In this document: positions 1 to 64,000 of the stretch, in pieces
How positions within the stretch are numbered: position 1 is the first letter of the stretch
Layout of the letters: every line of letters starts with the position of its first letter
DNA from: Lentisphaerae bacterium GWF2_50_93
Lineage (GTDB): Bacteria > Verrucomicrobiota > Lentisphaeria > Victivallales > GWF2-50-93
Length of the DNA: 64,000 nt
Direction of reading: 5' to 3'
Assembly: GCA_001804815.1 (NCBI GenBank)
Contig: MHBI01000082.1
Location: forward strand, 1-64,000
The notes under the pieces: generated by a model
What the model saw: the letters and a program-made list of their open reading frames with translations, nothing else
Told to the model about the DNA's origin: nothing
Databases searched by the model: none
Program-made: the position numbers and the translations under genes

Positions 1-397
1 CAGCTTGCGTGTTTGTCTTATGCTCGGTCGCGTGGGAATGAAGAGCAAACTAAAGTTTGAACTCCAACATTTGTCGGCGTGCTGAGGTTGGAGTTCAAGC
101 TTCAGCTTGCGTGTTTGTCTTATACTCGGTCGCGTGGGAATGAAGAGCAAACTAAAGTTTGAACTCCAACATTTGTCGGCGTGCTGAGGTTGGAGTTCAA
201 GCTTTAGCTTGTGTGTTTGTCTTATGCTCGGCCGCGTGGGAATGAAGAGCAAACTAAAGTTTGAACTCCAACATTTGTCGGCGTGCTGAGGTTGGAGTCC
301 AAGCTTCAGCTTGTGTGTTTGTCTTATGCTCGGTCGCGTAGAAATGAAGAGCAAACTAAAGTTTGTACTCCAAAATTTGGAGTCCAGCCTTTAGGTT
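1..397. repeat. 102-bp tandem repeat array (about 3.9 copies)
   Basis: Four successive units begin at 1, 103, 205 and 307, an exact 102-base period; the last one diverges after about 85 bases. Each unit starts CAGCTTG(C/T)GTGTTTGTCTT and contains the near-palindrome CAAACTAAAGTTTG, an ACTCCAAC/GTTGGAGT stem and an AAGCTTCAGCTT block. The array is cut by the window edge, so its true copy number is unknown. The inner block is the same sequence as the dispersed elements at 2495, 37541 and 50230. There are no unique spacers, so this is not CRISPR. Confidence 0.9.
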
Positions 398-443
398 GTC
401 TTAGCAACAAGCGCCTTATCTTAGCGACATTCGGGTTTGACCA
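398..443. repeat. inner end of dispersed repeat family R1 (left side of island)
   Basis: The stretch ending CTTAGCGACATTCGGGTTTG is the inverted counterpart of GGGTTTGACCCGAATGTCGC at 2495-2514 on the far side of the SUFU/phospholipase genes. It forms the inner edge of the repeat-bounded segment, just upstream of the first gene. Confidence 0.6.
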
Positions 444-483
444 CGTTCCGGAGTAAATATCCGTGGAATCGGAGGAGAAATTA

Positions 484-1035
484 ATGACTACGCAACATCA
501 CCTATGGAAAATCTTAGGAGATAATCCTCGCTTATTGAGACAGCAAGGCAATATCCGTGTTTACCTGTGGGAGGACGAGGAATGCAAAGGTATGGGAGTG
601 CTATGCACTTTAGGAATGTCTCAGAGAGTACAGCCACTCGATAAAAAAGATCATTGCCCTTCAAAGGAACCGAGAACCGAATTGCTTTCATACTGCCATC
701 TGTCTGATGCCAATATTCTTGGTGAACTTTTATTGGATCTTACTGAGTATCCTTTCAAGAATCAGCGGCATTTATTCTGGTGGCAAAACCTTCCTCTTGG
801 TCGCCAACTAAGCCCGGGGTCTGTGCTTGATGGACTACTTCTGTCAATGCCTCCATACTCGGCTGATGAAGTGACGTTTAATAATAGTGATGGAAGAATC
901 GATCTTGTATGGGTAGTTCCTATTTCATCTTCTGAACTTGCCTATTGTAGACTGAATGGTATTGAGGCTTTTGAAATACTGTTAGAGAAAACTGGAGTTG
1001 ATATAGCTGATGTAAATCGTGCGGCTATTGTATAG
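484..1035 (+). CDS. SUFU (suppressor of fused)-domain protein, possible immunity protein
   Basis: A 183-residue soluble protein. The start at 484 is chosen over an upstream GTG because GGAGGAG lies at 471-477, six bases before this ATG. The C-terminal half carries the signature of bacterial SUFU domains: a hydrophobic IDLVWVVPIS strand, then SELAYCRLNGIEAFE and a closing segment with VDIADVNRAA. Bacterial SUFU proteins are known mainly as immunity proteins of polymorphic toxin systems, and this copy lies just before a lipoprotein and a DUF2235 phospholipase, in a segment bounded by repeats. The family call is fairly firm. The immunity role is inferred from context only. Confidence 0.72.
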   Translation: MTTQHHLWKILGDNPRLLRQQGNIRVYLWEDEECKGMGVLCTLGMSQRVQPLDKKDHCPSKEPRTELLSYCHLSDANILGELLLDLTEYPFKNQRHLFWWQNLPLGRQLSPGSVLDGLLLSMPPYSADEVTFNNSDGRIDLVWVVPISSSELAYCRLNGIEAFEILLEKTGVDIADVNRAAIV

Positions 1036-1144
1036 TCTAAGCAAAACAATACTAAGGGTCACGCCCTACACTATCAACTAATGGAAACTGGCAGATGGAT
1101 TTGAAGAGGAAATTGGCGCCAAGCTTTAAACACTATAGGAATCC

Positions 1145-1489
1145 ATGAAACACACACACCATGCAGTCTTGCTGTCAATTCTCCTGCTAGCCGCTGCCGG
1201 CTGCATGAGCTTCGATGTGGAGAACCATCCTGCTGGCATGGACAAAACGGCCTCATCCCCGAAGGGTGGCATCGAGACAATACATGGTTCGTTCTACGGG
1301 TTCTGCTGGAGCCAGCGCACCCAGGAAGACATCATCAAGGCCAAGGGCGACACCCAACTCTACCGCATCACATACCATACGAATTTTCTCTACTGTCTTG
1401 CAGCCGTTTGCTCGCTTGGGCTCTATGTGCCTGAGACCATTGAATGGAAGCTCGTGGCTCCGCCAGAGGATGACGGACCTGTAAGGTAA
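1145..1489 (+). CDS. small Bor-like lipoprotein, candidate immunity protein
   Basis: A 114-residue protein with a lipoprotein signal ending LAAAGC (Cys20), so it should be anchored in the outer membrane or face the periplasm. The C-terminal part, with TNFLYCLAAVCSLGLYVPE, resembles the 'NGLLGFITLGIYTP' segment of the Bor/Iss lipoprotein family, but similarity elsewhere is weak. An AGGA Shine-Dalgarno precedes the ATG. The DUF2235 phospholipase begins 19 bases after the stop, so the two are probably co-transcribed. Type VI lipases of the Tle1 class are commonly paired with periplasmic lipoprotein immunity factors; that parallel suggests, but does not prove, an immunity role. Confidence 0.6.
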   Translation: MKHTHHAVLLSILLLAAAGCMSFDVENHPAGMDKTASSPKGGIETIHGSFYGFCWSQRTQEDIIKAKGDTQLYRITYHTNFLYCLAAVCSLGLYVPETIEWKLVAPPEDDGPVR

Positions 1490-1508
1490 TTAACCTGGAG
1501 AAGTTGAT

Positions 1509-2456
1509 ATGGCTGACACGAGAAAATTAGTCGTACTGTTCGATGGCACATGGAATATACCCGGCCAGACCGACCATGGGCTTGAATCCCCCACCAACGT
1601 CGCGAAGTTCTCCAAAGCATTGGCCTCGCTCAACGGCATGCAGCGCCAGCAATACGAGGAAGGCGTGGGCACCGGATTCGAGGAATACCTGCCAGGAGGC
1701 ATCCTAGGCGAAGGAATTACGTACCGGCTCCTCAAGGCCTATTCCTTTCTCCAGGAAAGGTACGCCGACAAGGAATTCAATCATGAGGATAACAGGGTGT
1801 TCATCTTTGGCTTCAGCCGCGGCGCATATACCGCCAGGTTGCTTAGCCACCTTATTGACTGGAGTGGAGTCCCGAAGCGGTCCAAGGACTGCGAGGAAGG
1901 TGTGTCCAGGTTCCTGGAAAGGCAGCCCGCAGACGACCTGAGAAGATCTGGCGGCTTCTTCGACATCCACGTCGAGATGGTCGGAGTATGGGACGCAGTT
2001 AAAACAGCCTTGCTCGGTGACTACAATGACAGCAGGTTGCCATTGACTGTAGCTGCCGGATACCATGCCATGGCGATTGACGAAAAGCGCGCAGCATTTC
2101 CTGTGCTCAGGTGGGAATCTGACGGCAGGGTGAAGCAGATGTGGTTTGCCGGTGTCCATTCCAATGTGGGTGGAGGATATGCCGATTCCGGGCTCTCTGA
2201 CATTGCACTGCAGTGGATGATCTACCAGGCTAGAGACCATGGGCTGAAATTCAAGACTAATGTCGTAAACACCTTCAAACCAGATCCCCTGGGCGAACTG
2301 CGTGACTCCTACAGGGAATTCGGCCTGCCCGGCGAGAACCGCAGGGAAGTCCTTGACGGTGATCTCGTCCATGAGTCTGTGCAGCAGCGCATTGCTGCAG
2401 GCACCTACAGCCCGGATGTAGCGCAATGGCCAGCGAATCCATGCTACTCCGTCTAG
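1509..2456 (+). CDS. DUF2235 / Tle1-like alpha/beta-hydrolase (predicted phospholipase)
   Basis: A 315-residue protein with the full DUF2235 core. The N-terminus has KLVVLFDGTWN, the nucleophile elbow is GFSRGAYTAR (Ser103), a likely acid is Asp162 in VGVWDAV, and the His217 motif is FAGVHSNVGGGY. This matches the Ser-Asp-His triad of the Tle1 family, whose members hydrolyse membrane phospholipids. It is much shorter than classical Tle1 effectors: it ends soon after the hydrolase core and has no visible PAAR, VgrG or membrane module. No signal peptide is seen. GGAG lies upstream of the ATG at 1509. No type VI genes occur in this window, so delivery, if any, is unknown. Confidence 0.8.
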   Translation: MADTRKLVVLFDGTWNIPGQTDHGLESPTNVAKFSKALASLNGMQRQQYEEGVGTGFEEYLPGGILGEGITYRLLKAYSFLQERYADKEFNHEDNRVFIFGFSRGAYTARLLSHLIDWSGVPKRSKDCEEGVSRFLERQPADDLRRSGGFFDIHVEMVGVWDAVKTALLGDYNDSRLPLTVAAGYHAMAIDEKRAAFPVLRWESDGRVKQMWFAGVHSNVGGGYADSGLSDIALQWMIYQARDHGLKFKTNVVNTFKPDPLGELRDSYREFGLPGENRREVLDGDLVHESVQQRIAAGTYSPDVAQWPANPCYSV

Positions 2457-2494
2457 ATGTCTTGTAGTAGCTCCAAACAGTTGATAGTGTTGTA

Positions 2495-2643
2495 GGGTTT
2501 GACCCGAATGTCGCTAAGTTAAACAATTCTGCCATCATGAATACACAAGCTGAAGCTTGGACTCCAACCTCAGCACACCGACAAATGTTGGAGTTCAAAC
2601 TTTAGTTTGTCTTCTCTTCTTAGTGCGATTCGTGTTTGACCCC
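2495..2643. repeat. dispersed repeat R1, inverted copy (MITE-like)
   Basis: About 149 bp with imperfect terminal inverted repeats: the left end reads GGGTTTGACCCGAATGTCGC and the reverse complement of the right end reads GGGGTCAAACACGAATCGCA, each followed by CTAAG or ACTAAG. The interior is the reverse complement of the block in the 1-397 array: CAAACTTTAGTTTG, an AACTCCAAC stem and AAGCTGAAGCTT. There is no coding capacity. It fills most of the 311-base gap between the phospholipase and the nuclease gene. Confidence 0.8.
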
Positions 2644-2767
2644 GGCTTTAGGGAAGAAATGATTTAATATTTTTGAGAGGCAAAAATATTAAAATGGATG
2701 GAAGTTTTCCGGTCTGGGTTTAGATTAACGGTTCCGATATTAAAACCAACACAGGAAAGGCAAAGAT

Positions 2768-3166
2768 ATGAGCGCAGCAAAAGTTGAAATCAAGAACAGC
2801 AACGAACTCATCTCAAGCATCGTCGAACTCGCAAAGAGTCTCGGGCTCGAGACCAGGGAAGAGTATAATGTCGCAAAGAGGATCTGGGGATCAAACAGGA
2901 ACATCGACGTAATTCTCCGCGACCCCAAGACCAGCAAGGTACTGGGAATCGAATGCAAGTTCCAGAAGACTCCAGGGACAATCGAGGAAAAACTTCCTGC
3001 CACCATCGAGGACATCAAGGCATGGCCTATGGACGGAATCGTCGTATACGGCGGAGAAGGCATCACCGCAAACATGAAGTCCTATCTCGTCTCCACCGGC
3101 AAGGCCCTTGAATTCGAAGAGCTCGAGTCCTGGTTCAAGCTTTATTTCGGACTTCCATTAAACTGA
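2768..3166 (+). CDS. PD-(D/E)XK nuclease superfamily protein
   Basis: A 132-residue protein that is essentially only a restriction-endonuclease-like fold. The catalytic pattern is visible: Asp47 in NIDVILRD, then Glu62 and Lys64 in GIECKFQK, with a glutamate-bearing first helix (residues 12-25). AGGAAAGG precedes the ATG. Family knowledge predicts a Mg-dependent phosphodiesterase. A D12-class adenine methyltransferase follows on the same strand 233 bases later, so the pair could be a small type II restriction-modification system. A separate DNA-repair-like nuclease is the alternative. No target-recognition domain is obvious. Confidence 0.72.
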   Translation: MSAAKVEIKNSNELISSIVELAKSLGLETREEYNVAKRIWGSNRNIDVILRDPKTSKVLGIECKFQKTPGTIEEKLPATIEDIKAWPMDGIVVYGGEGITANMKSYLVSTGKALEFEELESWFKLYFGLPLN

Positions 3167-3177
3167 ATCCTGAGTCA

Positions 3178-3369
3178 TCCTATTGGATGACGGATGGTTG
3201 GATTATTGGATGGATGGATTGTTGGGTTATGAATCTAAGGAACACTGGGAATATCCTGTTGCATGCAAATATCTTACAGAGCATTTTTCATTTTTTTCGC
3301 ATGCCCGTTTCTTACTGATGTCTCTAAATACCCAGTCATCCAGCAATCCAATCATCCAATAATCCATAG
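3178..3369. repeat. inverted pair of TTGGATGATTGGATG-type repeats
   Basis: Positions 3178-3224 are a low-complexity run of TTGGATGA/ATGGATTG units, and 3337-3369 hold the complementary CAATCCAATCATCCAATAAT. The two arms can fold back over about 110 bases. Similar runs occur at 7408-7430, 42688-42832 and 47973-48016, always between genes. Apart from these arms the gap between the nuclease and methyltransferase genes holds nothing recognisable. Confidence 0.65.
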
Positions 3370-3398
3370 TAATGCATATATAGAACTCTAGGAAGCAT

Positions 3399-4385
3399 AT
3401 GGACTCTGTAAAAAAAAGAGAGCTCCGTTCGCAGCATCACCATGCTGTCGGCAATGTTTCCGAAATCCATGACGCGCCAAAACCGTTCCTCAAATGGGCC
3501 GGAGGCAAGCGCCGCCTGCTCCCGAAATTCCAGGAGCTTTATCCGCATGAACTGAAGAACCACAAGATAAAGAACTACTTCGAGCCCTTCCTCGGAAGCG
3601 GGGCCGTGTTCTTCCATATCGCGCAGAACTACAAGATCGACAACGCCTATCTCTTCGACATCAACGAGGAGCTTATCCTCGCGTACCAGGTCGTCCAGAG
3701 GGACGTTCACAAACTGATCCCTGAGCTTGAGAAGTACGAGAAGTCGTATCTGAAGCTAAACCGCGGCGAGAGAAGCACCTATTTCTACGGCCTGAGATGG
3801 AAGTTCAACAGGCAGCGCCACTATATGGATTTCAGCAAGTACTCGGAGCGATGGATAAAGCGCGCCGCGCAGATCATCTTCCTCAACAAGACCTGCTACA
3901 ACGGCCTGTTCAGGGTCAACTCCTACGGCGACTTCAATACCGCAGCAGGCGACTACAACAACCCGAAGATATGCGATCCGGAAAACCTGATCAAGGTTTC
4001 GAACTACCTTAAGATGGCTGAGATAAGGAAATCGTCCTTCGACATACTCGAGAGCCATATAAAACACGACTCGTTCGTCTATTTCGATCCGCCATACAGG
4101 CCGATAAGCAAGTCCTCGTTCACGGCATACAGCGCCACAAGATTCGATGACAACGAGCAGATAAAACTGTCGAACGTCTTCAATAGGCTCAATGAGAGGG
4201 ACATCAGGCTGATGCTCAGCAACTCCGATCCCAAGAACGCTGATCCCGATGATGACTTCTTCGACGATCTTTATTCCGATTTCAACATCCACAGGGTCCC
4301 AGTTCCCAGATTCATAAATTCGAAGGCCAGCAAAAGAGGCTGCGTCTCAGAGATTATTATTACGAATTACAAACATATTGCATGA
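3399..4385 (+). CDS. D12-class N6-adenine DNA methyltransferase (Dam/DpnM-like)
   Basis: A 328-residue protein. The AdoMet site is KPFLKWAGGKRRLLP (residues 28-42), with FEPFLGSGAVFFH at 61-73 and an acidic LFDINEELI loop. The catalytic motif is FVYFDPPY (DPPY at 230-233). The central NKTCYNGLFRVNSYGDFN segment is typical of GATC-type methylases, although specificity cannot be proven from motifs. Enzymes of this class methylate adenine N6. Length is slightly above the usual 270-290 because of an N-terminal extension of about 25 residues. The stop overlaps a possible downstream ATG (ATGA at 4382). The likely role is protection against the upstream nuclease or chromosome marking. Confidence 0.92.
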   Translation: MDSVKKRELRSQHHHAVGNVSEIHDAPKPFLKWAGGKRRLLPKFQELYPHELKNHKIKNYFEPFLGSGAVFFHIAQNYKIDNAYLFDINEELILAYQVVQRDVHKLIPELEKYEKSYLKLNRGERSTYFYGLRWKFNRQRHYMDFSKYSERWIKRAAQIIFLNKTCYNGLFRVNSYGDFNTAAGDYNNPKICDPENLIKVSNYLKMAEIRKSSFDILESHIKHDSFVYFDPPYRPISKSSFTAYSATRFDDNEQIKLSNVFNRLNERDIRLMLSNSDPKNADPDDDFFDDLYSDFNIHRVPVPRFINSKASKRGCVSEIIITNYKHIA

Positions 4386-4411
4386 TCGGAAACCAACAAG
4401 GGATTAATGAT

Positions 4412-5287
4412 ATGTATAAGTTATTCCATAAATACAAGAACATGCCTTGCGGCATTGACTACAAACATATTGCTTCCGTTCCTTCGTTCGTGGTAAAACC
4501 CATGAGGCTTGTAGCCTTCTTAACTCTCGTAAAAATATCCCTCCTCTCCATTGCACTTTACTCTTCCGCCGGATGCGCGCACTGGAAGAAGGACAAGGAC
4601 ACTGTCTATCAAGTTTCCACGATTGACGCGCTGCTCAATGCCTGCTATGAAGGTTCGGTCGACATCCACACCCTCAGGAGGCATGGCGACACCGGAATAG
4701 GAACCTTCAACCAGCTTGACGGCGAAATGATTGTTCTCGACGGCATCTTCTACAAGATAAAGTCCGATGGCACCATAGTCCAGGCGGATGATTCCGATAC
4801 GACCCCGTTCTGTTCCGTGACATTTTTCGAGAAGGAAAAGAGTTTCGAGCTCCAGTCCGGACTGAAGCTCAACCAGCTTTCATCTTCCATGCTCGGTTCC
4901 TGTAATTATTTCTATGCAATGAAAATCTGCGGAAAATTCAAAACTGTCAAGGCGCGAAGCGTCCCGAAGCAGTCCAAGCCCTATCCGATGCTCCTGGAAA
5001 TTGCAAGGACACAGCCGGTATTCAATTACCAGGACATCGAAGGCACGGCAGTCGGTTTCTTTTCTCCGGCTTTCGCGAAAGGCCTGAACATCACCGGATT
5101 CCATCTGCATTTCATAAGCTCGGACAGGAAATCAGGCGGACACATCCTTGATTTCGAAATTGACAAGGCGCAGCTGCAGATTGATGAGACCAGGGGATTC
5201 CAGATGCTGCTGCCTGACGATGAAGCATTCAGGAGACTGGATTTGACGCAGGACAAGGAAAAGGAATTGAACAAGGTGGAGAAATAA
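4412..5287 (+). CDS. alpha-acetolactate decarboxylase, lipoprotein form
   Basis: The mature region matches acetolactate decarboxylase (BudA/AlsD; acetolactate to acetoin and CO2) nearly throughout: GIGTFNQLDGEMIVLDGIFY, TPFCSVTFF, then GTAVGFFSP and GFHLHFISSDRKSGGHILDF. HLH and the later His supply the zinc ligands. Unlike cytoplasmic homologues it carries a lipoprotein signal, MRLVAFLTLV to SSAGC, starting at 4502, so it should act outside the cytoplasm. The start at 4412 is chosen because AAGGGA lies eight bases upstream; 4502 (shortest signal) and 4382 (overlap with the methylase stop) are alternatives. No acetolactate synthase is nearby. An intrinsic-type hairpin follows. Confidence 0.88.
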   Translation: MYKLFHKYKNMPCGIDYKHIASVPSFVVKPMRLVAFLTLVKISLLSIALYSSAGCAHWKKDKDTVYQVSTIDALLNACYEGSVDIHTLRRHGDTGIGTFNQLDGEMIVLDGIFYKIKSDGTIVQADDSDTTPFCSVTFFEKEKSFELQSGLKLNQLSSSMLGSCNYFYAMKICGKFKTVKARSVPKQSKPYPMLLEIARTQPVFNYQDIEGTAVGFFSPAFAKGLNITGFHLHFISSDRKSGGHILDFEIDKAQLQIDETRGFQMLLPDDEAFRRLDLTQDKEKELNKVEK

Positions 5288-5313
5288 ATCTTTCCGCTGA
5301 GGCAGAAAGATTT
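5286..5313 (+). terminator. hairpin after acetolactate decarboxylase gene
   Basis: A perfect 9-bp stem, AAATCTTTC / GAAAGATTT, with a 10-base loop overlaps the stop codon. A second short hairpin, CACAGGC-ATCTT-GCCTGTG, follows at 5332-5350. It probably ends transcription before the next lipoprotein gene, though no strong T-run is present. Confidence 0.5.
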
Positions 5314-5331
5314 ATAACATTAAAAATGTAA

Positions 5332-5350
5332 CACAGGCATCTTGCCTGTG
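5332..5350. repeat. short palindromic hairpin
   Basis: CACAGGC and GCCTGTG flank the loop ATCTT. The stem resembles ACAGGC/GCCTGT in the double-hairpin element at 44387-44446, so this may be a half copy of that element. Confidence 0.5.
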
Positions 5351-5394
5351 GATTAAATACATTTATTCGTACAACTAAATCAAAGAGGTGAAAC

Positions 5395-5979
5395 GTGAAC
5401 ATCAAGAGAATTATTTTCCTGTTAGCCGGGCTTTCAATAATCGTCGGATGCATCCCGTCGCTCCACCCCCTGTACACCGAAAAGGACCTCGTATTCGAGA
5501 AGGCGCTGCTTGGCACCTGGCAGGATGGCGATCAGGAGGACAGCACATGGACGTTCTCGCAGAACGGCGACAAGGAATACAAGCTGGTCTACACCGAGGA
5601 CGGCAAGAAGGGTGAGTTCATCGTGCACCTTCTTAAGATAAAGGACAGGATGTTCATCGATTTCTATCCTGCGGAACAGCAGGATATCAACGGCTTCTAT
5701 GCGGCGCACCTGGTTCAGGCCCACAGCTTCATGCTTGTCAAACAGATCGAGCCTACGCTTCAGATGGCATGCATGAACCCGAACAAGCTCAAGGAAATAA
5801 TACGTGAGGATCCCAAGGCGGTAAAGCACGAGAAGCTGGGCAATGGCGATGACAAGGATATATTCACGGCTCCGACGGAAGAGCTCCAGGCCTTCATAAT
5901 GAAAAACATCGACACCCCTGAATTTTTCGCCGATCCTTCAAACCTCAAGCGGGTGGTCGCGAAGCCGGCTGTCAAATAA
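5395..5979 (+). CDS. predicted lipoprotein of unknown function
   Basis: A 194-residue protein with a GTG start at 5395 and GAGGTGA just upstream. The signal ends LSIIVGC, a standard lipobox (Cys19). The mature part begins IPSLHPLYTEKDLVFEKALL, then GTW and a stretch alternating short strands and polar loops (GKKGEFIVHLLKIKDRMFID), which suggests a small beta-sheet domain, followed by a helical C-terminus. I recall similar 'HPLYTEKDLVF' lipoproteins in planctomycete-type genomes but no assigned function. It lies between acetolactate decarboxylase and trpB and is separated from trpB by an AT-rich hairpin. Confidence 0.8.
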   Translation: MNIKRIIFLLAGLSIIVGCIPSLHPLYTEKDLVFEKALLGTWQDGDQEDSTWTFSQNGDKEYKLVYTEDGKKGEFIVHLLKIKDRMFIDFYPAEQQDINGFYAAHLVQAHSFMLVKQIEPTLQMACMNPNKLKEIIREDPKAVKHEKLGNGDDKDIFTAPTEELQAFIMKNIDTPEFFADPSNLKRVVAKPAVK

Positions 5980-5985
5980 CATCAA

Positions 5986-6015
5986 TTTTTATTTTTCACG
6001 ACTGGAAAATAAAAA
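5986..6015. terminator. AT-rich hairpin between lipoprotein gene and trpB
   Basis: TTTTTATTTTTC pairs with GGAAAATAAAAA through one G-T wobble; the loop is six bases (ACGACT). Thymine runs on both strands make it a plausible intrinsic terminator for the upstream lipoprotein gene. Confidence 0.5.
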
Positions 6016-6035
6016 TATAAGAGGAGTTGATAAAC

Positions 6036-7400
6036 ATGGCTGAAAGAATCAAGATAGTGCTTGACGAAAGTGAAATACCACGCGAGTGGTACAATATCCA
6101 GGCCGATCTGCCGAACCCCATGAAGCCTCCGCTTCATCCGGGCACGCTGGAACCAATCCAGGCAAAGGATCTCGAGCCTATTTTCCCAATGAACCTCATC
6201 GAGCAGGAAGTCAGCCGCGAGCGCTGGATCAAGATTCCGGAGCCTGTGATGGAGAAGCTTGCGCTCTGGCGCCCCTCCCCTCTCTACAGGGCAGTCAATT
6301 TTGAAAAGGCCCTTGGCACGAAGTGCAAGATCTATTACAAGAACGAAGGAGTTTCCCCTGCTGGAAGCCATAAGCCGAACTCGGCCATCCCCCAGGCATA
6401 CTACAATAAGATTGCAGGCATAAAGAGACTTACCACCGAGACCGGTGCCGGACAGTGGGGAAGCGCACTCAGCATGGCGACACAGATGTTCGGACTCGAA
6501 CTTAAAGTATACATGGTAAGAATAAGTTTCGAGCAGAAACCCTTCAGGAAAATCATGATGGAGACATGGGGCGCAAAATGCGTGCCAAGCCCTAGCATGG
6601 ACACTGAAGTCGGACGGACGATCCTCAAGCAGTTCCCCGATACGCCTGGAAGTCTCGGTATCGCGATCAGCGAAGCAATTGAAGATGCCATCAGCTCAAA
6701 GAACACGAGATACTCGCTCGGAAGCGTCCTCAACTTTGTATGTCTCCACCAGACAGTCATCGGCCTTGAAGCACAGAAGCAGATGAAGATAGCAGGAGAG
6801 TATCCGGACATTGTCATCGGCTGCGTAGGCGGCGGATCCAATTTTGCCGGGATAGCCTTCCCTTACGTCTGCGACAAAATCCACGGCAAAAAAGTCAGGA
6901 TCGTAGGTGTCGAGCCGACAGCATGCCCTTCCATGACAAAGGGGCAATTCCTGTACGACTTCGGGGACATGTCCAAGAAAACTCCGCTCATGCCGATGCA
7001 TACTCTCGGCCACGGATTCGTACCTGCTCCGATGCACGCGGGTGGTTTGCGCTACCACGGTCTCGCACCGCTGGTCAGCCAGGTTCTCGAAGACAAGCTC
7101 ATGGAGGCTACGTCTGTAAACCAGCTCGACTGCTATAAGTATGGTGTAATGTGGGCAAGGTCGGAGGGGTTCATTCCTGCGCCTGAAACAACACATGCCA
7201 TAGCTGCCGTGGCGCATGAGGCCAAGAAGGCCGAGGAAGAAGGCAAGGAGAAGAGCATCCTTTTCTGCTGGTCCGGACACGGTCTGATGGATCTTGCAGG
7301 CTACGAGAAATATTTCAGCGGCAAGCTGACCAACTACCATATGCCGACAGAGGAGATAAAAAAATCTCTTGCTGCGTTGAAAGGCTATCCTAAGCCGTGA
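6036..7400 (+). CDS. trpB: tryptophan synthase beta chain, TrpB2 type
   Basis: A 454-residue PLP enzyme that joins indole to serine in the last step of tryptophan synthesis. It belongs to the longer TrpB2 subgroup, recognised by the N-terminal extension (WYNIQADLPNP, LHPGT) and the RPSPLYRA motif. The PLP lysine is Lys113 in SPAGSHKPNS, TETGAGQWG is the substrate loop, and GCVGGGSNFAG binds the PLP phosphate. The ATG at 6036 is preceded by GAGGAG at 6021-6026; a TTG at 6027 is less likely. There is no trpA alongside. TrpB2 enzymes often act without a tight alpha subunit and may salvage indole. The only other trp gene in the window is trpE, 29 kb away. Confidence 0.95.
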   Translation: MAERIKIVLDESEIPREWYNIQADLPNPMKPPLHPGTLEPIQAKDLEPIFPMNLIEQEVSRERWIKIPEPVMEKLALWRPSPLYRAVNFEKALGTKCKIYYKNEGVSPAGSHKPNSAIPQAYYNKIAGIKRLTTETGAGQWGSALSMATQMFGLELKVYMVRISFEQKPFRKIMMETWGAKCVPSPSMDTEVGRTILKQFPDTPGSLGIAISEAIEDAISSKNTRYSLGSVLNFVCLHQTVIGLEAQKQMKIAGEYPDIVIGCVGGGSNFAGIAFPYVCDKIHGKKVRIVGVEPTACPSMTKGQFLYDFGDMSKKTPLMPMHTLGHGFVPAPMHAGGLRYHGLAPLVSQVLEDKLMEATSVNQLDCYKYGVMWARSEGFIPAPETTHAIAAVAHEAKKAEEEGKEKSILFCWSGHGLMDLAGYEKYFSGKLTNYHMPTEEIKKSLAALKGYPKP

Positions 7401-7407
7401 AGACTGG

Positions 7408-7430
7408 AAGAATGGATTGATGACTGGATG
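7408..7430. repeat. GGATTGATGACTGGATGAT low-complexity repeat
   Basis: A short run of the TTGGATGA-type units that also occur at 3178, 42688 and 47973. It lies just after the trpB stop. Confidence 0.4.
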
Positions 7431-7507
7431 ATTTCTTTAATCAAGTCCTGTAATGTATTCAACTCTGTGCCTTTGCGCCTCTGCAACTTTTTTTTACTGG
7501 TGTCCGC

Positions 7508-8644
7508 ATGAAAATAGTAATTGCACTAAACGCCTTCAAAGGCAGCATTTCCTCCATCGATGCAGGAAAGGCGGTTTCGCGCGGAATCAGGAAGGCACTG
7601 CCAAATTCTGAAGTCGTCATATGCCCTGTCGCCGACGGCGGAGACGGCCTTCTGGATGTCGTCAAGTCATTGCCTTCGTCAAAGACCATCAAGTGCAAGG
7701 TTGTCGGTCCGCGCAAGGAAAAGATCTGCTCTGAATTCTGCTGGCTCCCAAAAGAGAAAACCGCATTCATCGAAATGGCACTTGCATCCGGACTAGCGAT
7801 GCTCCCGGAAAATCTACGCAATCCGATGGAGACAACGACTTACGGGACAGGCCAGCTTATAGCAAGAGCCTTAAAGCTGAATCCTGAGAAAATCATCCTG
7901 GGGATCGGAGGAAGCGCGACATGTGACGGGGGGACTGGAGCGGCTGCGGCTCTTGGAGTTGTATTTTTTGACAAGACTGGAAAAGCGATAACTGTACCTA
8001 CCGGTGGAGACCTGAATCGAATATCCGGAATCGATTCGCGCAATGCGGAAGAACTCTCAAAAAGCAAGATGATTGAAATCATATGCGATGTCGAGAATCC
8101 GCTTCTGGGCTCCAAAGGCTCCGCTGCCGTATACGCCCCGCAGAAAGGCGCAACTCCAGCACAAGTCAGTGAGCTTGAGCATGGCCTTGCGATATTCGCA
8201 GGCATGGTCCGCAAGCATACCGGGAAAGATATCAGGAAGATAAAAGGCGGTGGCGCCGCCGGAGGTATCAGCGCTGGATTCTACGGCTTATTTGGAGCAA
8301 GGCTCAAAAAGGGGATTGACGTGGTATTCGAGCTCGTTGAACTTGAAAAGAAAATCAAGGGGGCTGATCTCGTTATCACTGGCGAAGGCAGGCTCGACAG
8401 CCAGACCGCCTACGGCAAAGCCCCTGCCGGAGTTGCGAAACTCGCAAAGAAGCATAAAGTACCATGCATGGCCATATGCGGATGCGCCGGGAAGAATCTG
8501 GCCAATCTGAGAAAAACAGGAATCAATTCAGTCTGGCCGATATGCAAGGAAGCAAAAAACACCGAAGACTCGATGAGGAATGCAGGCAGATATCTCGAAA
8601 TTACAGCTTGCAAAGCAATAAACAAACAAAGGGGAGCCAAATGA
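7508..8644 (+). CDS. glycerate 2-kinase (GarK/GlxK family)
   Basis: A 378-residue protein of the type I glycerate kinase family, which phosphorylates D-glycerate with ATP and feeds it into glycolysis. Seen in sequence: MKIVIALNAFKGSISS at the N-terminus, the CPVADGGDG motif (about 40-48), GIGGSATCDGGTGAAAALG (about 137-155), and GGGAAGGISAGFYG with ITGEGRLDSQT in the C-terminal half. Length is normal for the family. The start is the first ATG of the conserved N-terminus. A deoC remnant begins at the stop codon, suggesting a former two-gene sugar or nucleoside catabolic unit. Confidence 0.95.
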   Translation: MKIVIALNAFKGSISSIDAGKAVSRGIRKALPNSEVVICPVADGGDGLLDVVKSLPSSKTIKCKVVGPRKEKICSEFCWLPKEKTAFIEMALASGLAMLPENLRNPMETTTYGTGQLIARALKLNPEKIILGIGGSATCDGGTGAAAALGVVFFDKTGKAITVPTGGDLNRISGIDSRNAEELSKSKMIEIICDVENPLLGSKGSAAVYAPQKGATPAQVSELEHGLAIFAGMVRKHTGKDIRKIKGGGAAGGISAGFYGLFGARLKKGIDVVFELVELEKKIKGADLVITGEGRLDSQTAYGKAPAGVAKLAKKHKVPCMAICGCAGKNLANLRKTGINSVWPICKEAKNTEDSMRNAGRYLEITACKAINKQRGAK

Positions 8645-8812
8645 ATGGCAAAGGAAATCCTAGCTGGAACTGAAGTGGAAGTTTGTTCAGTGATTGGATT
8701 CCCGCACGGCAACAACCAGGCCACCGTCAAGGTGTCAAGGAGACCGAACTTGCAACAGATGAAGGGGCAGTTGCAATTGACATGGTCGTCAATGTGTCGG
8801 CAAGGCGCCTGT
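8645..8812 (+). pseudogene. deoC (deoxyribose-phosphate aldolase) remnant, frameshifted
   Basis: Frame 1 from 8645 reads AKEILAGTEVEVCSVIGFPHG, minus its last residue a match to the 'LLKGSDVKVCTVIGFPLG' strand of DeoC. Around 8728-8735 the match moves to another frame: KETELATDEGAVAIDMVVNV, the 'EAEKAVEDGADEIDMVINIG' segment with its lysine-adjacent IDMV core. Together this is about 55 of roughly 220 residues, corresponding to DeoC positions near 44-97. The N-terminus and the active-site C-terminal half are absent. A GGGGAG ribosome-binding site survives before the ATG. It is clearly not functional. Confidence 0.7.
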
Positions 8813-8894
8813 GGCTCAAATACGGTTGGAGGCACTTACTGCCTGGCATTCCAGCCAGGCTCGCACAAGGAAAAGTCAAAGAAGGAGCATGCAC

Positions 8895-9368
8895 ATGAAT
8901 CTGGTACTGCAGAAAAATATGGAGAAGATAAGCAGGAGCAGGTTCTTCACAATCATATTGTATGTCATGATTGTGCTCTTCATGGGAAGCCTGAACGCGC
9001 TGGTTGACAGGTTCCTGCACCCTGAAATCCCGTTTTTCGATTCCGAACACCTGATAGTTGGAGGTGTCACCGCGATGGTGACGGTCGTGCTCTATGGCGC
9101 CCTTATTTCACACATGTACCACCTGCGCAGGGCCATAAACACCATTGGCTCTCTTGGAGCGATACTGCCGATATGCGCAAACTGCAAGAAGATCAGGAGG
9201 CCCCAGGAGGATCCTCGCACCATGAAATCATGGCAGTCGATAGAGATTTATCTTTCAGAGAAGACAAAGCAGAGCCTAACTCATGGAATCTGCCCGGAAT
9301 GCCTTCAGAAACTCTATCCTGAGTATAGCGACCAGATCATCAACTCGGATAAAAAGCCTGATTGCTGA
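8895..9368 (+). CDS. small membrane protein with C-terminal Cys-rich (LPICANCKKIR) domain
   Basis: A 157-residue protein. The start at 8895 is supported by AAGGAG at 8882-8887; a longer frame from 8811 runs through the deoC remnant and is rejected. Two hydrophobic segments (FTIILYVMIVLFMGSL and VGGVTAMVTVVLYGALI) suggest a hairpin in the inner membrane. The C-terminus has ILPICANCKKIRR, a WQSIEIYLSE helix, and HGICPECLQKLYPEY. This CxxC...HGICxxC module is common at the end of response regulators and PAS kinases, where it probably binds a metal or redox centre. Here it stands alone on a membrane anchor. Function unknown. Confidence 0.8.
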   Translation: MNLVLQKNMEKISRSRFFTIILYVMIVLFMGSLNALVDRFLHPEIPFFDSEHLIVGGVTAMVTVVLYGALISHMYHLRRAINTIGSLGAILPICANCKKIRRPQEDPRTMKSWQSIEIYLSEKTKQSLTHGICPECLQKLYPEYSDQIINSDKKPDC

Positions 9369-9400
9369 TGCTGTCGTGAAGTTTCCGCTGGAAAATTTAT

Positions 9401-9474
9401 TGGCTACCCCGCCGGGATTTGAACCTGGACTAAATGGACCAAAACCACTTGTGCTACCATTACACCACGGGGTA
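9401..9474 (-). tRNA. tRNA-Gln (anticodon TTG)
   Basis: The minus strand folds into a cloverleaf: acceptor TACCCCG/CGGGGTA with encoded G-CCA, D-arm GTG...CAC, and an anticodon stem AGTGG/CCATT whose loop TTTTGGT gives anticodon TTG. The T-arm is CCAGG-TTCAAAT-CCCGG with one A-C mismatch. The 3' CCA is encoded. It lies between the small membrane protein and dedA. Confidence 0.92.
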
Positions 9475-9529
9475 TTATTATTTTTAGCGGCTAGAAAATA
9501 ACATACGAAACGTGTTATTTCCAATATAT

Positions 9530-10222
9530 TCAGGCTTGTGCAGGAAGATTCCTGCTCCTAGACGACTTCATTATCATATTATGGACAATCAGATAAGCAA
9601 TGATTACTACCGCAAGTCCCAGGAATATCCATATGTAATTATGATGGAGAATGTCCTTGCCCTTGTGTACAAGCTCCTTGTACGACATGTCTTTTGCGAG
9701 CGAACCCAGATAATAGCCAATGGCCGTCAATATGATGACCCATATTCCGGCCCCGAGTCCGGTGAACAGGGAAAATCTGAATATGTTCATCTTCGCAAGA
9801 CCCGCTGGAACAGATATCACCTGCCGTATGGCTGGAAGCAGCCTGCAGACGAAAGTTGTGATATCCCCGTATTTCCGGAAAATCTCTTCAGCCCTGTCAA
9901 GGGTCTTGGGGGGGAGGAAGAAGTAATGTCCGAATTTATGAAGGAAGGGCCTGCCCAGCCATAGTGCGAAATAATAATTGAAATAAGCACCCGTCATTGA
10001 GCCCAGGAGACCGCACAAGACTGCGGCTGAGGCATCGACAAGAGGTGAACCAAAGCTCAATTCACCCCTGAATGCCAGGAATCCGGCGGGTATCATGACA
10101 ACTTCGCTCGGAAACGGTATAAATGAACTTTCTATGGCCATGAAAATAAAAATGATCAGAAATCCCCATACGTGGGCATGGCTTGCTGCTAACTCTATGT
10201 GGCTTGCAATTAAATCAGTCAC
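9530..10222 (-). CDS. DedA-family membrane protein (VTT domain)
   Basis: A 230-residue integral membrane protein. It shows the DedA hallmarks: ESSFIPFPSEVVMIPAG in the first re-entrant region (about 31-47), an acidic GAYFNYYFALWLGRPF segment, CRLLPAIRQVISVPAG with the conserved arginines (about 128-143), and several hydrophobic spans at the C-terminus. DedA proteins influence membrane potential and are linked to flipping of polyprenyl-phosphate or phospholipids. The gene is transcribed toward the tRNA. Its 200-base upstream region is shared with the divergent lgt gene. Confidence 0.92.
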   Translation of the reverse strand: MTDLIASHIELAASHAHVWGFLIIFIFMAIESSFIPFPSEVVMIPAGFLAFRGELSFGSPLVDASAAVLCGLLGSMTGAYFNYYFALWLGRPFLHKFGHYFFLPPKTLDRAEEIFRKYGDITTFVCRLLPAIRQVISVPAGLAKMNIFRFSLFTGLGAGIWVIILTAIGYYLGSLAKDMSYKELVHKGKDILHHNYIWIFLGLAVVIIAYLIVHNMIMKSSRSRNLPAQA

Positions 10223-10423
10223 TTGATATCCTTTCTGATTTTACAGTAAAATTTTGAAGTTATAGCCTCATTCCTGAATTTCAAGCATCCGAAGACATAG
10301 ATTAGTCCGATTGACTTGCCCTCATAATACTTTAAATTATCCCAGGTTGCCCTGAGTTTGAATGGCAAAGGAGAAAAACAAAGGTATCTTATAGGCCTCT
10401 CATCGTAAATCAAAGGATAGGCT

Positions 10424-11236
10424 ATGCATTCAGTGGCGTTACACATAGGCTCCCTGACCATCTACTGGTACGGCATAATGGCGGCCCTGGGCTTCCTTTC
10501 TGCCGTCTACCTGCTCATGCTCAACCGGAAGACGGCCGGCATGGATGCAGAGCAGATAACCGATGTCGCCATGATCAGCATGATTGCCGGAATAGTCGGG
10601 GCAAGGATATTCTACGTGGTGCAGTTTTGGAAGCTGTACAGGGACAATCCGCTCAGCATCATAAGAATCGACCAGGGCGGCCTTGTCTTCTTCGGGGGGT
10701 TCCTCTGCGCAATCTCCGTACTGATCTATTATTGTCTGAGGAAGAAACTCAATATCCTTAAAGTACTGGACTTATTCGGACCTTCGCTTGCAATAGGCCA
10801 TTTCTTCGGAAGGATCGGCTGCTTCCTGAACGGCTGCTGCTACGGCAAGCCTTCTGACCAGCCGTGGTCGGTACAGTTTCCTGCAGGCTCTTCCCCTGCC
10901 ACGGCTTTTCCAAGCGATCCCCTGCATCCGGAAGCATGTATCAGCCAGCACCTTCATCCTGTACAGATATATGAGTCCATCTTCAATCTGGCGCTAGCCT
11001 TTGCACTCTGCTATCTGGTGAGGAAATTAAAACCCGGACAGACCGCCGCCGCATATCTCATATGCTATGGACTGGGCAGGTTTACGATCGAATCGATGCG
11101 GGGGGACCACCGCCAGTTCATACTGGATAAGTTTACCGTTTCGCAATCCATCGGACTGATGGTTGCAGCTGCGGGAATACTGCTTTTAACATATACTTTA
11201 AAAAACAATCTTGGACGGAAACAGAAAAATGCTTGA
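10424..11236 (+). CDS. lgt: prolipoprotein diacylglyceryl transferase
   Basis: A 270-residue inner-membrane enzyme that moves diacylglyceryl from phosphatidylglycerol to the lipobox cysteine, fitting the many lipoproteins here. Evidence: IYWYGIMAALGF at the N-terminus, GGLVFFGGFL, the signature GHFFGRIGCFLNGCCYG (about 125-141), HPVQIYESIFNL and a final GLGRFTIESMRGD. AAGGAT precedes the ATG. The 3' end overlaps the start of rluD by eight bases, so the two are probably translated in sequence. Confidence 0.96.
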   Translation: MHSVALHIGSLTIYWYGIMAALGFLSAVYLLMLNRKTAGMDAEQITDVAMISMIAGIVGARIFYVVQFWKLYRDNPLSIIRIDQGGLVFFGGFLCAISVLIYYCLRKKLNILKVLDLFGPSLAIGHFFGRIGCFLNGCCYGKPSDQPWSVQFPAGSSPATAFPSDPLHPEACISQHLHPVQIYESIFNLALAFALCYLVRKLKPGQTAAAYLICYGLGRFTIESMRGDHRQFILDKFTVSQSIGLMVAAAGILLLTYTLKNNLGRKQKNA

Positions 11237-12146
11237 AATCATTGTCGATGAAAAATACCACGAATGCAGGATAGACCGTTTCCTGGCCGACTCCTTCAAG
11301 GAGTATTCACGGACATATTTCCAGAAGCTCCTTAAAGAGGGAAGGATATCATGCAACGGCAAAACCTGCCTGCAGTCGAAATATCCCGTCGAGACAGGCA
11401 ACAAGATAACCATTGATGTCCCCGTGCAGAAGGAGACTACCCTCTCGGCGCAGGACATTCCGCTCAACGTGCTCTACGAGGACAGCGACATGATCGTCAT
11501 AAACAAGGATGCGGGAATAGTCGTCCATCCGGCCGCCGGAAACCATGAAGGGACGATTGTCAACGCCCTTCTCGGACGGGATGAGGATTTCGCTGATAAG
11601 CTGGAGGACCACTCGAGGCCCGGGATCGTGCACCGTCTTGACAAGGACACCTCCGGCTGCCTGCTCGTTGCGAAAAATCCGATATCAATGTACGCCCTTT
11701 CAAAGGCCTTCCAGTACAGGAAAGTGAAAAAGCATTATGCCGCAATCGTGTATGGGATACCAGAGGAATCCGAAGAGGAGATCATGACCCAGATAGGCCG
11801 TCACCGCGTAGACAGGAAGAAATTCACCGTGCTGGAAAAAGGCGGCAAGATCGCCATAAGCAGGTACAAGGTGATCAAGTCCGGAGAGATCGACGGAATC
11901 CCTGTCTCGCTGCTTGATGTTGAAATTGAAACCGGACGCACACATCAGATCAGGGTTCATCTTGCACACAAGAGGATTCCTGTCATGGGGGATGAAGTCT
12001 ATGGAGGCAAGCAGAAGATTGCAGCGCCAAGGCAGCTGCTCCATGCCTGGAAGATTTCCGTTGCGCATCCCGTGACCGGGAAACAAATGTTCTTCGAGGC
12101 CCCTTTTCCCAAGGATTTTGCGGAATTCGCAGACAGGATCAAGTGA
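11229..12146 (+). CDS. rluD: 23S rRNA pseudouridine synthase, RluD type
   Basis: A 305-residue protein with an N-terminal S4 RNA-binding domain (CRIDRFLADSF, LLKEGRISCNGK) and an RluA-type catalytic domain. The catalytic aspartate lies in GIVHRLDKDTSGCLLVAKN; VIINKDAG appears as MIVINKDAGIVVHPA, and TGRTHQIRVHLAHK is intact. RluD-type enzymes modify uridines of helix 69 in 23S rRNA. The start at 11229 is chosen because the S4 domain begins there; an in-frame ATG at 11211 lies deeper in lgt. The RluC/RluD distinction is by overall resemblance. Confidence 0.92.
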   Translation: MLEIIVDEKYHECRIDRFLADSFKEYSRTYFQKLLKEGRISCNGKTCLQSKYPVETGNKITIDVPVQKETTLSAQDIPLNVLYEDSDMIVINKDAGIVVHPAAGNHEGTIVNALLGRDEDFADKLEDHSRPGIVHRLDKDTSGCLLVAKNPISMYALSKAFQYRKVKKHYAAIVYGIPEESEEEIMTQIGRHRVDRKKFTVLEKGGKIAISRYKVIKSGEIDGIPVSLLDVEIETGRTHQIRVHLAHKRIPVMGDEVYGGKQKIAAPRQLLHAWKISVAHPVTGKQMFFEAPFPKDFAEFADRIK

Positions 12147-12180
12147 GGCTGCCGAACTGCCGGTTCCATGGATGACGGGA

Positions 12181-12582
12181 TTACTCTGAGGCCAGCCAGG
12201 CCGCAAAGTCATAATCCGCCGGAACAAGCTCCATCTCCAGGATACTTCCGACATCGATCCAAAGGTGTTCCTGGTTTTCAGTAGCGGTTATCTTCTGTGA
12301 TGCATCTTTAAGGAAAGACCTGTAGAACAATATTTCGACATTCTTTTCCGGATATGCATAGACTATCCCGCCTATGAGGTCCAGGACGATGACATCGACT
12401 GAAAGTTCCTCCAGTATCTCCCTGCTGAGGCATTCCTCGTCAGTTTCGCCTGCATGGACTTTGCCTCCGGGAAACTCCCAGTGTCCCGCAAGATGGCGGC
12501 CGTGGGGACGGGAACACATGAGCACCTTGCCGTCATTTCGCAGCACTGCTGCGCATACACGGATAAGATCCGGATTTTTCAT
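12181..12582 (-). CDS. MutT-like Nudix hydrolase
   Basis: A 133-residue Nudix protein. The Nudix box is complete: GGKVHAGETDEECLSREILEEL, here in two parts, GGKVHAGETDEE and CLSREILEEL. HWEFPGG directly precedes it, as in 8-oxo-dGTP diphosphatases (MutT), which remove oxidised nucleotides. NDGKVLMCSRPHGRHLAGHW is the typical N-terminal strand-turn. It is the last gene of the folP-cdaA-cdaR-mutT run, 12 bases after the cdaR stop. Substrate is inferred from family resemblance. Confidence 0.88.
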   Translation of the reverse strand: MKNPDLIRVCAAVLRNDGKVLMCSRPHGRHLAGHWEFPGGKVHAGETDEECLSREILEELSVDVIVLDLIGGIVYAYPEKNVEILFYRSFLKDASQKITATENQEHLWIDVGSILEMELVPADYDFAAWLASE

Positions 12583-12594
12583 GACGGGCCGGAA

Positions 12595-13575
12595 TTATTT
12601 TTCATTATAAACTTCCACTTCCACTTCGGCCGGCGAGATGCTGCTGATCTTGATTTCAGGAAGAGCCACATGGGACTGTACTTTCAGCTTGTATATTCCA
12701 GGCTCCTTGGAGGCCGAAGCGTCGACAAAGGTGGAAATCTCGCTTCCGTTCATAACTTCAAGCGAACTCTTGACGCCTCCAGCCGTGACGTCCACATTCG
12801 TAGGAGTAATCTTCTTTACCAGCTTGCCAGAACCCGGAGCGCTGAGGATGCTTATAGGAAGGCCTGAAAAAACCCTCGTATCTATTTTCCTGTATATTTC
12901 CACGTGCGCGGTGACCTTCTGCGGGGAAATCACGGCTTTGCCTCCAGGGTCGGCTATCCTGGCGATATATTCGAAATCTTCGACCGTCTTCTGATCGAGG
13001 AATATTGGTTCGGTATGTACCCTTGCAAAGGAACTCAAAATGCTTTCAGGCCCGGAAACCCTGACCCTGTCAGGCGTAAGCTTGACCTCTCCGCATGCAT
13101 AATCCTCGGAAGTCATGCCTGTGAATCTCGCATTTACAGGCATATCCCTCGTGATTTTCCTGTCAAAACGAAGTACGAGCATTTCAGGACTGAACTTTGC
13201 AACGTTTATTCCAAATGGCTTGGAAACAGAAGCCGATTTGAGGATGTTGAATGTCAGGGGCTTTCCCGGCATATAGGCGTTGTCACCGACATGGAGCTCA
13301 ATCTTGAAGTCGGTGGGAGAAAGCAGATTCAGCCTTTTCTGGGATCTGCCCCTGACTGTAATGTCGACGTATTTGACGCTGTCGTCAAGGTTCACCGTAT
13401 TCTCCCCGGCAATGACGTTCACGGGGACGTTCCTGACGATCTCCTCGATTCCTATCTGCATCGATACCTTCCACCAGACGAGAAGGGCGAAACACAAGGC
13501 GATAAGCTTGCGCAGATAGTCATGCCTAATTATTCCAGGGATCCAGGAAGTTCCGGTTTTCTGTCCGTCACTCAT
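12595..13575 (-). CDS. YbbR-domain protein (CdaR-like regulator of diadenylate cyclase)
   Basis: A 326-residue protein with one N-terminal membrane segment (LRKLIALCFALLVWWKV) and then successive beta-rich YbbR repeats, seen as NVPVNVIAGENT, DMPVNARFTG and VFSGLPISILSAP, each followed by 'VRVSGPESIL'-type strands. In Firmicutes the equivalent CdaR binds CdaA and adjusts cyclic di-AMP synthesis. AGGAGGG lies before the ATG at 13575, which overlaps the cdaA stop by eight bases; a longer frame to 13629 is less likely. A glmM gene, often the next member, is absent here. Confidence 0.88.
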   Translation of the reverse strand: MSDGQKTGTSWIPGIIRHDYLRKLIALCFALLVWWKVSMQIGIEEIVRNVPVNVIAGENTVNLDDSVKYVDITVRGRSQKRLNLLSPTDFKIELHVGDNAYMPGKPLTFNILKSASVSKPFGINVAKFSPEMLVLRFDRKITRDMPVNARFTGMTSEDYACGEVKLTPDRVRVSGPESILSSFARVHTEPIFLDQKTVEDFEYIARIADPGGKAVISPQKVTAHVEIYRKIDTRVFSGLPISILSAPGSGKLVKKITPTNVDVTAGGVKSSLEVMNGSEISTFVDASASKEPGIYKLKVQSHVALPEIKISSISPAEVEVEVYNEK

Positions 13576-14419
13576 TTTTCTGCCCTCCTGAGAATCCCGA
13601 CATCTCATCATTTTCAGCCATGTCCTCAAAGATATCCCTCAACGTATCGTTCTGCGAAGGTATGAGCAGGGAGCGGAGAAAACGTGAAAGCTTCTCAGCT
13701 GAAATATTCCTGATAATATTCCCCCTGCATGCGATGCTTATGCCTCCAGTCTCCTCGGAAACCGCAACGGCGACCGCATCAGTCTCCTCGGTGACGCCGA
13801 TAGCCGCCCGATGCCGTGTCCCAAGCGAATCTGAGAGCGAGACGCTCTGTGTCAGCGGGAAGATTATATGCGCTGCAATGATCTCGTTGTCCTCAATGGC
13901 GATCGCGCCGTCATGTAGGGCGGTATTTGGATGGAATATGGTCTGTATAAGCTGATGGCTTACCCGCGCGTTTATCCTGATTCCGCTGCTTATGAGGGCC
14001 CGCATCCCAATCTGCCTCTGGAACACAATCAAGGCCCCCCGCTTGTTCACGGAAAGGAATTCAACGGCCTGTACGACCTCGTTTATCGTCTCCTCCTTCT
14101 TAAGCCTTTTCGTGAAAGGCCTGCTGCTGCCCAGCTGGGCGAAGGCCCTTCTTATCTCAGGCTGGAATATGACAATGATCGCGAGCGGGAATATCAGCCA
14201 GAGCCCGTTGAGGAGCTCGGTTATGACTTCGAATTTCAGGAAATCAGTCGCCAGGGTGAGAAGAAGCAACGCTATGATTATTCCTGCAAGTACGTTTGCC
14301 GCCCTTGTCCCGCGCAGGAAATAAAGCCCGTAGTAGATGATCACGGCAAGGATCATCACCTCCAGCGCAAAGCTGAAGTAAATCCAGATACTGTTGAAAT
14401 AGGGAGAAAATTCCGTCAT
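13568..14419 (-). CDS. diadenylate cyclase (CdaA/DacA type)
   Basis: A 283-residue protein: three N-terminal membrane spans (ALEVMILAVIIYYGLYFL, AGIIIALLLLTL, LLNGLWLIFPLAIIVIF) and a DAC domain. Catalytic motifs are NTALHDGAIAI (DGA) and LGTRHRAAIGVTEETDA (RHR), as needed to make cyclic di-AMP from two ATP. The domain order matches CdaA rather than DisA. It sits between folP and cdaR, the conserved order also known in Gram-positives and in PVC-type bacteria. Cyclic di-AMP controls potassium and osmolyte balance and the cell wall. Confidence 0.95.
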   Translation of the reverse strand: MTEFSPYFNSIWIYFSFALEVMILAVIIYYGLYFLRGTRAANVLAGIIIALLLLTLATDFLKFEVITELLNGLWLIFPLAIIVIFQPEIRRAFAQLGSSRPFTKRLKKEETINEVVQAVEFLSVNKRGALIVFQRQIGMRALISSGIRINARVSHQLIQTIFHPNTALHDGAIAIEDNEIIAAHIIFPLTQSVSLSDSLGTRHRAAIGVTEETDAVAVAVSEETGGISIACRGNIIRNISAEKLSRFLRSLLIPSQNDTLRDIFEDMAENDEMSGFSGGQKNE

Positions 14420-14552
14420 TACAGACCTCTGTTACAGAGGATAACTTAACTCAACAACGCGATTTTAAAAACCGAATCAGGGAAACCATGCGGATTTTCA
14501 CAGGACACTAACAGGCAATGTCCAACAGGGAATTTCCAATATCCGATGAAAA

Positions 14553-15410
14553 TCAAAGTCCAAATTGGACATCCAGCAGGTTTATTTCGGAAAGCACCTT
14601 CAGCATCTGGACCATCTCCTTGACATCATGGACCCTCACGAAATCTATTTTCCTCATCGCAAGATATGCCACTGAGCCGGCCGTCCCCCAAGCCCTCTCC
14701 TCAGGAGGAATTCCACCGAGGATCTGCCCGATGAACCTTTTCCTTGAAGGTCCTGCTACTATCGGCCTGCCGTTCTCCCTGAACTTCTCTATCCGGGATA
14801 TTATCTGCAGGTTCTGCTCCTTGTTTTTTCCGAAACCTATTCCGGGGTCGACCGCTATATTCTCCCTGTTTATGCCTGCATCTACGGCCCTCCTGATGGA
14901 ATCGGTGAGGAATGAATTTATTTCGCCGATAAGATTCCTGTAGTGGAGCTTCGCCTGCATCGTCTTTGGTGTTCCGCGCATGTGCATCAGGAAAACACCC
15001 GCCCTGTGTTCGGCAATGACTCCAGCCATGTCCCGCGAATTCCGCAAGGCGCTGACATCGTTTATAATGTCGGCACCGGCCTCCAGGGCCTTTACCGCAA
15101 CTTCGCTTTTCATGGTGTCGACGCTGATGACCGCATCAGGCCGCTCTCTGCGAAGTTCGCACACGACCGGCAGTACTCTTCGGATTTCCTCCTCGACATC
15201 CACCGGTTCGGAACCCGGACGTGTCGACTCCCCGCCTATGTCTATGATCGACGCACCTGCTTCAATAAGTTCAATGGCGTGCTTTACCGCCTTGTCCGTG
15301 GAATAATATTCTTCGCCGTCGCTGAAGGAATCGGGAGTGACGTTTACAATGCCGATGACCTGTGTTTTTCCGGTACAGGCTATCGAACGATTTTTGAAGC
15401 GGAATTTCAT
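14553..15410 (-). CDS. folP: dihydropteroate synthase
   Basis: A 285-residue TIM-barrel enzyme that joins p-aminobenzoate to the pterin pyrophosphate in folate synthesis; it is the sulfonamide target. Visible motifs: IGIVNVTPDSFSDG, IIDIGGESTRPG, ISVDTMKSEVA, INDVSALR, MHMRGTPKTMQ, VDPGIGFGK, AGPSRKRFIGQ, and GSVAYLAMRKIDFVRVHDV at the end. All pABA and pterin loops are present. It is the first gene of the run with cdaA and cdaR; the 133-base gap to cdaA could hold a separate promoter. Confidence 0.96.
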   Translation of the reverse strand: MKFRFKNRSIACTGKTQVIGIVNVTPDSFSDGEEYYSTDKAVKHAIELIEAGASIIDIGGESTRPGSEPVDVEEEIRRVLPVVCELRRERPDAVISVDTMKSEVAVKALEAGADIINDVSALRNSRDMAGVIAEHRAGVFLMHMRGTPKTMQAKLHYRNLIGEINSFLTDSIRRAVDAGINRENIAVDPGIGFGKNKEQNLQIISRIEKFRENGRPIVAGPSRKRFIGQILGGIPPEERAWGTAGSVAYLAMRKIDFVRVHDVKEMVQMLKVLSEINLLDVQFGL

Positions 15411-15547
15411 GGCGTCAACCCTTAAATCAAAGCGTAAATCTTAAAGCTGTCCTTCTTTTCGCAGTTAAGCAGATATCGGCTGTTCTAAATTATAGAGACA
15501 GAGACACGCAATATTGCGTTAACTACAAACAAAGATCAATTCCGGAC

Positions 15548-18115
15548 TCACTCTTTTTCAGGAGCAGGTTCGCCAGCAGCCGTCTCTCCCGGCTGGACTT
15601 CAGGCTCGGCTGGGATGGCTCCATCAGGATTGTCCCCTTCCTTGAGCTCCATGAGCTTGACGACACCGCTGATAAGGTCATTCTCTGCCAGATCCATGAT
15701 CCTGACCCCTTTTGAAGCCCTGCCAACGGTGCGGATTTCATTGGACGGTATCCTGGTGGTCTGCCCCTTGACAGTCACAATCAGAAGCTCGTCGTTCTGC
15801 TTCACCCTCACTGCGGCGACTACTTTTTCCTTTTCGCGGAGCTTGATGTTGAGAACGCCTTTTGCGCCTCTCCTGGTCTTGCGATACTGGCTTACCAGGC
15901 TGCGTTTGCCGAGTCCGCCATCGGATACTACGAGGATTTCAGGACCGCCTTTGGCAAGAGCCTCCTCGTCATTCTCGATTTCCTCGAGCGGCTCGACGGC
16001 CTCCATTCCAATCACAAAGTCCTTCTTGAGCTTGAACCTCATTCCTGTGACACCCTTCGCCATGCGGCCGACTATCCTGATCTGGTCTTCTGTGAATCTG
16101 CACGCCATTCCAAGCGAGGTTGAAAGGATTATCTCCTTCTTTCCGTCTGTGACAATCGCACTGATAAGGTCGTCGCCATCCTGGAGGGATATGGCCCTGA
16201 TACCGGCCTTCCTGAGGTTCTTGTATTCTGAAAGCCTGGTCTTTTTCACAAGACCGCACTTCGTCGCCATGATTATATAGAGGTCATCGCGTTCGACATC
16301 CTCTTTCGGAACAGTCAGCATCGCGCGGATGAGTTCGCCGGGTTCGATCCTGATCATGTTTACGATCGCCTTGCCCTTGCCCAATCTCGTACCTTCCGGA
16401 ATCTCGTAGACATTGAGCCAGTGCATCTGTCCTTTGTCGGTGAAGAAGAAGATGATATCATGGCTGTGCGCATTAAAAAGATGTTCGACGAAATCCTCTT
16501 CCCTGGTCTCCATGCCCTTGACACCTTTTCCACCGCGGTGCTGTGAATCAAAGGTGGTGGCTGGAACGCGCTTGATGTATCCGGTATTGGAGACGGTGAT
16601 GACGCATGAATGGCGCGCTATGAGGTCTTCAATGTTGAGGTCGCGCTCATCCGGAGCTATGTCAGTCTTCCTTGGGCTTGCATACTTCTCCCTGATCTTG
16701 AGAAGCTCGTCCTTGATGACCTTGAGGCGCATTTCTCTGCTCGCAAGAAGGGATTTGAGGTATGCGATGAGCTTCAGGAGCTCGTTGTATTCCAGCTCAA
16801 GGTCCTCGATCGCAAGTCCGGTCAGCTGGTGGAGGCGCATCTCAAGAATCGCATCGGTCTGCTTCTGGCTCAGGTTGAACCTCTTTATCAAAGTCTGACC
16901 GGCTATTTCCTTGGTGCGGGACGCACGGATTATCTTTACAACTTCGTCGATGTTTTTGACTGCGATCAGGAGTCCTTCAAGGATGTGGGCCCTCGCCTCC
17001 GCCTTGTCGAGTTCGAACTTCGTCCTCCTGGTGACGACATCCAGGCGGTGGTCGATGTATGCCTGCAGAAGCTGGCGCAGGTCCAGGATCCTGGGACGCT
17101 TGTTGTCGACGACCAGGGATATCGAGCCGAAAGTGGTCTCAAGCTGCGTGTGGGCGTACAGCTGGTTCATTACGATGGTGGCCATCGCACCGCGCTTGAT
17201 GTCGACCACGATCCTTATTCCGGAACGCCTGCTTGTCTCGTCGCGCAGTCCGGATATCCCGGTGATCTTCTTGTCGTTCACAAGTTCCGCAATCTTTAAA
17301 ACCAGATTCTCCTTGTTTACAGCATAGGGTATTTCGGTGACGACGATCTGCTCCTTGCCGTCCTTGTCGATGATCTCGGCCTTTGCGCGGATCTTTATGC
17401 TCCCCCTGCCCGTCTCATAGTATCTTTTAATTTCTGCAACTCCGCAGATTGTTGCACCGGTAGGGAAATCAGGCCCCTTGACATGCTGCAGGAGATCCGC
17501 GACGCGGCATGACGGATTGTCGAGGAGATGGACTGTAGCGTCAATAATTTCCCCGAGGTTGTGCGGAGGCATGTTCGTCGCCATTCCTACGCCGATACCT
17601 GTCGAACCGTTGACAAGGAGGTTCGGGAAGCTCGAGGGAAGCACGTCAGGCTCCATGGTCGATTCATCGAATGTCGGCGACATATTGACTGTGTTCTTCT
17701 CAATGTCGACAAGAAGCTCTTCGGCAAGGCGCTCGAGACGGCATTCGGTATACCTGTATGCGGCAGGAGGATCGCCGTCTATGCTGCCGAAGTTACCCTG
17801 GCCGTCAATCAGCGTCTCCCTCATCGAGAAATCCTGGGCCATTCGGACAAGAGTCTCATAGACCGAAACATCGCCGTGCGGATGATAGTTGCCAATAACT
17901 TCGCCGACGACCTTCGCGCACTTGGTATAGGCATGGCCTTTTGTAAGCCCCAGCTTGTGCATCGCGTAGAGGATTCGCCGGTTCGCGGGCTTGAGGCCGT
18001 CTCGCACATCCGGTATTGCGCGTCCGACGTTTACGCTCAAGGAATACTGCAGGTACGCAGTATGCATGATATCTTCAATGTTTATCGGATAATCTCTTGT
18101 CGTTATATCACTCAT
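15548..18115 (-). CDS. gyrA: DNA gyrase subunit A
   Basis: An 855-residue protein, full length. Domains: winged-helix breakage-reunion core with the catalytic tyrosine in AAYRYTECRL, tower and coiled coil to about residue 500, then a C-terminal beta-pinwheel. The GyrA box is present as QHRGGKG, which separates it from ParC. The quinolone pocket reads HPHGDVSVYETLVRMAQ; the residue equivalent to E. coli Ser83 is valine and Asp87 is glutamate. The tail is acidic (EPEVQPGETAAGEPAPEKE). Gyrase introduces negative supercoils with GyrB, which is not in this window. Confidence 0.96.
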   Translation of the reverse strand: MSDITTRDYPINIEDIMHTAYLQYSLSVNVGRAIPDVRDGLKPANRRILYAMHKLGLTKGHAYTKCAKVVGEVIGNYHPHGDVSVYETLVRMAQDFSMRETLIDGQGNFGSIDGDPPAAYRYTECRLERLAEELLVDIEKNTVNMSPTFDESTMEPDVLPSSFPNLLVNGSTGIGVGMATNMPPHNLGEIIDATVHLLDNPSCRVADLLQHVKGPDFPTGATICGVAEIKRYYETGRGSIKIRAKAEIIDKDGKEQIVVTEIPYAVNKENLVLKIAELVNDKKITGISGLRDETSRRSGIRIVVDIKRGAMATIVMNQLYAHTQLETTFGSISLVVDNKRPRILDLRQLLQAYIDHRLDVVTRRTKFELDKAEARAHILEGLLIAVKNIDEVVKIIRASRTKEIAGQTLIKRFNLSQKQTDAILEMRLHQLTGLAIEDLELEYNELLKLIAYLKSLLASREMRLKVIKDELLKIREKYASPRKTDIAPDERDLNIEDLIARHSCVITVSNTGYIKRVPATTFDSQHRGGKGVKGMETREEDFVEHLFNAHSHDIIFFFTDKGQMHWLNVYEIPEGTRLGKGKAIVNMIRIEPGELIRAMLTVPKEDVERDDLYIIMATKCGLVKKTRLSEYKNLRKAGIRAISLQDGDDLISAIVTDGKKEIILSTSLGMACRFTEDQIRIVGRMAKGVTGMRFKLKKDFVIGMEAVEPLEEIENDEEALAKGGPEILVVSDGGLGKRSLVSQYRKTRRGAKGVLNIKLREKEKVVAAVRVKQNDELLIVTVKGQTTRIPSNEIRTVGRASKGVRIMDLAENDLISGVVKLMELKEGDNPDGAIPAEPEVQPGETAAGEPAPEKE

Positions 18116-18272
18116 GTTGACCTATTGATACTCCATTTTTCAGATTCAATGTTGCATAAAAAAACAGCGAAGAGGTAATGTATGATTAATTGCAGTTTTA
18201 ACAAGGTAAAAAACAGAGATTTTTCCACTTATATGGATCCGCAAAACCCGTCAAGTGTTTTACGGATTTATA

Positions 18273-19379
18273 TTACTTGTAGAACTTCCGGACTTCATCG
18301 CAGACATAGTCGATTTCATTCTTCGAGAGGGAAGGAGAAACAGGCAGGGACAATACATGCCCACACGCATATTCCGCCTCCGGAAAATGTCCCCTGCCCT
18401 GCTTCAGACGGGCGAAAGCGGGAAGGACATTCAATGAATAGGGATAATGGACGCCTGTCTCAATCCCCTTTTCCTTCAGGTGTCTTGCAAGAGCTTCGCG
18501 GTCGGGAACCACCACTACATAAAGGTGATATACAGGTTCGCTGTCCGCAAGTACCTGCGGCGTTTTAAGCTGGGGGATACCCTTGAGACCTTCATCATAC
18601 CAGGCGGCGACCTGCCTGCGTCCGGCATTCCACTCGTCAAGCTTTCCCAGGCATACCCGGAGGAGCGCGGCCTGGATGGCGTCGAGACGGCTGTTGATGC
18701 CCTCGAACTCGTGATCGTACTTGCTCTCCCGCCCGTGGTTCGAGAACATCTTTGCATAGCGGAACTGAGCTGCGTCCTTCATCGTGATCGCCCCGCCGTC
18801 CCCGAATCCCCCGAGATTCTTCGACGGGAAGAAACTGAAGGTGCCGGCATCTCCAATCGTCCCGACTTTCCTCCCCTTGTACTTGGCGCCCTGCGCCTGC
18901 GCACAGTCCTCGACAAGTTTAAGGTTGTGCTTCCTGGCGATCGCCAGAGCCCTGTCCATGTCTACAGGCTGACCGTAGAGATGGACGGCGATGATCGCCT
19001 TGGTCCTTGAATTTATCTTCTTCTCAACCTGGTCGAGATCGAGATTGAACCCGTCGGCAGTCACGTCGCAGAAGACTACCTGTGCGCCTGTAAGCGTGAT
19101 GGCTTCAGCTGTGGCAATAGCAGTATGGACGGTAGTGATTACTTCGTCTCCAGCCCCTATGCCCATTGCCTTGAGGACTGCGAATATCGCACTTGTCCCG
19201 CAGGCCACGCCGCAGAGGTTCTGGACACCCAGCCATGCGGCCATTTCCTTCTCGAACGACTTGAGTTCCTCGCCGCCGATATAGTGGCCGCTGTCAATTA
19301 CTCCTATAACCGCATCATGAAGTTCCTTCTTGATGGGCTCATGCATCTTGACAAGGTCCAGAAAAAGTATCTTATTCAT
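18273..19379 (-). CDS. DegT/DnrJ/EryC1/StrS-family PLP aminotransferase
   Basis: A 368-residue sugar aminotransferase-like protein. Seen: VACGTSAIFAVLKAMGIGAGDEV, VHLYGQPVDMD, LVEDCAQAQGAKYKG and the PLP-lysine motif FSFFPSKNLGGFGDGGAI (Lys in SKN). NHGRESKYDHEFEGINSRLDAIQAALL is the conserved substrate-loop region. These enzymes transaminate 3- or 4-keto nucleotide sugars for lipopolysaccharide or surface glycans. No nucleotide-sugar genes adjoin it, so the substrate is unknown. It ends 157 bases after the gyrA start region, in the same direction. Confidence 0.93.
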   Translation of the reverse strand: MNKILFLDLVKMHEPIKKELHDAVIGVIDSGHYIGGEELKSFEKEMAAWLGVQNLCGVACGTSAIFAVLKAMGIGAGDEVITTVHTAIATAEAITLTGAQVVFCDVTADGFNLDLDQVEKKINSRTKAIIAVHLYGQPVDMDRALAIARKHNLKLVEDCAQAQGAKYKGRKVGTIGDAGTFSFFPSKNLGGFGDGGAITMKDAAQFRYAKMFSNHGRESKYDHEFEGINSRLDAIQAALLRVCLGKLDEWNAGRRQVAAWYDEGLKGIPQLKTPQVLADSEPVYHLYVVVVPDREALARHLKEKGIETGVHYPYSLNVLPAFARLKQGRGHFPEAEYACGHVLSLPVSPSLSKNEIDYVCDEVRKFYK

Positions 19380-19457
19380 TTTTATTCCCGTTGTTTGAAG
19401 CGTGGACGAAAAAACGAAGTCGTAAGATACAATTCATGCAGAATTATTCAAACGGAT

Positions 19458-19548
19458 AAGTAGGTACGGGCTTCAGCCTGTACCATTCTTCTCTTAGTGT
19501 ATCTGAAATTCCAAAATGCTGGTACAGGCTGAAGCCCGTACCTACTTC
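19458..19548. repeat. double-hairpin element R2, at stop of secretin-like gene
   Basis: AAGTAGGTACGGGCTTCAGC...CTACTT, about 91 bp. The two ends are inverted copies (GTACGGGCTTCAGCCTGTAC and GTACAGGCTGAAGCCCGTAC), each with an internal GGCTTCAGCC-type hairpin. The minus-strand gene ends AAG-TAG using the first bases of the element. It may also act as a transcription terminator. Confidence 0.85.
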
Positions 19549-22169
19549 CTAACAGGATTGCCATCCGGGTTCACAAGGACTGGCGTTATGAAGAACAGTA
19601 TGACCTTCCCGTCGTATTTCGCTGTCCTGTAATTGAAGAATGATTCCTTCTCTGGGTCGAATCCGAGATAAGTCTTCCCGACGAGAATGGTCTCCCCATC
19701 GTAGCACTTTACATTCGTCGAAATATCCCTTAAGGCAAATTCAGGCATGATCAACTTGTTCTTCTCAAGAACAACCTTGTCCGAAACCTTATTCAAAATA
19801 ACTTCGTACGGATATTCGCTCCAGCCGATCTGTTCTCTTGTCAGTGGATGAAGATTAAGAGAAGTGGTATAATTATTGGGGCTGACCGTAACCGTAGCTT
19901 CAAGCCTTTGTCCAAGATCAGTCGCCTCCCCTAGCTCTGCATAAGATGGCGTATAAACCGTGGAATCCTTTTCAAATGCAAAAGCAGGCTCAGTCCATGA
20001 TGTTGGAAAATATTTCTCAAGCACCTGTCTGCCCAGCGCAGGTTGTCCGCTCGTTGCAACAATCCTCTGTGAGTTAATCTTCGCCTTGCCTGACTTGAGG
20101 AGGAGGTGATAGAAGGCTGTGCCAGCAAACTCGGATGTCTTGTTCTCGGACATTATCTTTTCCAGTTCATCATATTTCATTTCAATCATATCGAACTGTA
20201 TATGTACCAGAGGAGTTTCAATGTCCAGGTCACGGAGAAGCGCCTCAAGCCTGCGGACGTTCTCCGTAGTGTTCCTTATCAACAAGACGCCTGCCCGTCT
20301 CTCATATATTATTCCAGAACCTTTCGGGAAGCTTATTCCCCTTTGGCTGAAATAATCCATCAATCCCTGGTTGCTTTCAGCAGCAGGATTGCTTTCAAAC
20401 TTTTGCACCCGGCCATCAAAGTCATAAACTCCTCCTGGATATCCTGCAGCTATCAATGCCGCCCTTACCCTGATGCTCTTCGTCTCCATTTTCATTTCAG
20501 GCTGATTGAACCTTATTTCATTACCCTCTATGCTTATTCCGGAATCAGTGCATATAGCAAGGATTCGCAGGACTTCGCCTAGCGCCATATCCTTTATGAA
20601 CATTGTGATGAATGTCTTCTTCCAAGGCTCCTGGAAATCTTTTCTCAAAGTTAAGCCCGATGCCTTCATCTTTGGCGCAAGGGCTTCAAATACTTTGTCA
20701 GGAGTCAAATTTATAGCTTCAAAATCAATCTTGCCCGACAATTTTTGAACTACTGAAGAATCAACCTTGTCAAAGTCTTTTATATTCTCGTACAGTGCCC
20801 ATGCCTTCTTCTTTACAACGGTCCTCGCAGGAACATCGCCATTCCTGAGAAGCTTCCCATCTGGATTGATAAGTTTCACCATCACGAAAATGAAATGCCT
20901 CACGGAAACAGTCTTGTCGGTTCCATCAACAGCCTCGTCTTTTAGACTGCTTTCTAGAAGAACGCTCGACCCGTCATAAATGACCATTTTTGTTTCAGCG
21001 GTCGAGACTGCGAAATCAGGCATTTTTGCCTTCGTTTCACCGAGATCGTAATCTGTCCAGCCTATATGGCTCTGGATCATGGGAGTCATATCAAGGGATA
21101 TCGTATATCGGTCGGCATCTACGGTAGGGGTAACCGTAAGCCTTACACCAAGTTCGGTTTGGCCGCCAAATTCAGGGGTAGTTGAATACGTGACATGTGA
21201 TTTCCCTTTCTCCTTATCATCTTTCTCAGTGCCAGCCGCAGCCTTTTCTCTGTTTTCATCAACAAGATTTGACTCGGTCCACCTTATAGGAAAGAACTTC
21301 TCGGAGACCATTCTTACTGTAGCTTCCTGTCCGTTCTGCGTGAGGATATAGCTGTCGGCCACAACCTGAATCTTTCCAGATTCCATCAGCTTAGAATACA
21401 ATGACGAGTTTATTTGCCTAGGATTCAACGCCATGTCCTCGCCGACAACTTTTCTGAAATCCGATTCCGTAATCTTTAGATATTTAACCCCAATCCCAAC
21501 TTGAGGATCGACAACATTCAACTCGTGGATGATTTCTTCAATTTTATCTAGATTATCGGGTGTGTTGGTAGCAATCAGGCGTGATATGCGCGAGTCAAAA
21601 ACCGTTTTCGCCCCGGGAGGGAAAGGAATGCCCCTAGATATGAAATACTGTTCAAGCAGATCCTCTCCGCTCGAAGCTCCGCCATCAGTTTCTGCTCCAG
21701 CCGTCGGACCTTCATTAGATGCCCCAAGTTCAGTAAACGACTCCTTTTCCACAGGATATATCCTAGTTTCCATATAAAACGGATGCGGAAGCTCTCCGGT
21801 TGGATAGAAATAGAGCAAATCATCTTCGATACGGAGAGTCAATCCTGCAAGCTTGCAGAACTTCTGAAGAACTGAATACAATGAGCCTTCCTCGAATTTC
21901 ATGGTGATTACAGGGAGCTTGCCCTTCTGATCCGGGTTGAGAATCATAGCCATGTTCAAGCCCTTCTTCGTGGTATCAACAGCGACAACAGCCTTGTAGA
22001 TTTCAGAAAGGACTTTGTCAACAGGAGCATCGTTGAATTCCATCTTCTGTATCTGAATCTTGTCCAGCCACGATCTGATTTTCCCAGCCCCCGGGCTTGA
22101 ATCTTCAGAGTAAGAAGAAGGAATACATGCAATCAAAACAAACAGAAGAAAGACAAATACTTTTTTCAT
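19542..22169 (-). CDS. secretin-like (type II/III secretion) protein with two tandem modules
   Basis: An 875-residue exported protein (signal MKKVFVFLLFVLIACIPSS). Each half has a start helix-strand N-domain (IRSWLDKIQIQKMEFNDAPV; DFEAINLTPDKVFEALAPK), a second N-domain and a short secretin-like beta region. The halves are clear duplicates: QYFISRGIPFPPGAKTV at 175 against DYFSQRGISFPKGSG at about 606, FFPIRWTES against YFPTSWTEP, and QSHIGWTDYDL against REQIGWSEYPY. Offset is about 430 residues. The usual VPVLGDIP lip segment of secretins was not found, so pore formation is uncertain. No other secretion gene is adjacent. The stop codon lies in a hairpin repeat. Confidence 0.75.
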   Translation of the reverse strand: MKKVFVFLLFVLIACIPSSYSEDSSPGAGKIRSWLDKIQIQKMEFNDAPVDKVLSEIYKAVVAVDTTKKGLNMAMILNPDQKGKLPVITMKFEEGSLYSVLQKFCKLAGLTLRIEDDLLYFYPTGELPHPFYMETRIYPVEKESFTELGASNEGPTAGAETDGGASSGEDLLEQYFISRGIPFPPGAKTVFDSRISRLIATNTPDNLDKIEEIIHELNVVDPQVGIGVKYLKITESDFRKVVGEDMALNPRQINSSLYSKLMESGKIQVVADSYILTQNGQEATVRMVSEKFFPIRWTESNLVDENREKAAAGTEKDDKEKGKSHVTYSTTPEFGGQTELGVRLTVTPTVDADRYTISLDMTPMIQSHIGWTDYDLGETKAKMPDFAVSTAETKMVIYDGSSVLLESSLKDEAVDGTDKTVSVRHFIFVMVKLINPDGKLLRNGDVPARTVVKKKAWALYENIKDFDKVDSSVVQKLSGKIDFEAINLTPDKVFEALAPKMKASGLTLRKDFQEPWKKTFITMFIKDMALGEVLRILAICTDSGISIEGNEIRFNQPEMKMETKSIRVRAALIAAGYPGGVYDFDGRVQKFESNPAAESNQGLMDYFSQRGISFPKGSGIIYERRAGVLLIRNTTENVRRLEALLRDLDIETPLVHIQFDMIEMKYDELEKIMSENKTSEFAGTAFYHLLLKSGKAKINSQRIVATSGQPALGRQVLEKYFPTSWTEPAFAFEKDSTVYTPSYAELGEATDLGQRLEATVTVSPNNYTTSLNLHPLTREQIGWSEYPYEVILNKVSDKVVLEKNKLIMPEFALRDISTNVKCYDGETILVGKTYLGFDPEKESFFNYRTAKYDGKVILFFITPVLVNPDGNPVRK

Positions 22170-22234
22170 AACAGCTCCTGAAAATTTAACGATAACCTTG
22201 CAGCCTCAATTCATCTAAAAGACCTTTTCCGCTT

Positions 22235-22328
22235 AAAGTAGGTACGGGCTTCAGCCTGTACCATTCTTATCTTAAAGAGTAACTGAAATTCCAAAATGCT
22301 GGTACACCCTAAAGGGCGTACCTACTTC
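22235..22328. repeat. double-hairpin element R2
   Basis: A 94-bp copy with ends AAAGTAGGTACGGGCTTCAGC and GGGCGTACCTACTT. The right hairpin has changed to ACACCCTAAAGGGCGT, a compensated stem, which suggests that structure rather than sequence is kept. It lies upstream of the secretin-like gene and overlaps the small frame at 22272-22409. Confidence 0.85.
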
Positions 22329-22409
22329 ATAAACGCCTATCTGCATGTATATAGATCTTGAATATACCAGGGATAGGATGATTAAAATCAAAAGGAATAT
22401 CTTTTTCAT
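22272..22409 (-). CDS. 45-residue secreted mini-ORF partly made of repeat
   Basis: The ATG at 22409 is preceded by GGGGGTG. The first 17 residues, MKKIFLLILIILSLVYS, look like a signal peptide. From GVYEVGTPFRVYQ on, the codons come from the R2 element. The likeliest reading is a decayed exported gene cut by the repeat. It could also be a real small peptide. There is no family match that I recognise. Confidence 0.3.
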   Translation of the reverse strand: MKKIFLLILIILSLVYSRSIYMQIGVYEVGTPFRVYQHFGISVTL

Positions 22410-22942
22410 GGCACCCCCGGCATGTTCAAGTTACAACTTCAAAGAATATATTGGCGATTATGGATAATTCAATATTGCCGGCGAGACGCCAGCGCTCCGT
22501 GATTCATTTACAATTAGACGCGGAAGTCGTGGCAATCTTTGCGGGGGAAGGAAAGAATATGGAAATCTTGTCTGTGACAGACAGCTTTACATCTGGAAAC
22601 ACCTTCGTGCACTTCGTACTACTATCCGTCATTTTTTGTTTTATTTGCACGGTTATTTGAAAGAATGGTGGCAAGTTTTTGCGTAGCAAAACCTTGCCAA
22701 TGGCTTTTTTCGTGTCATTCGTGTGTTTCGTGGTCAATATTATTTCCGTGCTTTCAAAAAGACACAGCTGAAGCTGTGAACTCCTACATTTCTGAAACCT
22801 ACAGCCTGTCATCTGGACTCTTCATCGACAATACACCGATATGACACACAGCCAATAATTGCTTAACTACTAACGGAATCAACAATGTACGGATTTATTA
22901 ATCGTCGATTCAGATACACAGGCAGAAATGACTGTGATACTT
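22410..22942. other. non-coding stretch without a supported gene
   Basis: Short frames here show no ribosome-binding site or family motif. The text includes the degenerate string TTCGTGTCATTCGTGTGTTT at about 22708, a type often scattered in environmental genomes, and an ACAGCTGAAGCTGT palindrome near 22763. The part near 22943 is probably the 3' flank of metG. Confidence 0.5.
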
Positions 22943-23037
22943 AAAGTAGGTACGGGCTTTAGCCTGTACCATTCTTCTCTTAACGTGTAACTGAAATTCC
23001 AAAAATGCTGGTACAGGCTGAAGCCCGTACCTACTTA
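22943..23037. repeat. double-hairpin element R2, at metG stop
   Basis: A 95-bp copy. Ends are AAAGTAGGTACGGGCTTTAG and GAAGCCCGTACCTACTTAG. The metG stop codon TAA (minus strand) overlaps the element: the gene reads GGC-TAA-GTAGG. It is nearly identical in the middle (TGAAATTCCAAAAATGCTGG) to the copies at 19458 and 22235. Confidence 0.85.
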
Positions 23038-24951
23038 GCCCACTGAGCAGCCAGTCGGGAAGTCGCCGCCGTCTACGGTGATAAGCTTCAGGGTCTTTCC
23101 ATCTTTGGCGGCAAGGAGCATTCCACGGGATTCTATTCCGCGGATCTTTGCAGGCTTGAGGTTTGCAACAATGACAATCGTGCGTCCGACTACTTCCTCT
23201 GGCTTGTAGAACTGTGCAATTCCGGCGATCAGCTGGCGCTTTTCTCCGGCGACATCTATCTGCAGCTTCAGAAGCTTGTCAGCACCTTCTACTTTTTCAG
23301 CCTCGAGAACCTTTGCGGTCCTGAGCTTTATCTTTCCGAAGTCTTCGATTGTTATTACATCTTCTGCGGCGACAGCAACTGTCTCTGCGGATTTCGCAGT
23401 TTTTTCGTTTTCGGCTTTTACATCAATCCTCGGGAAGAGCGAACCGATATCTACAACCTTGAGTCCAGGCTGGAGCTTACCCCACATCTTCAGGGTGTTT
23501 ATGTCAATCTTATAGTCTGTGATGCCGATGGATTTGCGGATTTCGCACATCTTGTCGGGCATGATAGGAGAAAGGATTCCGGAGATGACCCTCAATGATT
23601 CCGCAGCTGTATAAAGGACCATGTTCAGCCTGTCCTTGTTCTGTTCCTTGGCAAGTTTCCAGGGAGCGGTCTTCTCCATGTAGCGGTTTGCCGCACGGAT
23701 GGCGTTCATGACCTGTTCGAGTCCGCGGTCGATCTTCATTCCCAGGATCGCGGCTTCCATTTCGGAGACAGCATCGAGCACGGTTTCACGAAGTTCCTTG
23801 TCGAATTCATGCTCGGGACCAGGTGCAGGAATGACTCCTCCGGCCTCCTTGCCGATCATCTTGACTACGCGGCTCAGAAGGTTTCCAAGGTCATTCGCCA
23901 GATTGCTGTTGTAGCGGGTGACGAAAATTTCTTCAGTAAAAGATGCATCATTGCCGAGAGACATCTCTGACATAAGGAAATATCTGAACGCATCCACACC
24001 GTATTTCTCAGCCATGCCCATAGGATTGACGACATTGCCGAGGGACTTGCTCATCTTGTCGGCGCCAATCAGCCACCAGCCGTGTGCGAAAATAGTCCTG
24101 GGCTGTTCAACGCCCATCGCCTTCAGCATTGTCGGCCAGTAGACGGTATGCGTGGTAAGAATATCCTTGCCGATGAGATGGAAGGACGCGGGCCACCATT
24201 TTGCGAACTTCGCATCGTCCTGTCCGTAGCCGACGCCGGTGATATAATTTATGAGAGCGTCGAACCATACGTAGCAGACATAGTTACTGTCGAAGGGAAG
24301 TTCGATTCCCCATTCGAGACGTGATTTCGGGCGTGAGATGCAAAGATCCTCTAGAGGTTTCTTCAGAAAACCGAGAGTCTCATTGCGCCTGAAATCAGGC
24401 TGTATGAATTCAGGATGCGAGTTGATGTAATCGATAAGCCATTGCTGATATTTGCCCATCCTGAAGAAGTAGTTCGATTCAATGATCTCGTCTGTCGGAC
24501 GCTTGCATTCCGGACAGAGTCCGCCATCGACGAGATCCTTTTCCTGGAAGAAGCGTTCGCATGGCGTGCAGTAGCGTCCGGTATATTCGGCCTTGTAGAT
24601 TTCGCCTTTGTCATATAGGTCCTGCAGTATTTTCCGGACTACAGTCTTATGCCGGTCCTCGGTGGTCCTGATGAAGTCATCGTGAGTTATTTCGAGCTTC
24701 TTCCACAGTTCTTTAAACCTGACCACGGTAGTATCACACTGTTCGATCGGAGTCATCTTGTTGGCGACTGCAGCCTTCTGGACCTTCTGACCGTGTTCGT
24801 CGGTGCCTGTAAGGAAGAATGTCGGTTCGCCGAGAAGCCTGTGATAGCGCGAAAGGACGTCTGCAAGGATCGTGGTGTACGAATGGCCGATATGCGGTTT
24901 GTCGTTGACATAGTAGATCGGTGTCGTAATATAAAAAGTATCGTTTCCCAT
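23035..24951 (-). CDS. metG: methionyl-tRNA synthetase
   Basis: A 638-residue class I synthetase that charges tRNA-Met. HIGHSY is the HIGH motif (about 20-25) and KMSKSLGN is the KMSKS loop. A zinc knuckle YCTPCERFFQEKDLVDGGLC-PEC shows CxxC twice. The C-terminal 110 residues (FGKIKLRTAKVLEAE, QLIAGIAQFY, RGMLLAAKD) form the EMAP/Trbp111-type tRNA-binding domain. The start at 24951 gives MGNDTFYITTPIYYVND; a TTG 63 bases earlier would add a non-conserved extension. The stop codon lies in an R2 hairpin element. Confidence 0.97.
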   Translation of the reverse strand: MGNDTFYITTPIYYVNDKPHIGHSYTTILADVLSRYHRLLGEPTFFLTGTDEHGQKVQKAAVANKMTPIEQCDTTVVRFKELWKKLEITHDDFIRTTEDRHKTVVRKILQDLYDKGEIYKAEYTGRYCTPCERFFQEKDLVDGGLCPECKRPTDEIIESNYFFRMGKYQQWLIDYINSHPEFIQPDFRRNETLGFLKKPLEDLCISRPKSRLEWGIELPFDSNYVCYVWFDALINYITGVGYGQDDAKFAKWWPASFHLIGKDILTTHTVYWPTMLKAMGVEQPRTIFAHGWWLIGADKMSKSLGNVVNPMGMAEKYGVDAFRYFLMSEMSLGNDASFTEEIFVTRYNSNLANDLGNLLSRVVKMIGKEAGGVIPAPGPEHEFDKELRETVLDAVSEMEAAILGMKIDRGLEQVMNAIRAANRYMEKTAPWKLAKEQNKDRLNMVLYTAAESLRVISGILSPIMPDKMCEIRKSIGITDYKIDINTLKMWGKLQPGLKVVDIGSLFPRIDVKAENEKTAKSAETVAVAAEDVITIEDFGKIKLRTAKVLEAEKVEGADKLLKLQIDVAGEKRQLIAGIAQFYKPEEVVGRTIVIVANLKPAKIRGIESRGMLLAAKDGKTLKLITVDGGDFPTGCSVG

Positions 24952-25098
24952 AATAAAATTCGCCTGGTTAAACTGTTTGCGAACGCCATGCTGAGAGCTA
25001 AAGATTGTTTTCAAATTTACAGCTTGTCAGTTAGGCGCAAATTTTATTAAAGATAGTATTGAAACGGAGATTTTCCAGCAGTGGATTATGATTATTAG

Positions 25099-25129
25099 TT
25101 CGTGGTACCGCACTTTTTTGCGCGTTATT
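25099..25129. repeat. degenerate half copy of the GTAGTAGCGCA inverted repeat
   Basis: TTCGTGGTACCGCACTTTTTTGCGCGTTATT resembles the left arm at 57571-57600 (TTCGTAGTAGCGCATGTTTG then CGCGTTCTT), with about seven changes. It lies directly beside an R2 element. Confidence 0.45.
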
Positions 25130-25130
25130 T

Positions 25131-25204
25131 AAAGTAGGGACGGGTTTTAACCTGTCCCATTCCTAAAATTAAAGATGGTACATGCTAAAGCACGTACCTA
25201 CTTC
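25131..25204. repeat. double-hairpin element R2 variant, at stop of DUF2950 gene
   Basis: A 74-bp copy from AAAGTAGGGACGGG to CACGTACCTACTTC. The left hairpin here is GGGAC-GGGTTTTAACCT-GTCCC. The stop codon TGA of the minus-strand gene overlaps the element (GAT-TGA-AGTAGG). Confidence 0.8.
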
Positions 25205-26114
25205 AATCCCTTACTGGAGTCCAGGTGTCGTCGGGATTGAACTGGGTCATGGCGGAGGCTTTCTTTGCGGTATCCGTGCCGAGGTCCTTTTCAAAGACAA
25301 CACCGTTCTTCGAAACGATGAATGTCTTGATGCCGGAGACACCGTAGGACGCGGGATAGGCCGCAAAAGCGAATCCGTTGACCATCTTCCCGGCGGCAAG
25401 ATAGGATTTCGCACCTCCGGGAGCCGCGGGCCCCTGCGAGTCAAGTATCTTATAGAAGTATCCATAGTAGGGTCTGCGTGCCGGTTCAGGGGACTCCTGT
25501 GAAGCCAGGACAATAAGCGCGCCTATCGGACTTTTGTCCTTGGCGTCATCTGAATCCCAGTAGAGACCGTTGTTTTTGCCTTTGTCGCTGAAGAGCTTTG
25601 CCGCATACTCCTTGACGGCTCCGGCAGCCAGCTTCATCTTCGCATAATCCTCCTCGGCGGCAACGAGGGTATTGCAGACCCTTATGGCGTTCAATTCATT
25701 CTTGCCTATCCTGCGATTGAGCATTTCATCCAGGCCTGCAGAAGTATGGAAGAAATATTTCCCGCCGTACTGCGCGATTGGAACCAGAAACGGCCATTTG
25801 TCGTTTCCGAGATGGATGAAGCAGGCATCTTCAAGCTTGACTATCTCGGTTTTCTCGTCTGCTTTCTTTGTGAACCATCCTCTGGCCTCGGCGTCAAACC
25901 GCTCGTCGCTGGAAAAGACAATATCCTTTCCCTGCGGACCAAGTATCTCCATGAGGCGCTTCGTGTCATTCTTCTTAACAGCATCCTTCAGAGATGAAGT
26001 CGCCTCGTCGGGGGATGCAAAGACCACCTGCCCGACATCGGGTTTCACACTGCTACATCCGGAAACTAAAAGTGCGATTGCTATCACAATTATAAAACTT
26101 CTTATCTTGTTCAT
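25203..26114 (-). CDS. DUF2950 lipoprotein
   Basis: A 303-residue protein with lipobox IALLVSGC, so predicted to be membrane-anchored and periplasmic. The DUF2950 pattern is clear: VFASPDEATSSLKDAVKKND, LGPQGKDIVFS, RIGKNELNAIRVC, and the C-terminal RRPYYGYFYKILDSQGPAAP...GFAFAAYPASYGVSGIKTFI. The start at 26114 is chosen for GGAGAA seven to ten bases upstream. The function of the family is not established. It follows a DUF3300 gene with a 70-base gap, a pairing seen in other bacteria, so the two products probably work together at the envelope. Confidence 0.9.
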   Translation of the reverse strand: MNKIRSFIIVIAIALLVSGCSSVKPDVGQVVFASPDEATSSLKDAVKKNDTKRLMEILGPQGKDIVFSSDERFDAEARGWFTKKADEKTEIVKLEDACFIHLGNDKWPFLVPIAQYGGKYFFHTSAGLDEMLNRRIGKNELNAIRVCNTLVAAEEDYAKMKLAAGAVKEYAAKLFSDKGKNNGLYWDSDDAKDKSPIGALIVLASQESPEPARRPYYGYFYKILDSQGPAAPGGAKSYLAAGKMVNGFAFAAYPASYGVSGIKTFIVSKNGVVFEKDLGTDTAKKASAMTQFNPDDTWTPVRD

Positions 26115-26184
26115 TTTATTCTCCATGGTATTAACTTCGTCTGTTCGATTGATCGTTATTCGTCATTCGATTGTTCACTTCTCC

Positions 26185-27423
26185 CTACCTTCTTCCGCCG
26201 CCATGTCCACCTCCACCATGATACCCGCCTCGATAACCACTATATCCGCCGCTGCCGCTTGAGATGGATCTGCTTTGATATCCCCTGTCGCTGTACGCGC
26301 GTTCCAAGTTCCCATCCATTGCGCCGCTGAATCCATGGTCGAGATTCTCAATGGGGTAGTTGCCGCCAATGCCGGCTGCGTTACGTTCCGCCTTCTGCAG
26401 ACTGTCGCCTGCCGCAGTTCTTGCGAGTTCGCCGCCACCCCTGGGAGTTGCATTCACAGCCTGGCGGAGCTGCCTTGACGCTGCGTTGTCTTCGCCTTTG
26501 AAGCTCTGTGGAACCCTCTTCTCGGTTTCAAGCTGTCTTGCAATCTGCTGGGTGTTCTGGGTCACAGGCCTTGTATTTGCCGAATCATGCCGCCACTGCC
26601 TGCTGGCCTGATCGTTCGGATTTCTCGGATCGTACAGGTTGTGCGAGTTATACTGCCAGGGATTGATGAAATGGTTGTTATAGAAATTATTGTTGTAGCC
26701 GATCCACCATCCACGATTGCCCCAGTAGCAGTTGAAACCTACCGCCCAGCCACCGCCGTAATAGCCCCATGGCCAGGCAGGCGCGCAGACAACATCGGGA
26801 TATCCCCATACACCACCTGAATTCCACGAAGAACCATATGCAGTCGAAGGGGTGTAGTTCTGGACATAGACCGTGTCCGGATTTGCGCTCTGGATCTGGA
26901 TCGCACCGTCCTGCGTGCTGTCAACTGTCTGATTGGTGTCGGATTTCAAGGTTCCTGCATCCTTGGCCTTTGCCCGCATGGTCTGGACAGCGGACAGGAC
27001 ATCCTTCTGCTGGGCGAGGAAAGCGTCGCCAAGATCCTTTGTCCAGTCAAGATTATCGTTCAACTTGGTGAGTAGCTGGGGGAAGAAGGCAAGTCCCTTG
27101 ACGCTCGGATCCCATTTTTTATTCTGCATTTCGGTCTTGATGTCATCCTGGGAGAGTTCTGGATTGTGCTTGATCCATCTTGCAGCTTCGACAATATCGA
27201 CGGGATATGTCGATGCTGCCAGTACCTGGGCCAGGAGTCCGTCGGGATAGAGGGCGATCGGCGCGACAAGCTGTTCGAGCTGGGCTTCGGTGAATTTTTT
27301 CTGCGCCTGAGCCGCTGCCGGGGCAGCGGGATTTGCAGCTGGTGGCTGATCCTGGGCTCCAACGCAAAAGAAAAACGCGATAAAAACGAGCGAGGGAAGG
27401 AGAATCCTCATGGTCTTTTTCAT
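26185..27423 (-). CDS. DUF3300 secreted protein
   Basis: A 412-residue exported protein (signal SLVFIAFFFCVGAQ). The conserved DUF3300 region is QLEQLVAPIALYPDGLLAQV, AASTYPVDIVEAARW and WDPSVKGLAFFPQLL (about 48-130), followed by DTVYVQNYTPSTAYG. A Trp/Tyr/Asn-rich part (WGYYGGGWAVGFNCYWGNRG) and a Gly/His/Arg-rich tail (GGYHGGGGHGGGRR) make the last third low complexity. A GAGGTGAG ribosome-binding site precedes the ATG. Role unknown; it may bind to the cell envelope. First gene of the pair with DUF2950. Confidence 0.9.
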   Translation of the reverse strand: MKKTMRILLPSLVFIAFFFCVGAQDQPPAANPAAPAAAQAQKKFTEAQLEQLVAPIALYPDGLLAQVLAASTYPVDIVEAARWIKHNPELSQDDIKTEMQNKKWDPSVKGLAFFPQLLTKLNDNLDWTKDLGDAFLAQQKDVLSAVQTMRAKAKDAGTLKSDTNQTVDSTQDGAIQIQSANPDTVYVQNYTPSTAYGSSWNSGGVWGYPDVVCAPAWPWGYYGGGWAVGFNCYWGNRGWWIGYNNNFYNNHFINPWQYNSHNLYDPRNPNDQASRQWRHDSANTRPVTQNTQQIARQLETEKRVPQSFKGEDNAASRQLRQAVNATPRGGGELARTAAGDSLQKAERNAAGIGGNYPIENLDHGFSGAMDGNLERAYSDRGYQSRSISSGSGGYSGYRGGYHGGGGHGGGRR

Positions 27424-27613
27424 ATCTCACCTCTTATTGGATTTTAAGGCAACTCCATATGAAACAATAATATAACCTTCAAGACTTAAAAGTGAAGCTG
27501 GACTGGTATTGAATGGATGAAAATAGCTTGTCCCGATTTATTTAAAGGTATTCTGCTGTATATTCTGCATTTTGACAACTCTCTCACATTTTCTATTACA
27601 TCATGGAGGACAA

Positions 27614-28144
27614 ATGATCTGCGACAAGTGCAAGACGCCGATACCCGATGACTCCAAGTTCTGCAAGGAATGCGGAGTAAAGCTGGCCGTTAAGACATTG
27701 CCTGAGCCAGTGATCCCAGCTCCTGCCACCGATGACAAGCTGCTGATCAGGGCGATGCAGGGCACAAAGACGGAACTCTCATTCGGCAGCGAGATAAAGC
27801 CCATGCTCAAGATCCACAAGTATAAGCTTGTCTTCAAATGCGTAAGCGGCGCGCTCGCAGGAAAGAAGTTCAGCGCCGACGAACCTGTGCTGATAAATAT
27901 CGGCAGGGGAACCGACTGCTTCATACATATCACAAAGGAAACAGATCCTGAAGTCTCAAGACATCACTGCAGGCTTGACATCGCCCCGCCCAAGGCCGAA
28001 CTGACCGATCTCGGAAGCAGCAATGGCACCTATTTGAACGAGGCACGACTCGAGCCAAACAAGAAATATGAATTGAAGACAGGCGATTCATTCAAGGTCG
28101 GAGGAAGTGTCTTCTCAGTGGAAATCAAGACAATGTCGAGCTAA
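27614..28144 (+). CDS. zinc-ribbon plus FHA-domain protein
   Basis: A 176-residue cytoplasmic protein. The N-terminus MICDKCKTPIPDDSKFCKEC is a four-cysteine zinc ribbon. The FHA domain spans about 90-175: INIGRGTDCFIHI, EVSRHHCRLDI and DLGSSNGTYLNE, with the Arg, Ser and Asn residues that read phosphothreonine. A basic linker connects them. The ATG at 27614 follows GGAGGAC; a frame to 27572 adds nothing conserved. No Ser/Thr kinase gene is in the window, so its partner is unknown. Confidence 0.9.
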   Translation: MICDKCKTPIPDDSKFCKECGVKLAVKTLPEPVIPAPATDDKLLIRAMQGTKTELSFGSEIKPMLKIHKYKLVFKCVSGALAGKKFSADEPVLINIGRGTDCFIHITKETDPEVSRHHCRLDIAPPKAELTDLGSSNGTYLNEARLEPNKKYELKTGDSFKVGGSVFSVEIKTMSS

Positions 28145-28157
28145 CGGAATTTTCTTA

Positions 28158-28213
28158 AATGTAGAGTTGCCCGTCCCGGGCAATCTTCTTCGCCGAGACG
28201 GCGAACCCTACAT
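28158..28213. repeat. double-hairpin element (TTGCCCG / TTCGCCG stems)
   Basis: Terminal AATGTAG...CTACAT with two hairpins, TTGCCCG-TCC-CGGGCAA and TTCGCCG-AGA-CGGCGAA. It has the same plan as R2 but different stems. It lies between the convergent ends of the FHA gene and the glycosyltransferase gene, so it can serve as a two-way terminator. Confidence 0.8.
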
Positions 28214-28228
28214 CCAGGAGATAAAAAA

Positions 28229-29656
28229 TCACGGCTTCGGCTCGAATATGAAGAAGCGTCCGACGATTCTTTTCAACGCATATTTCTCGCTGATGGCTCG
28301 GAGAGTGCCGCCAGTGAAATAAGTAGTATCCCCGTTCGAAGGATCCGCGCCAAGTATCACAAGTCCGAACTTCTTTTCCACGACCATTTCCACCAGCTTG
28401 GCGTCCGACCAGCGTTTTGACTTTGCAAGCTGGGCGAACTGGTATGGCTCGACAGCAATCTCCCTGTTGGCGATTACGAGATATCCGAGGTCTTCACAAA
28501 GCACCGGGCTCTCAGAGCTGTTGATTTCCGCCATGATTACTTCGCTCATCTGGCGGTCGTCAGTTGTCGGTGTCACAGAGTAGCCGGTTCCTGTCATTTC
28601 CTGACCGTAGACTTTTGTAAACACAGGAGCAGGCTGGATTGGCGCATAGAGGGCCATCTGTCCGACGGTGCTCCACATCAGCAGTGTTCCGGCTTCGGGC
28701 ACAAAATATCTTGTCGATATACCGCAGGCAATTGCTCCAGCGGCAATTATTTCCATGTAGTAATTCTCCTCGGCGCCGGTCTTCAGCGAGAAGAGGAGGC
28801 TGAGTGGAATGAGAAGCGCATACCACCAGATCGGATCTTTTCTGTCAGGATTCCTTACGATGAAAACGGCAAGTCCGCATAAGAGCAGAGGATGCTTCCC
28901 TGCAACCCTTGCAAGCATTGAAAATACGTTGCCCCAGTCGGGAGGCAGGCGGTTGAGATCGAGGAGATGAGTAATCACCCCGCCGCCGTTCTGGAGAAAG
29001 AGAATGATGAAGGCAATCAGCGTTGCGATGATGCCCGATGCTGCGAACATCGCAAACTGTTTCCTTTCCCGCCTCAGGCACGTGATCGCTCCTGCAAGCG
29101 ATAAAAGCAAGTAGGTAGGTTTGACTAGAATCGCAAAACTGCAGAGGATGCCGGAAAACAAGGAACTAGTTTTCGAGCGGAAGGAATCAAGGATGAGCAG
29201 GGATAGCATGGCGAAGGCTAGCGCTGTCATGTCGACCTTCGCCGTTCCCGCATATTTCAGGATGACCGGCGAAAAGACGAAAAGCGACATCGCGATAAGC
29301 CCTCCCCTCCATCCGGTCCTGCGCCTGACCATCACAAGTATCGCGGCAGCGCAAGCAAGCAGCGATATGAAGTTCAAGAATCTTGCTGCGAAAAAGACAT
29401 TCCCGGAAACAGATTGGAACCTGGAGGTGATCCAGTAGAAGAGCGGAGTGTATGGATTATGGAAGTAAGGCGGATTTTCCGTCATCTCCGGATAGAGCTT
29501 CATGCCTGCGGCCGACTGCTTGATCCAGTGTACGACAACTCCTTCACCATAGTCAACGGGATATGGATACGCAAGGCTGATGAAGAAGTGCCTGGCAGTC
29601 CACACGGCAAGGATCGCCAGCAGCGCCAGAAGCAATATGTTTGAAATTTTCTTCAT
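28229..29656 (-). CDS. polytopic membrane glycosyltransferase (PMT_2/ArnT-like)
   Basis: A 475-residue protein with about nine to ten hydrophobic spans. The first loop carries YPYPVDYGEGVVVHWIK followed by HNPYTPLFYWI, the acidic pattern seen in GT-C enzymes that use polyprenyl-phosphate sugars; KVDMTALAFAMLSLL is another conserved segment. The last 130 residues form a soluble, probably periplasmic part. The start overlaps the stop of the upstream gene by four bases, so the two are coupled. Donor and acceptor are unknown. Confidence 0.78.
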   Translation of the reverse strand: MKKISNILLLALLAILAVWTARHFFISLAYPYPVDYGEGVVVHWIKQSAAGMKLYPEMTENPPYFHNPYTPLFYWITSRFQSVSGNVFFAARFLNFISLLACAAAILVMVRRRTGWRGGLIAMSLFVFSPVILKYAGTAKVDMTALAFAMLSLLILDSFRSKTSSLFSGILCSFAILVKPTYLLLSLAGAITCLRRERKQFAMFAASGIIATLIAFIILFLQNGGGVITHLLDLNRLPPDWGNVFSMLARVAGKHPLLLCGLAVFIVRNPDRKDPIWWYALLIPLSLLFSLKTGAEENYYMEIIAAGAIACGISTRYFVPEAGTLLMWSTVGQMALYAPIQPAPVFTKVYGQEMTGTGYSVTPTTDDRQMSEVIMAEINSSESPVLCEDLGYLVIANREIAVEPYQFAQLAKSKRWSDAKLVEMVVEKKFGLVILGADPSNGDTTYFTGGTLRAISEKYALKRIVGRFFIFEPKP

Positions 29657-31383
29657 TGTCTTTTCACCAGTATGAACTCAAGCTTGTCGACGAAACCTTT
29701 TGCCTCGACTGTCTGACTGCCCTTGACGAGCTTGACCTCCGAGTGGTTTTTCACAGATGCGCCGTTGAGGAGAAGCTCGCTGCCGCGCCATGACACACGA
29801 TACGTTCCTGAAGCTGGAATATTGACGCTGGCAGCTCGTCCGGCAAGCTTGGAACGGTCTATGGATATTCCAGGCACAAGGATCCGTCCGTCATCTGTTG
29901 GGCGGTAGTTGGCTGAGATGAACGACAGTATCGGAGTCGGCATTTTTTCAACGCGGAAATCCCGTATCACTACGGGAAAGTTGTTTGCGGACAGCGAGCC
30001 GTTGACATCCTGGACGTACTCGCCGGTATTTATCATCAGCTGGATCTCGTCATGCATGCATGCGTGCCTGCCGACATGCGGACGGTAGAACATCAAGCCC
30101 CGTCCATCAAAGACAGGTCCAGGCGCAGGATCTATCGACTCGACCTTTCTAATCAACGCGAGGTCGGAGGCGTTCGTATCCTTCAGCTGGCGAAGGATGT
30201 TTGAAACTCCCGGGGCGATGCATGAGAGGAGGAGAATCGAAAAAACAAGACTTACACCCCCTGCTCCGGGAATATTATGTAAAATCCGAAATTCGAAATG
30301 CGAAGCACGAAACAATCTCGAAAAAAAGCCTGACCCATTGGATGTTTCATTGATTTCCATTTTGTTTCGAATTTCGACATTTGAATTTCGAGTTTCAATT
30401 GCAGGTGAAGCCTGCCTTAAGGAATGCCCCAGGTATTCGATGAATGTCGCGGCGCCTATGGCCAGGATCGGAAACACCGGCAGGAACGTCTGCTTGTATG
30501 GAACCGGGACAAAAAGAATGCCGGCGATGCCGCCGGCGAGCAATGCAAGCCATGCCAGCGACTGCCGGGCTCCATGTTTTTCGTGGACAGTCCAGAATAT
30601 CCCCGCCACTCCTATTACGACAAGAGGTCCGCTGTATGTGAAAGCTTCAACAGAATAGCCCGCCGGCGAGAAATGATATTTCCAGTCCATGTTGAGGAAA
30701 ATCGCCGACTGCACAAATGCATGCAAAGCTCCACGCGCAAAAAGCCATGCAGCCAGTGCCACGCATGGTAACAGGGCCCCTGCCCCCAGGAAAACAAGTG
30801 ATGAGAAGCCGTTGAGGAGCACTGCGCAGGCGATGACACCGAAAATTGCGAACACATATTTCGTGGAGATTAGAACGGCAAGGGAACCGAATAATCCGGC
30901 AAGCAAAATATTCCGCCGCGGATGAGTTTTTGCAGGACCTGTAAGGAGAAACACGGAAAGCATGTAGCAGAGAAGAGCAAGCGGTTCTGGGCGGGCCTCG
31001 CACATCTTCATGAAGAAGATCGGGGCGGCGACAAGGAGGCAGGCCCCGAACCATGACGGAAAAACTCCGTTTTCCAGTCGTCTGCGTGACATGAGATATA
31101 CCATGAGAACTACGCATGCAGTGCAAACAAGGCTTAACGCCCTGAGAACAAAAATAAGTCCGGCACCACCCCCGAATGCAAAGACAGGAGAGGAAATCAG
31201 ATGGTAGGCAGGCGAATGATGCTCGAAGAAATCAACATAGGGAACATATCCATTCCAGATGAGCCAGGCGAAATGAGAATGCTGGAATTCATCGCCGTCA
31301 AAGGATCCCTTCCAGACATATATTGTATAAATCACCGCTAGAAAGGCGAGAAGGAGCCCCAGAAGCAGGTGTTTTATTTTCAT
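29653..31383 (-). CDS. polytopic membrane glycosyltransferase (PMT_2-like) with in-frame repeat insertion
   Basis: A 576-residue GT-C-like membrane protein. The first extracytoplasmic loop has SFDGDEFQHSHFAWLIWNG, PYVDFFEHHSPAYHL, the usual acidic motif. Residues about 327-368 are a hydrophilic stretch (AIETRNSNVEIRNKMEINET ... RASHFEFRILHN) that interrupts the hydrophobic pattern and is encoded by a repeat (30281-30402). The final 130 residues are soluble with a beta-rich tail. It is coupled to the next gene by a four-base overlap. Both probably act on lipid-linked glycans at the inner membrane. Confidence 0.75.
   Translation of the reverse strand: MKIKHLLLGLLLAFLAVIYTIYVWKGSFDGDEFQHSHFAWLIWNGYVPYVDFFEHHSPAYHLISSPVFAFGGGAGLIFVLRALSLVCTACVVLMVYLMSRRRLENGVFPSWFGACLLVAAPIFFMKMCEARPEPLALLCYMLSVFLLTGPAKTHPRRNILLAGLFGSLAVLISTKYVFAIFGVIACAVLLNGFSSLVFLGAGALLPCVALAAWLFARGALHAFVQSAIFLNMDWKYHFSPAGYSVEAFTYSGPLVVIGVAGIFWTVHEKHGARQSLAWLALLAGGIAGILFVPVPYKQTFLPVFPILAIGAATFIEYLGHSLRQASPAIETRNSNVEIRNKMEINETSNGSGFFSRLFRASHFEFRILHNIPGAGGVSLVFSILLLSCIAPGVSNILRQLKDTNASDLALIRKVESIDPAPGPVFDGRGLMFYRPHVGRHACMHDEIQLMINTGEYVQDVNGSLSANNFPVVIRDFRVEKMPTPILSFISANYRPTDDGRILVPGISIDRSKLAGRAASVNIPASGTYRVSWRGSELLLNGASVKNHSEVKLVKGSQTVEAKGFVDKLEFILVKRQ
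30281..30402. repeat. AATTCGAAAT-type repeat inserted inside a coding sequence
   Basis: Plus strand: AAAATCCGAAATTCGAAATG ... TTTCGAATTTCGACATTTGA. The two ends are inverted relative to each other. This kind of sequence is scattered between genes in many environmental bacteria. Here it sits in frame inside the membrane glycosyltransferase and adds about 40 residues. Confidence 0.7.
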
Positions 31384-31521
31384 TGTGCAATTCCTTGATG
31401 TCTGGCATTCTTGTGAAACGGCTTAAACACTAAGACAAAATAAAGATTGGACACACGATAAATCGTGAATACCAGCGTTGGAATCTCGTTGGTGTTCAAC
31501 ATTCAGGTTGTTCTTTCGAAA

Positions 31522-33897
31522 TCATCTAGGAATCTCGTCCTTCTTGGAGAAATCAATAATTACTTCCGTTGATTCTGCCGGCTTTACTGTTATTTCTCTT
31601 TTCCGTGGTTGACGCCCTTCCGCCTTGATCTCAATGGGGTATGTCCCGGCGTCAAGAGGAATTATCAATCCAGGGAATGAATAGACGGGCATGCGGATCC
31701 CTTCGAATAAGACCCATGCGTCATCCAAAGGTATGCCGTCATCAAGCACCTTGACCTTGAGCAGTCCAGGAAACTGCGGTTCGCTTACCCTGCCCCTTGT
31801 TTCAGTTTCAGCGACAACATCGATTACACTGCTGTTCGTATAAAGCCATTTGCCCTCGGAATCGAAAAGCTCTATCCAGAAATAGTAGCGGGCCGGCTTG
31901 TTTTCGTCAGGTACTTTCCATGCGATATTGGAAATCTCCGCGGAACGGACTCCTGTGACATCGAACTTTATTTCTCCTGAATCCACTGTCTTTATTCCCG
32001 ACAATATCTTCCAGACCGCCTTGAGATTCTTTTTTTCCTGCTGGAGGATGTTCAGGTATCTCAGCGATGCAGACCATTCCTTGCCAGGTCTGCAGCGGGC
32101 ATTTTTCTCGCATACAAAAAGGCGCAGGTCGCCCCTGAAGAGGTTGCAGACGGTATACGCAACAATCTTTGGCTCTCTTTTCTCATTCAGAATTCCGTGG
32201 GGTAGAATATCGTTGTGCTGGTGGAAGTCGGACCAGGTCCATATTGAAATCCCAGTTATGAGCTCAGAAGACGTCGCACAGTACTGGTATCCAAAGCGAA
32301 CAGCCTTGTCCTGATATTCCTCCGATCCACGGGACTCGTCGCCGTAGCCGCCCTTTAAATTGCCCAGCTTCGCATGGGCGCCGAGTTCGGCGACCCAGAT
32401 TGGTTTCCCATTTGCAGCCCGCTCATTATCCGCGAGTCCTTTACGAAGTGCGTAGACGAGCTTCGAATGATACCAGCCATAATGGAAATTCCTCGCGATG
32501 AGGCCTAAAAACTCAATCGAACCAAAATCCTCCGTTGCCGCCAGAACGAGCGAAGCCTGTCGCGTAGCATCCATCTTCCTGAGATATTCCAGTGCGTGCT
32601 TGAAGTAGCCATGGGTTCCACCAATCTCGTTGCTGATGCCCCAGCCAAAAACTGAGGCATGGTTCCGGAGCGTCTGGACCATTTCGCGAAGCTGCGGTTC
32701 AAGCCAGAGCTCCCATGCCTCGTTTGATTCAAGGTATTCCCTATTCACCTGCCAGGCGGGAATCTCGGTGAACACCAGAATCCCAAGCTTGTCGCAGATA
32801 TTATAGAGGTCGGGATGGTTTGGATAGTGACCAGGCCTGATGGCATTGATTTTGTAGACGTCCTTCATCAGCTTCAGTTCTGCCAGTCGCTTGTCATACG
32901 AATAACATGGCCCGTCTGAAAAGTATTCCTCGTGCTGGCCAAATCCCTGCATCCAGATGCGTTTGTTGTTGAGCAGAAATTTTCCATCCTGCACTCTGAA
33001 TTCACGGAGGCCCACAGGGAACTCCATGCGGTCCACGCCCCATGACAGCACGAGATTGTAGAGGAACGGATTGTCCGGACACCAGAGAGTCGGGTTCTTG
33101 ACGGTCAACTCGGTCTGCGTGATGGCAGTCTTTCCGGCAGAGCAAGCTACAGGGACATTGCTTGATGCAACAACGATATTTTGAGCGAAGAGTTCGACCT
33201 TCATGCTTCCCGGGAACTCCGCGGAAGTTCCGTTTTTAAACAATGCGTTTAATTTTAATTTTGCCGTATTGTCATCTGGAATTTCGATTGCTGTTTCAAT
33301 ATTCTCAGGCCTTGCCATGGGTTTGTGAACAAGATAGACCTGTCTGTACAAGCCGCCAAAATACTGCCATCCAATATGCTGGCTGCTGGGAATCATGGTT
33401 GGCGTAAGTCGGTTGTCGACACGGACAACGATGTCGATTTTCGAGTCCGGCTTTGCGAATTTCGCAAGATCAAAGGTGAATGGAGTATAACCGCCCAGGT
33501 GTACGCCGACATACTGTCCATCCATCCATAGGTCGGTTGAGTACATTGATCCAAGGAATGTAATGGCTATATCCTCCTGCCAGTCCTTCGGTATCGTCAC
33601 CTGCCGGTGGAACCAGCCTATGCAGGATGAGATTGGGAAGTCTATCTCTCCGGGCTTCTTATCCCATACGCCAGGCACGGCTACGGGCTTCCAGCCCGAA
33701 CGGTTGAAATCTTTTTTAAACCAGCCGTTGGTAGTCCCCGCGTCGTCGTCGTCGATCTTGAATCCCCAGTCGCCTGACAAGTCGATGCTGTTTTTCACCG
33801 CTACGTCCTTGAGAGGGAAATCAGCGGATCCCGCCAAGCCCAGCCGGGTGAAAAAGACAAGCAATACTAGGACAACGATAGGAGTTTTTAAATTCAT
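31522..33897 (-). CDS. secreted glycoside hydrolase family 2 protein
   Basis: A 791-residue protein with a signal peptide (IVVLVLLVFFTRLGLAGS). GH2 order: a jelly-roll sugar-binding domain (LSGDWGFKIDDDD, FHRQVTIPKDW, TDLWMDGQYVG), an Ig-like domain (LWCPDNPFLYNL), then a TIM barrel with NAIRPGHYPNHPDLY, FTEIPAW, FGWGISNEIGGTHG (acid/base Glu in NE) and KPIWVAELGAH (likely nucleophile Glu). A C-terminal PEGA-like segment follows. GH2 enzymes include beta-galactosidases, glucuronidases and mannosidases; the substrate cannot be told. The nearby fucI fits breakdown of host or algal glycans. Confidence 0.9.
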   Translation of the reverse strand: MNLKTPIVVLVLLVFFTRLGLAGSADFPLKDVAVKNSIDLSGDWGFKIDDDDAGTTNGWFKKDFNRSGWKPVAVPGVWDKKPGEIDFPISSCIGWFHRQVTIPKDWQEDIAITFLGSMYSTDLWMDGQYVGVHLGGYTPFTFDLAKFAKPDSKIDIVVRVDNRLTPTMIPSSQHIGWQYFGGLYRQVYLVHKPMARPENIETAIEIPDDNTAKLKLNALFKNGTSAEFPGSMKVELFAQNIVVASSNVPVACSAGKTAITQTELTVKNPTLWCPDNPFLYNLVLSWGVDRMEFPVGLREFRVQDGKFLLNNKRIWMQGFGQHEEYFSDGPCYSYDKRLAELKLMKDVYKINAIRPGHYPNHPDLYNICDKLGILVFTEIPAWQVNREYLESNEAWELWLEPQLREMVQTLRNHASVFGWGISNEIGGTHGYFKHALEYLRKMDATRQASLVLAATEDFGSIEFLGLIARNFHYGWYHSKLVYALRKGLADNERAANGKPIWVAELGAHAKLGNLKGGYGDESRGSEEYQDKAVRFGYQYCATSSELITGISIWTWSDFHQHNDILPHGILNEKREPKIVAYTVCNLFRGDLRLFVCEKNARCRPGKEWSASLRYLNILQQEKKNLKAVWKILSGIKTVDSGEIKFDVTGVRSAEISNIAWKVPDENKPARYYFWIELFDSEGKWLYTNSSVIDVVAETETRGRVSEPQFPGLLKVKVLDDGIPLDDAWVLFEGIRMPVYSFPGLIIPLDAGTYPIEIKAEGRQPRKREITVKPAESTEVIIDFSKKDEIPR

Positions 33898-33981
33898 GAT
33901 TTAAGAAAAATACCCCCGTGGAGAAGAGAATCAAGGATTGCAGGGCTGAAAACTTAGGATTGCCAGATACTGTAAAAAAGA

Positions 33982-34015
33982 AAAATGGACACCGCGTTAA
34001 AACAGTGTCCATTTT
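33982..34015 (-). terminator. hairpin downstream of fucI
   Basis: AAAATGGACAC pairs perfectly with GTGTCCATTTT (11 bp, 12-base loop). Runs of T or A at both ends suit an intrinsic terminator. It lies between the fucI stop and the GH2 start. Confidence 0.7.
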
Positions 34016-34039
34016 ATAATATCTGCAATATCTTATTTT

Positions 34040-35899
34040 TCAGATATACATCGGACCAAGCTTTTCACATGCCCTGAAATCATCGCCGCCGAAACGGTCC
34101 CACATCGTCGGACGGAAGATGTCGCACTTGCAGATATTATGCATGTCCACAGGAATACGCAGCATCGCGTTCAGCGTTATCAGGTCTGCACCAATCAGGC
34201 CGAACGAGTTGGCGTCGTGGTTGGGACCAATCTTCGACATGTATTCGAAGGAGCTCATGTCCCTCGGCACCCAATATGATTCCGGCCATGTGCTGTTGGT
34301 GACGTCGTTGACATGGTCTGCAACTTTTATCGGCAGATCCACTGTCTGTCCTTCAACCACGGAGAACGTCATCATGTCTCCGACCATGTTGTAGCGGTAG
34401 GCGGTCATTGAAATTCCGCCCGGCGTGCGGTAATGGCTCGAGAGGCCGTCACCCAGGAAATATTCAAGGACTGCGCCACAGTAAGTGGTGCCTTTGATGG
34501 CGTCATCGATGAGTTTCTTCTGGAGCGTCTTGTTCTTGCGGAGGGCGGCGGCGACTTCCTGTATCGAGATCTTCTTGTCTTTTGCAACCAGCGAGATCAC
34601 ATCAACTGCATAGTCAAGCGATCCAGCTCCGGAATTCCTCTTGTCTATGAATCCGTTCGGAACGATCTTGGAAACATCGACGCCTGTGGCCTTCTTGATG
34701 CTTTCCGCGGTCCAGTTGGTCCTGATGTCGGCGAAGAGCTGGGGCATTCCGGATAAGAGGTTGGCCACCAGCATGCCGATGCCGTTCTTGGAATCGTTCT
34801 CAGTAGCAACGATGTATGGGGCGCGGTATCCGTTCCAGTCGAAAGAGCTGTTGAGGATTGATTCGGGAAGATCGAAGTTCGGGTAAAGATCAGTCCATGC
34901 GCGCTGTCCCTGTGTACCTGCGGCTATCGCATTGAAGCCCTGGGCATGTTCGACATCGGCCTTGTATCCGTATTTCTTGGCGGCCGACTTGTCTGCAAGT
35001 ACGGGATTTCCAATCATCATGTCCCTGACGATCATCGCCATCAGGATTGACTCCTTCAGAAGGGCGTCGTCTGAATAAGGCTTTGTCCCGGAGTTGAACA
35101 TGAATTTGAAGTTCTTCTTGCAGTACCTGAAGGCCTTTTCGAGTTCCTCATGGTCGTACAGCCCCCTGTCGATCCTGCCGCGGAGCGCGACCATGTCGAT
35201 GGATACTGACCCCATCCCGAAATAATGCAGGAGTGAATTGCGGCGGACGTCGGAGCCGATGATGCCCATCGACACGCTTCCAACCGAGAGATAGTTCTTG
35301 CCGCGGATTTCCGCGACAGCGGCAGCGCATCTGGCAAAGCGGAGGATCCTTTCGACAACATATGCCGCCATCTCCCCCTCTTCGCTCTCGAGGTCGGGAT
35401 TGTATATGGAGAATATCGGGCGTTTCTTCTCGTCCATGGCGGCGCAGAACGCCTTGAGCCATACGGCTCCGGGACGGTTCGTCTGGTTGAGCCCGTATGC
35501 GGCCTGCTGCCATTCGGAGCTTCCGATTCCCTGGCATGCGGACATCAGTTCATCGCTGTACGCCCACGAACGACTGACCCATATGTTGGCGCTTACGCCT
35601 TCCTTGGTGTAGTATTCCTGCGCGATTGCTCCGGTGCGGGCGCCATAGACTATCTCAGGGGCGACAACTATTCGGACAGGGGTGCCGTCCGGGAGGAATA
35701 CGTTTTTTGAAATCAGGTCATAGACCTTCTGCACCATTTTCCAAGTACCCGAAATATTTGATTCATAGGCTCCGTTCCTGCCGTCGGCTACCGGAGTAAT
35801 CGCGATGGTCGGGATATGTCCGACAAGCCTTCTTTCGGAATTCTTAAAATGTCTCTGTTTTGCCATGAGTTTTTCAAAATCAGGTCTTGCTGCACTCAT
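34040..35899 (-). CDS. fucI: L-fucose isomerase
   Basis: A 619-residue enzyme, the usual size, that converts L-fucose to L-fuculose. Family segments include VGHIPTIAITPVADGRNGAYE, FSIYNPDLESEEGEMAAYVV, SVGSVSMGIIGSDVRRNSL, a YVATENDSKNGIGMLVANLL segment (metal-ligand glutamate) and VPRDMSSFEYMSKIGPNHDANS (metal-ligand region) near the end. AGGAG lies eight bases before the ATG at 35899; a GTG two codons earlier is too close to it. No fuculokinase or aldolase is near. The gene is divergent from trpE, sharing a 118-base promoter region. Confidence 0.95.
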   Translation of the reverse strand: MSAARPDFEKLMAKQRHFKNSERRLVGHIPTIAITPVADGRNGAYESNISGTWKMVQKVYDLISKNVFLPDGTPVRIVVAPEIVYGARTGAIAQEYYTKEGVSANIWVSRSWAYSDELMSACQGIGSSEWQQAAYGLNQTNRPGAVWLKAFCAAMDEKKRPIFSIYNPDLESEEGEMAAYVVERILRFARCAAAVAEIRGKNYLSVGSVSMGIIGSDVRRNSLLHYFGMGSVSIDMVALRGRIDRGLYDHEELEKAFRYCKKNFKFMFNSGTKPYSDDALLKESILMAMIVRDMMIGNPVLADKSAAKKYGYKADVEHAQGFNAIAAGTQGQRAWTDLYPNFDLPESILNSSFDWNGYRAPYIVATENDSKNGIGMLVANLLSGMPQLFADIRTNWTAESIKKATGVDVSKIVPNGFIDKRNSGAGSLDYAVDVISLVAKDKKISIQEVAAALRKNKTLQKKLIDDAIKGTTYCGAVLEYFLGDGLSSHYRTPGGISMTAYRYNMVGDMMTFSVVEGQTVDLPIKVADHVNDVTNSTWPESYWVPRDMSSFEYMSKIGPNHDANSFGLIGADLITLNAMLRIPVDMHNICKCDIFRPTMWDRFGGDDFRACEKLGPMYI

Positions 35900-36023
35900 T
35901 TTCACGACTCCTATGTTTAGTTTGAGGATTTTTTTTAAATTATTGCTTAATGCGCTTTTTTAAAGAAGAATCGTGTATATTTTAACACATTAAATATGTA
36001 TTTTTCTATCATCGGAACTATGT

Positions 36024-37562
36024 ATGATTACACCAAACAAAGAAGAATTCAGGAAGCTGGCGGAGAAAGGCAACGTGATTCCGGTCTACTCCGAAATCAT
36101 AGCTGATACTGAAACTCCGGTTTCAGCCTACCGCAAGATTGCTTTCGACAAGCACGGGAAACCCCTGAAATACTCTTTCCTCCTGGAGAGCGTCGAAGGT
36201 GGCGAGAACATTGCACGATATTCATTCCTGGGTGCCGATCCGTCGTCCGTCTTCACACATGAAAACGGAAAAGGATTCCTCAAGACCGGGACCGCCAAAA
36301 AGGAAATCAAAGGCAAGGATGTCTTCGAGCAAATACACAACCTCATGAGCGAATTCAAGCCCGTCGCCGTAAAAGGCCTTCCACGTTTCACGGGCGGCGC
36401 AGTAGGCTTTGTCTCGTACGACGTAATAAGCGAGGTAGAACCATCAGTAGTGCAACCCGGAATGAAGCCTGTGGACGTACCGGAAGCTGTATTCATGATC
36501 ACCGATTCGTTCCTGGTGTTCGACAAGGTGAGGCACACGATCAAGATAATCGTGCAGACCCACGTCTCCGACAAAAAGGACATTGGCAGAATCTACGATG
36601 CGGCAGTAGTCAAGATAAGACAGCTGGCAGACCGTCTCAAGCAACCTCTCATGATCCCTCCTGGCGATGCTGAAACCCCTGAGGAAAAGATCGACATCTG
36701 CTCAAACAAGACACTGAAGGAATACCGCGAAATGCTGCGAAAGGCGAAAAAATACATCATCGACGGCGACATCATACAGACAGTTCTTTCCCAGAGGTTT
36801 TCAGTAAAGCTCAAGACCTCGCCCTTCTCCGTCTACCGTTCGCTCCGGATGCTCAATCCGTCCCCTTACATGTTCATACTGCAATGCGGCGACTTCTCCC
36901 TTGTAGGCGCATCACCTGAACTCAACGCAAGATGTGACAACAGGAAAATAACAATACGTCCGATCGCCGGAACCAGGAAGCGCGGAGCCACACCCGAGGA
37001 GGATGACATCCTTGAAAAAGAACTCCTTGCAGATCCGAAGGAGCGCGCCGAACATATCATGCTGGTCGACCTGGCCAGGAACGACATCGGACGGATCGCG
37101 GAGACAGGCACGGTCAAGGTTGAAAAGCTGATGGTCGTGGAGAAATACAGCCATGTGATGCACATAGTCTCGGAAGTCACTGGAACTCTCGACAAGAAAT
37201 ACGATTCCGATTCGGTGATGCGCTCTACCTTCCCTGCCGGAACCCTGAGCGGCGCTCCGAAGATCAGGGCGATGCAGATAATCAGCGAGCTTGAAAAGGA
37301 AAAAAGATGCACCTACGGCGGCGCAGTCGCCTATTACTCTTTTGACGGCAATGTCGACTCCTGCATAACAATTCGCACCGCCCTCATCAAGGACGGAACC
37401 GCCTACATCCAGGCCGGCGGCGGAATCGTGGCCGATTCAGTTCCCGAGACCGAATACGAGGAGACCTGCAACAAGGCCAAGGCAATGATGCGGGCGATCG
37501 CCATGTCGAAGAACTTCGAGAAGAAGGCCGTGCCGCACAAGAGAAGACAAACTAAAGTTTGA
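36024..37562 (+). CDS. trpE: anthranilate synthase component I
   Basis: A 512-residue chorismate-using enzyme, first step of tryptophan synthesis. The N-terminal SFLLESVEGGENIARYSFLG includes the LLES motif of the tryptophan feedback site. Catalytic motifs: IIQTVLSQRF, PIAGTRKRGATPEED, LVDLARNDIGRIA, TFPAGTLSGAPKIRAMQII and IQAGGGIVADSVPE. Component II (TrpG) and the rest of the pathway are not adjacent. The last codons (Q-T-K-V-stop) come from repeat R1, which begins inside the gene, so the natural C-terminus was probably replaced by the repeat without damage to the core. Confidence 0.95.
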   Translation: MITPNKEEFRKLAEKGNVIPVYSEIIADTETPVSAYRKIAFDKHGKPLKYSFLLESVEGGENIARYSFLGADPSSVFTHENGKGFLKTGTAKKEIKGKDVFEQIHNLMSEFKPVAVKGLPRFTGGAVGFVSYDVISEVEPSVVQPGMKPVDVPEAVFMITDSFLVFDKVRHTIKIIVQTHVSDKKDIGRIYDAAVVKIRQLADRLKQPLMIPPGDAETPEEKIDICSNKTLKEYREMLRKAKKYIIDGDIIQTVLSQRFSVKLKTSPFSVYRSLRMLNPSPYMFILQCGDFSLVGASPELNARCDNRKITIRPIAGTRKRGATPEEDDILEKELLADPKERAEHIMLVDLARNDIGRIAETGTVKVEKLMVVEKYSHVMHIVSEVTGTLDKKYDSDSVMRSTFPAGTLSGAPKIRAMQIISELEKEKRCTYGGAVAYYSFDGNVDSCITIRTALIKDGTAYIQAGGGIVADSVPETEYEETCNKAKAMMRAIAMSKNFEKKAVPHKRRQTKV

Positions 37563-37697
37563 ACTCCAACATTTGTCGGTGTGCTGAGGTTGGAGTCCAA
37601 GCCCTGGTCGCCGTAGGCGCTGCCAGAGGCAGGTAAACTTCAGCTTGTGTATTCATGATGGCAGAAGTGCTTAACTTAGCGCCATTCTGGTCAGACT
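37541..37697. repeat. dispersed repeat R1, copy overlapping trpE end
   Basis: GACAAACTAAAGTTTGAACT to CTTAGCGCCATTCTGGTCAG. The order is the same as in the 1-397 array, with a 36-base insertion (from CCCTGGTCGCC to GGCAGGTAAA) between the two arms. The trpE stop TGA is inside CAAACTAAAGTTTGAAC. It fills nearly half of the 313-base gap after trpE; the rest shows no gene. Confidence 0.8.
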
Positions 37698-37875
37698 CTT
37701 TTTAGAATTGTAAAACTTTGCGGTATCGACACACCCTTATTCCATGGAACATTCAAATCCCAACTAAATTCCTTGTCCAAACCATACGTCGGGCATTGAG
37801 TTTTACTCCGACTGTAATGGCTTTCTAATATATAGTACGTTATGTTTATCAACTCGTTAAGCCTCCGTCATTAGA

Positions 37876-38310
37876 TTACGGTCTGACTTTTAATCCGGCT
37901 TTTTCAGCAACGTTTTTCTGTCTTATGTCAAATGTAAGAAAATCAGAGGCATCAAGGCTTTTAGCAACAGCCACATGGAGTACGTCCATTCCTCTTATCC
38001 CCATCGACTCCGTATGTTTTTCACTCAATTCTTCCGCTATATTAAAAGCCAGGCTCCAAGGAACATTAGCTGAAAGGAAAACGCCTGCCTTCAAGTCTTC
38101 ATCAAGAAGGTTGAGCACGGAAACGGCATCTCTACTGGTTATCTGCCTACGAAATACGCAAAGGCGTACTGCGTTCCGGAATTCATGCCGATTTAGGCTT
38201 GTGAAAAGAAGAGATATCTTATGATGGCGCAAAAAGCCAGTTGCCGTTTTTGAGTTGTCCTGCGGAATATAAAGGGAAAGTATAAAGCTCGTGTCAGCGT
38301 AATACTTCAA
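37876..38310 (-). CDS. PIN-domain (VapC-like) toxin
   Basis: A 144-residue PIN protein. The four acidic residues of the metal site are visible: Asp6 in YYADTSFI, Glu in NRHEFRNAV, Asp in RGMDVLHVA and Asp in FLTFDIRQ. PIN toxins are Mg-dependent ribonucleases that usually cut tRNA or rRNA. The ATG overlaps the stop of the upstream antitoxin by four bases, the normal layout for such a pair. Confidence 0.9.
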   Translation of the reverse strand: MKYYADTSFILSLYIPQDNSKTATGFLRHHKISLLFTSLNRHEFRNAVRLCVFRRQITSRDAVSVLNLLDEDLKAGVFLSANVPWSLAFNIAEELSEKHTESMGIRGMDVLHVAVAKSLDASDFLTFDIRQKNVAEKAGLKVRP

Positions 38311-38558
38311 AACTCACCTCTGTCATAATCAATTACGCTCTGGAGCTCCTTTGATTTCAAGATCCTAGAACCGAAAACTTTTTCCATCCTTGCAGAAAAA
38401 TCAGGCATTTTAACATGCCTGTCCTCCTTGGGGACAATAGGCAGCATCCTGGCAATGGAACGGCTGTGTTTTGTAATAATAACCTCCTCCCCGTCCATTA
38501 TCCATGAAAGGACTTCTCCGAAGTCATGCCTTACCTGTCTTACTGTTGCTGTTTTCAT
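38307..38558 (-). CDS. Phd/YefM-type antitoxin
   Basis: An 83-residue protein with the N-terminal DNA-binding pattern of Phd antitoxins: MKTATVRQVRHDFGEVLSWI, then EEVIITKHSRSIARMLPI. The C-terminal tail (KSKELQSVIDYDRGEF) should bind the PIN toxin. The start at 38558 matches the family start; a frame to 38579 adds seven residues. It probably represses its own promoter just upstream. Confidence 0.9.
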   Translation of the reverse strand: MKTATVRQVRHDFGEVLSWIMDGEEVIITKHSRSIARMLPIVPKEDRHVKMPDFSARMEKVFGSRILKSKELQSVIDYDRGEF

Positions 38559-38638
38559 GTTATACAATATGTTGCACATTTAAAACAGTCAAGCCAGGAT
38601 GTCGGTTTTCCATAGATTTCTCACGGAGATAATCCGAA

Positions 38639-40450
38639 TCACGGCAGCTTGTAGAGGAAGTTCGGGATCACCGGCTTTGAATATTTTTTATACTCCCTGA
38701 AAAACTGGTTTTTCTCAAGATAATAGTTGTTGATGCTTTCAAAATACAGGACGTATTGGATCCCGGCCGCCTTCAGCCTCTCATTTGCCGTTGCAAAATC
38801 CATATCCTTCTCGAAGATAAAGCTGACTTCAGGACTCCATACTGGAATAAGCTGGACATCCTTTATGCCACTCTGGTCAAGCCTGTAATGGAAATAGGCG
38901 CTGTCAGTAACAACCTTGATCCCACGGGGTATCTTTTCAGCAAGCATCACGGTGTCGTCCTCTCCCAGCTCACCGAATGCGGCATCCTTCCATTTCTGGA
39001 CAGGCAGCTTGAACGGACTGTATGGAGTCAGCAGGTTCAGCCACATGGAAAACATGCATATTCCAAAAAGCCCGACAAACGCAATCCTGACCGCCTTTTC
39101 AGTCTTCAACAATGAAATCAGGGAGCCGCCGAAAATCGCCAGCAGGACTATCATCGGAGACAATACCCGCATCGAATAGAACATTCCGCCGGACGTCTTG
39201 CCCGCAGAATAAATCCATATCATGAAGATTGCCAGGCATATGGCGGCCAGGACATTGAAACGCCTGAAGTTCAAAATAACGGCGGCGATTCCAAGAACAA
39301 AAGGAAGAGCGCATGTAATCAGAACGAGTTTAAGGAAGTAGAGCGATTTTGAAAGAGTGCCGGCACCAACACCGACTATGTCCGCATAGCTCTCCATTAT
39401 ACCAGTATGCACGGGATTTACAGGAAATAGATTGAAGAATGAATTGCTGTAGAAAGGATTCCCTGTCAGAATCCAGTTTCGGATGTACCATGGGGCGGAA
39501 AGAGATGAGGATATCACTATGAAAACAATAACATTCCTCATTCCAGCTTTCCGTGAAAGACAGAGTATCGCGCCAAGTACGACAAACGCGCATCCGTACT
39601 CCCTGGAAATCGCGCCAAGAGCTGCAGCAAACGCCGCCAGGACGATCGCGCCGGTGTCATTCCCGTCCTTCATCGAATATATGAAATAGGCAGTGGCGCA
39701 GATGGACAATGCGGTGATTCCTGTCTCCTGCCCAACGTAGACGGAAAAGAAGAACAGGGGTGATGAAACAAGGATCATGAGCGCCGCATAGGAGGCATTG
39801 CGGGAGAATCCCATTGCCTGGGAAAGGCGGAAGGCGCAGAGGATGATCAGGAGGAACTGGAAGGAGACCAGAAGTCCTTTGAGGACAAGAGATGTCGAAT
39901 TGAAGCATTCATAGAGCCAGTAGTATGATATTGAGACGAGTGGAGGAATTCCATCCACGTAGAAATACGTCTTGAAATCTTCAGGCTTAAGAGGCGGATA
40001 AAAGTCCAGATTCCCCTTCTCGAATATCTTCATTGCCAGGAAATTCCAACGGAAAACCGTATCTCCGGTGATGCACGGCTGGATGACGCTCCGGGCAATA
40101 AACAAGACCAGAGCCGCAGCTATGGCCGTAACTGTCAGGCGCAATATGAATCTATCGCCTTCTATTTTCAAAGGCCGTTTAAGAACCTCCGGGATTCTGG
40201 CAGGCGCATTCAGCTTCCTTCTGGCGGCGAACATAAGCGGAGCCGATACAAACACAAGTGAAATGGCGACACTGGCAAATGATATTCCAATCCCTGAAAT
40301 GACAAGAATGAAGACACAATAGTACAAGATGATCATGGAAACAATGAACGTGGACAGCAGGCGGAACCTGCTGTCCAGCAGCACCGATACGAGATATCCT
40401 GGAATGAAGAATCCAAGCAAAATCCCGGCTGTGAAAATGATCACCTGCAT
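38639..40450 (-). CDS. polytopic membrane protein, probable GT-C glycosyltransferase
   Basis: A 603-residue protein with about 12 hydrophobic spans. The first long loop between spans holds GDTVFRWNFLAMKIFEKGN and VDGIPPLVSISYYWLYECF, resembling acidic first loops of lipid-linked sugar transferases, though the classical DE pair is not obvious. ISREYGCAFVVLGAILC and NWILTGNPFY are other family-like segments. The final 110 residues are soluble. It follows the 535-residue gene by 16 bases and both are likely co-transcribed with the HAD gene. Confidence 0.65.
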   Translation of the reverse strand: MQVIIFTAGILLGFFIPGYLVSVLLDSRFRLLSTFIVSMIILYYCVFILVISGIGISFASVAISLVFVSAPLMFAARRKLNAPARIPEVLKRPLKIEGDRFILRLTVTAIAAALVLFIARSVIQPCITGDTVFRWNFLAMKIFEKGNLDFYPPLKPEDFKTYFYVDGIPPLVSISYYWLYECFNSTSLVLKGLLVSFQFLLIILCAFRLSQAMGFSRNASYAALMILVSSPLFFFSVYVGQETGITALSICATAYFIYSMKDGNDTGAIVLAAFAAALGAISREYGCAFVVLGAILCLSRKAGMRNVIVFIVISSSLSAPWYIRNWILTGNPFYSNSFFNLFPVNPVHTGIMESYADIVGVGAGTLSKSLYFLKLVLITCALPFVLGIAAVILNFRRFNVLAAICLAIFMIWIYSAGKTSGGMFYSMRVLSPMIVLLAIFGGSLISLLKTEKAVRIAFVGLFGICMFSMWLNLLTPYSPFKLPVQKWKDAAFGELGEDDTVMLAEKIPRGIKVVTDSAYFHYRLDQSGIKDVQLIPVWSPEVSFIFEKDMDFATANERLKAAGIQYVLYFESINNYYLEKNQFFREYKKYSKPVIPNFLYKLP

Positions 40451-40466
40451 AAAGTGTTCCCCTGGC

Positions 40467-42074
40467 TTACTGTTTCAAACCGGTGTCAGGCCCGGCATTG
40501 ACACGGTAAAGATAGAAGGTCTCAGCCGGATAGCAATCCGGATAAGACTCCTTCCATTCAGCTGCTTTCTCGAATTTCGACGGAGTTGACACAATCCGTC
40601 CAATTATATCCCGGGAAGTGACGAAATTCATGTTTCCATCTGAAAATCCATTGAGACATTCACCCGGGAAGCATATATATTTAACATCATATTTTGCAAG
40701 GAGGTAATCCAGCTTGTCGCAGTCATAAGGAAGGGCAAGGAATCTTCTGCCGGACAGATATATCGCATCGCTGACAAGTCCTATTGGAGCCATGAAGCCT
40801 GCATTTTCTTCAGGCAAGTTCCTGAAGACCGCCTGTCCTTTCGTCACCGGTATCCTTGAAAAAAGGAAATGCGTGCCACCGGATGCGGAGAATACTGTGT
40901 TTGACTTTGCTTCACGAAAGCCTGAGAGCCACATCAGTGACAGAATGACCGCGATGGAAACTTCCGCGATCACAAGCCACTTTTCCCTGATCCTGAACCT
41001 TTCAGCGAGCAGATGAACCCCTCGCCCGATCAGAAGAGCGAATGGTATGACCGCTGGATAAGAATACCAGTAATACATACCCGCCATGCTCGGTACAAGG
41101 AAAACAAGGCTTATGGCAAGGAGCGCCAGTATATGCTTGTCCTTCCTGACTATGCCCATCGCCATTGCGCCTATTGAAAAGATGGAGACCATGGATATGC
41201 AGATCCATTTTGGCAGGAAGACAATTCCCGCAAACAGTATTACGATGTTCTGGAAGCTGATATTGGCAATCGAAAATGTCGTTGAGGTAAAGAAGGAGCG
41301 GTGATACTTCGTGATCGGAAGATTATTAGGCTGCAGCACGTCCATCAGGGTTATCCTTGTGAAATATTCGACTGTACCGTCGATTCCTGCCGGGTAATCC
41401 GGATTTGACAGATAGAAGCAGAGTCGGACAATAGGCCATATGGAAAAGAAGAGCAGGCTGAGAAGCATTATCTTCAAGAACACTTTCCAGTCCCTGGCGA
41501 ATTCCCCGTGTACAATGAACTGTACTCCCTGGGCACCAAGGAGAAGTATTCCCTGGTCGGAACAGGATACGGATAGGACATTGAAAATGCAGGTCATCAC
41601 CAGATGCCGCTTCTCCCTTGTCTGCAGATATTCCTGGAAGGAGCATATCGCCATTCCTGTCAGGAACAGGAGCATGTTCATCCTGCTCACATGGGTTTCC
41701 ATGGAAATGGAAGTGGCGTTCAACACAAAATAAAGGAGCGCGATCAAAGTCCCAATTCTTCCGAGTGAAAACACTCGGGCCATCCTCAACAGCAGAAAAT
41801 AATTCAGGATTCCAAAGAGAATGCTTACAGCCAACCCTGCATGGAACAGAGGCATTATGCAGGCCATGGCGGCTATCGCGGCAGGATAAAGCGGGGGGTG
41901 GATCAGGTAGAAGTCATTGTTGTAGAGGATGTATTCCGGCAGGTTCCTGGCAAGTGAAAGATACGCGCACTGGTCTTCCGCCAGGGGGAAATACTCATAC
42001 TGGGAAAAGAGCCTTACTATTAGATACAGGCAGAAAAGAGGTATTCCAGTCTTCAGATAAGAATTGATTTTCAT
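40467..42074 (-). CDS. polytopic membrane glycosyltransferase (PMT_2-like)
   Basis: A 535-residue protein. The first loop has YFPLAEDQCAYLSLARNLPE and LIHPPLYPAAIA, matching the acidic EDQxxYL...HPPLYP pattern of PMT_2 enzymes. About ten hydrophobic spans follow, with a soluble C-terminus carrying SKFEKAAEWKESYPDC. Likely donor is a polyprenyl-phosphate sugar; acceptor unknown. It starts three bases after the HAD gene stop, so it is probably in the same transcript. Confidence 0.78.
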   Translation of the reverse strand: MKINSYLKTGIPLFCLYLIVRLFSQYEYFPLAEDQCAYLSLARNLPEYILYNNDFYLIHPPLYPAAIAAMACIMPLFHAGLAVSILFGILNYFLLLRMARVFSLGRIGTLIALLYFVLNATSISMETHVSRMNMLLFLTGMAICSFQEYLQTREKRHLVMTCIFNVLSVSCSDQGILLLGAQGVQFIVHGEFARDWKVFLKIMLLSLLFFSIWPIVRLCFYLSNPDYPAGIDGTVEYFTRITLMDVLQPNNLPITKYHRSFFTSTTFSIANISFQNIVILFAGIVFLPKWICISMVSIFSIGAMAMGIVRKDKHILALLAISLVFLVPSMAGMYYWYSYPAVIPFALLIGRGVHLLAERFRIREKWLVIAEVSIAVILSLMWLSGFREAKSNTVFSASGGTHFLFSRIPVTKGQAVFRNLPEENAGFMAPIGLVSDAIYLSGRRFLALPYDCDKLDYLLAKYDVKYICFPGECLNGFSDGNMNFVTSRDIIGRIVSTPSKFEKAAEWKESYPDCYPAETFYLYRVNAGPDTGLKQ

Positions 42075-42077
42075 AAT

Positions 42078-42686
42078 CTATCCGAGGCTTGTCCGAAATG
42101 CTTCCGCCATAAGTTCAGTTGACACGAAACGATGGCTTGGCCATCCGTGCCTGAGTCCAGCCTCTATGTTTTCCTTCTTGTCGTCCGTATAGAAGACTGG
42201 CTTGCCGTAGGTCCTCTCAAAAGCCTCGTACATCCCTGGAGCAGGCTTGAGGCATCCCGTTTCAAAGCTGAAAATACCGCCCGACACGAACACTGCACTC
42301 GGAAGATGGCGATATATGAAGTCGAGATGGAGCTTTGAGGTGTCGGAAAAGAATATCACCTTTATCCCTGACTTTGTAATTTCATCGAGAAACTGGTGGA
42401 TGCCTTGTATTTCGTCCCCGAGAATCATGCGCCAGGCATTGATGAGTTCGGCGTCGGAAAAACGCCCCTCCGTGACTTTCCTGTAGACGACAAGCCACTC
42501 TTCCGTGGTGATTTTGCCTGTCTCAAGCAATACGCATGAATCCAGGAACTCCTGTGGGACTGCGCTGAGCGCGGGATAGCCAAGGGCGGCAAGGCAGCGG
42601 TCCGTATGAATCCTCATGCAGACATTGCCGATGTCCAGGGCGAAGTATTTGTCATTTCCGATTGCCAATTGCCGATTCACTTTCAT
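42078..42686 (-). CDS. HAD-superfamily hydrolase
   Basis: A 202-residue protein with all four HAD motifs: FALDIGNVCMRI (I), IFFSDTSKLH (II), CLKPAPGMYEAF (III, Lys) and FYTDDKKENIEAG (IV). The class with a helical cap (DAELINAWRMIL) includes phosphatases for small phosphorylated metabolites and YihX-like enzymes. In motif I the second Asp of the usual DxD is Asn (DIGN), as in several HAD phosphatase subgroups. Substrate unknown. No clear ribosome-binding site is seen before the ATG. Confidence 0.85.
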   Translation of the reverse strand: MKVNRQLAIGNDKYFALDIGNVCMRIHTDRCLAALGYPALSAVPQEFLDSCVLLETGKITTEEWLVVYRKVTEGRFSDAELINAWRMILGDEIQGIHQFLDEITKSGIKVIFFSDTSKLHLDFIYRHLPSAVFVSGGIFSFETGCLKPAPGMYEAFERTYGKPVFYTDDKKENIEAGLRHGWPSHRFVSTELMAEAFRTSLG

Positions 42687-42687
42687 G

Positions 42688-42832
42688 CTATGGATGATTG
42701 GATTGATGGATGTCTGGACGATTGCAAATCAGAGACTTAATGAAAACACTATAAAAAAGCTTATAAGAGCGGTGTTTTAAGATATCTTTGAATTCGAACC
42801 CAATCATCCATTAATCCAACAATCCATCTTGT
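42688..42832. repeat. inverted pair of TGGATGATTGGATTG repeats
   Basis: TGGATGATTGGATTGATGGA at 42691-42710 and CAATCATCCATTAATCCAAC at 42800-42819 face each other across about 90 bases. Same family as 3178-3369. Confidence 0.65.
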
Positions 42833-42870
42833 CGCGCCGCAGCTTCTCTGCGTAGGCGGATCATCCGTCC

Positions 42871-44361
42871 TTATTTATGCACCGGCTTGAGATGGGGGAA
42901 AAGTATGACATCCCTTATCGATTCCGAAGCTGTAAGGAGCATGACAAGCCGGTCGATACCAATACCCATTCCGCCTGCGGGTGGCATCCCGTATTCAAGG
43001 GCTGTCAGGAAGTCCTCGTCGATCGCGCCTTCCTTTGCTCCGGCGCGTTTGGCCTGTTCCTCAAAGCGTCTTCTCTGCTCTACCGGATCATTGAGTTCCG
43101 AGTATCCGGGTGAAATCTCCTGCCCGTTGATTTCAAGTTCGTAGACATCGACATAATTATTATTGTCGGCGCAGGCCTTGGCAAGAGGTACCAGGACGCT
43201 GGGCAGGCGTGTAACAAAAGTCGGCTGTATGAGAGTGCTCTCGATGAGCTTTTCATATACTTCATGGGTAACTTCGAAATCAAGGAATTTGGGATCGACA
43301 TGCAGTCCCATGCCTTTGGCGCGTTCCGCTCTTTCAGCAGGGGTTATGTCGAACCAGTCGGCTCCGGCCTTCTCCTTCACGAGATCATCATATGTAACCC
43401 TGCGCCATGGGGGCGTGAGGTCTATTATCTTTCCGTCTCCGTGGTCGATCTTCAATGTCCCGAAGACATTCTGGGCGACAGTGGTTACAAGACCCTCGAT
43501 AAGATCCATCATCGTCCTGCAGTCGCCGAAGGCCTGGTAGATCTCAATCATGGTGAATTCGGGATTGTGCTTGCGGGACATCCCCTCATTCCTGAAATTC
43601 CTGTTCAGCTCATATATCTTCTCAAAACCTCCGACAAGGAGGCGTTTGAGATAAAGCTCGGGGGCAATTCTCATGAACATAGGTGCATGGAGGGCCTCGT
43701 AGAATGTCTCGAAAGGCTTTGCTGCTGCACCGCCTGCGAGATACTGGAGCATGGGAGTCTCAACTTCCGTGAACTGTTTTTCAGCCAGGAATCTGCGGAT
43801 CTCGCTGATTATAGCAAAACGTTTCTTGAACACATCCCTGCTCTTCTCATTGACGATCAGATCCAGATAGCGCTGCCTGTAGATATGTTCGACATCGGTC
43901 AGGCCGTGCCATTTCTCCGGGAGTGTGCGTAGGGATTTGCTGAGAAGCTCGAACTTGGAAATCTTTATTGTCACTTCTCCGGTACGGGTCGTGAACAGCT
44001 TGCCTTCGACACCGATAAAGTCACCGATGTCTATCTTCTTGAATAGCAGGAACGCAGGTTCTCCGAGATTGTCCTTGTGGACGTAGAGCTGGATCTTTCC
44101 GGTGCTGTCCTTGAGGTCGGCGAAGATGGACTTGCCCATTATCCTGTATGCTGTAACTCGTCCGGCGGCCGCAACGTGCACTTCCGTCTCAGGTACGAAT
44201 TTAGCTCTTATTTCCGCGATTCTGCCACTGCACTCGAACGCCCTGCCGAAAGGCTCCACTCCGGAACTGCGCCATTCCCCGATCTTGTTTACGCGCTGCG
44301 TGAAAATATCTTCAGCGGAAACCTCGGGAGGCTGCTGCTGGCCGTTGACATTGTTCTCCAT
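42871..44361 (-). CDS. lysS: lysyl-tRNA synthetase, class II
   Basis: A 496-residue enzyme. OB-fold anticodon domain (VAAAGRVTAYRIMGKSIFAD, GDFIGVEGKLFTT) is followed by the class II core: motif 2 FRNEGMSRKHNPEFTMIEIY, QRYLDLIVNEKSRDVF, and motif 3 GGMGIGIDRLVMLLT. The lysine pocket residues (EISPGYSELNDP) are intact. Length is normal. It is transcribed alone; a double-hairpin element lies just upstream of the start. Confidence 0.97.
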   Translation of the reverse strand: MENNVNGQQQPPEVSAEDIFTQRVNKIGEWRSSGVEPFGRAFECSGRIAEIRAKFVPETEVHVAAAGRVTAYRIMGKSIFADLKDSTGKIQLYVHKDNLGEPAFLLFKKIDIGDFIGVEGKLFTTRTGEVTIKISKFELLSKSLRTLPEKWHGLTDVEHIYRQRYLDLIVNEKSRDVFKKRFAIISEIRRFLAEKQFTEVETPMLQYLAGGAAAKPFETFYEALHAPMFMRIAPELYLKRLLVGGFEKIYELNRNFRNEGMSRKHNPEFTMIEIYQAFGDCRTMMDLIEGLVTTVAQNVFGTLKIDHGDGKIIDLTPPWRRVTYDDLVKEKAGADWFDITPAERAERAKGMGLHVDPKFLDFEVTHEVYEKLIESTLIQPTFVTRLPSVLVPLAKACADNNNYVDVYELEINGQEISPGYSELNDPVEQRRRFEEQAKRAGAKEGAIDEDFLTALEYGMPPAGGMGIGIDRLVMLLTASESIRDVILFPHLKPVHK

Positions 44362-44386
44362 GATATATGCAAGTCCTTTTTAAATT

Positions 44387-44446
44387 ACAGCCGGGACGGC
44401 TGTACCACTTTCATTTTCTTCAATGTGATACAGGCGTCCCGCCTGT
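44387..44446. repeat. double-hairpin element (ACAGCC / ACAGGC stems)
   Basis: ACAGCC-GGGAC-GGCTGT and ACAGGC-GTCCC-GCCTGT, 26 bases apart. The two loops are complementary, so the whole unit is an imperfect inverted repeat. It lies between the end of the unknown secreted-protein gene and the lysS start. It may end transcription from upstream. Confidence 0.75.
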
Positions 44447-44488
44447 GTTTTGAATTAGCGCAACTCGAAAGCTTGTGTTTTTCCCAGG

Positions 44489-45373
44489 CTATTCCTCTTC
44501 CTTTGTCAGGACAGGCCTTCCATTCTCCTCGACGTAGTCGACGTCCTTCATAGCCTTCCTGCCTCCTACGACTACAACGGCCCCCTCCTTCGCGTCCATG
44601 ACAATGGTCGGCACAGTATTGGTCTTGACATAAACTTCCTTTTCAGCGAGTTCGCAGTTTATGTCGTAAATGAAATAGGAGAATACGCTTGGGCTCACCT
44701 GGAGTATGACATGTATGCGGCTGAGGCCGTCGACTTCGCAGGAAGGCGGGAAGTTGCCGATGTCGGATCCGATCCTTGCAATACCATAGACATACTTTTC
44801 ATCTTCGATGCTCAGGCAGTAGACCTTGTCCTTTCCATCATTGAACGTCAGCACCTTGGCTTTCCTGGGAGGAAGGACTTCGCCTTCCTTCTTCTTGAAA
44901 AGATCAGGCACCCCTATCGACCTCTCCCACACCATCAATCCATTGCAGATGGAAAAGACAGCGGCCTCGGACTGGTATTCAGTAGGCAGGAGCTTGTGTG
45001 AAATTATTGCACGGAGCCTGTAGTTGCCGGGCTTGGTAAGCACATAGAGATTAGTGACTGGTACAATGACCTCCTGTGTCGCGCCGGGCTTGATTATAAT
45101 GCCCGTCAATGGATTATAGGCGCTTTTCCTGAGTTCGGCACGGGTCTGGTCCGGCATTTCTATGATGAACTTGAGACCGCCTGAATTTTCAGCGTTGTCG
45201 CTGAATGTCAGAGCCTGTCCGCTGTAGTTCCTCAGTATGACCTTCGCGTAGATTGTTTCGTAGAGGAGATAGTTCGCACGGTTCACAGCCGCGCCGACCG
45301 ACACCTGGGCGTCAAGTGAAAATGATATGACACCGAGAAATGCCGTCACCAGCACCAATATCGCTCTCTTCAT
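44489..45373 (-). CDS. secreted protein of unknown function
   Basis: A 294-residue protein with a signal peptide (AILVLVTAFLGVISFSLDA). The pattern of short strands (IYAKVILRNYSGQALTF, TQEVIVPVTNLYVL, GNYRLRAIISHKLL) suggests one or two Ig-like beta domains in the first half. The second half (KDKVYCLSIEDEKYVYGIA, VSPSVFSYFIYDINCELAEK) is also beta-rich and ends with an acidic tail. It starts three bases after the GT9 gene stop, implying co-transcription. I know no family. Confidence 0.8.
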   Translation of the reverse strand: MKRAILVLVTAFLGVISFSLDAQVSVGAAVNRANYLLYETIYAKVILRNYSGQALTFSDNAENSGGLKFIIEMPDQTRAELRKSAYNPLTGIIIKPGATQEVIVPVTNLYVLTKPGNYRLRAIISHKLLPTEYQSEAAVFSICNGLMVWERSIGVPDLFKKKEGEVLPPRKAKVLTFNDGKDKVYCLSIEDEKYVYGIARIGSDIGNFPPSCEVDGLSRIHVILQVSPSVFSYFIYDINCELAEKEVYVKTNTVPTIVMDAKEGAVVVVGGRKAMKDVDYVEENGRPVLTKEEE

Positions 45374-45376
45374 AAA

Positions 45377-46426
45377 TCACACCTCTTTTGATCTGACAAG
45401 GGAAATTATTTTTTCGGCCACTAAATCAGTTTTTACGGAAGCGTGGCAATGATAATTTTTTCGAGGACAATACCTCTTCAAACATTTTATGCAACCCAGG
45501 TAGGGCTGAAAAACAGCATGGCCTTTGCCGTAGGGACCGGTTTTTCCCGGGTCGGTCGGGCCGAACATTGCGAAAACAGGTTTCCTGAGGCTGGCGGCTA
45601 TATGCATCGGGCCGCTGTCATTGCACAAGAGGCACTTTGAAATCCTCAACGCCTCAACAAGTTCCCCGATTCCTGTTTCACCGGCGATCACAACAGGTTT
45701 CGCCTTCCTGCATGCTGACGCTATGCTGCCGCATATTCCAATTTCATCCCTGGAACCGAGAAGAAGGAATATCGAATCGGATGCGGATTCGTGCACCTTG
45801 TCCATGACTTCCGCGAAAAAAGCAGGAGGCCACTGCTTGCTTTTCCATCTTGCGCCAGGGGCGACCGCTATGATACTGCCGTCCGCAGGCACTCCTTTCT
45901 TTTCGAGCAGGAGCCTTACCGCCTTCATGCCTGATGAATCTTCAGGAAGGTCCTCCTGAGGCACTGAAAATGGAATGTCAAAGAGCATTGAAATGAAACG
46001 GGTGTTCTTCTCCACGGCATGCACATACTGGAGCTCCGGGGAGAGCCTGCGATCATAGAAGAGAGCCGCCACCTTCTCCTTCGGCGCAGAGAATCCGGCT
46101 ACTGAATCCGCTTTTGCGAACTTCGCAAACAAGGCGCTCCTCAGCAGCCCCTGAAGATCTATGGCCATGTCGTACCTCTCGCTTCTCAATTCGGCGAGAA
46201 GCTTCCTGAAGGCGGACGGGAACTTCAACGGTGAACCGAGCTCCCTGCGGGGAAAATGAATTATCCTCCTGACATGGCGGTTGTACCTGAGAACTGGTGC
46301 GAACGCAGGATTGACAAGCCAGTCAATCCGGGCTTCAGGGAATTTTTCCGCCAGGAGGGAAACAGCTGGAAAGGCATGGAGCACATCTCCAAGACTGCTT
46401 ATCTTTATGATTAAGATTTTTTCCAT
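45377..46426 (-). CDS. GT9 heptosyltransferase (WaaC-like)
   Basis: A 349-residue cytoplasmic glycosyltransferase of the ADP-heptose:LPS family. Signs are ILIIKISSLGDVLHAFPAV at the N-terminus, AIDLQGLLRSALFAKFAKA, a VAPGARWKSKQWPPAFFAEV nucleotide-sugar site and CNDSGPMHIAASLRKPVFAMFGPTDPGKTGPYG. It most resembles heptosyltransferase I, which adds heptose to Kdo of the lipopolysaccharide core, so the cell has a Gram-negative outer membrane. A C-terminal cysteine cluster (GCIKCLKRYCPRKNYHC) is common in this group. Confidence 0.92.
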   Translation of the reverse strand: MEKILIIKISSLGDVLHAFPAVSLLAEKFPEARIDWLVNPAFAPVLRYNRHVRRIIHFPRRELGSPLKFPSAFRKLLAELRSERYDMAIDLQGLLRSALFAKFAKADSVAGFSAPKEKVAALFYDRRLSPELQYVHAVEKNTRFISMLFDIPFSVPQEDLPEDSSGMKAVRLLLEKKGVPADGSIIAVAPGARWKSKQWPPAFFAEVMDKVHESASDSIFLLLGSRDEIGICGSIASACRKAKPVVIAGETGIGELVEALRISKCLLCNDSGPMHIAASLRKPVFAMFGPTDPGKTGPYGKGHAVFQPYLGCIKCLKRYCPRKNYHCHASVKTDLVAEKIISLVRSKEV

Positions 46427-46478
46427 GGGATCAATAAGTTTGGTTTGAAACGGCGGACATGCCTAGGAAACAGCCGCA

Positions 46479-47282
46479 TCAATTGCCGCGTTCAAGCCTG
46501 AGGGCGAGTCTTTCAGGAAGACCGGCCTCCTTGATTTTTTTCTGGGCTGACGGAATGTCATATGCAAGCCTTAGGCGGGTAATCGTGTTTGTTTCAGCAT
46601 CATATATGGCGAAGGATGCGCGGGGATCCCTGTTCCTCGGCTGTCCCACGCTACCGATATTGATCAGGTATTTCCAGCCTTTCTGGATGTTGATGAGGGG
46701 GTCGTTGTCGTTCTTGGCGGGAACGCCCTCGGCAACCTCGGCCTTCCACTCCTGGATTTCCTCGACGAGAAGGCTGTTGGAACCAGTGAATGATTTCTTG
46801 CAGAATGCGATAGGAACATGCGAATGACCGCAGAAGCACAGCGGAGTGAACTGGTATGAGAAATTGTCCATGGCATGATGGACGTCGAATATGTATCCCC
46901 AGGAGGCCGGTGAATCCAGAGTGGCATGGACGATGGTTATATTGGTACCTCTGACCGTCTGTTTCATCGGGAGCTTGGAAAGCCAGTCGCGTTCCTCGTC
47001 GTTCAGCTGGGCTTTCGTCCAGAGCACCGCCTGCTTGGCATGCTGGTTGAAGCCAAGCATCTCCTCGTCGTTGTTGGAGACGTATTCATCATGGTTCCCC
47101 TTGACGCATCCGATGAGATCGAGCGAACGTATCATCTGGAGGCATTCCCTGGGATTGGCGTTGTAGCCGACAATATCTCCAAGGCATATGTATTTCTCAA
47201 CGCCTTCCGCCTTGCATTTCTCCAAAACCACCGACAGGGCTTCAAGGTTGCCGTGAATATCACTTATGATTGCATACTTCAT
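46479..47282 (-). CDS. calcineurin-like metallophosphoesterase
   Basis: A 267-residue protein. The dimetal site is complete: ISDIHGNLEAL (D-x-H), CLGDIVGYNANP (GD), VKGNHDEYV (GNHD), IVHATLDSP and FCGHSHVPIAF (GHxH). It belongs to the YfcE/MJ0936-type phosphodiesterases. The C-terminal part is longer than in YfcE and has NIGSVGQPRNRDPRASFAIY, the usual end motif. Substrate unknown. It lies 52 bases upstream of the GT9 gene and probably shares its transcript. Confidence 0.93.
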   Translation of the reverse strand: MKYAIISDIHGNLEALSVVLEKCKAEGVEKYICLGDIVGYNANPRECLQMIRSLDLIGCVKGNHDEYVSNNDEEMLGFNQHAKQAVLWTKAQLNDEERDWLSKLPMKQTVRGTNITIVHATLDSPASWGYIFDVHHAMDNFSYQFTPLCFCGHSHVPIAFCKKSFTGSNSLLVEEIQEWKAEVAEGVPAKNDNDPLINIQKGWKYLINIGSVGQPRNRDPRASFAIYDAETNTITRLRLAYDIPSAQKKIKEAGLPERLALRLERGN

Positions 47283-47424
47283 TTTTTATAGGATGTCCTG
47301 AATTATTCAAAAGAACTGAATTCTACACGATATCTAAATTCAATACAAATATTTTTATCGCTTAAAAGGCTTTTTTTTGATATATTTTTCTAAAAACAGA
47401 GACCTTTAAAATCATTCCAGCCGA

Positions 47425-47949
47425 CTAATCAACCACTATAATCGAGTTCACAAGATGTCCTGGGAGATTGGTGCGCCCCTTGAGGAATGCCAGTTCTATT
47501 ACGAACTCCAATCCTGTGACCTTGCCGCCGAGCCGTTCAATCAGCCTTGCCGCGGCGCCTGCGGTCCCGCCTGTCGCCAGAAGGTCGTCGATTATGACAA
47601 CCTCGTCACCTTTCCGTATTGCATCCTCGTGGAGCTCTATTGTCGCAGTACCGTATTCCAGCGCATATGACTCCTCGATGGTTTTGTATGGGAGCTTCCC
47701 CTTCTTTCTGACAGGTATTATCCCGCATCCAAGCTTGTACGCTATCGCGGATCCGAAGATGAAACCACGCGATTCGATTGCAGCAAGATAGTCCGGCTTT
47801 TTCTTCTCATAGCGTCCGGCGATGATGTCGACGACTTCCTTGAAGAGCTTTTCGGATTTCAGGACAGGAGTGATGTCCTTGAAGACTATTCCCTTCTGCG
47901 GGAAATCCTTGACATCCCTAATCGCCTGCCTGATGCTTTCAACACTCAT
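47425..47949 (-). CDS. apt: adenine phosphoribosyltransferase
   Basis: A 174-residue purine salvage enzyme (adenine plus PRPP gives AMP). Typical segments: VKDFPQKGIVFKDITPVLK, AIESRGFIFGSAIAYKLGCG, VRKKGKLPYKTIEESYALEYG and the PRPP loop VVIIDDLLATGGTAGAAARL. The start at 47949 is chosen because AGGAGGG lies just upstream; a frame to 47988 adds a non-conserved extension encoded by a low-complexity repeat. Confidence 0.96.
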   Translation of the reverse strand: MSVESIRQAIRDVKDFPQKGIVFKDITPVLKSEKLFKEVVDIIAGRYEKKKPDYLAAIESRGFIFGSAIAYKLGCGIIPVRKKGKLPYKTIEESYALEYGTATIELHEDAIRKGDEVVIIDDLLATGGTAGAAARLIERLGGKVTGLEFVIELAFLKGRTNLPGHLVNSIIVVD

Positions 47950-47972
47950 GATATCCCTCCTGTTTATTTTTG

Positions 47973-48016
47973 GGATGGATGGATTCATCCATTAATCCAC
48001 ACATCCATCAATCCAT
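47973..48016. repeat. GGATGGATGGATTCATCCAT repeat
   Basis: Self-complementary run of the same type as 3178 and 42688. It lies between the apt start and the 3' end of the RNase P RNA. Confidence 0.6.
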
Positions 48017-48030
48017 GTGCGACTTTAATA

Positions 48031-48416
48031 AGCGCGACGCCGGAAATAAGCCGGATTCTGTGCACGGAAATGCTCGCGCATCTCCGCCGGCAACCATCTG
48101 TCTATGCGACCAATACCCGGAATTCAAGCGCTGCGTGCAGCAGCATCATCCCCTATTTGGTCTTGCTCCGGAAGGGGTTTGCCATGCGATCCTTCCTCTC
48201 GGACGAACCCGGTGGGCTCTTACCCCGCCTTTTCACCCTTACTCCCCTTTGCAGGGGGGCGGTATGTTCTCTGTGGCACTTTCCTTCCCGCGGAATATAG
48301 TCCGCAGTATCCCGAGGCGCTTGCGCGCTCGGGACTTCCCGCACTGTGGAGTCCGGACTTTCCTCCCCAACCGGACCTTGCGGCCAGGCTGGAGCGGCTG
48401 CCATCCGACGTCGCTA
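48031..48416 (-). ncRNA. rnpB: RNase P RNA, class A
   Basis: On the minus strand the conserved 5' core GAGGAAAGTCCGGACTCCAC (plus-strand 48345-48364), a GAAAGTGCCACAGAGAACAT block (about 48265-48284) and the 3' ACAGAATCCGGCTTA (about 48047-48061) are all present. The ends pair as P1, GCGACGTCGG with CCGGCGTCGC, giving about 386 nt. RNase P removes tRNA 5' leaders. Apparent frames inside it are not genes. Confidence 0.95.
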
Positions 48417-48532
48417 TTGTAAATCTACCCCTGATACTGTAATATAAAAGGGCAGCTGCAAAACGATTTGAAAGGTAAATATTCTCCGAACCGAGAGGTC
48501 CGTTGAATATTTACACATCCATAGAGGCGACA

Positions 48533-50209
48533 ATGAAGGAAACTTTTAAATTATCGGCATTCTTCATTTTTCTTTTCTTCTGCACGATCTCAGACGCCGC
48601 CGACAAGCAGTCGCTTTCACAGGCCGACAGGGATGTCGATGCCCTCCTGGTGAAAATATCCTCTGGCGGCAACGCCCAGAACGCCGTGATCAATTCGATC
48701 CTGAAGATGGGGAAAGCCGCCGTCCCGCGACTCGTCCAGCAGGCCTCCACAGAATATGTAACGCAGAAACAGGGTGTTTCATTCGGAGGTCCAGGCGAAT
48801 CATTCTCGCGTGAGACAAAAGCCCCGAACCCAAAAAGGTTCCCGGCTCTTTTCCTCCTGCAGTACGCATGGTCCGACGAAGCACTCGTGCCCCTGCTGGA
48901 AATACTGAAAAAGGATTCCAGCCAGGACGCCAGGCTCCTCGCCCTTGCCGCCCTGAACAAGAACTCACGCGACCCGCTTAAAAAACTCCTGCCGGAACTC
49001 GCCATGGACCAGAACCCCGAGATCGCTGGAATAGCATTTGAACAGCTCGAACTGGTGAAGCCTGATGAAAAAAGGATACTGGAACTTGTTGTCAGGCCCT
49101 CGGCTTGGAAGTTCCTGGAGCTCTACCTTCCAAGATATTATTCCCCGGATCTAACGCCAAAGACAATGGCCATGCTGAAAGCCGGCAAGGCAACCGATGA
49201 GAAAACTGCGGCAATCGCATCGCTGATAAACCAGAATGCCGATTCCGCAGAAACGAGGAAGTACATTTCAGGACTTCTCAAATCATATGATCCGGCCGTG
49301 AAGGACATGTCCGCCGAATACCTTTCATGGCACGGCACGGAAAGTGAACTTCCCGGCATTGAAGCGGCCTTGAAAACTGAAGAGGATATATACGCCGCAG
49401 CAGCTATGGCAGCAGCCATGAAATCGATTAAAAGACGGAGCCTCGTAAAGACAGGCGGTGCGATTTCACTTCCAGCAACATATGAAGGGGCAGTGAAAAT
49501 CCTCAAGACGGAGAAAAATGCATCAGGAGTGTCCGAAGCCTTGAAACTTTTATCCCAGTCTGAGCCTTTTGAACCTCTTTACATCCAGGGAAAGGAACAC
49601 GACGAGGCTTTTGACAAACAGCGGCAGGCAAGGATGGAATTGACAGGTCTTGCCTTCAGCATCCCATTGTTCCTGAAAAACAGCGAATCCATCCCAGATA
49701 CTAAAATTGTGATTGCCGATTCCCTCGTTCCTCCGGTCAGAAATTATTTCGACCCAGCCAGAAAGGCTTTCGGAAGCCGGTTGTCACCGACACAGGGGAT
49801 TGTCAGGATTGGCGACAATACGGGGTTCAGACAGACTTATCTCACTGTTGCTTCGATCGGAAACGGCGTCGTGAAAGTAGCTGAATATAATCCCAGGCTT
49901 GGATTCGGGATAGTTATCGAGCATACTGGTGCCGACGCAAGAAAGTTCTGCTCCATCTACACGCATCTCTCGCCATTCGTACATGTCTCAAAAGGGGATA
50001 CTGTGGCTGCCGGACAGAAGATCGGCGCGATTGGCAGGCATTTTACATGGGAGAACGGTGGTTATGGCGCACACCTTTATTTCGGGATCTACAACGATTC
50101 CTTCGAATCCTGCCCAGGCTGGCAGACTTCCTACATGACCGAAGAGGAATTTGCAAAGGGTACAAAATGGGTGAATCCACAGTCATTTATCCAGAAGTAC
50201 AAGAAATAA
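48533..50209 (+). CDS. secreted HEAT-repeat protein with degenerate M23 (LytM) domain
   Basis: A 558-residue exported protein (signal SAFFIFLFFCTISDA). Residues about 30-300 are helical HEAT-like repeats (DARLLALAALNKNSRDPLKK, MDQNPEIAGIAFEQLEL). The last 150 residues match a LytM peptidase fold: SIGNGVVKVAEYN, GIVIEHTG, YTHLSPFVHVSKGDTVAAGQKIGAIGRH and GAHLYFGIYN. The zinc site looks broken: the HxGxD part reads GFRQTYL and HLHF is HLYF. It is therefore probably non-hydrolytic, like EnvC or NlpD, which activate amidases. GAGG precedes the ATG at 48533. Confidence 0.82.
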   Translation: MKETFKLSAFFIFLFFCTISDAADKQSLSQADRDVDALLVKISSGGNAQNAVINSILKMGKAAVPRLVQQASTEYVTQKQGVSFGGPGESFSRETKAPNPKRFPALFLLQYAWSDEALVPLLEILKKDSSQDARLLALAALNKNSRDPLKKLLPELAMDQNPEIAGIAFEQLELVKPDEKRILELVVRPSAWKFLELYLPRYYSPDLTPKTMAMLKAGKATDEKTAAIASLINQNADSAETRKYISGLLKSYDPAVKDMSAEYLSWHGTESELPGIEAALKTEEDIYAAAAMAAAMKSIKRRSLVKTGGAISLPATYEGAVKILKTEKNASGVSEALKLLSQSEPFEPLYIQGKEHDEAFDKQRQARMELTGLAFSIPLFLKNSESIPDTKIVIADSLVPPVRNYFDPARKAFGSRLSPTQGIVRIGDNTGFRQTYLTVASIGNGVVKVAEYNPRLGFGIVIEHTGADARKFCSIYTHLSPFVHVSKGDTVAAGQKIGAIGRHFTWENGGYGAHLYFGIYNDSFESCPGWQTSYMTEEEFAKGTKWVNPQSFIQKYKK

Positions 50210-50229
50210 ATGAGATATGAGCTGAATAT

Positions 50230-50359
50230 TGTTAAGTTTAGCACTTCCGCCATCATTAATACACAAGCTGAAGCTTGGACTCCAACCTCAGCACGCCGAC
50301 AAATGTTGGAGTTCAAGCTTTAGCTTGTCTTCTCTTATCTTAGCGCCATTCAGGTCTGC
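50230..50359. repeat. dispersed repeat R1, inverted copy after M23 gene
   Basis: GTTAAGTTTAGCACTTCCGC to CTTATCTTAGCGCCATTCAG. The interior carries ACACAAGCTGAAGCTTGGAC, an AACTCCAAC/GTTGGAGT stem and GTTCAAGCTTTAGCTTGTC. The orientation is inverted relative to the copy at 37541. Confidence 0.8.
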
Positions 50360-50427
50360 GCTTTGAATTCAACGCACTGTTATTTCTGTACCCGTTTTGC
50401 CGGGTCAGATGAAGCTGTTTGTTCTTG

Positions 50428-50484
50428 AAAGTATGTCGGGTTTTAACCCGACACTTGGTTGGCGGTTTAAAAACCGCCCTACTT
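50428..50484. repeat. double-hairpin element, at stop of esterase gene
   Basis: GAAAGTATG, hairpin TGTCGGGTT-TT-AACCCGACA, hairpin GGCGGTTT-AA-AAACCGCC, then CTACTT. The plan is that of R2, but the stem sequences are entirely different. The minus-strand esterase gene ends AAG-TAG inside the terminal AAGTAGG. Confidence 0.85.
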
Positions 50485-51279
50485 ATTCTTCTGCAGGGCA
50501 ATCATTTTTTCCGCGTAGCGCATGCCGAATTCACGGGCGGACTTGGCGTCAAGATGGAGTTTGTCCCCCTTGTCCTTGAGATCCTTGGCTGAAGCGCAGT
50601 CATAGTTCTTGATTTTTCCATTCAGTCCCTGTACGACTTCGTTGAACATCGTGGTTGAAGCTGCAGATTCCGGCTTGAATTGAGGAAGTTCGCCGGCTAT
50701 GAACGGAAGATCCGGTGAATCCAAATCCTTCCGGACTCTTTCAATAAGCTCGGAAAGCTGCTGTCCATATTTGTCGGATGCATTGCGGTCAGACTCTCCC
50801 TGATGCCAGATTATGCCCTTGAACACGCCTGACTTGCGCGCTTCCTTGATTCTACCGAGCATATCGTCATAAGGATGGGTGTTCGTCGCCTTGTCATCCG
50901 CGCCTGGAACCCATACCTTTATCGAAGTCCCTCCGACCGCACATGGCACGAGTCCTATTTTCACACTGGGATTAGCTTCGGCCATTTTCTTGCCAAACGC
51001 AAGTCCCGGCCCTACCCCGCAAGCTTTTGGCTTGTCGAAATGCAGAGGATCCTTTGCCGGTTCCCATTTCATTTCCTTCGTGAACATCAGGACGCGCGGA
51101 TCAGTCTTCGAGCTTTCCTCGTCAACGGCGCCTCGCCCGGCCATATTCGACTGTCCGACTAGGAGATAGAGATGGAATTTCTGGTCGGGACCGGCAGACG
51201 CCGGAGTTTGCGCAACAGCGTTTGCAGCAATAATTACGAAAGAAAAAATCATCGACATGGCTATGCAAAAAAATTTCAT
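50479..51279 (-). CDS. secreted carbohydrate esterase (sialate O-acetylesterase/CE6-like)
   Basis: A 266-residue exported protein (signal MSMIFSFVIIAANAVAQ). SGNH-type motifs: YLLVGQSNMAGRG (nucleophile Ser in GQSNM), GLVPCAVGGTSIKVW (Gly), IIWHQGESDRN (HQGE) and a C-terminal DKLHLDAKSAREFG (Asp/His). This is the SASA/DUF303 group, which includes CE6 acetylxylan esterases and sialate O-acetylesterases. It likely removes acetyl groups from glycans in the periplasm. The stop codon is in a hairpin element. Confidence 0.9.
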   Translation of the reverse strand: MKFFCIAMSMIFSFVIIAANAVAQTPASAGPDQKFHLYLLVGQSNMAGRGAVDEESSKTDPRVLMFTKEMKWEPAKDPLHFDKPKACGVGPGLAFGKKMAEANPSVKIGLVPCAVGGTSIKVWVPGADDKATNTHPYDDMLGRIKEARKSGVFKGIIWHQGESDRNASDKYGQQLSELIERVRKDLDSPDLPFIAGELPQFKPESAASTTMFNEVVQGLNGKIKNYDCASAKDLKDKGDKLHLDAKSAREFGMRYAEKMIALQKNK

Positions 51280-51289
51280 TGAACCTCGC

Positions 51290-53446
51290 TTATGCGTTTA
51301 TGACTTTCTTGATTTCCTGTGCGAGGCCTATCATTGAGTAAGGCTTCTGGATGAAGGCGTTCACCCCCATCGTCAGGACATCCTCGATGCGCTTGTCCTT
51401 CTTGAATCCTGAGACAAGCAGCACCTTGACATCGGGATTTATCTTCTTCATTTCAATATACGCTTCGCGTCCGGACATCTTGGGCATCGCCATGTCGAGG
51501 AGTACGGCCTTAATCCTGGACGCATTCTCCCTGTAGACGCTTACAGTCTGCTCGCCGTCCTCGGCAAATACAACCTCATAGCCAAGCTTGGTAAGGATGC
51601 TGTTCGCTGTCTTCCGCATGATCTGTTCGTCGTCGGCGACGAGTATGAGGCCGGTGCCGTCGGGAATCTGGTCTTCCGCCATGGCCTCTGGTTCAACAAT
51701 TCTCTGCTGCTCCTCTGCAACGGTGAATTCCGGCAGGAACACGTTGAATCTGGAACCGATTCCAGGCCTGGTTTCAACCTCTATGAATCCATTGTGCTGG
51801 CGGATTATGTCGTTTGCAATCGTAAGTCCGAGGCCGGTCGCCTGCATTTGTGATTTTGTCGTATAGAAAGGATCGAATATCTTTCCGATAGCATCGGGTT
51901 CCATGCCTACGCCCGTATCGGACACTGAAACGATCCAGTAAGCCTGTCCGATCGCCTGCGGGTGAAGGGAGCGGTAGGCCCTGTCGGGATAAATCTTGTC
52001 GATTGACAATGTGAGCGTGCCGCCCTGCTCCTCCTCGGGCTTCATGATTGTCATTGCCTGCACGGCATTGTCGCAGAGGTTCAGGAGAACCTGTTCTACA
52101 AGCGCTGGATCCGCCTTGGTCATAGCCTTGACATTGTAGATCTCGCCGACCAGCTCGATCCTCTTGTCTGCAGTGTTCTGGCAGATCTTGAGGATGTGCT
52201 GTACGACTCCGTTGAGATCGATGTTGCCCAGGCATATCTCATGTTTCTGGGCGATCGACAGAAGCTGCTGGACCATTACGACGGCCTTCTCCGCGGAACT
52301 TTCGATGACATCCATGTTGTTCCTGATCTCGTCGAGGTTTCCGGCGTTGCTCTCCAGTGAATATTTCATCATCGTTATCGTTCCGGTGATGGCGCCCAGC
52401 GCGTTGTTGAAATCGTTTGAGAGGCCGCTCATGAGATTTTCAACGATCTGCATCTTCTGCGCCTGGCGCATCTGGCGTTCCTTCATCTCCTGGGTGGTTA
52501 TGTCCTCCAGCAGCAGTACAACGCCATTGATGCCGGGGGCATAGCTCATCTTGATGTTGATGTATCTTTCACTGCCGTTGATGTTGACATGCTCCTTGGA
52601 GAACTCGCAGGAGCGCTGCAGCTGGTAGATCTTCTCATATTCAGTATGATAGGGTTTCAGGAACGGAAGAAGCTCCCATATGTTCTGTCCAATCGCCTTG
52701 TCCGCCATGAGCGTGAAATATTTCTCCGCATACCTGTTCCACTGGGCGACATTCTCCTCGGAGTTCACGAAGATGAGCACAGAGTTGATCGAGTTCAGAA
52801 TCGTCGTAAGGTTGTTCTTCGAATTCTCAAGGGCCATTTCCATGTCGACGCGGCCGGAGACAAACTTCCGTATCTGATAGACGATGAATCCGAAAAGCCC
52901 GAGTATGTTCAACACAAGAATTATATACAGGATCTTGAAGACCAGCAGCTTGGTTGAAACCATCTCCCCCAGATCCCTTTCAATCCTTTCAATTGCGCCC
53001 GACAAGTCAGTATATGAATTATTGAAATCATCGATGAGTTTTTTCTTCTCCGGCGTCATCTTGTCTTCGGCCGCCATGTAGAGCTTCAGCATTGCCTCCT
53101 TGTAGACGTTCAGCTTGCCCTCTATTGTCCCGCTTTCCCCAGTCTGCTTCAAAGTCAGGCAATTCTTCCTTGCGCTGTTTATGACGTCCCACGCGACGTT
53201 CATGTCCTTGTCGGAGTATCCGCTCATGATTTCCCTGAACAGGAGATTGGCGTTTGTAGCCTTGAGCTTGATATTTATCGCGGCGCTGTTCAATGACGTA
53301 TACTTGTCGCTCATGCCGATGATGGTGAAATACGCATAGATGTTAATCCCGGTCATGAAGATAAAGGCGATCGTAAGGAATCCTGAAGTCTTGATGAAGT
53401 CATCGTTCATGGATATGCTATGTCTCTGGAGTTTTGGATTCAGCAT
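51290..53446 (-). CDS. hybrid histidine kinase with receiver, missing phospho-acceptor His
   Basis: A 718-residue inner-membrane protein: span 1 (TIAFIFMTGINIYAYFTIIG), a helical periplasmic region to about 165, span 2 (ILYIILVLNILGLFGFIVY), a PAS domain (about 210-320), a DHp/ATPase core and a receiver at the C-terminus. The H-box reads GLSNDFNNALG, with Asn (codon AAC, 52415-52417) where active kinases have His. N (NLCDNAVQAM), G1 (DTGVGM) and G2 (GLGL) boxes and the receiver (LLDMAMP, Lys in QKPY) are intact. AAGGA lies before the ATG at 53446. It overlaps the upstream kinase stop. Confidence 0.85.
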   Translation of the reverse strand: MLNPKLQRHSISMNDDFIKTSGFLTIAFIFMTGINIYAYFTIIGMSDKYTSLNSAAINIKLKATNANLLFREIMSGYSDKDMNVAWDVINSARKNCLTLKQTGESGTIEGKLNVYKEAMLKLYMAAEDKMTPEKKKLIDDFNNSYTDLSGAIERIERDLGEMVSTKLLVFKILYIILVLNILGLFGFIVYQIRKFVSGRVDMEMALENSKNNLTTILNSINSVLIFVNSEENVAQWNRYAEKYFTLMADKAIGQNIWELLPFLKPYHTEYEKIYQLQRSCEFSKEHVNINGSERYINIKMSYAPGINGVVLLLEDITTQEMKERQMRQAQKMQIVENLMSGLSNDFNNALGAITGTITMMKYSLESNAGNLDEIRNNMDVIESSAEKAVVMVQQLLSIAQKHEICLGNIDLNGVVQHILKICQNTADKRIELVGEIYNVKAMTKADPALVEQVLLNLCDNAVQAMTIMKPEEEQGGTLTLSIDKIYPDRAYRSLHPQAIGQAYWIVSVSDTGVGMEPDAIGKIFDPFYTTKSQMQATGLGLTIANDIIRQHNGFIEVETRPGIGSRFNVFLPEFTVAEEQQRIVEPEAMAEDQIPDGTGLILVADDEQIMRKTANSILTKLGYEVVFAEDGEQTVSVYRENASRIKAVLLDMAMPKMSGREAYIEMKKINPDVKVLLVSGFKKDKRIEDVLTMGVNAFIQKPYSMIGLAQEIKKVINA

Positions 53447-53451
53447 GGAAA

Positions 53452-54750
53452 TCATCCTTCTTGATTGTTTATTTGGACTTCCCCCTCGCCGCCCTCGGCA
53501 AGAGGCAGAAAAACAAAGAACACAGAACCTGCACCCGGCTCCGAAAACAAATCTATGAAGCCCTTGTGCTCCTTCACGATATTATAGACCATCGACAGGC
53601 CTAGTCCAGTCCCCCTTTTTTCTTTTGTAGTGAAAAACGGGTCGAATATCCTGGCCATCACCTCTTTTGTCATCCCGACTCCTGAATCGGATACGCTCAC
53701 CAGCCAGTAGTATCCTTCCTTGGCATCCGGTATTATTCCGCACATGTTCGGCCCGACATATATCTTCTCCAGGGAAACCCCCAGTATCCCGCCCTTCTCA
53801 TCCTCCTCCTTCTTCATGATCGTCATCGCATGCGACGCGTTTATGCAGAGGTTGAGGAGAACCTGCTCCAGTTGCGTCAGGGAAGCCTTGACCATCGCCT
53901 TCTCCACCCTTATCTCGGCTATCATCTCAATTGTCTTCGGCAGCGTGTTGCCGCATATCCTGATCACATTCCTTAGCGCCGCAACCAAATCCACCTCCGC
54001 AAATGACAGCTCCTTCCTCCTTGATATCGAAAGAAGCTGTTCGACTATGTCCGCCCCACGGTTTGCGGATTCCTCGATTATCTCCAGGTCGTCCTTCACC
54101 TGGCCCCGGAGCGACTCAACTGTGAGCTTCTGATTGCCCAGCGAGAATTTGATGGATTCCGCAGTCGCCTTTATGCCGTTGATGACATTGTTGAAATCAT
54201 GGGACAGCCCGGCCGCAAGAGTGCCGACTATGTCCATCTTCTGCGAACGCCTTATGTATTGCTCCTTCTTTTCCTGCTCTGTTACATCATCGATGATTAT
54301 TACCGCACCATTGCCGCTCCCTGAGCATGGACATACAGATATGTCGATGAATTTACTGTCCGCACCCTTTAATTCGATTCTTCTCAGAATCAGCGGCTTT
54401 CCATCAGCCATCGATTTCTCGATTGAAGTTCTGTTGTCAAGCAGAAACGGTGCCAAGCTCCATAGGATCTGGCACTCACATGCGGAATCCGGTCCAAAAA
54501 AGCTTTTTGCAGAGCTGTTGAGCACGCACACCCTGAAGCCGGAGTCGACTATGATCATTATGTACGGTATGGCTTCGAAGACGTCGTGATATGAAATGAC
54601 GAACGCCTCCTGGCCCTCATCCGCGGGTTTGATTGCATTATCCAACTTTGACCTTATCAGTAGTTTATCTTTCTGTGATATACCCTCTAATATATTATCC
54701 GAAATCAAATTACTCAACACACGCCATTTGATTTTCTTCCGACTTATCAT
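53452..54750 (-). CDS. PAS-domain sensor histidine kinase
   Basis: A 432-residue cytoplasmic kinase without a signal or membrane span. A PAS domain (VFEAIPYIMIIVDSGFRVCV, about 57-155) leads to the DHp helix with an intact H-box (GLSHDFNNVI, His184), then the ATPase boxes NLCINASHAM, SDSGVGM and GTGLGLSMV. It is closely related in sequence to the C-terminal half of the next gene. There is no receiver of its own and no separate response regulator in the window, so its phosphate may pass to the receiver of the downstream degenerate kinase. The ends overlap, so they are co-translated. Confidence 0.88.
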   Translation of the reverse strand: MISRKKIKWRVLSNLISDNILEGISQKDKLLIRSKLDNAIKPADEGQEAFVISYHDVFEAIPYIMIIVDSGFRVCVLNSSAKSFFGPDSACECQILWSLAPFLLDNRTSIEKSMADGKPLILRRIELKGADSKFIDISVCPCSGSGNGAVIIIDDVTEQEKKEQYIRRSQKMDIVGTLAAGLSHDFNNVINGIKATAESIKFSLGNQKLTVESLRGQVKDDLEIIEESANRGADIVEQLLSISRRKELSFAEVDLVAALRNVIRICGNTLPKTIEMIAEIRVEKAMVKASLTQLEQVLLNLCINASHAMTIMKKEEDEKGGILGVSLEKIYVGPNMCGIIPDAKEGYYWLVSVSDSGVGMTKEVMARIFDPFFTTKEKRGTGLGLSMVYNIVKEHKGFIDLFSEPGAGSVFFVFLPLAEGGEGEVQINNQEG

Positions 54751-54813
54751 AGATTTCTTATCTTTTACGCATAATCATGCTCAACAGGAATAATTCAATT
54801 AAGGAATCATACC

Positions 54814-56502
54814 GTGCCTGATAAAAATTCGATGCCCGGAAAAATGCTCGCATGGCCGCTCTTCGGAGCCGGAATGGAAAACCTCGGAAAGAACAACCAG
54901 CCCTGCACCGTGGATGTCCCATCCATCGGCGACGATGAACTCCTGGTCAAGATCGACGCCATCGGCCTCTGCTTCTCAGACGTGAAACTGATCCGCGCAG
55001 GCAAGGACCATCCGCGCGTAGTCTCCCCCGACCTCGCCACTCAGCCAGTCATTCCCGGACACGAAGCCGTGATGACAATCGTCAGGACCGGCAACAAAGT
55101 CTCTGACAAGTTCAAGGTTGGACAGCGTTTCATAATCCAGGCTGACATCTACATCAAAGGCAAAGGCTTCGCATACGGATACGCGATCGACGGCGGCATG
55201 GCTGAATACAGCAGGATTGACCAGCGCGTGTTGAACGGCGACGAAGGCTGCTATCTCCTTCCCCTCGCCGATTCCATCCCCGCAGGCATCGCCGCACTCA
55301 TCGAACCCTGGACCTGCGTCATCGCAAGCTACATGATCGAAAACAGGAAAGCCCCTTTGAAGGGCGGCTCGATCCTCATAGCCTGCGAACCCGGCAACAA
55401 CACATCCTACGTTCCCGGCAAGCTCCTCGTCGACGCCAAGCCAAGGGTGATTTCAGGTTTGAACCTCAGCAGCCAGACCATCGAAGTGCTCCGGAAGCAA
55501 GTCCCTTCCGCCAGGATCGACATACTGAAGTCAATTCCTGAAAAAGGTACTTTCGACGATATCTTCATCTGCGAAGTCCGCGCCAGGCAGGACGCAGAGA
55601 AGATTGCGAAACTCGCAAACCGCAACGGTGTCATAAACTTCGTCGGGAACTATCCTGACGAACCGTGGTCCTTCGACATCGGTGGCATCCATTACAACGG
55701 CTGGTACTACCAGGGCACGAAATCGAATTCCCTCTCCGATGCGTACGGCAAGAATGTCAGGAGCAAGCTGAAAAAAGGTGGAACCTGCTGGCTTGTCGGC
55801 GGCGCAGGTGCAATGGGGCAGATGCACACACAGCTTGCAGTTGAATCGCCCGAAGGACCGTCGCGGATCCTCATGACCGACATGGACGACACGAGGCTCA
55901 AGCATGTCTGCGAACTCCTTGCCGACAAGATCAAGGAAAGAAAAATAGAATTCAAGACGCTCAATCCCAAATCATTCCCATCTCCCGCCGCGTTCGAGGC
56001 GGAAGTTGCGAAGTTCGCAGAAAAATCGGAAGGCTTCGACGACATAGTGATGCTTGTCCCAGTGATACCTGTCGTAAACTCGTCTGCACCGTTCCTGAAA
56101 AAGCATGGCCTCATGAACATATTCGCTGGAATTCCGGCGGGCAAGGAAGGACTTCTGAACGTGAGGAAGATTGCACGTGAAGGCGCACGCTACATCGGTT
56201 CGAGCGGCAGCCTGACAGCGCATCTCCGCCACACCTTGAAGCTTGTCGAGGAAAAGAAGCTCAATCCGGCGACAGCCCTCGCCGCCATCGGCGGGATGCA
56301 GGATCTCAAGAAAGGCCTTGAAGCCGTGGCCGACGCAAAGTTCCCCGGCAAGACCGTCATATTCCCGCACTGCGAATTCCCGGTGACTCCCATCGAGAAA
56401 ATATCCGACCTCTCTCCGGAACTGGCTGCGACGCTGTCGAAGGACGGCTCGTACACAGTAGAGACGGAGAAACTGCTGTTCGAGAAGTTCGGGAAGAAAT
56501 AA
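54814..56502 (+). CDS. large zinc-type alcohol dehydrogenase-like protein
   Basis: A 562-residue protein of the medium-chain dehydrogenase superfamily. The N-terminal catalytic domain has LVKIDAIGLCFSDVKLIRAG, PVIPGHEAVMTIVRTG and GQRFIIQADIYIKGKGFAYG. The nucleotide fold follows as GGTCWLVGGAGAMGQMHTQLA, with ILMTDMDDTRLKH. It is about 200 residues longer than ordinary members, with an extra central block (VISGLNLSSQTIEVLRKQVP) that itself resembles a Rossmann segment. Zinc ligands are only partly visible (Cys53, GHE). Similar long proteins occur in other sugar-degrading PVC bacteria. Substrate unknown. Confidence 0.82.
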   Translation: MPDKNSMPGKMLAWPLFGAGMENLGKNNQPCTVDVPSIGDDELLVKIDAIGLCFSDVKLIRAGKDHPRVVSPDLATQPVIPGHEAVMTIVRTGNKVSDKFKVGQRFIIQADIYIKGKGFAYGYAIDGGMAEYSRIDQRVLNGDEGCYLLPLADSIPAGIAALIEPWTCVIASYMIENRKAPLKGGSILIACEPGNNTSYVPGKLLVDAKPRVISGLNLSSQTIEVLRKQVPSARIDILKSIPEKGTFDDIFICEVRARQDAEKIAKLANRNGVINFVGNYPDEPWSFDIGGIHYNGWYYQGTKSNSLSDAYGKNVRSKLKKGGTCWLVGGAGAMGQMHTQLAVESPEGPSRILMTDMDDTRLKHVCELLADKIKERKIEFKTLNPKSFPSPAAFEAEVAKFAEKSEGFDDIVMLVPVIPVVNSSAPFLKKHGLMNIFAGIPAGKEGLLNVRKIAREGARYIGSSGSLTAHLRHTLKLVEEKKLNPATALAAIGGMQDLKKGLEAVADAKFPGKTVIFPHCEFPVTPIEKISDLSPELAATLSKDGSYTVETEKLLFEKFGKK

Positions 56503-56599
56503 TTCGTATCGGAGTACCGGCGTGGCGTAGATTGGGCGAATCTTGATTCCGTCTGCAGTCAATCCGCCATGGGCGGACAAGTGCCGCAAGGCTGGTCTT

Positions 56600-56634
56600 A
56601 AAGTAGGTACGGGCTTTAGCCTGTACCATTCTTG
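56600..56634. repeat. half copy of R2
   Basis: AAAGTAGGTACGGGCTTTAGCCTGTACCATTCTTG lies just upstream of the next gene. Only the left hairpin is present. Confidence 0.7.
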
Positions 56635-56648
56635 GATATGAGGCAATC

Positions 56649-57041
56649 ATGAAAATCCTGACAGCAATTATTCTTGTTTTCTTTGCCCTTCAAGTTTCTG
56701 CACAAGATGATGTGAAATATAAATACTCGTCAGAGGAATACAGTTTCCCCAGGGTTTTTGAAGCCGCCAAGAATACACCAAAATGGATAAATGCAAAAAC
56801 TATAACCGAACGTTATTGGGCCATATATGATGCAGCCAACAAGTATTCCGTATCATCGAAACCTGTCTCCGACAGATATACCATAACTTGCTATGGAGGC
56901 CCCATAGATCTAATGCATTTTTTTGGACTTGCCGCACAGGTTTCAACCGGGTCGAAAACATTGGAAGAATTCCTGTATTTGCAATGGATTGTGCAAGGAT
57001 TTCACCAGAGGCAAGGACGCCTTGGAATTCGCCGGTTTTAG
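56649..57041 (+). CDS. secreted protein of unknown function, apparently frameshifted
   Basis: A 130-residue frame with signal MKILTAIILVFFALQVSAQ. The mature part (KYKYSSEEYSFPRVFEAAKN, TITERYWAIYDAANKYSVSS, GPIDLMHFFGLAAQVSTG) shows no known family. After about 56985 the reading frame looks wrong; in another frame CKDFTRGKDALEFAGFRLEK, YKEQTIITRRAERK runs to a TGA at 57094-57096 overlapping the next start. The intact protein would then be about 148 residues and translationally coupled to the cystatin gene. It may be a real one-base mutation or a sequencing error. Confidence 0.6.
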   Translation: MKILTAIILVFFALQVSAQDDVKYKYSSEEYSFPRVFEAAKNTPKWINAKTITERYWAIYDAANKYSVSSKPVSDRYTITCYGGPIDLMHFFGLAAQVSTGSKTLEEFLYLQWIVQGFHQRQGRLGIRRF

Positions 57042-57092
57042 GCTTGAGAAATACAAGGAGCAAACAATAATCACAAGAAGGGCTGAAAGAAA

Positions 57093-57458
57093 ATGAAACG
57101 TACAGCTGCATATATTATTCTCATGTCATTTCTTCTTGCTACGGCAACTTTCAACATTCATGCTGAAGCCGCCGGCGGATACACCAAGGCGGAGGTTGAC
57201 GATGTCGAAGTCGCGAACGCTGCGAACTTCGCAATGAAGGCGAAGCAGGATCTCATCAGGAAGGATGACAAGGACGCAAATGTCTCGCTGGTCGAAATAT
57301 TGGAAGCCAGCAGGCAGGTTGTCGCCGGAGTGAACTACAAGATGAAGGTCAAGGTTAATGTGAACGACAGGGACCGCATTGCCGAGATCGTCGTCTGGAA
57401 AAAGCTTGATGGCAGCTACGAACTCAGTTCCTGGAATTACAAGATGGAATCGAAGTAG
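57093..57458 (+). CDS. secreted cystatin-like protease inhibitor
   Basis: A 121-residue exported protein (signal to about residue 24). The cystatin signature is complete: N-terminal Gly-Gly (28-29, AAGGYTKAEVDDVEVANAAN), the first hairpin loop QVVAG (75-79 in ILEASRQVVAGVNYKMKV), and a C-terminal Trp (SSWNYKM). These three parts form the wedge that blocks papain-type cysteine proteases. Bacterial cystatins are uncommon. It probably lies in the periplasm or outside the cell. The stop codon is inside an R2 element. Confidence 0.85.
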   Translation: MKRTAAYIILMSFLLATATFNIHAEAAGGYTKAEVDDVEVANAANFAMKAKQDLIRKDDKDANVSLVEILEASRQVVAGVNYKMKVKVNVNDRDRIAEIVVWKKLDGSYELSSWNYKMESK

Positions 57459-57521
57459 GTACGGGCTTTAGCCTGTACCATGCCTTAAATCAAGAAGGGT
57501 GCATGCTAAAAAATACCCGCC
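57452..57521. repeat. R2 element, at cystatin stop
   Basis: GAAGTAGGTACGGGCTTTAG, CCTGTACC, then a degenerate right half ending GGTGCATGCTAAAAAATACC. The cystatin gene ends AAG-TAG in it. Confidence 0.75.
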
Positions 57522-57572
57522 TGCGGAGCCTGTCGGACCTAGAAATGAGTTCAGGAAGAGCTGAATTCGTTC

Positions 57573-57644
57573 GTAGTAGCGCATGTTTGCGCGTTCTTCA
57601 GTATTTTGAGATTCCGTTAAGAACGCGCAAACATGCGCTACTAC
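57573..57644. repeat. 26-bp perfect inverted repeat (GTAGTAGCGCATGTTTGCGC arms)
   Basis: Arms 57573-57598 and 57619-57644 are perfect reverse complements; the loop is 20 bases. Each arm also has its own small hairpin, GCGCA-TGTT-TGCGC, so the double-hairpin plan holds. The rest of the 430-base gap before moxR (57522-57889) shows no gene. Confidence 0.9.
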
Positions 57645-57889
57645 AAGCGAAAACCAGTATGTGGATACTGTCCTTGGCGTGATTAGTCCCGGAGGGATTT
57701 GATGCTTGAGTCATTGGGAAACCGAATGTTGTTTGAGGCAGATCGATGACTTGCCATAAAGCTGGTCTTTTACAAATATAAACCGCTCAAATATCGCCTA
57801 AGTGCATTGGATTAATACATTTATTGCTATAGATTAAAAACCTTGTTTTTAGGTTCACTAATATCAAACGTAAATTTACGGAGAAACCC

Positions 57890-58900
57890 ATGGCGGATAA
57901 TATTCAGAACGAAAGCGATGTCGCCGCGATAAACCAGTTGCGCGATACATATGCCGACATCAAGTCTGAAATGGCAAAGGTGATACATGGCCAGAACGAC
58001 GTCATCGAAAAGATGATGATCTGCATACTCTCAAGAGGCCATTCCCTCCTTATGGGCGTGCCAGGTCTCGCAAAGACGCTTATGGTACACTCGCTCTCGG
58101 AGATGATGACGCTCAAGTTCAGCCGCATCCAGTTCACCCCCGACCTCATGCCTTCCGACATTACCGGAACCGACATCCTGCAGGAAACCGACCAGCCCGG
58201 AAGACGCGCCTTCGAGTTTGCGAAGGGACCGGTCTTCGCGAACATCGTGCTCGCGGATGAAATCAACAGGACTCCGCCAAAGACCCAGGCCGCACTCCTC
58301 CAGGCGATGCAGGAGCATGAAGTGAGCGTCGTCGGCAGGACATTCAAGCTTGAGGAGCCTTTCTTCGTACTGGCCACGCAAAATCCCATTGAACAGGAAG
58401 GCACATACCCCCTGCCCGAGGCGCAGCTTGACAGGTTCATGTTCTTCATCAAGGTTAAATATCCTTCGAAGGACGAGGAGCTGGCGATCGCAAAGACGAC
58501 TACCGGCGTCATGAAACCAAAACTGGGAAAGATAATCGACGGTGGAAAAATACTTTTCTTCCAGGACTTGGTCAGGAGAGTCCCCGTTCCGGAACACATC
58601 TATGAATACGTCGTCAACCTTGTCAGGAAGACACGTCCTGACTCCCCTGATTCCCCTGATTGGCTGAAGCCGCTGGTGACCTGGGGCGCAGGCCCGCGAG
58701 CCGTCCAGTATCTGATTCTAGGAGCAAAGGCCAGGGCCGTCCTTCAGGGTAGCTATCTTGTCAGACAGGAGGACATTGAAAGCGTCGTGAACGAAGTCCT
58801 GACCCACAGGATACTCCTGAGCTTCCATGCCGAGACCGAAGGTGTGACAACCGAGGACATCATAAAACGGCTCACCAGTGAATCCCAAATCAATAAATGA
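57890..58900 (+). CDS. MoxR-family AAA+ ATPase
   Basis: A 336-residue cytoplasmic ATPase. Walker A is LLMGVPGLAKTLMVH, Walker B is NIVLADEINRTPPKTQAALL, the sensor 1 segment is FFVLATQNPIEQEGTYPLPEAQ, and the lid domain follows. GGAG lies before the ATG at 57890. MoxR proteins act as chaperones with vWA partners, often on metal-protein or envelope complexes. The DUF58 gene starts inside its last codons, and two vWA proteins follow, so this is the usual moxR/DUF58/vWA cluster. Confidence 0.96.
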   Translation: MADNIQNESDVAAINQLRDTYADIKSEMAKVIHGQNDVIEKMMICILSRGHSLLMGVPGLAKTLMVHSLSEMMTLKFSRIQFTPDLMPSDITGTDILQETDQPGRRAFEFAKGPVFANIVLADEINRTPPKTQAALLQAMQEHEVSVVGRTFKLEEPFFVLATQNPIEQEGTYPLPEAQLDRFMFFIKVKYPSKDEELAIAKTTTGVMKPKLGKIIDGGKILFFQDLVRRVPVPEHIYEYVVNLVRKTRPDSPDSPDWLKPLVTWGAGPRAVQYLILGAKARAVLQGSYLVRQEDIESVVNEVLTHRILLSFHAETEGVTTEDIIKRLTSESQINK

Positions 58901-59798
58901 ATACAAGGGCGAAAGCAGCCATGACTTCCTGAACCCGCAGGTGCTGGCGAAGCTTTCGATGCTGAACGTCCATTCCCGGGGGCTTGTCGAAGGAAGCTTC
59001 ACGGGAATGCACAAGAGCCCGCACCGCGGCTCAAGCGTCGAATTCGCCCAGTACCGCAAATACGTACACGGCGACGACATCAAGAACGTCGACTGGAAAA
59101 TCTACGCCAAGACCGACAGGTTCTACATCAAGGAATTCGAGGCCGATACGAACCTGCGCTGCCATCTTGTCGTCGACTGCAGTTCATCGATGGGATATAA
59201 AGGAAAGCATGGCAGCAAGCTCGACTACACCAAGAAGATGGCTGCGACTCTCGCACAGCTTCTCATCCAGCAGGGCGACGCCGTCGGCCTCCAGTGCTTC
59301 AGCGAACATGTGACCAAGGACATTCCGGCGCGCGGAAGTCCGAAACACCTCAGGAACATCTTCGAGATAATAGGTTCGGCGACGCCCACGGGCAAGACTG
59401 ACCTTGTCGGTGTCCTGCACGATCTGGCGGAAAAGATCCGCAGGCGCGCAATGATCATCGTGTTCTCGGATTTCTTCACCGACACCGACGAGCTCCTCGA
59501 CTGCTTCCAGCACATGAAGTACAGGAAGCACGACCTGGCGATCTTCCATCTCATGGATCCCGACGAACTCAGCTTCGACTTTGAAAGGTCAATCAGGTTC
59601 CTCGACATGGAATCCACGTTCTCGGTGGTCACGGAACCGGCCGTCATCAAGAACGAATACCTCAAGGAGCTCAACCATTATCTCGACAGGATGATGCTTG
59701 GGTGCAGTGAATTCCATGTGGACTACAGGTTCACGAATCTTTCCCGGCCTTATGACCAGGTTCTGACCGAATTCCTGCTGTCGCGGCAGCGGAAATAA
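58878..59798 (+). CDS. DUF58 protein
   Basis: A 306-residue protein with the DUF58 signature: SSVEFAQYRKYVHGDDIKNVDWKIYAKTD, KEFEADTNLRCHLVVDCSSSMGY (vWA-like DxSxS). A vWA fold covers the rest (IIVFSDFFTD, AIFHLMDPDEL). The GTG start at 58878 overlaps moxR by 23 bases; the frame and conserved N-terminus support it. DUF58 proteins are typical MoxR partners. Confidence 0.92.
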   Translation: MNPKSINEYKGESSHDFLNPQVLAKLSMLNVHSRGLVEGSFTGMHKSPHRGSSVEFAQYRKYVHGDDIKNVDWKIYAKTDRFYIKEFEADTNLRCHLVVDCSSSMGYKGKHGSKLDYTKKMAATLAQLLIQQGDAVGLQCFSEHVTKDIPARGSPKHLRNIFEIIGSATPTGKTDLVGVLHDLAEKIRRRAMIIVFSDFFTDTDELLDCFQHMKYRKHDLAIFHLMDPDELSFDFERSIRFLDMESTFSVVTEPAVIKNEYLKELNHYLDRMMLGCSEFHVDYRFTNLSRPYDQVLTEFLLSRQRK

Positions 59799-59838
59799 AT
59801 TTTTGCTATTTCAGCAGCAAATCCAACAGGATAAGGAG

Positions 59839-59868
59839 ATGGTACATGCTAAAGCACGTACCTACTTC
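59839..59868. repeat. half copy of R2, at stop of the HEAT-like gene
   Basis: TGGTACATGCTAAAGCACGTACCTACTTC matches the right half of the element at 25131. The minus-strand gene ends AAG-TAG here. Confidence 0.75.
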
Positions 59869-60575
59869 AGCAGGTCGGGTTCGGTGAAGGTGATTTTCTC
59901 GATGACGCATTTCCCTGTGGCGGTTCCGCTTTCACGCAGTTTCTTGATCGCCTTCTTGCGCTGGGCGGCCGGAAGTTTCCTGTCGAGGGCTTCATTGAGA
60001 GGTTTTGAAAGCTGTATCAGGGTCATTGCCTCGTTCTGTATCTTTCCGTCCTTCTCAGCAAGAGCGGAATTCGAGATTATCCCCACGGACTCCTTGTCGC
60101 CGAGGATGGCGAGGCCGCCAAGCGATTCGTATTTGAAGGCATCATTATTTGTCGCCAGCATCTTCTTGTAAATCGCGAAAAACCTTTTATCACCGGAAAG
60201 CGCCAGATAATGGAGGGCGTCTCCTCTTTTCTCCATGTCTACTTTTTCATTCTGAACTATTTCAGCAAGCTTCTCCGCTACTCCGGGATAGAGGTTCAGC
60301 ATCCCTTCAGTTGCAACCTCGGTGGCGGTAGGAATGTCGATATTCTTGTCCTGGGTGCCGAAAGCCCAGATATCGAGCGCCTTCAAGAACAACTCCCTGT
60401 GCAGCTGCTCGTCATACTTGAAGGTCTTGAGGACAATCTGATTGTTCGTCTCGACAAGCTGCTTTTCAAGTGGAAGTACGGGTTTGGAGTCCTGTTTTGG
60501 TTTTTCAGCATCCTGTGCATTGACACATGCAGATGCCAGGACTAACACGAAGGCGAATAAGAGTTTTCTCATCAT
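59862..60575 (-). CDS. secreted HEAT-like repeat protein of unknown function
   Basis: A 237-residue exported protein (signal MMRKLLFAFVLVLASACVNAQ). The mature part is helical, with HEAT-like units (VEKLAEIVQNEKVD-type pairs such as VAEKLAEIVQNEKVDMEKRG, ALHYLALSGDKRFFAIYKKM, SLGGLAILGDKESVGIIS). It is inserted backwards between DUF58 and the vWA gene and so breaks what is usually one operon. Its role is unknown. Confidence 0.8.
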   Translation of the reverse strand: MMRKLLFAFVLVLASACVNAQDAEKPKQDSKPVLPLEKQLVETNNQIVLKTFKYDEQLHRELFLKALDIWAFGTQDKNIDIPTATEVATEGMLNLYPGVAEKLAEIVQNEKVDMEKRGDALHYLALSGDKRFFAIYKKMLATNNDAFKYESLGGLAILGDKESVGIISNSALAEKDGKIQNEAMTLIQLSKPLNEALDRKLPAAQRKKAIKKLRESGTATGKCVIEKITFTEPDLLK

Positions 60576-60711
60576 TAGATTCCCTAATTTAAAGGTTTCC
60601 CCCTTTATAAAAGGAGCCTGAAAATACTTTCAGACATGAGGAAATCAAGAAGGGATTTCAATCAATGGTATTATTTTGTCATGACCTTCTAAATGCAATG
60701 CGTTTAAGATA

Positions 60712-60739
60712 ATTTCTACAATCGCTCGATTGTAGAAAT
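60712..60739. promoter_or_regulatory. 28-bp perfect dyad, possible operator or terminator
   Basis: ATTTCTACAATCG-CT-CGATTGTAGAAAT, a 13-bp perfect stem. It lies between the divergent starts at 60575 and 60828. The two-base loop is tight for RNA, so a protein-binding operator is possible. Confidence 0.5.
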
Positions 60740-60827
60740 TCTTCACAACATTTCTGCATAAAAAAGCATGATTTTTAGCATTGGCATGGTAGGTTTAAAA
60801 AAACTTAAAGATTTCCGGGAACTGTCT

Positions 60828-62804
60828 ATGACGTTTTTACAACCTTTGCTTTTATGGGGCCTGCCTCTCTGCCTCATCCCCATCATCATACACCTGATGA
60901 ACCGGATAAGGTACCGTTCCGTCCACTGGGCGGCTATCATGTTCCTCATCAAGGCGAACCGCAGTTCCACCAGCATGGCGAGGCTGCGCCAGTTCCTGAT
61001 CCTCATGTTCCGCGTGCTTGCCGTACTTGTCCTGATATTCGCACTTGCAAGGCCTCTCGCCGGAGGCTGGCTCGGATGGACTTTTTCCGGACCGCCTGAG
61101 ACCGTCATCATCATACTCGACCGTTCCGCAAGCATGGGCTCAGAATACTCCAACAGGATATCACGTCTCAAGCAAGCCAGGAAAATCCTGGTAGATGCCG
61201 CCAAGGGATTCACGGGGACCCGCTTCGTCCTCATAGAGAATGTCAACCGCAGGCCCAGCGACATCGCATCGCCCGACATGCTGGCGAATCTTGCAGACAC
61301 CGCCCAGACTCAGTCCGCCGCCGACATCCCCGCCCTTGTAGATGATGCCGTCAATCATATCATTGCAAACAAGACCGGCGTCACGGAGATATGGATCGCC
61401 TCCGACATGCAGCTTGGCGACTGGCAGCCTGAAAACTCCAAGTGGCGTGAAGTCGAATCGAAGATCAAATCAATGTCCCAGCCGGTGAAGCTGAGAATAC
61501 TCGCCCTGGATTCTAAGTCCGACGAGAACTTGTCCGTGAGGCTTGTAAAAATAAATCCCCCGAGACTGAACGACCCGCAGTCCGCTGAAATGATATTTGA
61601 AATCAACAGGACCGGCTCCAGTGAAGCAGTAATTCCGGTGACAATTGTAAAAGGCGAGAACAAAAAGCAGATCAACATCAAGCTTGGCGCGGCGTCAAAC
61701 AAGCTGAGACAGAAAATATCCAGCGGAGCAAACTCCTCTGACAACAGCGGCTACATAGAAATCCCCGCCGACTGCAATCCGTGCGACAACAGGGCTTATT
61801 TCTCCTTTCCAGTCCAGAACGAGAGGAAAACCGTCATCGTCATCCAGGACAAAAATATTTCTTCCGAGATACTTTCCATAGCCTCGTGCCCTGATGAGAA
61901 AAAACAGTCCAACGTAAAATACCAGCAGCCAGTGTCTGCGGATTTGATTGACTTCAAGGACACATCTCTGATAATCTGGATGGCCTCGTTCCCTTCAGAG
62001 GAAACACAGAAGATCCTCAGGCAGTTCATTGCGGAAGGAGGAGCCGTGATCTTCTTCCCGCCGGAAAACGACGATCCGGCAAAACTGTTCTCCTCCATCA
62101 CCTGGGAAAAATGCGAAGTCCGCAAGGAAGGCGGCCAGCTGTCGGTGAAGGACTGGGAAAAACGCTCAGGCCCGTTTGAGGACACTGCATCAGGGGAGAA
62201 CCTGCCTCTTTCAGAGCTGAGGATTTCAAAGACAAGACAGCTCTCCGGATCGGGACTTAATCCGATTGCAACCTTTGGCGACGGCAAAATACTGCTTGCA
62301 AGGATGAAGATCATGGGAGGAGCAGCTTATTTCTGCACCACGCTCCCTGCTTCCGACTGGTCGAATCTTGGCGATGGACAGGTGCTTGTGCCAATGCTCC
62401 AGAGGATGCTCAGCGATGGCGGAGCCCGGCTTTCAAAGACAGTATTCTCCGACTGTGGAAATTCCGGACTGGAGACGGGGAACATGGAAATAAGGGATCT
62501 TGACGCGACTGAGCAGAAGAACCCCAGGATAAATTCAGGAGTCTACAAGTGCGGAGACAGGATTCTTGTGTTCAACAGGCCCTCCTCCGAGGACGTCCAG
62601 GAATACATAGGGACAGCTGAACTCGACGACATCCTCAAGGGAATTTCATTTTCAACGCTCCACGAAAAGAGTGGAAACGACTCCAGTATTTCAACGGAGA
62701 TATGGAAGGCGTTCCTGATACTGATGCTCCTGTTCCTTGTCGCAGAAGCGTTCCTATGCATGCCGCCCCTGCCAAGATCCAAAAACAAGAAGGCGGTCAT
62801 ATGA
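60828..62804 (+). CDS. BatA-like membrane protein with vWA domain
   Basis: A 658-residue protein. The N-terminus MTFLQPLLLWGLPLCLIPIIIHLMNRI is the conserved BatA start with two spans (also FRVLAVLVLIFALARPLAGG). A vWA MIDAS motif, IILDRSASMGSEYS (DxSxS), starts the central domain; WIASDMQLGDW is its second part. A long beta-rich region follows, and a final span (ILMLLFLVAEAFLCMPPL) ends it. The start at 60828 is the family start; a longer frame from 60768 is rejected. Works with MoxR and DUF58, probably at the inner membrane. Confidence 0.9.
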   Translation: MTFLQPLLLWGLPLCLIPIIIHLMNRIRYRSVHWAAIMFLIKANRSSTSMARLRQFLILMFRVLAVLVLIFALARPLAGGWLGWTFSGPPETVIIILDRSASMGSEYSNRISRLKQARKILVDAAKGFTGTRFVLIENVNRRPSDIASPDMLANLADTAQTQSAADIPALVDDAVNHIIANKTGVTEIWIASDMQLGDWQPENSKWREVESKIKSMSQPVKLRILALDSKSDENLSVRLVKINPPRLNDPQSAEMIFEINRTGSSEAVIPVTIVKGENKKQINIKLGAASNKLRQKISSGANSSDNSGYIEIPADCNPCDNRAYFSFPVQNERKTVIVIQDKNISSEILSIASCPDEKKQSNVKYQQPVSADLIDFKDTSLIIWMASFPSEETQKILRQFIAEGGAVIFFPPENDDPAKLFSSITWEKCEVRKEGGQLSVKDWEKRSGPFEDTASGENLPLSELRISKTRQLSGSGLNPIATFGDGKILLARMKIMGGAAYFCTTLPASDWSNLGDGQVLVPMLQRMLSDGGARLSKTVFSDCGNSGLETGNMEIRDLDATEQKNPRINSGVYKCGDRILVFNRPSSEDVQEYIGTAELDDILKGISFSTLHEKSGNDSSISTEIWKAFLILMLLFLVAEAFLCMPPLPRSKNKKAVI

Positions 62805-62835
62805 AATATCGAAATCCTAGTATCGAACCAAATTT

Positions 62836-63035
62836 GACGCTGAAAGCGTCCAGTGATGAAGCCTATGGTTTCAACCATAGGTATTATAATCGAGGTGATT
62901 CCGTCCTGAAGGGACTGAGTAAGAAAAAGGACAAATCGGATCCGGGAATACCTCCGTCTCTTCAAGACGGATGGATTATCTATGATTTACCTGTGGTTGA
63001 AACCACAGGCTTCATTCCTCTATCCCTTCGGGATA
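62836..63035. repeat. cluster of six short hairpins
   Basis: GACGCT-GAA-AGCGTC, CCTATGGTT-TC-AACCATAGG, GTCCT-GAA-GGGAC, CCGTCT-CTTCA-AGACGG, CCTGTGGTT-GA-AACCACAGG and TATCCC-TTC-GGGATA follow one another in 200 bases. They fill the gap between two vWA genes. The apparent open frame through it is chance. Confidence 0.8.
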
Positions 63036-63060
63036 AAGACTTATTGGAAACAAATAAAAC

Positions 63061-64000
63061 ATGCACTTGAGTCTTTCATACAGCCTTACGGTGATAATCA
63101 TCGGCGTCCTGGCGCTGATGGCATCGGCTTATTTCAGCCACCGGCAGTGGAAGGCTATGAACCGCAGGCTGCCCATCCTTCTTCTTGAAGTTCTGAGGTT
63201 CGTAATCATCATCCTCATATTCTTCACGCTGCTGCGCCCGGAGATAGTAACGAAGATACGCCAAAAGACCGAACCCGAGATTGCAATACTACATGACCAG
63301 TCCGCAAGCATGGAGACAGTTGATATTGTCAAGGAAAACATATCGGAACCAGAATCCCGGAAGACATGCCTTCAGAAGCTCCTCGACTCGAAATTCCAGG
63401 CGCCTCTTGAGAAGAAATTCAAAGTCTCAGTACAGGGGTTCAGCCCGGTCCCTGATCCTTCCAAGCCTTCGGAAGGCGCTGATGTAATAGAAGGAACTGA
63501 CATTGACGAGGCGTTGAACAAATCCATGTCGTCCGCGAAGAATCTGCGGGCAGTCATTCTGATGACCGATGGCAGCTGGAACAAAGGCGCATCTCCTGTC
63601 GGCGCGGCGGTAAAGCTGCATTCGCGCCAGGCTCTAATATATTCAGTGGTATTCGGCGGAAAGACATATCTGCCCGATATCGAGATGAAGAATATCAAGG
63701 CTCCTTCATACTGTCTCATGAACGAAAAGATATCAATCCCGTTCCAGGTTGAAAACCATATGTCCCATGATGTGAAGACCAAGGTGAAACTGAGTTCCGG
63801 CATTGGCATGGAGTCGGAGAAGGAGATAACCCTGCCGGCCGAATCAACGTACAGCGACTCGATAATCTGGCAGCCTCTGAAGGAAGGCAAGTTCAACCTG
63901 ACCATTGAAGTGCCTGAAGAGAAGGAGGAGATAAACAAGACCAACAATTCAAAATCATTTGAGATCGCCGCCCGCAAGGAAAGCCTCAAGGTGCTGATCG
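63061..64000 (+). CDS. vWA-domain membrane protein, 3' end beyond window
   Basis: An open frame of 313 codons from ATG 63061 to the window edge with no stop. Spans are SLTVIIIGVLALMASAYF and VLRFVIIILIFFTLLRP. A vWA MIDAS motif, AILHDQSASMETVD (DxSxS), is followed by AVILMTDGSWNKG and a beta-rich region (IPFQVENHMSHDVKTKVKL). It resembles the 658-residue gene before it and is probably its paralogue in the same operon. The C-terminal part is missing. Confidence 0.9.
   Translation, partial: MHLSLSYSLTVIIIGVLALMASAYFSHRQWKAMNRRLPILLLEVLRFVIIILIFFTLLRPEIVTKIRQKTEPEIAILHDQSASMETVDIVKENISEPESRKTCLQKLLDSKFQAPLEKKFKVSVQGFSPVPDPSKPSEGADVIEGTDIDEALNKSMSSAKNLRAVILMTDGSWNKGASPVGAAVKLHSRQALIYSVVFGGKTYLPDIEMKNIKAPSYCLMNEKISIPFQVENHMSHDVKTKVKLSSGIGMESEKEITLPAESTYSDSIIWQPLKEGKFNLTIEVPEEKEEINKTNNSKSFEIAARKESLKVLI

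Follow-up and report, generated by a model that had tools for sequence, protein, structure and literature searches.

Histidine kinases are usually taught as self-sufficient homodimers, and Rv0600c/Rv0601c is a split kinase. In group A Streptococcus, the adjacent sensor kinases FasB and FasC heterodimerise, and the kinase domain of one has been proposed to transfer phosphate to the DHp His of its partner, in which the kinase domain is dispensable (PMC12675982). The phospho-accepting His and the ATPase reside on different proteins in CheA3/CheA4 of Rhodobacter sphaeroides, neither of which autophosphorylates alone (PMC3591291). DivL of Caulobacter, which has Tyr in place of the DHp His and retains the kinase boxes, acts on a pathway with the hybrid kinase CckA, itself equipped with both His and receiver (PMC4211667). 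RetS inhibits or dephosphorylates GacS, and both of these also homodimerise (PMC12675982).

The window analysed here, a 64,000-nucleotide stretch of the Lentisphaerae bacterium GWF2_50_93 genome (G000), carries two kinase genes, referred to as HK1 and HK2, on its minus strand. HK1 (53452..54750, 432 aa) encodes a soluble PAS-DHp-CA histidine kinase, in which Pfam identified PAS-like, HisKA, and HATPase_c domains and no receiver, and no transmembrane segment was seen. Its His184 (codon 54199..54201, within AGLSHDFNN) is followed by the acidic residue, and the N, G1, F, and G2 boxes of the HATPase_c domain (residues 292-418, 53497..53877) are intact in the alignment, as in HisKA-type histidine kinases of the PAS/HDFNN class. 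All nine HK1-type proteins aligned possess this His. With its ATPase intact, HK1 could also autophosphorylate, perhaps as a homodimer.

HK2 (51290..53455, minus strand, 721 aa as listed) is a membrane kinase, in which a sensor composed of two hydrophobic segments around an all-helical extracytoplasmic region (approximately residues 27-195, 52871..53377) precedes a PAS domain (approximately residues 217-320, 52496..52807), a DHp region defined by alignment (approximately residues 328-405, 52241..52474), a HATPase_c domain (residues 449-576, 51728..52111), and a receiver (residues 604-715, 51311..51646). The sensor region gave no match in Pfam, which recognized PAS, a weak HisKA (18.3 bits, under the cut-off of 26.9), HATPase_c, and Response_reg. 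At the position of the phospho-accepting His of HisKA-type kinases, HK2 has Asn347 (SGLSNDFNN, codon AAC at 52415..52417). The ATP-binding N, G1, F, and G2 boxes are all present, and the receiver has the acidic pair, phospho-Asp, Ser switch residue, and Lys expected of a hybrid kinase. Both proteins thus proved to be as the sequence-only reading had described them, a receiver-less kinase with GLSHDFNN upstream of a membrane hybrid with GLSNDFNN; the paralogy that it had noted was likewise confirmed, the cores being 40% identical and HK1 being the best match of HK2 in the genome. An AlphaFold model of HK2 built from a six-sequence alignment (mean pLDDT 57, pTM 0.30) was too poor for any structural claim beyond the all-helical nature of the sensor.

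The translation of HK2 probably starts at the second in-frame ATG (M4, 53444..53446, minus strand; 718 aa) rather than at the first, since position 53446 is preceded by the better ribosome-binding sequence, AAGAAGGA, and the HK2 of G002, one of three other species of the window's genus (G001-G003), begins at the equivalent Met. The 4-bp ATGA overlap from which coupled production of the two proteins had been argued depends on the choice of start codon. In the relatives, the order and strand of HK1 and HK2 are kept and the overlap is not, the gaps being 62 bp in G002, 41 bp in G003, 289 bp in G001, 18 bp in G020, and 81 bp in G013; what survives of that argument is the shared order, strand, and close spacing. 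Reading of the loci revealed no output regulator beside the pair, as had been stated. The gene on the HK1 side (54814-56502, plus strand) is divergently transcribed and encodes a zinc-dehydrogenase-like protein of 562 aa with NCBIfam matches only under cut-off; each of the four species of the genus has it next to HK1, at 85-87% identity, the other flank of the pair not being conserved in G001. This neighbour may be a regulatory target or may merely reflect local synteny.

A sequencing error or a change confined to a single strain, the circumstance named in advance as fatal to the model, was ruled out as the origin of the Asn by its presence in relatives. The H/N pair occurs in G001-G003 as well (68-86% identity), so that the Asn is found in four species of the genus, and it recurs in G020, which belongs to a different family of the window's order, and in G055; G020 and G055 represent two other genera of the order. 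Within the window genome itself, His occupies the H position in all 24 other kinases whose H position could be aligned among the search matches. In G020, as in the genus, the Asn is accompanied by an H-type HK1. The covariation of H and N with gene pairing, a survey of which had been suggested, was imperfect: the adjacent pair of G013 has His in both proteins, the N-type HK2 of G055 co-occurs with an H-type HK1 located on a different contig, and seven genomes of family f4, described below, carry a His-less HK2 with no partner.

To survey the family, 20 HK2 proteins with the common sensor arrangement were gathered from the window's order; no HK2 relative outside the order was found at E <= 1e-80 in a 388-genome sample of the phylum, and a contig scan for relatives matched only the two closest ones, both named Lentisphaerae MAGs. 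His is absent in 17 of the 20 proteins, the site being occupied by N (6), H (3), R (3), A (2), and G, S, D, K, V, or M (one each). The N-box Asn, the G1 Asp and two Gly, the F-box Phe, and two G2 Gly are nevertheless present in every one of them. When the motif columns were left out of the tree, parsimony required at least three changes of His state; a single ancestral loss of His is less favoured, but the AU test did not reject it (p = 0.08). Two of the three H-type members, those of G030 and G012 (listed as L067:1727-3880 and L069:5772-7925), read HSFNN, with Ser replacing the catalytic acid after His, which may impair autophosphorylation by another route. Separately, G021 harbours a lone kinase with a receiver (L078:5266-6846) that has Asn at the His site (CICNNFNN) and lies on its own long branch.

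The diversity of residues at the His site could be taken to mean that the Asn is a product of decay and that HK2 is a drifting or redundant kinase heading for loss. This explanation is very improbable and already disfavoured, given the intact reading frames, the conserved boxes, and the finding that all HK2 domains, even the DHp, are under purifying selection in comparisons of species separated by dS values of 0.7 or more. Within the genus, the Asn-bearing DHp of HK2 showed 90-94% identity and dN/dS of 0.03-0.06, against 76-88% and 0.04-0.13 for the His-bearing DHp of HK1, and no part of HK2, or hardly any, was better conserved than the His-less DHp. In the same comparisons, the dN/dS of the HK2 receiver was 0.02-0.08, and the CA domains of HK1 and HK2 behaved alike (omega approximately 0.04-0.10), many dS values exceeding 1 and these estimates being imprecise to that extent. 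The low dN/dS and high identity of the HK2 DHp indicated that the loss of His did not relax the domain.

The equal constraint on both CA domains, together with the intact ATPase of HK1, means that HK2 need not be the sole kinase. It is conceivable that HK1 is an ordinary homodimeric kinase, whose own ATPase phosphorylates His184 and whose phosphate passes to the receiver of HK2, the latter serving as a membrane receptor that is not catalytic towards HK1 and integrates the signal through an ATP-bound DHp/CA and the receiver. That HK1 retains His, acid, N, G1, F, and G2 alike, that its CA is under selection as strong as that on the HK2 CA, and that HK2 contributes the only adjacent receiver all accord with such an arrangement; it leaves unexplained, however, why all 17 His-less HK2 proteins retained the ATPase boxes, and we consider it unlikely, though the foremost competitor of the heteromer favoured below.

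A different gene arrangement, which provides the strongest evidence for a heteromer, was observed in G004, G005, G006, and G007, which represent other genera of the window's family. No HK1 orthologue was found in these four genomes. Their HK2 proteins have G, K, D, or S at the His site and lack the receiver, and each gene is followed 23-38 bp on, on the same strand, by an HEIR-type kinase, from a lineage other than that of HK1, consisting of one transmembrane helix, HisKA, HATPase_c, and a receiver, with no sensor domain. By gene content, the pair thus still comprises one membrane sensor, one His, and one receiver, even though a new partner has taken the place of HK1 and the receiver now belongs to the other protein. 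The closest relative of this substitute partner in the window genome (40% identity) is a 678-aa hybrid kinase encoded on the same contig beyond the window, approximately 21 kb from the pair (G000:C82:75418-76587 / L095:11410-13446), the DHp of which reads SHQFRN.

The division of residues is most complete in G005. There, the DHp His (MMHEIRS) of the partner and its receiver are retained, and its ATPase has lost the Asn of the N-box (ENA to SYA), both glycines of G1 (DSGAG to DSSSI), and a Gly of G2 (LGL to LNL). The N-box Asn and the G1 DxGxG are present in all 24 homologues of the partner from the order; the G2 loss weighs less, as G2 is variable in the HEIR-type lineage. The CA domain of the G005 partner is only 29-34% identical to those of the other three partners, which share 45-57% among themselves, and its receiver is 56-61% identical to theirs. 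The accompanying HK2 has Lys at the His site, carries all ATPase boxes, and has a CA domain whose conservation (51-55% identity) is similar to that seen in the other genera. By sequence, His and ATPase would here lie on different proteins, as in a split histidine kinase, and these residue losses predict that neither protein autophosphorylates by itself. The simplest working arrangement would be for the HK2 ATPase to phosphorylate the partner's His in trans. The homodimeric reading of HK1 offers no account of this pair, whose His-bearing member lacks a usable ATPase. An artefact of two frameshifts in the partner was considered and thought unlikely, because the flanking words (DS..IS.EE, RFT, DFT, SGNVRL) keep to the reading frame in the alignment and are followed by a conserved receiver; the case comes from one draft genome. 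The G005 partner might presumably also be read as a ChpT/Spo0B-like phosphotransferase, although its phosphate source would then still have to be found.

The opposite situation, an HK2 with no partner, was encountered in the seven f4 genomes (G032, G029, G024, G068, G066, G050, and G061; loci L075, L076, L077, L079, L084, L085, and L086), in which neither an HK1 orthologue nor an adjacent kinase was found. These HK2 proteins are His-less with intact ATPase boxes, and their receivers have lost the Ser/Thr switch residue (P, V, or Q instead) and, in some, acidic residues as well. The receivers are intact in all nine other HK2 proteins that carry one. Such decay would be expected if the HK2 receiver takes its phosphate from the His of a partner; since f4 is one clade, it counts as one event. 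In G012, where the receiver is intact and the HK1 orthologue is likewise absent, HK2 keeps its His. The His-less clade shows that the HK2 family can have another role.

Retention of the ATPase in f4 with no adjacent partner is the main evidence that HK2 may act as a regulator, that is, as a DivL- or RetS-like pseudokinase, whose DHp would bind a partner kinase or a phosphorylated receiver, with ATP binding as a conformational switch, and which would stimulate or inhibit HK1 with no phosphotransfer between them. DivL keeps its kinase motifs except the His and does not autophosphorylate (PMC4211667), RetS forms heterodimers with GacS and so inhibits it (PMC12189002), and f4 proteins devoid of both the His and the receiver switch residue still have their CA boxes, suggesting a role for ATP binding apart from phosphotransfer. 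On the other hand, the receiver is fully intact in every HK2 accompanied by an H-type HK1, and the G005 operon would hold no kinase at all under such a scheme. We therefore regard a purely regulatory HK2 as quite unlikely for the window pair, and as ranking after self-phosphorylation by HK1.

Considering the residue losses and retentions, the gene linkage, the selection on the domains, and the partner replacement demonstrated by sequence comparison, we favour the interpretation that the two proteins make up one heteromeric and partly split sensor kinase, with a probability of roughly 0.55. The physical heteromer, the direction of phosphotransfer, and the identity of signal and output are inferences. 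HK2 would sense at the membrane and contribute both the ATPase and the receiver. Its DHp would dock with the partner, to which the 90-94% identity of this His-less domain is an indirect pointer, and the Asn would preclude phosphorylation at that position; HK1 would supply the phospho-accepting His184. Upon a signal, the ATPase of HK2, and possibly that of HK1 too, would phosphorylate His184, from which phosphate would move to the Asp of the HK2 receiver and on to an unlinked output. In the sister genera, the receiver-less HK2 lineage would work with the different, sensor-less kinase carrying both His and receiver, and in G005 the loss of the partner's ATPase would have made the split fully reciprocal.

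This heteromer, proposed in the sequence-only reading, gained support from the conservation of the Asn, the repeated loss of His only in HK2, the selection on both the His-less DHp and the ATPase, the co-occurrence in G055 of an unlinked N-type HK2 with an H-type HK1, and the G005 partner with no functional ATPase. It was weakened by the intact ATPase of HK1, the imperfect covariation, the partnerless His-less HK2 proteins of f4, the reliance on one draft genome for G005, and the precedent of DivL, in which all boxes exist with no useful kinase activity (PMC4211667). More tentatively, and at somewhat less than even odds, the HK2 lineage as a whole may have repeatedly lost its His and become a dedicated ATPase subunit phosphorylating an adjacent His-bearing kinase, with a swap of partners between the window's genus, where it is paired with a paralogous PAS kinase, and the sister genera, where a sensor-less hybrid from a separate lineage has that place, and with an obligate reciprocal split in G005.

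Among the described systems, FasB/FasC is the closest to HK1/HK2 in working, being a heterodimer with proposed trans-phosphorylation. Both FasB and FasC, however, are polytopic membrane kinases with a putative His in each DHp, no receiver, and an adjacent DNA-binding response regulator, FasA, whereas in HK1/HK2 the DHp His is missing from the ATPase partner, which is a receiver-bearing hybrid, and no output regulator lies alongside. CheA3/CheA4 is the closest in the division of residues, yet it belongs to the CheA family, has a separate P1 domain, and lacks whole domains, in contrast to the point and motif losses of these DHp/CA kinases; the window HK1 still has an intact ATPase, and only the G005 pair is fully reciprocal. 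DivL and RetS/GacS are the closest regulatory alternatives. DivL resembles HK2 in its replaced His and retained boxes, but it interacts with DivK~P, is a poor binder of ATP, is not known to phosphorylate CckA, has Tyr rather than Asn, and is alphaproteobacterial; HK2 falls outside the DivL family, which is defined by alphaproteobacterial orthology and Tyr, rarely Ala, at the His site, as HK2 has Asn and its relatives at E <= 1e-80 in the phylum sample lie in the window's own order. The CckA models NF046020 and NF046026 (NCBIfam) gave 219 and 211 bits over the core only, under the 1000-bit cut-off. RetS/GacS is similar to the proposed pair in being a heterodimer of two hybrid-type kinases (PMC12189002). 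These comparisons did not assign the window pair to any of the four systems and suggest a new variant of heteromeric or split kinase.

In the literature compared here, few natural pairs of DHp-type kinases divide the labour between them. The order provides a natural series, from G013 with His in both proteins, through the window pair with one His-less member, to G004, G006, and G007 with a new partner and a relocated receiver, and finally to the reciprocal loss in G005, by which the evolution of an obligate heteromeric kinase becomes directly testable. It also advises caution in annotation, in that a 'His-less' kinase should not be called dead by default when its ATPase boxes are intact.
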